From a virus, in IMG/VR virus record IMGVR_UViG_3300028925_007496, positions 1 through 29,160 of that record: a stretch of DNA of 29,160 nt. One strand, written 5' to 3'. Made by a program: the position numbers and the translations under genes. The notes beneath the pieces were generated by a model, which saw nothing but the letters and a program-made list of their open reading frames with translations, made no database searches and was not told where the DNA came from. Positions 1 to 29,160 of this stretch are shown here, piece by piece. Each line of letters begins with the position of its first letter. Within the stretch, counting starts at the first letter, position 1.

Positions 1-209
1 TCTTTAGTTACTATAGAAAAGCGTAAATCCCCTCCCATATTCTGCCAATGCTTAACACTAACAATATCTTTTTTATCTATACCTCTATCTTGTAGATGTA
101 TGTCTAAAGCAGTATTTCCGTTAATATTATCTAAATCTTCCCCTCTTGATTCATTGATTAATTCAACCTCATCAGATGATAGCCTTAGTCTTTTGCCTGA
201 TTTTTTCAT
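1..209 (-). CDS. Unknown phage protein, N-terminal 69 residues (runs off left edge)
   Basis: An open frame starts with ATG at 209 and continues past the left edge. It encodes a hydrophilic, charged N-terminus (MKKSGKRLRLSSDEVELI...) followed by an IKKDIVSVKHWQ-like stretch ending in RFSIVTK. I cannot name it with confidence. The layout (short basic start, helical segment, then a beta-strand-rich SVKHW...LRFSIVTK stretch) recalls the small N-terminal region that precedes metallophosphoesterase domains in some marine phage proteins, but the part that would show a catalytic motif is outside the window. It lies downstream of a strong terminator, so it probably has its own promoter or depends on read-through. 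The frame has no internal stop. Confidence 0.7.
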   Translation of the reverse strand, partial: MKKSGKRLRLSSDEVELINESRGEDLDNINGNTALDIHLQDRGIDKKDIVSVKHWQNMGGDLRFSIVTK

Positions 210-240
210 ATTCAAATTTAATTAAAATAATTATATATAT

Positions 241-272
241 AAAAAAAAAGTGAGAAGTTATTAACCTCTCAC
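241..272 (-). terminator. Intrinsic terminator closing the late operon
   Basis: Read on the minus strand, positions 272-263 (GUGAGAGGUU) pair completely with 259-250 (AACUUCUCAC). The stem is 10 bp with one G-U pair, closed by a 3-nt loop (262-260), and is followed directly by nine U residues (249-241). The wobble pair forms only in minus-strand RNA, which fixes the direction. It lies 58 bp beyond the holin-like gene and before the next gene, so it ends the long structural and lysis transcript. Confidence 0.93.
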
Positions 273-329
273 TCTTAACTACTAACTATTCCTAAATGAA
301 AACACTCATTCAAGGAATACAAACATACA

Positions 330-512
330 CTATTTTTTTGATGAATCAGCAATTCCCTGTCCTAATATCAAAACAAGTAAAGCATGATATAAATCTGTTG
401 CAGTTGAAACATCTACTCCTAAATAAGTAACTAGAGCAGGAACTACTACTGCTGAAATAGCATACCAGAATTTCTTACTCTTTAACATTGCTTTAATTAA
501 CCAATTTTTCAT
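330..512 (-). CDS. Holin-like small membrane protein
   Basis: A 60-residue protein with a short basic N-terminus (MKNWLIKAMLKSKKFW), a hydrophobic segment at about residues 15-32, a short polar turn containing DVSTATD, and a second hydrophobic segment at about 41-54, ending in DSSKK. This two-helix hairpin with the 'KSKKFWYAI...GVD...LILGQGIAD' arrangement matches small holin-like proteins common at the end of phage late operons. It would insert in the inner membrane and release or trigger lysis. It is the last gene before the terminator and follows an outer-membrane-type protein and a DUF5675 protein, which supports a lysis role. Holin function is inferred from topology and context only. Confidence 0.7.
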   Translation of the reverse strand: MKNWLIKAMLKSKKFWYAISAVVVPALVTYLGVDVSTATDLYHALLVLILGQGIADSSKK

Positions 513-539
513 TTTCTTTTATTTTTTAAATTATTATTA

Positions 540-947
540 CTAAAGCTTATAGGATATTCCTAAACTAAACTTACCGCTATCTTCAACTTCTGAATCCAAA
601 TTTACACTATAATTTGGCTCTACATACATATTGCCCCAAAAGCTTACAGAATAACCAACCCCAACTCTAGCGTTGTCAAATGTATTTTCTTTTGGTAAAT
701 CTGCAGATAGATATAAATTATCATTCATATTATATCTAACGAACACATCATAATCATCTCCACTTTTTCTTAACCCAATCATATAGCCACCATCTAAGGA
801 ATATCCTATACCCATACTGTTTGTTATATTTTCGGTCGCCCAACCTTCATTATCAGTTGGAAAATCTATGTTGCTAATTACCGTATATTGCGCTGAAGCA
901 CATAACGAAGTCAAAACAACTACCACCATTAAAACTATTTTTTTCAT
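540..947 (-). CDS. Secreted outer-membrane beta-barrel-like protein
   Basis: A 135-residue protein with a classical signal peptide: a Lys-Lys N-terminus, a hydrophobic core at about residues 4-15 and an ASAQ end near residue 20, the form typical of Bacteroidota exported proteins. The mature part is a series of amphipathic strands rich in alternating aromatic and polar residues and glycine (GIGYSLDGGYMIGL, VFVRYNMND, VGVGYSVSFWGNMYVEPNYSVNL). It ends in KFSLGISYKL, like the last strand of outer-membrane beta barrels. About six to eight strands fit the length. It sits between DUF5675 and the holin-like gene. Possible jobs are disruption of the outer membrane at lysis, or changing the host surface to block superinfection. 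Neither is shown directly. Confidence 0.72.
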   Translation of the reverse strand: MKKIVLMVVVVLTSLCASAQYTVISNIDFPTDNEGWATENITNSMGIGYSLDGGYMIGLRKSGDDYDVFVRYNMNDNLYLSADLPKENTFDNARVGVGYSVSFWGNMYVEPNYSVNLDSEVEDSGKFSLGISYKL

Positions 948-949
948 TT

Positions 950-1399
950 TTATCTATTTTTAATTATTAAATTTATTTTTTTACTTAATTGATTACCTAA
1001 AATATAATCCATTAGGTAAGCGTGAGCCAGTTTACTTTCTAAAATTTTATCAGAACTCTGTGCTCTATGAGTTCCTGTCAATATACACCCTCTACTATCA
1101 GAAGGGTAATTTCCCCTATGAAAAAGGATACAACTCCTATCAGGGACATCTTGAACTAGCAAGTGGACATAATCTCTACTTCCACTTTCTCTAGCTAATC
1201 TTACCCTACAAGCATATTCTCCTTCAGGGATGCAAGATACACTTTTTTCGTTGTCCCTCCACGCTAGCTCTAGTGTATGTGAAATAAATTCTGCATTGCA
1301 ATAGAGCTTTCCAATTACTGATTTATTAGTAAAAGTATCTCTGATTAGCAATAGGTTAGCCCTACCTTCCTTGTCCTCTATATTTTTTCTTATAGCCAT
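950..1399 (-). CDS. DUF5675 family protein, candidate cell-wall enzyme
   Basis: 149 residues from the ATG at 1399; a GTG at 1432 would add 11 residues but lies wholly inside the preceding small gene. The sequence follows the DUF5675 pattern: LLLIRDTFT, IGKLYC, HTLELAWRD, CIPEGEYACRV, then ILFHRGNYPSDSRGCILTG. The His94 to Cys105 stretch (HRGN...DSRGC) resembles the His and Ser-x-Gly-Cys of L,D-transpeptidase active sites. That likeness is my reading, not an established function. No lysozyme, amidase or other endolysin was found elsewhere in the window, and the gene lies in the lysis end of the late operon, so it is the best candidate for the peptidoglycan-acting enzyme. Its start overlaps the preceding small gene by 38 bp. 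Confidence 0.78.
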   Translation of the reverse strand: MAIRKNIEDKEGRANLLLIRDTFTNKSVIGKLYCNAEFISHTLELAWRDNEKSVSCIPEGEYACRVRLARESGSRDYVHLLVQDVPDRSCILFHRGNYPSDSRGCILTGTHRAQSSDKILESKLAHAYLMDYILGNQLSKKINLIIKNR

Positions 1400-1487
1400 T
1401 TTGACATTTTGAAGAATTTTTGCTATGCACACCTTTCCTTTTTTTTTGACGATTTCCCCTAAATGTAAGTGTGGATTGTTTTGCCAT
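1362..1487 (-). CDS. Small basic protein, 41 residues
   Basis: ATG at 1487 overlaps the stop of the preceding gene in a TAATG junction, and the frame ends with TAG at 1362-1364. The product is extremely basic: MAKQSTLTFRGNRQKKRKG, then VHSKNSSKCQNGYKKKYRGQGR. The GVHSK...SSK...YKKKYRGQG ending resembles a small conserved protein found next to virion genes in other Bacteroidota phages, which I recall only as uncharacterised. The charge suggests nucleic acid or membrane binding. Translational coupling to the upstream gene and the family-like tail support it being real despite its length; it overlaps the DUF5675 gene by 38 bp. Confidence 0.68.
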   Translation of the reverse strand: MAKQSTLTFRGNRQKKRKGVHSKNSSKCQNGYKKKYRGQGR

Positions 1488-1969
1488 TACGACGACACAC
1501 CACCTTTAGTAACCGCAATATATTCAATGTCTATACTATCATCAGCACTAGCACTTTGTCCATTTATTTCCTGTATATCAAGAAAAGTTACCAATCCTGA
1601 AGCTGCTAAGCTATCAATCTCTGGACTCATTAATAAAAATGTTTCTCCTGCCTCAACATTAATATATACATAATCAGCGCCATCTCCAAGCTCTAATGTT
1701 AGGGCATTAATAGTGTCTGTGTTTGTAATTCTAAAATAAGAATAGTCTGCTACAATCACTTGACCTCTAGCATCCAAAGTAGATAGCTTAAGGATTGTTG
1801 TGAAAGATGTACCTGCTATCCCCTTACCTAAAATTGTCATTATCCTTTGGTCAACCTTTCCATTACCCGCAAAGGATTTTGAAATAGTATTTCCATACTC
1901 CACACCATTTAAAGAAATACTTTCACTTATCCTAACAATTAAGTCTGTTTGTGTTATTGTCCCTGCCAT
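1487..1969 (-). CDS. Unknown virion-associated protein
   Basis: A 160-residue acidic protein made almost wholly of predicted beta strands. It opens ITQTDLIVRISESISLNGVEYG, then has a KSFAGNGKVDQRIMTI segment, a middle DYSYFRITNTDTINALTLEL strand pair, and ends DSIDIEYIAVTKGGVSS. This resembles small beta-sandwich proteins encoded beside capsid and neck genes in marine phages; the precise role is not known to me. No signal peptide or membrane segment. It is packed between a small membrane protein (1-bp gap) and the basic 41-residue protein (TAATG overlap), so it is part of the late operon and probably a virion surface or accessory protein. Confidence 0.7.
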   Translation of the reverse strand: MAGTITQTDLIVRISESISLNGVEYGNTISKSFAGNGKVDQRIMTILGKGIAGTSFTTILKLSTLDARGQVIVADYSYFRITNTDTINALTLELGDGADYVYINVEAGETFLLMSPEIDSLAASGLVTFLDIQEINGQSASADDSIDIEYIAVTKGGVSS

Positions 1970-1970
1970 C

Positions 1971-2141
1971 TTATTTTCTTTTTAATTTTATAAATTTATA
2001 TATTGTAAAGGCTATTGCCAATAAAGTTGATGTAAAAAGCAAATACTCATTACACTCACTCAAGCTCAACCCTATTACACCCCCATTTGCAGCTAAAACC
2101 TCAACCGTATCTTTCATGTTCCCGTTCATTATTGTTCTCAT
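1971..2141 (-). CDS. Small single-pass membrane protein, 56 residues
   Basis: ATG at 2141, TAA at 1971. The N-terminal half contains MKDTVEVLAANGGVIGLSLSECNEYL, and the C-terminal half is one hydrophobic helix (about residues 33-48, LLFTSTLLAIAFTIYKF) followed by a basic tail KLKRK. The Ala-Asn-Gly-Gly region followed by a membrane helix and positive tail recurs in small membrane proteins of Bacteroidota phage late regions. Internal ATGs at codons 5 and 9 could also start it. It lies 2 bp after one gene and 1 bp before the next, as expected for an operon member. A role in lysis or membrane association is plausible but unproven. Confidence 0.65.
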   Translation of the reverse strand: MRTIMNGNMKDTVEVLAANGGVIGLSLSECNEYLLFTSTLLAIAFTIYKFIKLKRK

Positions 2142-2143
2142 TT

Positions 2144-2644
2144 TTATGTTGTTCTATATCCTATTAGTGATATTTTAATTCCTGTTGCTAGAGTGCCTGC
2201 TACTGCAGTAACATCAAAAGTAATCACAGCATCATTTGCTAAAGCGTAATCTGATATAACCAAAGGAACTGCGGCCGTAACAGATGTTTGTTCTGACGCG
2301 TCTACAGTTATAAGAGTAGAAAGAACGCTTACTCCTCCCTCCAATACATCTATAGTGGTTTCTCCTGTTGAAGCTGTATTAAACCCAACCCTAATATCTG
2401 TTAGTCTAAAATCATAAGGCATCCGTATAAAATCTATTCCTGCTGCTACAGCCACAGCAGTAGTAGGGGTATAACTCCTTAATATAAATGTTTCTAAAGA
2501 ATGACTCCAAGAAAGGGCTCCCCCCCTGTCATCATAAGTAACTCCATTTAATTTCCCTAAATAAGTATTGTTATCTGCAGACTCTTTCCCTAAAGGAAAG
2601 TGCCTATTTGCATCTAATAAATTTTTATGTTCGTTTGAAGCCAT
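2144..2644 (-). CDS. Head-fibre or decoration-type virion protein
   Basis: 166 residues. The N-terminus EHKNLLDANRHFPLGKESADNNTYLGKLNG followed by ...LSWSHSLE resembles the particle-binding segment of short head-fibre or decoration proteins in marine and Bacteroidota phages. The rest is a beta-rich domain with alternating hydrophobic residues (FRLTDIRVGFNTASTGETTIDVLEGG, VSVLSTLITVD, AVITFDVTAVAGTLATGIKISLIGYRTT), suggesting a compact sandwich that could bind the capsid or the host surface. It follows the connector gene in the late operon. Assignment rests on sequence feel and position, not on a motif I can point to. Confidence 0.6.
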   Translation of the reverse strand: MASNEHKNLLDANRHFPLGKESADNNTYLGKLNGVTYDDRGGALSWSHSLETFILRSYTPTTAVAVAAGIDFIRMPYDFRLTDIRVGFNTASTGETTIDVLEGGVSVLSTLITVDASEQTSVTAAVPLVISDYALANDAVITFDVTAVAGTLATGIKISLIGYRTT

Positions 2645-2655
2645 TTTATTTTGTT

Positions 2656-3255
2656 TTAACAGTCGTTACAATTACATCCACTTACAGAAACACAAGAGCT
2701 GCAAGCCTCAACCCCTGAATAACCTCCATATATGCTATCATAAAATATCATTCCATGATTCTTATATGTATCACTCATACTCTTGGGACAATTACTTTCA
2801 AATGTAGGGTATAAACCATTTTGGTCAGAACCATTTAAAAAATCCATCATATCTCTAGCAAATATCTCTGCCTTTCTATATGTGTCTTGCTTAAAAGTGT
2901 TATATGTATCTTGATTAATTATTCTTGAAAACTCATCTATATTATTAACAACCCCACTAGACGATATATTACTCATTATATCATTTACAACCTCAAACCT
3001 AACAAACCAAGACAAGCAATCATCTAAGTAGTAGTCCATAAACTCCTTATTAGCAGCAGTTAATGTTGATGTATCGTGTTCAAGTTTTAATTCCGCATAG
3101 AATTTATCCCCAAGTAAAGGTCTTATATGAGCCAACTCAGATAAAACAATAGTGTTCTCTGAAACAAGAACAGGATCAGTATTTTTATTAGTAAAGGTCT
3201 TGTTAATTACCTCTCCTGCAGTTACTAGCGTATCGTATTGTTTAGTGTTCCCCAT
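2656..3255 (-). CDS. DUF6712-like head-tail connector with cysteine-rich tail
   Basis: 199 residues. The body is mainly helical: SELAHIRPLLGDKFYAEL, then a long LTAANKEFMDYYLDDCLSWFVRFEV segment and a later helix QDTYRKAEIFARDMMDFL. This is the pattern of the DUF6712 type of connector or neck proteins found just after portal genes in Bacteroidota phages. It lies 3 bp after the portal gene, which fits a head completion role. The last 15 residues carry five cysteines (185, 188, 194, 196, 199; CSSC...CNCNDC), an unusual metal-site-like or disulfide-prone extension. The structural role is inferred from fold type and neighbourhood. Confidence 0.65.
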   Translation of the reverse strand: MGNTKQYDTLVTAGEVINKTFTNKNTDPVLVSENTIVLSELAHIRPLLGDKFYAELKLEHDTSTLTAANKEFMDYYLDDCLSWFVRFEVVNDIMSNISSSGVVNNIDEFSRIINQDTYNTFKQDTYRKAEIFARDMMDFLNGSDQNGLYPTFESNCPKSMSDTYKNHGMIFYDSIYGGYSGVEACSSCVSVSGCNCNDC

Positions 3256-3258
3256 ATC

Positions 3259-4581
3259 TTATTGTTCTACTATTATTTCTTTACTTTCATCAACATCTCC
3301 ATCTCCGTCTAAATCTCTCTCTGTAACTATAATTTCTCTATCTGCAACAAACATATCTCCATCTTCTAGCATAGGCAAGTCCTCATCAATCAAAGCTCTT
3401 TGCTCGTTTATAGTTAAAATCTCTCTAATATCTACATCATTTGCATAAGATATTGGGGGGTCGTAATGTATCCTTAAATCACTAGGGTCATAACCCATTT
3501 CTTTATAAAGAACTGTTCTTATTCCATTTAGTATTAGTTCAGAAGTATCTCTAATTACCGTTGTCATTACTAAGTCATAAGCAATTCTAATCTCACTTCC
3601 TGTGTTATTCATTTTACCCGAACTAACAATACCCGATAATGATGGCTGCCATCTGTTAGCGGTTATAATATTTTGGTCAGTTATTTGTTGTAAATCAATC
3701 CAACTACCCTCTTGGTCATCTTTTATAATCTGAACATTAGCAGGAGATGTATCTCCATTCTTTACTATAAATAATATCTTCCCATTGTTCCCTTCTCCTA
3801 CAAATTTCTTTTGAGCTTCTCTAACCATTTTTTGAGCTTCTTCTTCGCCCATATCTCCATTTATTTCTACAATAGCTGAAGGTTGAAAGCCATTTAAGAA
3901 TTTAGTGTGATTCCATTTACCTATCTCATAATCAACACAGATATGCTCTAGTGCGGCTACATAATCAGGAAGCCCATAAAATTGGAATGTAGGCTCGTAA
4001 TCCTTAAAGTGAATTACAAACTTATTGTGAGCTACCCTAGGATATATAGGAAGCCTTTTTATTTTTGAATCATTATTCCAATACTTACACCAATCAGAAT
4101 TTATATAAACCTCTTTCTTAGTCTTAGACATTCTTACAGTAGTTGCATCTAAATGATATAGATTAACTCCACCATCATATATAACGCATTCCATATATGC
4201 ATTACCAAAAGTGTAGTAATCATCTGCTAGTTTTTTAAAGACATCTCTTAAAGATTCTTTGTCTGCATTTACATCTTCAATAAATTTTCTTAATGAATCA
4301 TTTTCACAAACAAATTTTGCTCCACTTGTGAATACGGTTTTTTGAGCCAACACACTTCTATGTGTAGAGGACTTTCTCTTTAGCTCTGCTAAGTATTGAG
4401 GAAAAAGGTTATCATCTCCAAAAGGAACCCAGTCGGTAGGAAGGTCTTTTACATCTTTAACTTCTCTAATGCTTGGTGGAACTGATAAATCAAAAACACC
4501 AAACTCAAAAGTATTATTCTTCTTTTGAGTCTTTCTTTTTACTACTGCTTTTTTTGATGACTTTGGTGTCGCTTTCTTCAT
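3259..4581 (-). CDS. Phage portal protein
   Basis: 440 residues, in the size range of HK97-type portals. After a basic N-terminus (residues 1-22), the family-like region begins VPPSIREVKDVKDLPTDWVPFGDDNLFPQYLAELKRKSSTHRSVL. It continues with a stem and clip region containing YYTFGNAYMECVI, HLDATTVRMSK, NKFVIHFKDYEPTFQFYGLPDYVAALEHI, and ends with helices LVMTTVIRDTSELILNGIRTVLYKEMGY. It forms the dodecameric DNA entry and exit ring of the capsid and docks terminase. The C-terminus adds an acidic DLDGDGDVD stretch (residues 423-431) that looks like a calcium-binding loop. The gene overlaps the upstream 95-residue gene by 68 bp and is followed after 3 bp by the connector. Confidence 0.88.
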   Translation of the reverse strand: MKKATPKSSKKAVVKRKTQKKNNTFEFGVFDLSVPPSIREVKDVKDLPTDWVPFGDDNLFPQYLAELKRKSSTHRSVLAQKTVFTSGAKFVCENDSLRKFIEDVNADKESLRDVFKKLADDYYTFGNAYMECVIYDGGVNLYHLDATTVRMSKTKKEVYINSDWCKYWNNDSKIKRLPIYPRVAHNKFVIHFKDYEPTFQFYGLPDYVAALEHICVDYEIGKWNHTKFLNGFQPSAIVEINGDMGEEEAQKMVREAQKKFVGEGNNGKILFIVKNGDTSPANVQIIKDDQEGSWIDLQQITDQNIITANRWQPSLSGIVSSGKMNNTGSEIRIAYDLVMTTVIRDTSELILNGIRTVLYKEMGYDPSDLRIHYDPPISYANDVDIREILTINEQRALIDEDLPMLEDGDMFVADREIIVTERDLDGDGDVDESKEIIVEQ

Positions 4582-4801
4582 TAGATGATTTTTTGTTAAT
4601 TTTTTCTACATAATGAGAACCATTATCAACCTCCTCATAAACCCAAGCTAACTCCTCTTGTGTAGCGCTATTCCAACGAACACGAATACCACCAAACCGA
4701 GTTGCTGCATCTTTCATTTTTGCTTTATATTCTGCCATAGTTGTATATATATTAATATGTGGCAAATCTACCACATAATTTTTCTTATTACAATTACACA
4801 T
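4514..4801 (-). CDS. Unknown small protein with CNC start and lysine-rich tail
   Basis: 95 residues: MCNCNKK at the start, a central segment INIYTTMAEYKAKMKDAATRFGGIRVRWNSATQEELAWVYEE that looks like a small mixed alpha/beta fold, and a low-complexity tail rich in Lys, Ser, Glu and Asp (residues 68-95). The same MCNCNKK-plus-RFGG layout is familiar from uncharacterised Bacteroidota phage genes beside portals. The last 68 bp overlap the start of portal in another frame, so the charged tail may partly reflect the overlapping codons of the portal's basic N-terminus. Portal accessory or assembly function is a guess from position. Confidence 0.7.
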   Translation of the reverse strand: MCNCNKKNYVVDLPHINIYTTMAEYKAKMKDAATRFGGIRVRWNSATQEELAWVYEEVDNGSHYVEKINKKSSNEESDTKVIKKSSSKKKDSKEE

Positions 4802-4813
4802 ACAAAAGATATT

Positions 4814-4840
4814 AGCAGGGAGTGTTTATAACCCCCTGCC
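4814..4840 (-). terminator. Strong hairpin between tail-tube candidate and next gene
   Basis: On the minus strand, 4839-4832 (GCAGGGGG) pairs with 4822-4815 (CUCCCUGC), 8 bp with one G-U pair. It can be extended by one U-A pair, leaving a 7-nt loop. It is followed by UAAUAUCUUUUG rather than a clean U run. It may be a leaky terminator or an RNA processing or stability hairpin separating the highly expressed capsid and tail-tube genes from portal. The pairing is clear; the function is not. Confidence 0.5.
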
Positions 4841-4851
4841 TATCTTAAATA

Positions 4852-5439
4852 TTAAGAAGTTGTTGCTGTTAAATCTCCTGCTACAACAGTTATCGTACCT
4901 GAATATTCTAAAGGTAACTCAAATTGTCTTGCCGTTAATGTAACTGTAACTCCATTGTCATCTGCGTATGCTGCTCCTGTTCCTCCTTCTATGGAAGTAA
5001 GGTTTGCATAAGTTTGATTTCTAATCCAAGGAGAAGCACTCTCTGATAAGTTTTCGTATTTATATGAAAAACCTACTAAAAGCTGAATTCCTGAATTCAT
5101 CTCAATTAAAGCCACAGGGCACTCAGGCTCTATTTTTTTAAGTTGAGCCCATCTACCTGCGTCAACATCTGGAAGATAAAAAGATAAAGCACACTCATAC
5201 GCTGTACTTCCACCTTCTTTAGTTCCTGATATAGCTAAAGCAGCAGTTTCATTCTTAAACTCAAAACGAGCCCAAGGATTAGTTACTGTAAAGCCTGTTA
5301 CGATATGGTCGGCTGCAGCTGGCCCTGGCGAAGGAGTAACTGTAGCAACATTACCTAAATCTGTAAGTAATATTTGTCTAATTCCCCCTACTGCGTTCAA
5401 GTCGCCACAATCTACTAAAAGTCCTGTATCTATTGCCAT
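4852..5439 (-). CDS. Tail tube or other major virion protein candidate
   Basis: 195 residues, beta-rich, starting MAIDTGLLVDCGDLNAVGGIRQILLTDLGNVATVT. The 'CGDLNAVGGIRQILLTDL' opening is like the start of small structural proteins of Bacteroidota phages in which a GGI-[RK]-x-[IV] strand leads into a tail-tube-like barrel. Later parts include FKNETAALAISGTKEGGSTAYECALSFYLPD and a GIQLLVGFSYKYEN strand. It lies 26 bp after the major capsid gene and before a strong hairpin, consistent with an abundant virion protein. A head decoration protein is an alternative. No catalytic motif is visible. Confidence 0.6.
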   Translation of the reverse strand: MAIDTGLLVDCGDLNAVGGIRQILLTDLGNVATVTPSPGPAAADHIVTGFTVTNPWARFEFKNETAALAISGTKEGGSTAYECALSFYLPDVDAGRWAQLKKIEPECPVALIEMNSGIQLLVGFSYKYENLSESASPWIRNQTYANLTSIEGGTGAAYADDNGVTVTLTARQFELPLEYSGTITVVAGDLTATTS

Positions 5440-5465
5440 TTTATTTTATTTTTAAAGTTATTAAA

Positions 5466-6596
5466 TTATCCGATTAATGTAGCTCCATTAACTAAAGAGT
5501 TCCATCCATATTGAAAGCCCATAGTGAATCCTGCTCTTACATACATATTCTCAGAAACTTCATCATAAAACATTTTAAGCTCATTCTCAGGTCTTGATAC
5601 ATCAGTCCCAATAATTAAGTTTGACTTAGCTGTATAGATAACACCATTAGTTGTTTGAGTAGTTGTTGCTGCTGTTGCTTGAGTAAACAATGGAGATAAG
5701 TCAATCCCTGCTGCTGTTGCCGCTAAAGCTAAAGCTACATCCCATTCATACATAGGTACTAATTCTACACCTTTATAGTATAATCTTGATTTTCCTATTT
5801 GAGCTTGTTCGTGTCCTGCCCCAACACTTCCTGCTATTGCTACTGCAGTTAATGTGTTGTACCAAGCGTTATATACATTTGGAGTACAGAACATTCTTTT
5901 TTCTGATGCTGCTACTTGTTGTAATGATGAAGGAGCTGTTGCCCATACATTATCTAACAATGCAGTTACATCAGCTACACTAATAATACCACCTACTGTT
6001 GCGTAAGAAGCTGTTGCTGCTGCTGTTAATAAAGCTCCTGTTACAGGTGTTAAGTTTGCACTTGTTCCCCCTTGGAAAGCAGTACCTGTTGCCATTACTG
6101 TCCATAGTCCATCTCCCATTGATGAATAAGAACAATCAGGCGAACCTACTACAATAGTAACTTGTCCTGCCCACATATTTCTTACCATATCTGAAGCGAT
6201 ACCACCTCTCACTCTGTTGATAATTACATCTGCTAATAAAGTTCCTGTTAAGTCAGGCATATTAATACCGTTCTTGTAAGATTCTACAATTACTTCGTCT
6301 TTAAACTCATACCAACATTGTTTTTGTTTTACAGAAACATTTTCTACTGTAATTGTTTTTTGAGTTACAGTAAATCCATCAGGGTCGCAAGTATTTTCCG
6401 CCCCACAGCCGTCATTTAATGCTGTTATACCTGTCAAAGCAGGTGCCATTGTTATGTTTTGCTTATATTTTACTGCAGGGTAGATAGTATAATTACTCAT
6501 AATATCATCTGAAGTGAACATAGGCTCTAATAGAATACCTGATGCGTAAGTTCCGTTATACGCTAGAGTAATTCCGTTTATTGCTACATTTGCCAT
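5466..6596 (-). CDS. Major capsid protein candidate
   Basis: 376 residues, a usual length for an HK97-fold major capsid protein. It lies 22 bp after the prohead protease and scaffold gene, the standard place for the shell protein. The N-terminal part (MANVAINGITLAYNGTYASGILLEPMFTSDDIMSNYTIYPAVKYKQNITMAPAL) is followed by a cysteine-containing DGCGAENTCDPDGF loop. A central region carries KQKQCWYEFKDEVIVES and a helical LLADVIINRVRGGIASDMVRNMWAG that fits the spine helix. The C-terminal half includes ASEKRMFCTPNVYNAWYNTLTAVAI, LYYKGVELVPMYEWD and YTAKSNLIIGTDVS, typical of A-domain ends. It assembles into the icosahedral shell. Confidence 0.85.
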   Translation of the reverse strand: MANVAINGITLAYNGTYASGILLEPMFTSDDIMSNYTIYPAVKYKQNITMAPALTGITALNDGCGAENTCDPDGFTVTQKTITVENVSVKQKQCWYEFKDEVIVESYKNGINMPDLTGTLLADVIINRVRGGIASDMVRNMWAGQVTIVVGSPDCSYSSMGDGLWTVMATGTAFQGGTSANLTPVTGALLTAAATASYATVGGIISVADVTALLDNVWATAPSSLQQVAASEKRMFCTPNVYNAWYNTLTAVAIAGSVGAGHEQAQIGKSRLYYKGVELVPMYEWDVALALAATAAGIDLSPLFTQATAATTTQTTNGVIYTAKSNLIIGTDVSRPENELKMFYDEVSENMYVRAGFTMGFQYGWNSLVNGATLIG

Positions 6597-6618
6597 TTTT
6601 TTATTTTTTTAAGGTTAA

Positions 6619-6993
6619 TTATAAGTTAATTTTAGAAACTAATGCGTTCCAAAAAACACTGTTACTGTCCTCTACTTTGTTTTCTACCACTACTGCAGGG
6701 TCTCCATCTGTAGAGATTTCAGTCCCCCTTGCATTTGCTTTACTTAATAAAGCGTTAAGCCTTTCAACTTCTTCGGTTAGAGTTTCTTTTTCTCCTTCCA
6801 AGTCAGTAATAGACCCACTAAGTTCCGTAGTTTTCCCTTCTAAATCTGAAAATTTATTTAAAATTTCAGCTTCGTCAGCGATAGTTACTTCAACTTCCGT
6901 TGCTTCAACAGAGGCATTAGGACTATCACTTTTAACTTGTGCGATAATACCTTCAATCTTCCCATTGAACCAATTTTTTAACTCATCAGTCAT
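6619..6993 (-). CDS. Possible internal start producing scaffold alone
   Basis: In the protease gene, Met214 (ATG at 6993) is preceded by AAAAAGTAAAAAC, an A-rich sequence like that before true starts in this genome, and is exactly where the protease part ends and the scaffold part begins (MTDELKNWFNGKIEGIIAQ). Starting here would give a 124-residue scaffold protein in the same frame, in the manner of lambda C and Nu3. This is inference from position and context; nothing proves use of the start. Confidence 0.4.
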   Translation of the reverse strand: MTDELKNWFNGKIEGIIAQVKSDSPNASVEATEVEVTIADEAEILNKFSDLEGKTTELSGSITDLEGEKETLTEEVERLNALLSKANARGTEISTDGDPAVVVENKVEDSNSVFWNALVSKINL

Positions 6994-7632
6994 GTTTTTA
7001 CTTTTTAGATTAATATTCAATTTGCTTTTGATTTCCTTGTTTGTTATGTTTTTAAACTTAGAAACATCATATTTGGCTGCCACTTTAATAGCATCCGAGA
7101 TAGAATCTATAAACCCTAGTTCTAGTGCTTCATCAGCATTTAACCAAGTTTCTTCATCCATCATTTCTTTTACCTTATCATAAGGTAGATTTGTTTTCTT
7201 TATATATATGTCAGCAATCTCATTACTAATCTTTTCTAAAAGATTCGCTGTCTTTTTTAATTCTTTAGCCTCTCCCATTGCTCCACCCCAAGCGTTGTGA
7301 ATCATAAAGAGAGAGTTCTCAGCCATAACCACTTTGTCGGCAGCTAAAGCAATTACACTACCCATACTTGCAGCAATACCCTCAATATAAACTGTAGTTT
7401 CTGCAGTTCTTTTCTTTAGGATATTATAAATAGCCATCCCTTCAAAAACATCTCCACCTATACAATTAATGTGTAAGTTTAATGGGGAGTTTTTAAATCC
7501 TTTAATTTCATCAATAAAATTTTGTGCATTTATTCCAAAAGTACCTATCTCATCAAAAATATAAACATCTAATACTTTGTCAGATGCCTTTGATTGTATG
7601 TCATACCAATTTTTCTTCATAACTGCAAACAT
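6619..7632 (-). CDS. ClpP-like prohead protease fused to scaffold
   Basis: 337 residues. Residues 18-180 are a ClpP/S14-like serine protease domain: LNLHINCIGGDVFEGMAIYNIL, then GIAASMGSVIALAA with the presumed nucleophile Ser89, and LFMIHNAWGG with the presumed His112. The third residue would lie in the MMDEETWLNADEALELGFID segment near 159-161. Residues 214-337 form a scaffold-like segment with a heptad-rich acidic coiled coil (SDLEGKTTELSGSITDLEGEKETLTEEVERLNALL), ending in NSVFWNALVSKINL, the kind of capsid-binding tail expected of a scaffold. The enzyme processes scaffold and capsid precursors during head assembly. It precedes the capsid gene. A second ATG at 7620 is an alternative start; an internal scaffold start is listed separately. 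Confidence 0.9.
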   Translation of the reverse strand: MFAVMKKNWYDIQSKASDKVLDVYIFDEIGTFGINAQNFIDEIKGFKNSPLNLHINCIGGDVFEGMAIYNILKKRTAETTVYIEGIAASMGSVIALAADKVVMAENSLFMIHNAWGGAMGEAKELKKTANLLEKISNEIADIYIKKTNLPYDKVKEMMDEETWLNADEALELGFIDSISDAIKVAAKYDVSKFKNITNKEIKSKLNINLKSKNMTDELKNWFNGKIEGIIAQVKSDSPNASVEATEVEVTIADEAEILNKFSDLEGKTTELSGSITDLEGEKETLTEEVERLNALLSKANARGTEISTDGDPAVVVENKVEDSNSVFWNALVSKINL

Positions 7633-7675
7633 ATTTTAACAATATGACAATCTCACGCAGTTTTTGGAATAAACT

Positions 7676-7993
7676 TTAGTATGTTATGTTGCAGGTTGCT
7701 CGTTCTTTAATTCTCTCCTTGTAAACAACACTTTGGGCTTGTCTTTCGGATATATCATACTTGATAGATAAATCCATAAAGGTATGTGTTCGGCTACCAT
7801 CATTGAATTTTAAGAGTGTATCAAAATCATAGATTATCATATAATTTCTAAGCCTTTTAGGTTCTACTATTCCCCTTTCAGTTAGATGTCTTAAAATATC
7901 TACAACAGTTGGTTCGTGCCATCTTTTAGCTATTTCTTCCTCTGCAACCTTAATGTATTGATATACTATATGCTCTTTATTTTGTCTTGCCAT
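7676..7993 (-). CDS. Small helix-turn-helix protein within the structural operon
   Basis: 105 residues. The N-terminal half is helical (HIVYQYIKVAEEEIAKRWHEPTVVDILRHLTERGIVEPKRLRNYMIIYDFD). The C-terminal part HTFMDLSIKYDISERQAQSVVYKERI has the spacing of a helix-turn-helix, with LSIKYDIS as first helix and turn and ERQAQSVVYKE as recognition helix, close to the end of Mor-like or sigma-like DNA-binding domains. It would act as a transcription or packaging-related DNA-binding protein. It lies 1 bp from the 119-residue gene upstream and 43 bp before the protease gene. Its placement between tail and head modules suggests it was carried with the head genes or regulates them; the target is unknown. 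Confidence 0.7.
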   Translation of the reverse strand: MARQNKEHIVYQYIKVAEEEIAKRWHEPTVVDILRHLTERGIVEPKRLRNYMIIYDFDTLLKFNDGSRTHTFMDLSIKYDISERQAQSVVYKERIKERATCNITY

Positions 7994-7994
7994 A

Positions 7995-8354
7995 TTAGTT
8001 TCTTATCCCTGTAGGAGCTAACGCACCTGTTCTTGTGATGTGTTTTTTTGCTTTCTTTGCTTTTTTCTTAATGGGCTTGGTAGGTTTAACAGTTTCAGCA
8101 GCTTTTAATCTTTCGCTAGAAATGTAATCAGCTAAGTTGTGAAAGAATTTACAAACTGACTTCCTGCACCCCTGACAAGTTTTAGACTGCTTTACATTTG
8201 GAAAATGCTTATGCCATAAAACAAAAAATGTATTTAAAGCTCCGTTATTATACATATTGTTTAAATTCATTTCAGTTTTATTAATCTTTGCAAGATGAAC
8301 TATCTCGTCTTTTTTTTCTTCAGTATAATTTTTCAGTATTGATTCGTAATCCAT
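7995..8354 (-). CDS. Unknown protein with CxxC motif and lysine-rich tail
   Basis: 119 residues. The region NNGALNTFFVLWHKHFPNVKQSKTCQGCRKSVCKFFHNLADYI has a Cys-x2-Cys-x4-Cys cluster inside a helical segment. It resembles small Bacteroidota phage proteins of unknown role in which 'FFVLWHKHFP...C..CR' recurs. The C-terminal 35 residues are rich in Lys and Ala (KPIKKKAKKAKKHI) and probably disordered or DNA-binding. It is in a run of three small genes between the tape measure and the protease. A zinc-stabilised DNA or protein-binding function is possible. Confidence 0.65.
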   Translation of the reverse strand: MDYESILKNYTEEKKDEIVHLAKINKTEMNLNNMYNNGALNTFFVLWHKHFPNVKQSKTCQGCRKSVCKFFHNLADYISSERLKAAETVKPTKPIKKKAKKAKKHITRTGALAPTGIRN

Positions 8355-8372
8355 ATTTATAAAATTTAGTTA

Positions 8373-8573
8373 TTATTCTTTCCACTTGCCTAAAGGGCAC
8401 TCTCCGAAATACTCTTTTGTAAGAGTTGTTTTAGCATCTAGGAAGCAACTGCACTTACCACACCTTGCTCCTTTAGTCCACTTAGGACGTCTTAACATTA
8501 AGAAGTTTCTGTAAAAGTCGCACTTTTTACATGTATCTAATCTATCTTTCTTTACTTTTTTACTAACAAACAT
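8373..8573 (-). CDS. DUF6171-like zinc-binding small protein
   Basis: 66 residues with the order RLDTCKKCDFYR ... ARCGKCSCFLDAKTTL ... FGECPLGKW. Six cysteines in CxxC, CxxCxC and a final CP form what looks like a zinc-ribbon-like site. This matches the small DUF6171-type proteins found widely in Bacteroidota phages and prophages. Function is unknown; the fold would be held by zinc. It begins 12 bp after the tape measure gene ends and is 18 bp before the next gene. Confidence 0.78.
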   Translation of the reverse strand: MFVSKKVKKDRLDTCKKCDFYRNFLMLRRPKWTKGARCGKCSCFLDAKTTLTKEYFGECPLGKWKE

Positions 8574-8584
8574 TTGTTTATACC

Positions 8585-11500
8585 TTAAATTGTAGCTGCT
8601 GCCTCTAGTACATGTACTGAGTTTTGTGATTTAGAAATATCAGACTCTACCACATAAACCTTTTGAGAGCCACCTGCACCGCCCCCCATTGAGAATTGTT
8701 GTTGAGCAAAAGTAGGGCTATTTAATAAGCCACCATCTGCAAACTTAACTCCTCCGCCTGCCTGATTCATTTCCGATAGTTGGCCTCTAAACATTGCCGT
8801 ACTTCTTTTATTGATTACAGCTTCTCCTCCTTCCAATTCATTTACTCTACCGCCTACTGCAAACTTAACTCCTCCTTGTGCATGACTAGGGCCATCAACC
8901 ATTCCCCCCCTTGCAAACTTACCATCATCTATAATCCCTCCTTTTTCCCACATTCCCATAACCTTAGATACGAGAGCCATCATAGCTATAATACGAAAGA
9001 ATGATGTGTAGGGGTCGCCTGAACCCTGATTTAAAATAGCGTTTCCTGCCTTAACCCCCAACCCTCCTGCTTCTACTGCTATATTTGCTGCTTTTACTGC
9101 AGTTTGTTTTATTATGCCTAATGTTATTAAATTCTCATTTATAGCCATTGCAGCACTAAGGATATTTGCAACTTCAGATAGTTTATTCCCTGCTTCTTTT
9201 ATAAAGTTAAGCTTTTCATTATCTCCTGCTAGATTTGTTAAAGCACTACCAACACCACCCATAGCAGAAATTTGTTCTTCCATCATTTCCTGTTGCGTCT
9301 TATTAACTTCAATGTTATTCTTTAGAATGTCATTATTAATATCTATTAATACTAAAGCATTTCCCTTATGAAGCTCTGCCCTTTTATTCAGGTATTCAGC
9401 TTCTAATACTAACATACGATTATCAAATTCAATTTGATTCATCATAGTTGTTGACTTTTCAAGCTCAAGGGCTAATACTTTATCATCATGTGCTTTTGTT
9501 AAGAGCCTTTCTGATTCAGTCATATTTGCTTTTTGTAACTGTAAATCAAGAGTAGCTTGTTTAGCCTTTATATCAGTTCCCTTCTTCCCTAGTTTTTCTT
9601 TTTCACTTAAAAGGTCTAATTCATCTTTTAAAAGCTGTTGGTTTATTAGATTTACCTCTATAGCGTATTGAAACGCTGAAGATATTTTGTTGGCAAACTT
9701 TTCTTTGGATATAGTAAGCTCTTTAGTAGCTTGTACTCGTAAAGCCGTTAGCTCCTCTGACTCATTGGCTTTCCTTTGCTTCCTTAAAAGCTCGGCCATT
9801 CTTATGCTCCCTACAAGTACCTGCTGCTTATTCTTATCCTCTTTCCCTTTATATTGGTCTAAATATTCTTGTGTCCCTTTAATCGCTGCTGCTAATAGAG
9901 CTTTTTGATTATCTTTTTCATCTACTATTCCCTGCTTATAAACTCCATCTTGATGTTTTTTTATTATTTCATTCATCTCAAAGATAGCATTTTTCTTTGT
10001 AGGCGCATCATCTTCCTCCTCTATATTTAACTCCAAATTAATGTCGCCAAATTTATCCTCTATTGCCTTTTTAATACCTTCAGTTTTGTCCTCAAAATAT
10101 CCACCTTGAACCGCCTCTAAGAATGTACCCAATGTTAATCCATGTTGGTCTAAAAGACTTGTAAGCATTTTATTGTTTGCTTCAGGGTCTACCCCCATTA
10201 TTGCGTTCATAGCTTTAGCGCCATACCCTGCCATCCACTCTAATGTAGTGCCCTCATATTCAGTCATAGCTTTAGCTATTTGCTGAACAGCACTATCATC
10301 CATCCAATTAAAAGCTTTCTTCATATCCTCCATAACAGTTTCTGCAGATATAACTGTTTTAATCAAGCCCTTCTCCATATCTAAAAATATCTCAGCAGCT
10401 AATTGACTTTTCATTCCGTCTAAAAGGTCATCAAGAGAACCCCTGACATTATCAATGTTAGTCTTATTATTTATTAACTCTTTATTATTAGCTTTGAATG
10501 TTTTGTTTAAGTTAGCCACCTCTTTGTTTTCATTAAATAAAGCTGTTTTCAGTTTATCTCTATTTACTACATTATCAAGAATTAATTTACCCTCCTTATC
10601 AGTTAAGCTATTAATTTGTTTTTTTGCTTTAGATAAAGCTTCATATCTTTTTTCAATTAATTTGATTGACTCCTCCCCTCCCTTCATTTCTTTATTTAAT
10701 TGATCTTGCCAATCTATAGCATCAGAAGCCTCTTTATTAAAGCTAACTAAATTATAAACTAAAGCTCCTAGTGCTATAACTATAAGTCCTATCCCTGTTC
10801 TAGCCAAAGCTCTAGTGAATGTTAAAGTGGCTGCAGTTGCATATCCTGTAACTAAAGTAAATGCTTCCATACCAAATGTAGCTAGATATAAATAACCTGT
10901 ATAAATCTTTGTTGCAATTCCTGCAGCTACTATTCCTATCTTCCAGGCTAGAAATATTTTTATTACCCTGCCCATCCATTCCCCTAGAGTTGTAATACTA
11001 TCAGTAAATGATTTTACAGCTTCCTCACTACCAACTATAGAGTTCATCCATTTAGAAATATTCACAACACTTTTCTTAAGCGAATTTCCAAAATTCTTCA
11101 TAATGCTAATTGAAACTCCTTGTGCTGCAGATTTTAATTTCAAAAAAGCTCCTTGTAGTGTATCTCCAACCATATCAGCCATTCTCTCTCCCTCTCCTGT
11201 AGCATTTAAAAGTGCATCTCTTAATGTAGCTATATCATCAGAACCCTCTAACATAGTACCAAATGCAGCGACTTGCCTTACATCCATAAAACCAAGAACA
11301 TCAGTAAGGTCAGTACCTTCATCTTGAAGCCCTTTAAATGCTATTAACATTTCATCTAAATTAGTTATCGTATGACCTAATGTTTTAGAAAGGTCAGATG
11401 ATGGGTCTTGCATTTTAAGAAATATATTCCTTAAAGATGTACCCGCAATAGAAGCCTCAATACCAGTGTCTGAAAGTTTACCCATTATCGCTGCAACCTC

Positions 11501-12265
11501 CTCTATTTCAAACCCTGCCATAGCAGCAATAGGAGCAACCTTAGTCATACTTGTATTCCACTTCTCAATATCTAAAGCAGAGCTTGAAAATGCAACAGCC
11601 ATGACATCCACCACTCTACCTGCTTCACTAGCGTCTAATTGAAACCCTCTAATAGAAGCACCTGCAACCTGTGCAGCTCTAGCCAAATCTGTTCCTGTTG
11701 CTGTAGCTAAATCAAGCGTTGCTTTTGTAGTATCTAGTATTTCTTGTGATGTAAACCCTAATTTAGAGTACGCTAATTGCAATTCCCCAACCTGAGTAGC
11801 CGTAAAGAATGTTTTACGACCTAAATCTTCAGCAGACTTAGTTAATTTATTAAACTCTCCCTCTGTAGCACCTGAAACAGCATTTACTTTAGCCATAACA
11901 AATTCAAATTCTGTAAATGTAGACACCACAGAACTTATAGCTCTGCTTACTAGCCTGAATGCTCCAACAACAACACCAATAGCAGCAGCAGCCTTAATAA
12001 AAGATTTTGATAAAGATTTGCTAGACTTTGTTGTTCCGTTAATATTTTTATTTAAATCTCTTAAAGATTTAGATTTCTCCTTAATAGCTTTGGAATTAGC
12101 AATATATTGCTTCTCTGCTTTTTTAGAAGTAAACCGACCTGACTTGGCTGCCTTTTCGGATGCTTTCTGCTCTTTTCTTAGCGCTTGTAATTCTTTTTTT
12201 AAATCAGCAACCTTTTTAATGTTTTTGATTTCTACATTTATTGCTACTTTAGTGTTTAATGCCAT
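8585..12265 (-). CDS. Tail tape measure protein
   Basis: 1226 residues, the longest gene in the window. Residues 1-75 are a lysine-rich coiled coil (VADLKKELQALRKEQKASEK). A hydrophobic stretch follows (about 88-115). Residues 116-330 match the TP901-type tape measure core: EFEFVMAKVNAVSGA, LTKSAEDLGRKTFFTATQVGELQLAYSKLGF, AGASIRGFQLDASEAGRVVDVMAVAF, MGKLSDTGIEASIAGTSLRNIFL. A set of membrane-like helices spans about 430-510, followed by long coiled coils, another hydrophobic patch near 1080-1130, and a Gly-rich end with repeats such as KFARGGMVDGPSHAQGGVKFAVGG. The protein sets tail length and may help DNA enter the cell. By the usual rule of about 0.15 nm per residue, the tail would be about 180 nm long. 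Its start lies 9 bp after the tail completion gene. Confidence 0.95.
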   Translation of the reverse strand: MALNTKVAINVEIKNIKKVADLKKELQALRKEQKASEKAAKSGRFTSKKAEKQYIANSKAIKEKSKSLRDLNKNINGTTKSSKSLSKSFIKAAAAIGVVVGAFRLVSRAISSVVSTFTEFEFVMAKVNAVSGATEGEFNKLTKSAEDLGRKTFFTATQVGELQLAYSKLGFTSQEILDTTKATLDLATATGTDLARAAQVAGASIRGFQLDASEAGRVVDVMAVAFSSSALDIEKWNTSMTKVAPIAAMAGFEIEEVAAIMGKLSDTGIEASIAGTSLRNIFLKMQDPSSDLSKTLGHTITNLDEMLIAFKGLQDEGTDLTDVLGFMDVRQVAAFGTMLEGSDDIATLRDALLNATGEGERMADMVGDTLQGAFLKLKSAAQGVSISIMKNFGNSLKKSVVNISKWMNSIVGSEEAVKSFTDSITTLGEWMGRVIKIFLAWKIGIVAAGIATKIYTGYLYLATFGMEAFTLVTGYATAATLTFTRALARTGIGLIVIALGALVYNLVSFNKEASDAIDWQDQLNKEMKGGEESIKLIEKRYEALSKAKKQINSLTDKEGKLILDNVVNRDKLKTALFNENKEVANLNKTFKANNKELINNKTNIDNVRGSLDDLLDGMKSQLAAEIFLDMEKGLIKTVISAETVMEDMKKAFNWMDDSAVQQIAKAMTEYEGTTLEWMAGYGAKAMNAIMGVDPEANNKMLTSLLDQHGLTLGTFLEAVQGGYFEDKTEGIKKAIEDKFGDINLELNIEEEDDAPTKKNAIFEMNEIIKKHQDGVYKQGIVDEKDNQKALLAAAIKGTQEYLDQYKGKEDKNKQQVLVGSIRMAELLRKQRKANESEELTALRVQATKELTISKEKFANKISSAFQYAIEVNLINQQLLKDELDLLSEKEKLGKKGTDIKAKQATLDLQLQKANMTESERLLTKAHDDKVLALELEKSTTMMNQIEFDNRMLVLEAEYLNKRAELHKGNALVLIDINNDILKNNIEVNKTQQEMMEEQISAMGGVGSALTNLAGDNEKLNFIKEAGNKLSEVANILSAAMAINENLITLGIIKQTAVKAANIAVEAGGLGVKAGNAILNQGSGDPYTSFFRIIAMMALVSKVMGMWEKGGIIDDGKFARGGMVDGPSHAQGGVKFAVGGRVNELEGGEAVINKRSTAMFRGQLSEMNQAGGGVKFADGGLLNSPTFAQQQFSMGGGAGGSQKVYVVESDISKSQNSVHVLEAAATI

Positions 12266-12274
12266 AATTTTATT

Positions 12275-12775
12275 TTAACTTATTGTTAATTGTAATGCTT
12301 TGCTTGAGCCTACCTTACCTATCTCTGCATCAACCTGCTTTAATATATCTTCTTCTATCATTTTATTTATACCCATTGAATCAGCAATTCCAAAAGCATA
12401 ATCTATAAATTTTCTCCTTCTTGGAGCAACAAGCAAGCCTCCTGTTGTGTAGTAATTTAGTTTAAGTGCTTCTGTTACTCTCCAAATTGCTCCCTTTGAA
12501 AAATTTAACCCCTTTAATAGAGTCCATTCTTTAATCTCGGCAAAGCTTACGTTTGGAACCCTACTATTACCATCATTAACTAACCACATATATTGGGTAG
12601 GATTCACAACCTCCATAAATAAACTACCCCCTCTCTCAGATACAGCAACCTTAAAGGAATCATGAAGCCTTCTTGAAGCAACATGCTCTTGAAATCTAAG
12701 CTCCGTCTGAAGTAACTCAATGTAAAACTTCCCTGCAGTCCTTAAAGCTTTATCTATTATTTTATATGCTGACAT
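12275..12775 (-). CDS. HK97 gp10-like tail completion protein candidate
   Basis: 166 residues. Features suggestive of the HK97 gp10-like tail completion family are an N-terminal helix (KIIDKALRTAGKFYIELLQTEL), VASRRLHDSFKVAV, a strand pair SLFMEVVNPTQYMWLVNDGNS, then VPNVSFAEIKEWTLLKGLN, where a 'neck grip' followed by 'I..W...KGL' is the commonest family signature, and a C-terminal helix. It would cap the tail-head junction. Its ATG overlaps the stop of the upstream gene by 1 bp (TAATG) and the tape measure follows after 9 bp. Confidence 0.6.
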   Translation of the reverse strand: MSAYKIIDKALRTAGKFYIELLQTELRFQEHVASRRLHDSFKVAVSERGGSLFMEVVNPTQYMWLVNDGNSRVPNVSFAEIKEWTLLKGLNFSKGAIWRVTEALKLNYYTTGGLLVAPRRRKFIDYAFGIADSMGINKMIEEDILKQVDAEIGKVGSSKALQLTIS

Positions 12776-13542
12776 TATTCAGATATTTTTTTGGCTGTAG
12801 TTCCTAAAAATCTGTAATTCTCATCAGGGCTGCTTATCGTTTCGTCAATCCTATGATTAGAACCTGATAGAGATGGAAACATAAATTCAGATGTTGTTGC
12901 TTGATCCTCTATAAGCTCAAAGACCATTGAAAAGCTGGCAGAAATATCAGCACAAGCTGCCGCTATCCCCCCCCTTTTAACACTAACGATTACCCCTTCT
13001 TTTGCAGGGATTGTATATGATGTAGGATTATTTACTCTTGAATCTGTACGACCATCTATCGCTAAGATATACTGATTAGAACTTGCGTTAAAAATAAATG
13101 ACTGAGTAAACAAAAGATTCATAGCTGAAGTTGAGGTTCCTGCAACAACTGCTGATTTTTTCCATATACTTATAATTATAGTTTCTGCACCACATCCTGA
13201 GCCACTTTGAGGACTTATAAACCCACTCACACTCTTAAGGTAGCAATCCACAGGAGCTATAAACTGAGAGAAACTAGATATATTTCTATTTGCATAATTA
13301 TTGCCATCAATTAAAAATGCTCCTGCGCTTGTTTTAAACTGAGATATATGATTATAGTCAGAAAAATAATCAACTGTCGCCCCTGCCGAGCTAGGAAAGC
13401 GCATTCTAACGTGTTCTGAAAGCCATTTAGGAGTAACTGCTGTTACTAAATCAAAATTAGTTATAGTGTTTAGCCCTGAATTAAGCCTAGTGCCAGCGTT
13501 AGTTACATTTCGTCCTGTTATATTTCTTGTTTTTCTTCTCAT
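12775..13542 (-). CDS. Receptor-binding or tail-fibre candidate
   Basis: 255 residues, beta-rich, with a short Arg/Lys-rich start (MRRKTRNITGRNV). The middle has strands such as VRMRFPSSAGATVDYFSDYN and a jelly-roll-like series (QFIAPVDCYLKSVSGFISPQSGSGCGAETIIISIWKK, FNASSNQYILAIDG). The C-terminus is SFSMVFELIEDQ followed by a polar tail. No enzyme motif is visible. It lies between the 1098-residue tail protein and the tail completion gene, a place where host-recognition proteins are common. The small size, beta content and Ser/Thr/Gly richness fit a tail-tip or fibre protein; the assignment is tentative. Confidence 0.5.
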   Translation of the reverse strand: MRRKTRNITGRNVTNAGTRLNSGLNTITNFDLVTAVTPKWLSEHVRMRFPSSAGATVDYFSDYNHISQFKTSAGAFLIDGNNYANRNISSFSQFIAPVDCYLKSVSGFISPQSGSGCGAETIIISIWKKSAVVAGTSTSAMNLLFTQSFIFNASSNQYILAIDGRTDSRVNNPTSYTIPAKEGVIVSVKRGGIAAACADISASFSMVFELIEDQATTSEFMFPSLSGSNHRIDETISSPDENYRFLGTTAKKISE

Positions 13543-13546
13543 TTTT

Positions 13547-16500
13547 TTATGCTATATCTGCTGGGTCAGGTTCTCCTGAACTGCCATCATCATTATATGT
13601 TCCTCCACCACCACTAACATTATTTATCCAAACACCTGCTGTTGGCAAGGCGCTTCCCTTGGCAGGACTCCATTGATGTAATTCTACTTTTGTCGGTAGG
13701 TTTAAGTGTGGCTGATAATCACAAACTTTAATTAATCGGTAATAGACACCATCAATATAAACCATCTTCCTAAAATTAAGCTCCGTTATGTCAGTTATTT
13801 TTAAATCAATATAACATATTCTCACTTTTGGTTTTTCTATCAGCCCATCTACCATACTCTGATAATACCTAGCATAAAGACCAACCCCCACTTGATTTCC
13901 TGATGCAATATAAGTATTAGTAGTAGCATCATAATCTTTAGCCCAATAATTCCCATAAGACAATCCAAATTGTCCACTCCAGTCATGTCTATTTATAAAG
14001 GTTGCCGAAGTGTAAAATGAATTAGGAAGATTTGCTCCACTATAATAGGTTGATGGCTGTGTTGTTACGTCAGAAACTTGCACCCTCCTATCAGTAAATC
14101 TCCGATTGACAAGCGCACCTGATTCAGCATTAAATCCTTGCCAACTTGGGTCATGGTCAGCAGGCATTAACATTTTATTATAGTATAACATTCTAGGCAT
14201 AAAGTCATAACCCTTCTCTGACTGAGAAGAAGTTTCCCACATGGCTGCTGCGTAAAAATTTGTTCCTGGCGAATTTAACTCTCCTATTCTCATCCCTTGA
14301 GAGTCATAAGTTCCTGCAAAAAATGGGTTCTCAAATATCCTTTCTCCTGCTGGGTATAAGTTTCCTAACTCTTTAATCATTGGGTACACATCCCCTATAC
14401 TTTGAAAGTAGTTTTCACTCATCCAATTAGCCCTCCAATCTTTACTGTCTGTTTTATACTTAAATATCAATCTTCTTTGAAAATCATTGTCAATAAAAGT
14501 CTGTTTATCTGACTGGTTTCTTGCTAACTTCCAAGTCCAATCTATAGATTGTGCAGGGGGTAAATAAAAATCAGGAAAAGGCTCTATATATACGGTTTTT
14601 TGTGCCTCTACAGTATTAAATTGAAGGTTAAACGCATGAGCAACTCCCTTCACGAAATCAAGTTGCTTTTGATTGTCAGGGAAAACATTTTGCAAGTCAT
14701 ACACTCCGCCATAAACAGGTATTTCTGCATTTATCAATTCTATGGAAACCTGCCCATTTGACGAACCCCAATCTTGATAGCGAGTTCCAACAAGCTCAAG
14801 CTGAATATCAACATGAGTTTCTCCATTAGTATAATTAACACTAGCATCTTTAACATCCAACCTACACATAACCATAAAAGCAAGCCTAACCCTATCTCCT
14901 TTATTGAAATATCCTGTATATGTATGGTTATCTAAAGTCCCCCCAAAAGAATGAGATACATTTGAGTTTAATTTCCCACCATGTAGTTCTTGGTCTGTAT
15001 CATCCACAGTTTCTCTTTCAAACCAATCAGAAGTTCCTACAGGACTATGCTCAGTCCTTAACCCACCATATATTTTATCTAATCCTGTTGCTAATGACCC
15101 TCCACTCGTAAAATTTCCCCCTCCTGACCAGGCTCCACTTGCATTATCTCCGATATTAAAATAGAACATAATATTTGCTGTAGTTATATCATAATATCCA
15201 GCAGCAGGTATTTTCCAAAATGTGTAGAATGGGTCAGGGGTAGTGCCTAATCCACCCATGTGAATAGTTAAGTCTTGCTGCAATATCCCCCCTGAATTTA
15301 CAATAACTCCATGCGAAGGCTGAAATCTACCACTACCACAATCATTTGCACTACAGGAATTACAAGTTCCTCCAAGTTGTATATAGTGGCTTAATGTTTG
15401 TGCTGTATCTCTAAAGTAGGTTCCTGTACTGTTCGGAAATGCTTTGCCAGTATATGTTTCTGTTCTATCGTGAAATTCTAATGTAGCTGCACTTGCAGGG
15501 TTACAGGTGTTATCTAGGAAATTGCCAATATAAGAATTGGCCTGCCACCTTTGTTCAGGGTTATTATAAAGAAAATTGGGAGTAGCATAGAGCAGTTTCT
15601 TAAACTGAGGGGTTTCCATAAACTCAGACGAAATTCTATATCCCACATCATTAAATATCTTATGCATCATATTGTAAATCCAAACCATTGGTCGCCAATC
15701 CAATACAGGCTTGCTGAGTGTGTGCTCAGATAGACCTGTATGAGTAATATTATACGCAACATTATCCATATAATCTTCTTCCCATGTTTCTCTAAGTAAC
15801 TGCATAGACTCCCCATAGAAAAATCCTGTTTGGTCAGTCCACCCATAAGTAGATACAGGATATGTAACAGGAACAGTATTTGGGGTAGTAACACCCCCTT
15901 TAGTTGTAGAGGTTGCACAATCATCATCCTCCCAAGATTTTATTATATTCGACGCACTAATATGTAAATTTGTAGAGTTTGGTAGCTGTAAATCGCTTAA
16001 ATATTTACCATCTAAATATGTGCTCCAAGCTAGATTATCGCCTAAAAAAACGCACTCATAAAATATAGGTTTATTATTTTGCTTCTCCACTCCTTTGATT
16101 TGCATTAGACCTACTAATGAAAATAAATTTCCAACTAATATCCTGCAAGGAATTTTATCTTTAAGTATAGCATCTAAATTAGTTGAGTTGGCTATATTAA
16201 GATGTTTTAATACTAGATTATTATTCTTAGTGGCAGGTACTTGAAATGTCTTACTATAAGCTCCTTTTCTTGCGTCAATATCTGAAGGGTCGTTTACTGA
16301 GAATGTAAGTGCTAAAGGAAAGTCATCCGTTGTAGATGCGTCTAACCTACCCTGAACAACCTCTTTGCTGACAGCAGTTCTATACAGCTTCACAGAAGTA
16401 AGTGTCATCTCGGAACTTGAGTGAGCATAGAGGCTTAAATCACTAAGACTAGTATTACCTTGAGTCCATTTTTTTCTAATAAGCGCCCATTGACTTGTAT

Positions 16501-16843
16501 TCCCATTACACCCACTACAAATAGTAGTAGAATCAAATACAGTTATGTTTGCACCACCATATCCATGATTAGACAGGAGCAAAGAGCCAGCCCTATTATA
16601 ATCTCTAACAATAACTTCAATTTCATAGTTATATCCTTCTATAAGCTGAATTGGATTTTTAATAAAAAGGTCAACACCTGTACCCCCTATGGCTTTATAT
16701 GCGAACCCACCTGTTATCGTCCAATCAGCCCCAGGCTGCCAACAAGTAGCGTTGGAAAAATGTTCATTACAGAGAAGTTGAGAGCCATAAGAGAATTGCG
16801 AAGATTCCTGCAAAAGCTCTATTGAAATATCGTTTGAAGCCAT
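13547..16843 (-). CDS. Large tail-tip protein with inserted jelly-roll domain
   Basis: 1098 residues. The short start MASNDISIELLQESS seems to continue at VVQGRLDASTTDDFPLALTFSVNDPSDIDARKGAYSKTFQVPATKNN (from about residue 162), which is the usual N-terminal start of large tail proteins of Bacteroidota phages. Residues about 17-157 between these look like a carbohydrate-binding jelly-roll (NEHFSNATCWQPGADWTITGG ... EIEVIVRDYNRAGSLLL ... MTLTSVKLYRT). The central part includes cysteine clusters (CSGCNG near 109-112, TCNSCSANDCG later), and the C-terminal portion is rich in aromatic residues (RICYIDLKITDITELNFRKMVYIDGVYYRLIKV). It probably builds the tail tip and contacts the host surface. It is 5 bp from the preceding tail gene. 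Confidence 0.75.
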   Translation of the reverse strand: MASNDISIELLQESSQFSYGSQLLCNEHFSNATCWQPGADWTITGGFAYKAIGGTGVDLFIKNPIQLIEGYNYEIEVIVRDYNRAGSLLLSNHGYGGANITVFDSTTICSGCNGNTSQWALIRKKWTQGNTSLSDLSLYAHSSSEMTLTSVKLYRTAVSKEVVQGRLDASTTDDFPLALTFSVNDPSDIDARKGAYSKTFQVPATKNNNLVLKHLNIANSTNLDAILKDKIPCRILVGNLFSLVGLMQIKGVEKQNNKPIFYECVFLGDNLAWSTYLDGKYLSDLQLPNSTNLHISASNIIKSWEDDDCATSTTKGGVTTPNTVPVTYPVSTYGWTDQTGFFYGESMQLLRETWEEDYMDNVAYNITHTGLSEHTLSKPVLDWRPMVWIYNMMHKIFNDVGYRISSEFMETPQFKKLLYATPNFLYNNPEQRWQANSYIGNFLDNTCNPASAATLEFHDRTETYTGKAFPNSTGTYFRDTAQTLSHYIQLGGTCNSCSANDCGSGRFQPSHGVIVNSGGILQQDLTIHMGGLGTTPDPFYTFWKIPAAGYYDITTANIMFYFNIGDNASGAWSGGGNFTSGGSLATGLDKIYGGLRTEHSPVGTSDWFERETVDDTDQELHGGKLNSNVSHSFGGTLDNHTYTGYFNKGDRVRLAFMVMCRLDVKDASVNYTNGETHVDIQLELVGTRYQDWGSSNGQVSIELINAEIPVYGGVYDLQNVFPDNQKQLDFVKGVAHAFNLQFNTVEAQKTVYIEPFPDFYLPPAQSIDWTWKLARNQSDKQTFIDNDFQRRLIFKYKTDSKDWRANWMSENYFQSIGDVYPMIKELGNLYPAGERIFENPFFAGTYDSQGMRIGELNSPGTNFYAAAMWETSSQSEKGYDFMPRMLYYNKMLMPADHDPSWQGFNAESGALVNRRFTDRRVQVSDVTTQPSTYYSGANLPNSFYTSATFINRHDWSGQFGLSYGNYWAKDYDATTNTYIASGNQVGVGLYARYYQSMVDGLIEKPKVRICYIDLKITDITELNFRKMVYIDGVYYRLIKVCDYQPHLNLPTKVELHQWSPAKGSALPTAGVWINNVSGGGGTYNDDGSSGEPDPADIA

Positions 16844-16848
16844 ATATT

Positions 16849-19008
16849 TTAATTTCTTTGAGTTACAACTCCATGTGCGTGCGTATATTCAATAGTCATA
16901 TTTGTCAGCCCTTTAACAGTATCAAAAGTGTCAACTGATGTGTTTGTTACTATGATTGGAACGTAAGACCACATATTAGGCTGCTGTCCACTTGTGTTGC
17001 TTCCGTCCGTAATATCATTTAGAGTTCTGTAAGGCACTTGATATACAAGCCTATCACTATTCACTTGGTCTTGAGTGTTGACTTCAGTCCAAACATTAGG
17101 AGAGTGCATTATCTCTCTTAACCACTCTGCTTTTAGTTTATTTAATGGTAGGGATGATACTTTACCACTTTTAGTTCCATCTACATTTAAAACTTCTAGT
17201 CCACCATTATAAACATCAGCTCCCCTTACTGTATCTCCATAATAAAAATCTGCTACATTGGAATTATTAGAAGGATAAGGATTGGCTGTTGAGCTTCTCC
17301 CAACTCCCCAATTAAACCTATTCGGCTCAGGCCTTAATATAATATCTTTATTTGCATTGTATGAAACAGTAGAATCTCCTTTAAATGTATAGGAGTCTAT
17401 TCCTCCTGCTTTATTTAGCCAATGAATCCTAACAAAAGGCAGTTCTGCTTGATGATATAATATACCCTTGCACCTAATTTTGTTAGCGTTAGTAGCATAA
17501 TCACTTCTTAGTTCTGTATAATAAACACCTCTATAATACACACCTGAATTCCAAGTTGATGTCGTTATTTCTCTCTCTCTATCTATCTCATACCATCTCC
17601 TTTCAAAAATATTAGTTTTAACTACTCCAGTTCCATTTCCATCCGTGGTAGTAAGAGTAGTTCCTGAAATTTGATAATAAGCAATTTCATCATTTAAGAA
17701 TAAAGAATCTGCTGCAGTTTTAGGGGCTCCATCTGTATCTATTCTATATCGTGTATATGTTGTACCTCCATTCTCCCACACATCCTTTACAGGAGATGAA
17801 TCATGTATGCAATTAGCATTTATATAGACAGGAGAAACATTTTGAGCGCAAGCTCTATTCTGTGTTCTCTGGTAAACATTATTTGCAGGGGCGGTGTTAG
17901 GCGAAACACCTGTTCCTGTAGTGTATCTTGGTCTTAAATTAAGAGTCCAATCATAAAGCCTAGCCTTTCTAATTATAACTCCTGCTGCACTATAAGCAAC
18001 AACTTCCATATAAGCATCAGCCACTAAGTCTGAAGTGTTATTAGGCCCATAAGCTATACCTTCAGGATTTATCGAACCACTATACCATATTCCATAATTA
18101 TTTATCTCCGCTTGTTGCCACGATAAGGCTTCAGAAGTGTCAGTCATTCTAACCTCTTTTGCAACTCTAGTACCTGAATTTATATCACTTGTGTAAGTAT
18201 AATTTCTGCACAAACTTTGATGCTGACGAGGATTGCTCGTCCCTGTTCCCCATCCACTATGTACGAATACGCTTGGAGTCATATTTACTGATGCTGTAGA
18301 GTTATTATCAAAATCAGGAGCATTATTTAAAATCCTGTATTCGTTTGCACTATCAAGAAAGCTTCCTGATTTTGTAGCTTCTCTTACTATCCCCCCTCCG
18401 TCAATAATTTCAGTTCTATAATGTACTCTTATCCATCTAACAGCTCCATTTCTAGTTTGAATAAACTTATCACTCCAAACAGGCTCAGCAAGATTGTCTT
18501 GCTTTTTAGCTCCCCCATTCAGCCCACCATAAAAAGTGTTCATGTAAGTACCCTTTCCATGTGGCAATAAACTATAGGAGAGTAAATCCCTACATATCTC
18601 GCTAATATCTACAGTAAATATATGCCCATAATTAGTTTCAACACCATCTCCACCATATATTCTATCAAACTCACTTATATTTCTAATATCTCTTGTTTTT
18701 CTTATAGACGAAACTAAAGTCCAATCAGCAGGGAATATTCCTACACTATAAATATCATTACATTGATAAATATCAAATATAACATTTACAACATCTCCCT
18801 CTAGAGTTGTCCCATCATAATTTGTAGGGGTAGGTTCTTCAGCTTCACTTAAGCCGCCATTCCAAATTATACTATGCATTATTGGCGAATTAACGCAATG
18901 AGTTTTAGAGTAATTACTAGTCCAATTCCTTTGTCTATTTAATGATGAAACTCCATCTCCCGTAGGGTCTTGTAGTCTTAATAAAGTTCCATTTATTCCG
19001 TATGCCAT
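16849..19008 (-). CDS. Large tail protein, distal tail or tip component
   Basis: 719 residues. It has no membrane segment and is dominated by beta strands with many aromatic and Asn/Thr residues. Recognisable phrases are VVNVIFDIYQCNDIYSVGIFPADWTL, VDISEICRDLLSYSLLPHG, a central GAVRWIRVHYRTEIIDGGG, and ELPFVRIHWLNKAGGIDSYTFKGDSTVSYNANKD. The RIHWLNKAGGIDSYTF motif is common in tail proteins of Bacteroidota siphoviruses. The C-terminus ends in TNMTIEYTHAHGVVTQRN. It probably forms part of the tail tip together with the 1098-residue product next to it (5 bp apart), and follows the terminator-lectin gene by 3 bp. Confidence 0.75.
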   Translation of the reverse strand: MAYGINGTLLRLQDPTGDGVSSLNRQRNWTSNYSKTHCVNSPIMHSIIWNGGLSEAEEPTPTNYDGTTLEGDVVNVIFDIYQCNDIYSVGIFPADWTLVSSIRKTRDIRNISEFDRIYGGDGVETNYGHIFTVDISEICRDLLSYSLLPHGKGTYMNTFYGGLNGGAKKQDNLAEPVWSDKFIQTRNGAVRWIRVHYRTEIIDGGGIVREATKSGSFLDSANEYRILNNAPDFDNNSTASVNMTPSVFVHSGWGTGTSNPRQHQSLCRNYTYTSDINSGTRVAKEVRMTDTSEALSWQQAEINNYGIWYSGSINPEGIAYGPNNTSDLVADAYMEVVAYSAAGVIIRKARLYDWTLNLRPRYTTGTGVSPNTAPANNVYQRTQNRACAQNVSPVYINANCIHDSSPVKDVWENGGTTYTRYRIDTDGAPKTAADSLFLNDEIAYYQISGTTLTTTDGNGTGVVKTNIFERRWYEIDREREITTSTWNSGVYYRGVYYTELRSDYATNANKIRCKGILYHQAELPFVRIHWLNKAGGIDSYTFKGDSTVSYNANKDIILRPEPNRFNWGVGRSSTANPYPSNNSNVADFYYGDTVRGADVYNGGLEVLNVDGTKSGKVSSLPLNKLKAEWLREIMHSPNVWTEVNTQDQVNSDRLVYQVPYRTLNDITDGSNTSGQQPNMWSYVPIIVTNTSVDTFDTVKGLTNMTIEYTHAHGVVTQRN

Positions 19009-19011
19009 CTC

Positions 19012-20271
19012 TTAATATATTTTATATTTTTTGTTTAAATAATCTTTCATTTTACTTTGTTCAAATGAGTTTAATGCTCTATTGAAAATTATTATCTCTT
19101 GAATGTTTCCTGTATATCCATAAAGACTTCCTAGCGTACAGTCAGCGTCAATCAAATTACCCCTATTCCCAATATTAAGTTTTCGGGTTGTATATGATTG
19201 TGGAACATATAATGCATTTGTTTTAGTAGCACTTACAATATTACCTAATGCTAAATAATCTACTAATGAGGTAGTTCCTTCTAATCTAACCATAGTAATA
19301 TGATTTACACTCATATCTGCCGTAGGTAGCTCTGTATTGCCAAAAGTCATTGTTGCTGCTGCAGAATCAGTAATTCTTACAGTTAGTTGATTATTAATTA
19401 CTGGTACGATTGTAGTTTCTGTGCCTATAGTGATTAGCGGTAAGCTTGATGCTAGAACATCATTATACCCTATTATATTACCATCATTTGCAACAGCAGG
19501 ACTAAGTTGGATGCCTTGAGATACTTCAAATATAGTAAACTCAGCTTGTAGAGGGGAGTTTGCAACACTCTCAAACATATCGGTGCATTTATTAAAATTT
19601 ATTCTCGTTTTATTTAACGCGCCACCACCATAGGAATATCTTAATGGATTAGTAGGTTGGGGTACTGGTGGTGCACTAACCAAAGTGCTAGATTGAAAGT
19701 TATTCCCATTCCCTGAGCCATCCCCCCAAGCTGTTAATTCTTTTGTGGGGATATTAAACGAAGTATTGCTATCTGCTCTTAGCCATACTGATAAATCTGG
19801 TATTTGATTAGGATATGTTGATTGAGGTCTAAAACATTTGCTTAACACTCTCCAAGTAAATGTCATTTTAATCTGAATTAATTGGTCATTAGCTACTTCT
19901 TTATTCCTCTCTAAAGTAACACTCTCATCTTCTAAAAAGGCAAGTATAGGGGCATTAGCTTGGTAGTTCTTTAGAAAATTATCTAACCATTCTGTTGCTA
20001 AATCCTGTAAATTCTCCCATCTCTGGTCTATTTGTTCATTTGCTTGTGCTGTTCTATTGTATAAATCTGAAAAATAAATTTCAAATGTATAATTTTCCCA
20101 CCCATTTTCCAAACCAACTTCAGGAAATACTGACGTTGGAGGAGTTATTAGTAAAGACGGGTATTGAGTATTGTGATTATCATTAAATTCCTCTGTATAT
20201 CCAAAAAACTTATCCCCATAAGTCCATTTAGACTTCATTACTGTTACTATATCTGTTAATTTTATTGGCAT
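19012..20271 (-). CDS. Tail terminator-like protein fused to lectin-like domain
   Basis: 419 residues in two parts. Residues 1-152 (MPIKLTDIVTVMKSKWTYGDKFFGY ... YPSLLITPPTSVFPE ... YTFEIYFSDLYNR ... QRWENLQDLATEWLDNFLKNY ... IQIKMTFTWRVL) resemble small tail terminator or tail completion proteins of Bacteroidota phages. Residues about 155-419 form a concanavalin/LamG-like sandwich: IPDLSVWLRADSNTSF, LTAWGDGSGNGNNF, FTIFEVSQG, MTMVRLEGTTS, and the hallmark end GYTGNIQEIIIFNRALNSFEQSKMKDYLNKKY. Such domains bind sugars or surface glycans. The fusion places a lectin on the tail tube end. It follows the 79-residue gene by 4 bp. Confidence 0.75.
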   Translation of the reverse strand: MPIKLTDIVTVMKSKWTYGDKFFGYTEEFNDNHNTQYPSLLITPPTSVFPEVGLENGWENYTFEIYFSDLYNRTAQANEQIDQRWENLQDLATEWLDNFLKNYQANAPILAFLEDESVTLERNKEVANDQLIQIKMTFTWRVLSKCFRPQSTYPNQIPDLSVWLRADSNTSFNIPTKELTAWGDGSGNGNNFQSSTLVSAPPVPQPTNPLRYSYGGGALNKTRINFNKCTDMFESVANSPLQAEFTIFEVSQGIQLSPAVANDGNIIGYNDVLASSLPLITIGTETTIVPVINNQLTVRITDSAAATMTFGNTELPTADMSVNHITMVRLEGTTSLVDYLALGNIVSATKTNALYVPQSYTTRKLNIGNRGNLIDADCTLGSLYGYTGNIQEIIIFNRALNSFEQSKMKDYLNKKYKIY

Positions 20272-20275
20272 ATTT

Positions 20276-20515
20276 TTAGCTTACTTTATTTGGGTTAGAA
20301 ATTTTTTCAGTAACCTTTGATTCATACTCATTCTTAGCTGTTATCCAGCTTAAATAAGTTAATACTTTATATAAATTAGTGTTCTTAACACTATCTATTC
20401 CATTTTCCCCTTCACTTTTAAACACTCCCTTCTCTGCAAGAATATAAAGACTGTTTAACCATCCAAATGGCTTTATATATTGATTATAAAGCCCTTTTGT
20501 CTTAACCTCCATCAT
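20276..20515 (-). CDS. Small tail gene, possible frameshift partner of the chaperone
   Basis: 79 residues (MMEVKTKGLYNQYIKPFGWLNSLYILAEKGVFKSEG ... LYKVLTYLSWITAKNEYESKV). I do not recognise a domain. It starts in the ATGA overlap with the 228-residue gene and lies in the -1 frame relative to it, the arrangement seen for tail assembly chaperone G/GT pairs. No stop separates the frames from the end of the upstream gene (AAA AAA about 12 bp before its stop) to this start. It may be separately translated by coupling or be a C-terminal extension of a frameshifted fusion. The terminator-lectin gene follows 4 bp later. Confidence 0.6.
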   Translation of the reverse strand: MMEVKTKGLYNQYIKPFGWLNSLYILAEKGVFKSEGENGIDSVKNTNLYKVLTYLSWITAKNEYESKVTEKISNPNKVS

Positions 20516-21198
20516 AGATTTGCTTTTTTCTCCGAATACATGCTGAAAATTCTCTGCAATTTGCTGCTTTGATTGGTCAAAAAAAAAGCGAACTCCATGA
20601 CTGAGTCCATTTTTAAATTTTTAAACTTTTCAGTTTTCTCCGCTATCAGTTCCTCGTCATATTCTTCCCCTGACCTCCTGCATAATATAGCCATTTGTTC
20701 AGGAAGAATATCATATCTCCCATTTTTCATACTGTCAATAGTCATATCAAGCTGAGTAGCTTCAATAAAGTCCCCATAAGTATTTTTCCTTAGCATTTCT
20801 GAAGGGAAGTGATAGGTTTCTCCATCAAGCTCAAAAGATGTGGCTCCTGTTGGCTTATATTCTTCCGTTAGAATCCCCAAGGCATTTATCACTTTAGTAA
20901 CCTGCTCCATATCTACTTTTCGCATATTATCTTCTGATAATCCTGATATAAAGGAAAATATATCGCTATTTAGACGCATTTCATCTAAAATCTTAATGTT
21001 CCCTAGTATTTTATCTAAATCTTCCTCTCCTTCATATTTATCCTCGTAATGATTTTCCTTTAATTTACTTTTTTCCTGATGCTTGTTTATTATAGTTGAG
21101 AGTTCTGCCCAATAAGATACACTAATATCTTTCCATTCTGTAGGAACATCAAAATCAATCCACTCCTCATTCTCCTTAATTCTAACAGTTATGCTCAT
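20512..21198 (-). CDS. Tail assembly chaperone-like protein
   Basis: 228 residues, acidic. It opens MSITVRIKENEEWIDFDVPTEWKDISVSYWAELSTII, the typical 'IPxxWxDI[ST]xxxY' start of proteins encoded between tail tube and tape measure genes. A helical block follows (DKILGNIKILDEMRLNSDIFSFISGLSEDNMRKVDMEQV), then YKPTGATSFELDGETYHFPSEMLRKNTYGDFIEATQLD, a common feature of these proteins. These traits suggest a cytosolic tail-assembly chaperone. It overlaps the 137-residue gene by 4 bp (ATGA) and the 79-residue gene by 4 bp. The tape measure is about 8 kb downstream here, which is farther than usual. Confidence 0.6.
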   Translation of the reverse strand: MSITVRIKENEEWIDFDVPTEWKDISVSYWAELSTIINKHQEKSKLKENHYEDKYEGEEDLDKILGNIKILDEMRLNSDIFSFISGLSEDNMRKVDMEQVTKVINALGILTEEYKPTGATSFELDGETYHFPSEMLRKNTYGDFIEATQLDMTIDSMKNGRYDILPEQMAILCRRSGEEYDEELIAEKTEKFKNLKMDSVMEFAFFLTNQSSKLQRIFSMYSEKKANL

Positions 21199-21608
21199 TT
21201 TTTATTACTTAAAGTTAATATTTCTTGCTGTATTTTTTCTTTTATTTTTATATCTTCCAATATGTCAGTTGTTTCTCCTATGAAATCTACAGTAGTTTCA
21301 AATAGTTTTTCGCTTAAAGCTTCAATTACATCTTCGTTTGTATCATTTTTGATCCCTGCTAAAAACCCCATTGTAGAGTAGAGCAGTAAGTTAGGAGTCA
21401 TATAGGCCCATTCATTTCTTCGGTTAGCGGTCTTAACAATTCTATTAAATGAGTTTGTATAATTTATGATATTTTTTATTATTTCATTAAAGTCCATGAA
21501 TTTTTGAACAGTATAATCATCAGTAGCCTCAAATACAGTAGATTTTATAAAAGATATATATTCATATAATATCTCCTCATGTTTTCTATTTAAACTGCTT
21601 AATTCCAT
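21195..21608 (-). CDS. Unknown helical protein between terminase and tail genes
   Basis: 137 residues, almost all helix: an N-terminal ELSSLNRKHEEILYEYISFIKSTVFEATDDYTVQKFMDFNEIIKNIINYT and a C-terminal coiled coil (LFETTVDFIGETTDILEDIKIKEKIQQEIL). No conserved domain is visible to me. It follows the terminase large subunit by 65 bp and overlaps the chaperone-like gene by 4 bp, so it is part of the tail-side operon and probably a small assembly or adaptor factor. Confidence 0.65.
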   Translation of the reverse strand: MELSSLNRKHEEILYEYISFIKSTVFEATDDYTVQKFMDFNEIIKNIINYTNSFNRIVKTANRRNEWAYMTPNLLLYSTMGFLAGIKNDTNEDVIEALSEKLFETTVDFIGETTDILEDIKIKEKIQQEILTLSNKK

Positions 21609-21673
21609 AAATTATTCTTAATATTTCGCAATTATATGATTTTTTTTTATATTACACTAGAAGTTTTCAGAAA

Positions 21674-23131
21674 TCAGGCAAAATAAACCACCTTACTTCC
21701 ACTCCACATATTTTTTGTTATGGCCATCACTAAACAATCTACCATATCATCATGTTTTGCTGATGGAAATTTCACTAACTGCTGCACAAATTCTTCGTTC
21801 CATTTCCCATTTAGCAAACTTACCCTTCCTGACTCTAAAGAAGCGCTAATATCTTGCACTCTAGCCACCTTGTCTTTAGATGGCGGCTTATCCTCTCTCA
21901 CATTTAGTCCTGTTTCCTTCTTTAATGTTTGCACTATTGATTTTCCTGATGCTTTTGGCTCTACATAAATTCTACTCCTATTGCTATATCCGTTTTTCTG
22001 AACCCATTGTGGTATAAATTTCACTAATTCAGGAAATTCTTTATATACATTTACACAATCTATTATCTGCCATTTATTATCTTTAAATATATAGGCTAAC
22101 AAAGCCGAAGGGTCGTTCTTTTCGCTAGAAGTATATGCAGGGTCAATAACAAAATCAACAGTTACTTGCTCCCCAACATCTATCATCTTAAATTTATCAA
22201 TTTTCAACCACTCTGCTTTTATCATACCTGAGTTTAGCGGAGTTGGAGTTTGCATAAGTTGTCCTGCGTACCCATAACTACCCAATGCTTGCTTATAATC
22301 GTCTAAAATATCTCTACTAAATCTATCTGACCAAAACAGTCCATTCTCATCATAATTTGACTCTAATTTTTTCGGCTTTACATCCTCTGACAGCTCTGCA
22401 GGTATGCAGATGTGATGATATTTCAATCTACTATTATTCCCATACAATAAAAATCCACTTAAATCGTTATCGTGTATTCTTTGCATAATAATTATCCTAA
22501 CCCCTGTTAATGGATTGTTTAATCTTGAGTAGAATGTTGTCCTATACCATTCGTTTGCATTTTCTCTCTCTATCTCTGATGCAGCGTGTTGTGGGGAAAC
22601 AGGGTCATCTACAAGCAGAAAGTCCCCTCCTTGCCCTGTAACAGTACCTCCTACTGATGTTGCCCTCCTAACTCCTAGAAAATTGTTCTCGTATCTTGAT
22701 TTTAGATTCTGGTCTTTCTTAATGAAGAATAAATCTCCCCATCTTGCTTTAAACCACTCTGAGTTTATAATATCTCTACTTCTTGTTGAATGTTCTATTG
22801 AAAGCTCTGCAGAGTAAGATGCTGTTATGAATCTGAACTTAGGATTCTTAATCCAAGCCCATACAGGAAACATAACAGTAACTAGAAGTGATTTTGTAGA
22901 ACGAAATGGAATATTAATTACAATATCTTTCGTTTTAGGTTTATTAGCTATTATTCTTTCAGCTTCCTCTTGTAAAACATCACATAAATATTTATGATGC
23001 CAATTAGTAGACAATTCAATAGAAGGCTCAACAATATGCCACGCTTGTTGGAAGAACTCATAGAATGATAGTTCGCATAACTTCTTTTCTAATGCAAATT
23101 TTAACTGATTATCAGTTGTTGTTAATTTCAT
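21674..23131 (-). CDS. terL: Terminase large subunit
   Basis: 485 residues from ATG at 23131; a TTG one codon upstream (23134) is a less likely start. The ATPase domain contains a Walker A-like loop NIPFRSTKS (about residues 73-81, Lys80), which has Thr in place of the Gly before Lys, as occurs in other terminases; the Walker B segment DFLLVDDP (about 170-177); and a coupling region YHHICIPAEL. The nuclease domain (RNase H-like) has the three acidic points expected: VDFVIDPAYT (Asp330), RIYVEPKASGKSI (Glu391) and KHDDMVD (Asp461/462). It pumps DNA into the prohead and cuts concatemers. It overlaps the terminase small subunit gene by 20 bp. Confidence 0.92.
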   Translation of the reverse strand: MKLTTTDNQLKFALEKKLCELSFYEFFQQAWHIVEPSIELSTNWHHKYLCDVLQEEAERIIANKPKTKDIVINIPFRSTKSLLVTVMFPVWAWIKNPKFRFITASYSAELSIEHSTRSRDIINSEWFKARWGDLFFIKKDQNLKSRYENNFLGVRRATSVGGTVTGQGGDFLLVDDPVSPQHAASEIERENANEWYRTTFYSRLNNPLTGVRIIIMQRIHDNDLSGFLLYGNNSRLKYHHICIPAELSEDVKPKKLESNYDENGLFWSDRFSRDILDDYKQALGSYGYAGQLMQTPTPLNSGMIKAEWLKIDKFKMIDVGEQVTVDFVIDPAYTSSEKNDPSALLAYIFKDNKWQIIDCVNVYKEFPELVKFIPQWVQKNGYSNRSRIYVEPKASGKSIVQTLKKETGLNVREDKPPSKDKVARVQDISASLESGRVSLLNGKWNEEFVQQLVKFPSAKHDDMVDCLVMAITKNMWSGSKVVYFA

Positions 23132-23516
23132 CAAGTTTTGCTCTTAATTCATCAATGCTGACATCATCATTAAGTTCAATCTTAACTTTTTTAGTTGTAT
23201 TATCGGTAATTTCAGAAGATGATAATTTTGGAACAGTATAGTTAAGTAGTTTTGAAACTGCGTTGATGTAAGCTTCAGGGTTTTGGTCAAATAATTTATC
23301 TAATGCCATTCTTATTTTAGTAGAATGTCCTTCTAATGCCCAAGTTAAGGCATTTCTACTTATTTTATTTACTACAACATTATTCTTTTCTCCTTTCTTT
23401 CTTCCTTCGGTATTTATTTTGCCTCCATTTGGAAAGAACTTATCTGTAGTTTCTTTATAAGGATTGAGTTTATTTAGATTACTCTCTTTAAGTTTATATC
23501 TTTCATCTTCACTCAT
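23112..23516 (-). CDS. terS: Terminase small subunit candidate
   Basis: 134 residues, just upstream of and overlapping terL. It contains NPYKETTDKFFPNGGKINTEGRKKGEKNNVV, a 'GRKKGxKN' basic stretch, then a helical block ISRNALTWALEGHSTKIRMALDKLFDQNPEAYINAVSKLLNYTVPKL. The pattern of a basic arm followed by 'L..L...NPxxYI...KLL.Y..PKL' is seen in small terminase subunits of Bacteroidota phages and some marine phages. It would bind the packaging site on DNA and hand it to TerL. No HTH is obvious, so the assignment rests on position and the family-like pattern. Confidence 0.72.
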   Translation of the reverse strand: MSEDERYKLKESNLNKLNPYKETTDKFFPNGGKINTEGRKKGEKNNVVVNKISRNALTWALEGHSTKIRMALDKLFDQNPEAYINAVSKLLNYTVPKLSSSEITDNTTKKVKIELNDDVSIDELRAKLDEINNN

Positions 23517-23519
23517 ATT

Positions 23520-23969
23520 TTATTTATGTAAGTCTTTAATTGAATCTACAATTTTATCTATATATTCATCAAGTTCATCATCCAACATAGAAGCAGTTAA
23601 TTTAGCATATTCTCTTTCTTCTTTCTCCTCCTCATCAATTCTTTCATCATCTTCTCGCTTATCTTCCTCTAACTCCTCCTCTCTTTCTTCTTCTTTTTCC
23701 TCTCTATCATAAGTGAAAAGCAAAGTCATTGATTCTTGTTCTTCTTTCTCAACTTTAACAATAAGTTTACCATCATCATGAAGTTCTTTCATTTGTTCTT
23801 CAGTAAAGTTGTAAGTCCAATCAATTTCTTCCTCGTATTTTGGTTTTAAAGTTTCCTCAAGGTATTCCCCTTGATTTGCTAATTGACAATCTTCTAGGGT
23901 TTCATATAGACATGCGCCTGTTTCTCCCCATTTATATTTTCCTCCTTCTTCGCATTGTTCGCAAGGCAT
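23520..23969 (-). CDS. Acidic protein with N-terminal Cys motif, marine phage type
   Basis: 149 residues in two parts. The start MPCEQCEEGGKYKWGETGACLYETLEDCQLAN matches the 'MPCxxC..GKYxWGETGxCxY.t..dCe.aN' opening found at the N-terminus of several uncharacterised or assembly-associated proteins in marine phages. It would form a small metal-binding or disulfide-bonded module. The remainder, from about residue 70, is very acidic (EEKEEEREEELEEDKREDDERIDEEEKEERE) and probably a long charged helix or disordered segment, ending in a helix DELDEYIDKIVDSIKDLHK. It starts one gene before terS (3-bp gap). A packaging or scaffold-associated role is guessed from position. Confidence 0.65.
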   Translation of the reverse strand: MPCEQCEEGGKYKWGETGACLYETLEDCQLANQGEYLEETLKPKYEEEIDWTYNFTEEQMKELHDDGKLIVKVEKEEQESMTLLFTYDREEKEEEREEELEEDKREDDERIDEEEKEEREYAKLTASMLDDELDEYIDKIVDSIKDLHK

Positions 23970-24002
23970 AATTTCTATTTTTTTAATTTTTTATTTTTTA
24001 TT

Positions 24003-24389
24003 TTATGATTGTTCACAATCTCTATAAAGTATTATCGTTCCACTTATAATTTTAATATAAGTAAAGTCAGCCAGTATCTCAGAACCAGTTTTAAATGAAA
24101 ATCCTGTTGTTAGTTGGAATTCACTTAAAGCACTTAAATTAGTTGCTAAAACAGTTCTGAAATTTGTGTTAGCTAAAGATACAATCTTATAAACATGACT
24201 ATAATCCGTACAATTAGGAACAGAATCTACTAAAGGATTTGCAGCGTCCCATTCTAATGCTCCATCAGGAGTATCACTAAGTACAATCGTTTCACAACCA
24301 CACTTGCCATGACCTTCATAAGCTAAATCTGCACTTAATACAGGCGAAGCGTTATTAGTGATAATTTTTGGTGGATGATATAGAGCCAT
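24003..24389 (-). CDS. Unknown virion-type protein, first gene of late operon
   Basis: 128 residues, beta-rich. The start MALYHPPKIITNNASPVLSADLAYEGHGKCGCETIVLSDTPDGALEWDAANPLV contains a CGC pair and looks like a small structural protein. The second half has strands VYKIVSLANTNFRTVLATNLSALSEFQLTTGFSFKTGSEILADFTYIKIISGTIILYRDCEQS. No domain is recognised; it may be a head decoration or neck protein. It is separated from the next gene (acidic protein) by 33 bp and preceded by the 860-bp gene-poor stretch. Confidence 0.65.
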   Translation of the reverse strand: MALYHPPKIITNNASPVLSADLAYEGHGKCGCETIVLSDTPDGALEWDAANPLVDSVPNCTDYSHVYKIVSLANTNFRTVLATNLSALSEFQLTTGFSFKTGSEILADFTYIKIISGTIILYRDCEQS

Positions 24390-24430
24390 AATCTTTCTTT
24401 CTACAAATAAAGTAAAATATTTTATATATC

Positions 24431-24520
24431 CTAGGAAACTTTAAGAAGTTTTATTAACGTAGCTTTATTCATATCTTTTTCTTTAGCTTTATCTTTAATG
24501 GTATTGCATACCCTTAACAT
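24431..24520 (-). CDS. Possible short peptide gene, 29 residues
   Basis: ATG at 24518-24520, stop TAG at 24431-24433. The product reads MLRVCNTIKDKAKEKDMNKATLIKLLKVS. The 'IKDKAKEKDMNKATLIKLLKVS' stretch has codon use and helix pattern typical of coding DNA, not of the AT-rich noise around it, and faintly recalls the start of an XRE-type helix-turn-helix. It overlaps the end of the 32-residue ORF upstream in another frame, so the two may be pieces of one decayed gene. It ends 41 bp before the first late gene. Confidence 0.35.
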   Translation of the reverse strand: MLRVCNTIKDKAKEKDMNKATLIKLLKVS

Positions 24521-24593
24521 ACCCTATGTTTATTTTGTCTTTTAAATTGATGAATAAACAAGACATATTATATGCATTTGCATTCTTTATCAT
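24495..24593 (-). CDS. Possible leader peptide, 32 residues, with perfect Shine-Dalgarno
   Basis: ATG at 24591-24593, TAA at 24495-24497. The product reads MIKNANAYNMSCLFINLKDK then INIGYVKGMQYH. On the minus strand, AAGGAGGT lies at 24608-24601, 7 nt before the ATG. This is a full match to the anti-Shine-Dalgarno sequence and stands out because other starts here lack one. The peptide has no family I know. It could be a translated leader controlling the late operon, or a remnant of a longer gene that continues in the next frame. Confidence 0.4.
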   Translation of the reverse strand: MIKNANAYNMSCLFINLKDKINIGYVKGMQYH

Positions 24594-25250
24594 TGTTTTT
24601 ACCTCCTTTATATTTACTTGCATATACTTTAGTTTTCAATTTTTTTTATATTTTTTTTTCACTTCCATAAACTGCTGAATATTCCATTTTATTTACTATA
24701 CCTTTGAAATCTTATAGAATATACTGTTGCTCATATCGCAACTAGCATATTTGATAACCTTCTTAAAATAATTATCATGTTTAAATTCAAAATTGGTAAA
24801 TTAACTATACAACTTCTTCCTCCTAAAATAACTTGGAATATCTAATTATGAAATTGGATTTAGAATACTTGCGTGGGTGTATGTGTGGTTAAGAATAGGA
24901 ATTTTCTAAAATTACGGAATTTGCTCCCAAACTTGCAATTTATCTCTTAAAATCAGAATTTTAACACTTTTTGCTGCAAAACTTCATTAAATAATCTTTT
25001 TTAAAACTTTCTGCTGAAAAATTAGGATATAAAGAGGAAAAAAGCAGCTAATTAAAAGAGTTTTCTCTAATTTCTTTTAACTAACTGCAATTAATTTTGA
25101 TTAACAACCGAACAACAAAATCACTACAAATAAAAATGCTATTGTATATTCGTTAAATGGTATCTTGTCAAACTGATTAAAAGTGTTTTATCATAAAAAA
25201 ATGTGTTAATTAGTGCCGAATATTTAGAGGCTTTCAGCGTTTGCCTGTTC

Positions 25251-26492
25251 CTATTGTATATCATATTTGTAAATAGAGCACCCTGTATAGTTATTGTAAA
25301 GTGCGTTTTCTTCTCTGCATACGTCATCACGTTCTTCTACGTATGTACTGCAATCGTCACAGATGTATTCTTCCTCTACCTCTGAGTATCTTATTTCATC
25401 CTCATGGGTTGTACAGTCGCAACATTCGCATACCGTTCCGCTGTCGTTCTCGTCCTCTCCTTCTGTACTTGTGCAACAAATAAAGTCATTATCTCCTGAA
25501 TTAGAATTTATAAACCATTTTCCTGAATGTCTGCCAATACTTTGGAATGTGTCCGAATACGGGAAGCTCTCAAAATCATCAGAATCGAAATCTAAAATAA
25601 TAGGCTTCAATAATATTTTCTCTTTGCTTCTTTCCGTTTCTACATCTCTGTAAATTGGTTGTTCGTCTTTGTCGTTTCTGCCTGTGTTTATTGTTTCAGT
25701 AACTATCTTGCGCTTAACATCTCTGAATACCTGAATATTAAATTTTTCTTGTATATTTTTAATTACTGAAGTATCTAATGAATCAGTAAATTTACAACCA
25801 AAACCAAAAGTCAAAATATCTTTGTCTTTTTCTTTGCCCATTAGGTTTGTCAATACTTCAGTAATTAGCTTCTTTTGGTACTCTTTGCGTATTTCATTAT
25901 CTCCATTAACTGAGGTTTGTTCGTAACTATTATCTAACCAGTAATTATTAGTGTCCTTATCGTACCAAAGTAGGGAACGAATCAAAACTGTGTCTTCTTC
26001 ATCTGTTAAGGTTGCTAACTGTAAATTTTCTGTCTTATCGTACACTTCAAACCAGCTCTGGTAAGCTCTGGCCATACAACCAACAACTGATGCTGTATTA
26101 TAAACTCTGCTAATATCTGAACCGCTAAATAACACTAATTTGGTTTTTAAATTGCTTATGAAGTCCCTTGTGAATTGTTCTGACAAACTATTAAAAAGTG
26201 TAGTCTTGTTGGTCGGTGCTATTATCATACTGTCTAAAAATTTACTAGGCTTAACTGCTGTAAAATATTTTTCTCTTTGCTCTGTATCATTAGGCTTTAA
26301 TTTAAAACCTTTAATATTCTCCTGTAATTTTTCTATTCTGTCAGACTTAATATATGATATTTTTGTACTGTTGCCTTTCATTCTTTTTATATGTAAATAT
26401 TCTTTTTTGAAGTCAGGATTCAGCGTAAAGCCTAAATTTGTAAAAATTAATTGATAATCTTTAATAAGTTTATTGAGTGTTTTTGTTTTCAT
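25251..26492 (-). CDS. Phage protein with central CMA/LLW motif and zinc-type C-terminus
   Basis: 413 residues. The central region has Val-Val-Gly-Cys139-Met-Ala-Arg followed by FEVYDKTENLQLATLTDEED and IRSLLWYDK...NYWLDNSYEQTS. This resembles uncharacterised proteins found in many phages in which a 'SCM' motif is followed by a sheet of 'fe.Y..n......L......i.gRaLlW....yldriY'. The C-terminal 80 residues are rich in Cys and acid residues: ICCTS near 338, VCECCDCTTH near 355-362, EEEYICDDCSTYVEERDDVC, and TGC near 405. They look like one or two zinc knuckles of a kind seen in phage proteins (CxxC...EYxCxxC). The role is unknown; binding of nucleic acid or of a host protein is possible. It is 2 bp after the 47-residue gene. 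Confidence 0.7.
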   Translation of the reverse strand: MKTKTLNKLIKDYQLIFTNLGFTLNPDFKKEYLHIKRMKGNSTKISYIKSDRIEKLQENIKGFKLKPNDTEQREKYFTAVKPSKFLDSMIIAPTNKTTLFNSLSEQFTRDFISNLKTKLVLFSGSDISRVYNTASVVGCMARAYQSWFEVYDKTENLQLATLTDEEDTVLIRSLLWYDKDTNNYWLDNSYEQTSVNGDNEIRKEYQKKLITEVLTNLMGKEKDKDILTFGFGCKFTDSLDTSVIKNIQEKFNIQVFRDVKRKIVTETINTGRNDKDEQPIYRDVETERSKEKILLKPIILDFDSDDFESFPYSDTFQSIGRHSGKWFINSNSGDNDFICCTSTEGEDENDSGTVCECCDCTTHEDEIRYSEVEEEYICDDCSTYVEERDDVCREENALYNNYTGCSIYKYDIQ

Positions 26493-26494
26493 TG

Positions 26495-26638
26495 TTAATA
26501 TATTAAGTTAGTAAATATGATGACAAACCCTGTTGCAATTAATAAGGCTGTTGCTGTCCCTATTGCAAATGTTATTGCTTCTGCAATTACATCTGTAAAA
26601 GTTTTGTTTTCTGTAAAAATTGTTTTTTTGTTTTTCAT
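26495..26638 (-). CDS. Small membrane protein, 47 residues
   Basis: ATG at 26636-26638, TAA at 26495-26497. The sequence begins MKNKKTIFTENKTFTDVIAEAITFAIG, followed by one long hydrophobic helix (about residues 24-43) ending FTNLIY. The NKTFTDVIAEAI segment before a Gly-Thr-Ala-Thr helix recurs in short membrane proteins of Bacteroidota phages. It is the first gene after the hammerhead-like cleavage site and is separated from the 413-residue gene by 2 bp. The A-rich AATTTTAAAAAG before its ATG is like other starts here. Function unknown. Confidence 0.65.
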   Translation of the reverse strand: MKNKKTIFTENKTFTDVIAEAITFAIGTATALLIATGFVIIFTNLIY

Positions 26639-26659
26639 CTTTTTAAAATTTAGTTAGTT

Positions 26660-26711
26660 AGTAAAAGACGCTTCTCAGCGTTTCGGACTTTTAGTCCTCG
26701 TCAGTTTTACT
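26660..26711 (-). ncRNA. Hammerhead ribozyme (type I topology)
   Basis: On the minus strand the conserved core is complete. CUGACGA at 26704-26698 fits CUGANGA. Helix II pairs 26697-26693 (GGACU) with 26689-26685 (AGUCC) around AAA. GAAA follows at 26684-26681. Helix III pairs CGCU 26680-26677 with AGCG 26672-26669, capped by a GAGA tetraloop (GNRA class). The cleavage triplet GUC is 26669-26667, so the cut falls between 26667 and 26666. Helix I pairs AGUAAAA 26711-26705 with UUUUACU 26666-26660, seven pairs without mismatch. RNA ends enter through helix I. Every known invariant core base is present. It sits between the 75-residue and 47-residue genes, in transcript sense. Confidence 0.93.
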
Positions 26712-26934
26712 TTTTTGCATCTTCACACATAGCAAAAATTTCTATAGCTTCCTCCGTCAACTTATTGTTTTGCTCAATTAATAATTTTGTCCTAATTTCA
26801 AGTACTATGAAGGGTAACACAACCGCTACGCACTTATGTTCTTTATTATAACCAACCGCCAAACCGATTAATTTCTCAAAGTTTGCAATTATTGTTATTT
26901 CTTTTTTGCTAGTTGTAATTTTGAATTTTTCCAC
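26707..26934 (-). CDS. Unknown 75-residue protein upstream of the ribozyme
   Basis: 75 residues, starting with GTG at 26934; no in-frame ATG precedes it before a stop at about 26961. Sequence: MEKFKITTSKKEITIIANFEKLIGLAVGYNKEHKCVAVVLPFIVLEIRTKLLIEQNNKLTEEAIEIFAMCEDAKK. Strand-rich first half, helical second half, no recognised domain. It is the first gene after the TATCTTTG promoter (about 30-nt leader), and its stop codon TAA (26709-26707) lies in helix I of the ribozyme. An early regulatory or host-takeover protein would fit such a position, but nothing in the sequence proves it. Confidence 0.65.
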   Translation of the reverse strand: MEKFKITTSKKEITIIANFEKLIGLAVGYNKEHKCVAVVLPFIVLEIRTKLLIEQNNKLTEEAIEIFAMCEDAKK

Positions 26935-26969
26935 TTTATTATGTTTTTGTTTTATGTCTTATGACTGTG

Positions 26970-27003
26970 CAAAGATAACAATTAATTACATAAACAATAC
27001 AAA
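26970..27003 (-). promoter_or_regulatory. Bacteroidota-type promoter
   Basis: Minus-strand TATCTTTG at 26977-26970 is a full match to the Bacteroidota -7 consensus TAnnTTTG. Upstream, TTTG at 27003-27000 (22-bp spacer) or TTG at 26997-26995 (17-bp spacer) could serve as the -33 element; both lie in the accepted spacing range. Transcription would start near 26963, about 30 nt before the GTG of the 75-residue gene. The host sigma factor would read it, so this is likely an early or host-dependent promoter. Confidence 0.78.
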
Positions 27004-27021
27004 TTATTTAAAAGTTTTGAT

Positions 27022-27040
27022 ATTTAGAACCATTCTAAAT
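27022..27040. promoter_or_regulatory. Perfect 8-bp dyad upstream of the promoter
   Basis: ATTTAGAA-CCA-TTCTAAAT is a perfect inverted repeat of 8 bp with a 3-bp spacer. It lies about 19-40 bp upstream of the -33 element, at about -60 to -78 from the expected start. A dimeric regulator could bind there, as activator or repressor. The small HTH protein at 27486-27686 is a nearby candidate. AT-rich sequence makes short dyads common, but an uninterrupted 8-bp arm is uncommon. Confidence 0.45.
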
Positions 27041-27196
27041 AAGGATAATTTATGTATATATTGAACGCGAATAATAAAATATTTGAATTGACAATAACAA
27101 AAAGTAATTATTTTTTATTATGTTAAATTGTGAAAGTCTGAAAAATCTTTAAGAAAATTACACTAAGGGAGGGGAGAAGTCAATTAATCTACCTTT

Positions 27197-27342
27197 ATAT
27201 ACAGCCCTAGCAGTTTCAAGGCTCTGGCAGTTTCAACAGGTTTGGCGGTTTCAACAGGTTCAAAAAAATTTTGGTCAAAAAAAAATTTTGAAAAATAAAA
27301 AAAATAAAAAATAATTTTAATATACAGCCCTAGCAGTTTCAA
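27197..27342. repeat. Short repeats flanking a pure A/T tract, origin-like
   Basis: Two identical 23-bp copies of atatacagccctagcagtttcaa lie at 27197-27219 and 27320-27342. Between them, two 18-bp tandem units (27226-27243 ggcagtttcaacaggttt and 27244-27261 ggcggtttcaacaggttc, 16 of 18 equal) follow a shorter related unit at 27209-27225. From 27262 to 27319 the sequence is nearly all A and T, in long A runs with a repeated caaaaaaattttg-like element. Iteron-like repeats beside an easily melted tract is the layout of a replication origin. It also fits a binding array for a regulator. It lies between the early terminator and the middle promoter. Confidence 0.6.
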
Positions 27343-27404
27343 CAGGTATTTTGCGGTTGTATAATATGGCATGTTAACGAAACATAATCTTAAAATTTTC
27401 GTAT

Positions 27405-27443
27405 AAAAAAAATAGCCAGACGCATTATGAGCACTCTGACTAT
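27405..27443 (-). terminator. Intrinsic terminator of the right-hand operon
   Basis: On the minus strand 27443-27435 (AUAGUCAGA) pairs with 27420-27412 (UCUGGCUAU), nine pairs with one U-G, around a 14-nt loop. Eight U residues end it (27412-27405, the first also being the last stem base). It lies 42 bp after the HTH gene. A smaller 5-bp hairpin (AAGCG/CGCTT, 27462-27480) lies just before it. It closes the block of small genes from the right. Confidence 0.85.
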
Positions 27444-27485
27444 TCTTTAACCAACTAAAACAAGCGTTATGAAGTCGCTTTCTCT

Positions 27486-27686
27486 TTAGAGTTTTATATA
27501 TGTTTTATACCTAAGTATCTTATTTACGATTGATTGGCTTACAGCGTACTTAATGGCTAACTGTGCTTGTGTGAACGCACCTGTTTCGTACTCTAACCTA
27601 ATGTTTTGTGCTTCTGCAAAAGTGAACTTACGCTTTGCATACCCACCACCCCTCATGTCTTTTCTTTCGTATATGTTTATGCTCAT
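27486..27686 (-). CDS. Small helix-turn-helix DNA-binding protein
   Basis: 66 residues. After a basic start (MSINIYERKDMRGGGYAKRKFTFAEAQ), residues about 28-62 read NIRLEYETGAFTQAQLAIKYAVSQSIVNKILRYKTY. This is a clear helix-turn-helix: helix FTQAQLAIKYA, turn VS, recognition helix QSIVNKILRYKTY. Such domains occur in phage regulators and in the DNA-binding modules of HNH homing nucleases. Here it stands alone, so a repressor or activator is most likely. ATG overlaps the stop of the VRR-NUC gene by 4 bp (ATGA). It is the last gene before the terminator, and the repeat array and dyad are next to it. Confidence 0.78.
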   Translation of the reverse strand: MSINIYERKDMRGGGYAKRKFTFAEAQNIRLEYETGAFTQAQLAIKYAVSQSIVNKILRYKTYIKL

Positions 27687-28075
27687 ATCTTTTTATTAAA
27701 GTAATCATCTATCGTTTGCATACTCTCGTCTATCCCTTTAGTAACTCTTGCACAATACCCTACTTCGTTTAAGTATGCTATCCATTCTTTCTGTTCTTTA
27801 GTTGGGTAAGATTTCTTGTCCTTCTTTATTTCTAAGAACAATCCATGATATACCCCCCCCCTCTTAGTACCCCCCTCCCCATCTACTCCTCTCTCCATAG
27901 GGAAACAGATCTGTAGGTCAGGGAATCCTTTTACATATCCAGTAGCTTTAGCTTTGACTGCCTGCTTAAAGGATGTTCTTATTCCCCCAAGACTAGCGCA
28001 ATACTTTACTTTAGGATGCTTCAGTTGGAGATACCTTACGACTCCTTTTTGTACTTCTTCTTCTTGATTTCTCAA
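27683..28075 (-). CDS. VRR-NUC domain nuclease
   Basis: 130 residues, starting at a TTG (28075). The sequence fits the VRR-NUC family of PD-(D/E)xK nucleases: RNQEEEVQKGVVRYLQLKHPKVKY (start helix with Glu), ASLGGIRTS, KGFPDLQI with Asp53, then GLFLEIKKDKKSYPTKEQKEWIAYLNEVGYCARV with Glu82, Lys84 and Gln95. It acts on branched or linear DNA, probably in replication, recombination or head packaging. It overlaps the upstream membrane protein gene by 65 bp and the downstream HTH gene by 4 bp. Spacing between Asp53 and Glu82 is long because of a Gly-rich insert (ERGVDGEGGTKRGGVY). Confidence 0.88.
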   Translation of the reverse strand: MRNQEEEVQKGVVRYLQLKHPKVKYCASLGGIRTSFKQAVKAKATGYVKGFPDLQICFPMERGVDGEGGTKRGGVYHGLFLEIKKDKKSYPTKEQKEWIAYLNEVGYCARVTKGIDESMQTIDDYFNKKI

Positions 28076-28256
28076 CTGTCTTTGATTTAATTAACCCTTT
28101 GATTTCTGAACGAACATCCATCATCTTGTTATACACCTTTATCTCTAGTGTATCTACATCAAGACTAAGCTCAGTCAATTCTTCTTGAATTTCCTTTAGC
28201 CTTAAGTTAAGATAGATACAATAAAAACCAAGAACAACAAATAATATTGCTACCAT
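28011..28256 (-). CDS. Membrane-anchored coiled-coil protein
   Basis: 81 residues. Residues 1-17 are a membrane helix (MVAILFVVLGFYCIYLN), then a heptad coiled coil (LRLKEIQEELTELSLDVDTLEIKVYNKMMDVRSEIKGLI), then a basic tail (KSKTVEKSRRRSTKRSRKVSP). The layout is like an inner membrane spanin or an anchor protein, but the basic tail and its place among early genes argue against lysis. The final 65 bp overlap the VRR-NUC gene in another frame, so the basic tail is shared coding space with the start of the nuclease. Confidence 0.68.
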   Translation of the reverse strand: MVAILFVVLGFYCIYLNLRLKEIQEELTELSLDVDTLEIKVYNKMMDVRSEIKGLIKSKTVEKSRRRSTKRSRKVSPTEAS

Positions 28257-28267
28257 AATAATAATTT

Positions 28268-28507
28268 TTAATAAACTGTTTCCCCATATTGACCTTCAAC
28301 ATAGATGCTTTTAAATATAATATCCAAATCTTTATGCTTTGATTTAATTCTTGTAATTATCTTTTCCATTATTCTTTCATCTTTCTTTATCAGCTCTACA
28401 TCATTAGTTAAAGCAAATGTATCAATTATTTTGAACTGACGATTCCTTATTGAACCTTTCTTGCGGTAACCATACTCTATGATAACCCTATAGATAGGGC
28501 TAGACAA
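28268..28507 (-). CDS. Unknown 79-residue protein, TTG start
   Basis: 79 residues: it opens SSPIYRVIIEYGYRKKGSIRNRQFKIIDTFALTNDVELIKKDERIMEKIITRI and ends HKDLDIIFKSIYVEGQYGETVY. The only start before the conserved-looking body is a TTG (28507), overlapping the end of the DUF3310 gene by 8 bp. No known domain. The alternating strand and helix pattern suggests a compact alpha/beta protein. It is packed in the early cluster, 11 bp before the coiled-coil membrane gene. Confidence 0.6.
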   Translation of the reverse strand: MSSPIYRVIIEYGYRKKGSIRNRQFKIIDTFALTNDVELIKKDERIMEKIITRIKSKHKDLDIIFKSIYVEGQYGETVY

Positions 28508-28769
28508 CCTCTTTAATTTTCTCTAACTCAAATTCTAAATGAGCTATTGCCTTGATAATGCACTCGTTAGGTTTTGAGTGTTTCTTTTCTGCTCTTAGTA
28601 AATAGGTAACAGCAGTTCCAATGTTGTATGATAAATCAAATCCTGATACAACCTTCCTTGCTTCATATCCATTATTACCTATGTAGTAATGAGGTATTCT
28701 CTCGTCCCCCTCTATATCTACCTCCCTCCAATTAGAGATTGTGTTTTCAGTATTATTTTTTCTGCTCAT
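28500..28769 (-). CDS. DUF3310 protein
   Basis: 89 residues. HYYIGNNGYEARKVVSGFDLSYNIGTAVTYLLRAEKKHSKPNECIIKAIAHLEFELEKI follows the DUF3310 pattern (HY...GYEa..v......f..G.av.Yl.RaekK......di.KAi..le.e). In T7 the related part of gp1.7 is linked to nucleotide metabolism, and DUF3310 proteins are often found beside replication genes. The short N-terminus (MSRKNNTENTISNWREVDIEGDERIP) is likely a linker. It overlaps the upstream membrane gene by 17 bp and the downstream one by 8 bp. Confidence 0.82.
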   Translation of the reverse strand: MSRKNNTENTISNWREVDIEGDERIPHYYIGNNGYEARKVVSGFDLSYNIGTAVTYLLRAEKKHSKPNECIIKAIAHLEFELEKIKEVV

Positions 28770-28989
28770 TTTGTTTTTGTATTTCGCTATAAGTTCTGTT
28801 TCTATCGTGTGCTAGTCCTCCTGTCCTAGTTACTACTTTATCTCTCTTATCTATCTTATCCATTTCTTCTATTCTCCACAAAATCTTTTCATTTTGTCTA
28901 TCTCTTATCTTTCTTTCAATCATACTCATGAATATAATCATAACAATTATCAAGGCAACAAAACACATTATCATTTTAAATATCATCAT
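28753..28989 (-). CDS. Small membrane-anchored protein, 78 residues
   Basis: 78 residues with one N-terminal membrane helix (about residues 3-23, IFKMIMCFVALIIVMIIFMSM), then a charged cytosolic tail rich in Arg, Lys, Glu and Asp (IERKIRDRQNEKILWRIEEMDKIDKRDK). Two start codons in a row (ATGATG, 28989-28984). It overlaps the upstream truncated gene by 4 bp (ATGA) and the DUF3310 gene by 17 bp. No family known; a host-membrane accessory protein is a guess. Confidence 0.62.
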   Translation of the reverse strand: MMIFKMIMCFVALIIVMIIFMSMIERKIRDRQNEKILWRIEEMDKIDKRDKVVTRTGGLAHDRNRTYSEIQKQNEQKK

Positions 28990-29160
28990 TGTGTTAAGAT
29001 TTTTAATAATTGATTTGAAGTATATATTCTATCATCCCCATCATAATTTTCATATATCATTGTAAAGTTGTCATCTTTCCAAGTCCACAAAGCCCTGACA
29101 TTCTTTTTGATATTATCTTTTAATATCCATTTAATTGTTTTGTATGTTCTTTTTTCTTCC
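28986..29160 (-). CDS. Truncated gene at right edge, C-terminal 57 residues
   Basis: An open frame enters from the right edge and stops with TGA at 28986-28988, overlapping the next ATG in an ATGA junction. Visible residues: EEKRTYKTIKWILKDNIKKN, then VRALWTWKDDNFTMIYENYD, then GDDRIYTSNQLLKILTQ. No recognised domain. The ATGA coupling and packed order suggest a real gene. The beginning lies outside the window. Confidence 0.6.
   Translation of the reverse strand, partial: EEKRTYKTIKWILKDNIKKNVRALWTWKDDNFTMIYENYDGDDRIYTSNQLLKILTQ

Follow-up and report, generated by a model that had tools for sequence, protein, structure and literature searches.

A type I hammerhead ribozyme between two operon genes of a probable Bacteroidota phage, and the class of phage hammerheads to which it belongs

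We identified a type I hammerhead ribozyme at positions 26660-26711 on the minus strand of a viral DNA of 29,160 nt (IMG/VR record IMGVR_UViG_3300028925_007496; 'the window' denotes this whole stretch). Its identity is strongly supported by a covariance model of other phage hammerheads, by a relative with compensatory base changes and by the covariation of a putative tertiary contact. The ribozyme lies between genes 1 and 2 of a small-gene operon, and we consider it probable (roughly 0.8) that it serves to split a polycistronic phage mRNA as this is transcribed.

The element and its operon

Read from 26711 to 26660 on the minus strand, the element is AGUAAAA-CUGACGA-GGACU(AAA)AGUCC-GAAA-CGCU(GAGA)AGCG-UC/UUUUACU, the slash marking the predicted cut (Table 1). 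It thus contains CUGACGA, GAAA and a GUC cleavage triplet, where the hammerhead class requires CUGANGA ... GAAA ... NUH, and these are arranged around a stem I of 7 bp, a stem II of 5 bp and a stem III of 4 bp plus the A-U core pair. Since stem I is open and stems II and III are closed by loops, the topology is type I. Unconstrained minimum-energy folding gives precisely the hammerhead helices (-14.1 kcal/mol, z -3.06). An earlier note, made from the letters alone, had described a complete minus-strand hammerhead with all core bases, helices of 7, 5 and 4 bp plus the A-U pair, and a GNRA tetraloop, with a cut predicted between 26667 and 26666; sequence and fold bear out every part of this description, its coordinates included, and the flanking minus-strand genes (75 residues, membrane protein, 413 residues) are likewise as it gave them. 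One detail refines that picture: the UAA stop codon of the 75-aa gene lies within the 5' strand of stem I. The core columns are invariant across 101 phage hammerheads, the variable position excepted, and the combination of a 7-bp stem I with a stem II triloop is a minority form of the class. Neither pattern scans nor the covariance model described below (model R2) found a second hammerhead in the contig, 26660-26711 being the sole copy. Hammerhead self-cleavage leaves a 2',3'-cyclic phosphate on one product and a 5'-OH on the other.

Table 1. Coordinates of the hammerhead, its parts and the surrounding operon in the window
Feature	Positions	Strand	Basis
Type I hammerhead ribozyme, complete (three helices and catalytic core)	26660..26711	-	sequence; model R2, 64.1 bits; MFE fold
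Stem I, 5' strand AGUAAAA; holds the stop codon of the upstream gene (26709-26707)	26705..26711	-	
Catalytic core CUGACGA	26698..26704	-	sequence; class alignment
Stem II GGACU/AGUCC with AAA loop; loop base A26689 covaries with U26660	26685..26697	-	
Catalytic core GAAA; A26681 pairs with U26668	26681..26684	-	
Stem III CGCU/AGCG with GAGA (GNRA) tetraloop	26669..26680	-	
Predicted cleavage site, C26667 (2',3'-cyclic phosphate) / U26666 (5'-OH)	26666..26667	-	position of the GUC triplet; established hammerhead chemistry
Stem I, 3' strand UUUUACU; predicted 5' end of the downstream message	26660..26666	-	
Upstream gene, 75 aa, no known family	26707..26934	-	
Downstream gene, 47 aa, predicted membrane segment; homologues in L008, L014 and L052	26495..26638	-	
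Second downstream gene, 413 aa, Cys-rich C-terminus	25251..26492	-	
Candidate promoter-like sequence of Bacteroidota type (TTG ... TATCTTTG), preceding the operon	26970..26997	-	read from sequence

A sequence similar to the promoter-like one is present in L008, a close relative. Homologues of the 413-aa protein occur in several relatives (24-69% identity); these, like the homologues of the 47-aa protein, were reached only via relatives identified by their terminase. The 413-aa protein matched no Pfam or PHROGs family, a peptide-pattern search with the 413-aa and 75-aa proteins returned no relatives, and no similarity was found between the operon DNA and annotated phages. Because the nearest annotated terminases belong to Croceibacter and Cellulophaga phages (37-43% identity), the source is probably a Bacteroidota phage with a marine flavobacterium as host. 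Upstream of the operon promoter, a non-coding-looking stretch (27190-27370) holds imperfect repeats of 'TTGAAACTGCTAGGGCTGTATAT', and a 130-aa protein encoded at 27683-28075 weakly matches the VRR-NUC nuclease family, with 19.2 bits against a Pfam threshold of 23.8.

Chance expectation, covariance models and relatives

Random sequence matching the window in dinucleotide frequencies (4.78 billion strand-bases) yielded the core together with stems of at least 3/3/3 at 393 places (0.0048 per window) and with stems of at least 6/4/4 at four, i.e. about 5e-5 per window, which agrees with the earlier statement that core and stems are very unlikely to coincide by chance. Model R2, a covariance model of 100 phage hammerheads from which the window's own sequence was left out, scored the element at 64.1 bits (E 3.1e-13, filters off), the runner-up in the window reaching 12.9 bits. 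Rfam at gathering thresholds returned nothing in the window, and under relaxed settings the element scored below threshold with both RF00163 Hammerhead_1 (21.9 bits; threshold 34) and RF03152 RAGATH-1-hammerhead (19.6 bits; threshold 56.3). This miss is uninformative, because 12 phage contigs with unmistakable hammerheads, several of them with three or more, also had no Rfam match at threshold; hammerheads in contig L115 score 25-30 bits. Scoring with the Rfam models had been suggested as a check: the element does fall below both thresholds, but these tend to miss the class, so that the check alone is misleading. We therefore file the element as a hammerhead and not as a match to RF00163, whose threshold is insensitive to this class. 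The missing Rfam match is also all that speaks for a chance resemblance to the hammerhead pattern, a reading that is refuted by the expectation from random sequence, the R2 score and the compensatory changes in a relative.

That relative, the diverged L076 (73% terminase identity), is the only one with a hammerhead among 80 records with a related terminase; pattern scans and model R2 detected no element in the other 79, and as many of the records are fragments, some hammerheads could be lost from view. Its hammerhead is placed equivalently in the operon, following the promoter and a first small gene, whose protein has no similarity to the window's 75-aa protein. All 17 of 17 pairs of the element are kept in L076, seven of them via double compensatory changes and none with a single change, so that the comparison of related phages proposed in the earlier note turns out in favour of the three helices. 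The L076 hammerhead (4784-4908) has a stem III region of ~85 nt and was found with a longer stem III limit, having been missed by the relatives' scan with stem III of 40 nt or less. This region folds into further hairpins and could hold a second structured element. A match in L060 was rejected as chance: it has a long unstructured stem II loop and stem III, no R2 score and UU at the cleavage site.

L008, the close relative, retains the promoter side (up to 26928) as well as the genes for the 47-aa and 413-aa proteins, but other small genes take the place of the part between about 26928 and 26630, which in the window carries the 75-aa gene and the hammerhead. Given that 79 of the 80 terminase relatives, many of them fragments, are without a detected element, the hammerhead is accessory and not essential to the lineage. 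It might accordingly be a relic that was brought in with the upstream gene cassette and that, while a hammerhead in structure, is inactive or too slow in the cell. The occurrence in one of 80 relatives, the replacement in L008 and a stem I that is A-U rich and lacks an internal loop all fit such a history. We nevertheless regard it as quite unlikely, as decay would break pairs, whereas the core bases, the 17 pairs and the covarying bases of the putative contact are all intact, and L076 retains every pair across its seven double changes.

The phage hammerhead class and its placement

When viral contigs were scanned for the core (ACTGANGAG...CGAAAC...GTC) irrespective of pairing, at least 120 matches were obtained, as was the case in a second pattern scan of viral contigs. 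Among the matches listed, all three stems form in 124 of 142 distinct raw core matches, although pairing was not required; the 100 hammerheads of model R2 were taken from these. In an alignment of 101 sequences, 94.2% of cells are paired, and 496 double changes are seen as against 136 in shuffles, values that are inflated because the sequences were chosen partly for pairing; the case consequently rests on the unselected tests, namely L076 and the loop II and stem I positions. Among unpaired columns the strongest covariation (z 32) is between the final loop II base and the base directly following a 6-bp stem I on its 3' side, which are U-A in 65, A-U in 21 and G-A in 8 of the 101 sequences. In a second set, in which the loop II base was fixed as U, all 87 of 87 partners are A; when the loop II base was fixed as A, a small set gave U twice and A twice, so that the rule is not absolute. 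With A26689 and U26660 the element has the A-U form of this pair. Fast hammerheads need a tertiary contact between loop II and stem I, and from the covariation we infer that the pair represents this contact.

The same class alignment bears on the proposal that selection acts on an intrinsic terminator or a 3'-end stabiliser, formed by stem III (ACGCU-GAGA-AGCGU followed by UCUUUU), and that the core match is incidental. A terminator scan hits exactly this hairpin as its sole match in 24900-27400, where 0.9 are expected by chance. The stem, however, has merely five pairs; the U-rich tail is present in five of the 101 class members and absent in L076; and the core, stem II and the covariation of loop II and stem I would be left unexplained. 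A G+C-rich hairpin with a U run, as expected of an intrinsic terminator, is present in the window but is not a conserved feature of the 101 members, and we judge this proposal very unlikely.

In prokaryote genomes the strict pattern occurs at six places in 257 billion bases, as compared to at least 120 in the same search of viral contigs; three of the six (in Mucilaginibacter, a Bacteroidia MAG and Aquimarina) are full hammerheads by scan. Judging from these searches, the phage type I hammerheads form a large class that is rare in cellular genomes and missed at Rfam thresholds. A member of the class, so far unannotated, lies ahead of the marR gene in the cultured Pelagibacter phage HTVC201P (L224, 1498-1580), and blastn of the 62-nt element gave real matches in pelagiphages; its matches in Escherichia and Salmonella phages lie inside primase/helicase genes and were dismissed as chance. 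An uncultured pelagiphage (L225, around 1500-1590) also has an unannotated hammerhead, and in both L224 and L225 the hammerheads are near small genes, ahead of a marR-integrase pair. In another phage contig, a type-P3 twister ribozyme above the Rfam threshold (L106, 174-241; 42.5 bits) precedes a hammerhead by about 370 nt.

The members of the class are found predominantly between genes. With a gene gap defined by a stop no more than 70 nt and a start no more than 60 nt away on the same strand, 66% of the 149 distinct members are so placed (random positions, 5%), and long ORFs on the same strand enclose 3% of them (random positions, 39%). In the window the distance from stop to predicted cut is 40 nt and that from cut to the start of the 47-aa gene 28 nt, the class medians being 45 and 26.5 nt, respectively. 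Of the 124 members with a clear upstream frame, 67 have the upstream stop within stem I or within the CUGANGA core, which is partly expected because UGA is part of the core, and 13 have it deeper in the ribozyme.

At least two hammerheads are present in 28 contigs among the matches listed (e.g. L103, L115, L142, L170). Within these contigs the identity is 0.75 for stem I (0.49 shuffled) and 0.63-0.65 for stems II and III (0.52-0.56 shuffled); the bases after stem I are also alike within a contig, and the upstream flanks are not. Every processed message within one phage may thus share the same leader. In 23 viral contigs (L089, L157, L205, L318-L337) we observed a hammerhead-like leader, CUGAUGAG, stem II, CGAAACAA...CGGAGUC, just before a start codon, with a Shine-Dalgarno sequence at the expected place of stem III; this is not an ordinary hammerhead, because stem III is absent and stem I has 1 to 6 bp.

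Hammerheads are also capable of ligation, and the likeness of stem I within contigs would permit an exchange of halves, so that cleavage plus ligation might generate spliced, trans-joined or circular RNAs rather than simple splitting. With a single hammerhead in the contig, however, neither circles nor exchange would arise from the window alone, and a search by Perreault et al. 2011 (PMC3088659) for products of splicing or circularisation was negative, which makes this reading improbable in the extreme.

Proposed role and comparison with known systems

Splitting of the mRNA remains the most likely function. The earlier note had read the element in this way, and this is the best explanation, in keeping with the class-wide placement in gene gaps; the sequence, its structure, the covariation and the placement are observed, and cleavage in vivo, separate messages and a coupling to translation are what we infer for the operon. 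Once the operon is transcribed and the 3' strand of stem I emerges, the RNA would fold and cut itself after C26667, during or just after transcription. The first message would comprise the 75-aa gene, with the ribozyme and a 2',3'-cyclic phosphate at its 3' end, and the second the 47-aa membrane protein and the 413-aa protein behind a 28-nt leader with a 5'-OH. As the upstream stop lies within stem I, a ribosome terminating there would cover the ribozyme, and translation of the 75-aa gene may therefore tune cleavage. Only tentatively, and with the odds against it, do we extend this to the class as a whole: phage hammerheads might constitute a distributed mRNA-cutting system tied to translation, in which the ribozyme occupies the gap between genes, its stem I or core supplies the upstream stop, the terminating ribosome holds it open and each cut leaves the following gene with a short leader of near-fixed length.

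Taken alone, the element is one more well-supported hammerhead of a known kind, and the class-level result is the more useful one: phage type I hammerheads sit almost exactly in gene gaps, and a model including the covariation of loop II and stem I should recover the class that is missed at Rfam thresholds. Cultured phages, e.g. Pelagibacter phage HTVC201P, make the role of phage hammerheads directly testable.

With regard to the Rfam families, the element resembles RF00163 Hammerhead_1 in its open stem I and in a match over the full length of the model (positions 1-45), and differs from it in that the stem sequences and loop II depart from the consensus. With RF03152 RAGATH-1-hammerhead the core and the stem I/III region align, but a 29-nt insertion is needed and the conserved upstream hairpin of the model falls in coding sequence here. 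Theta (HDV-like) ribozymes (PMC10879173) are likewise self-cleaving and found in genomes of gut phages; they belong to another class and are linked to suppressor tRNAs, not to gene gaps in mRNA.

The closest precedent is the work of Perreault et al. 2011 (PMC3088659), who reported bacterial hammerheads in the hundreds, many of them close to prophage genes, including clusters that flank single genes or short blocks in prophages; they proposed that long phage transcripts are processed to operon- or gene-length mRNAs and found that phage-associated hammerheads cleave in vitro and in E. coli. Given this prophage precedent, the earlier claim that mRNA splitters are rarely described in phages of this sort is too strong. 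The element shares with their hammerheads the core, the three helices and the location between phage operon genes. It differs in being a single copy instead of a cluster, in its phage lineage, in the stop codon inside stem I (the term 'stop codon' is absent from their main text) and in a loop II contact that would consist of one base pair instead of their multi-base pseudoknot. The element is therefore of the same kind as the hammerheads of Perreault et al. 2011, genuine but typical, and of lower novelty than first estimated; on an open-access comparison, which may have missed later reports of phage hammerheads, what is added to their work is the class-level picture.
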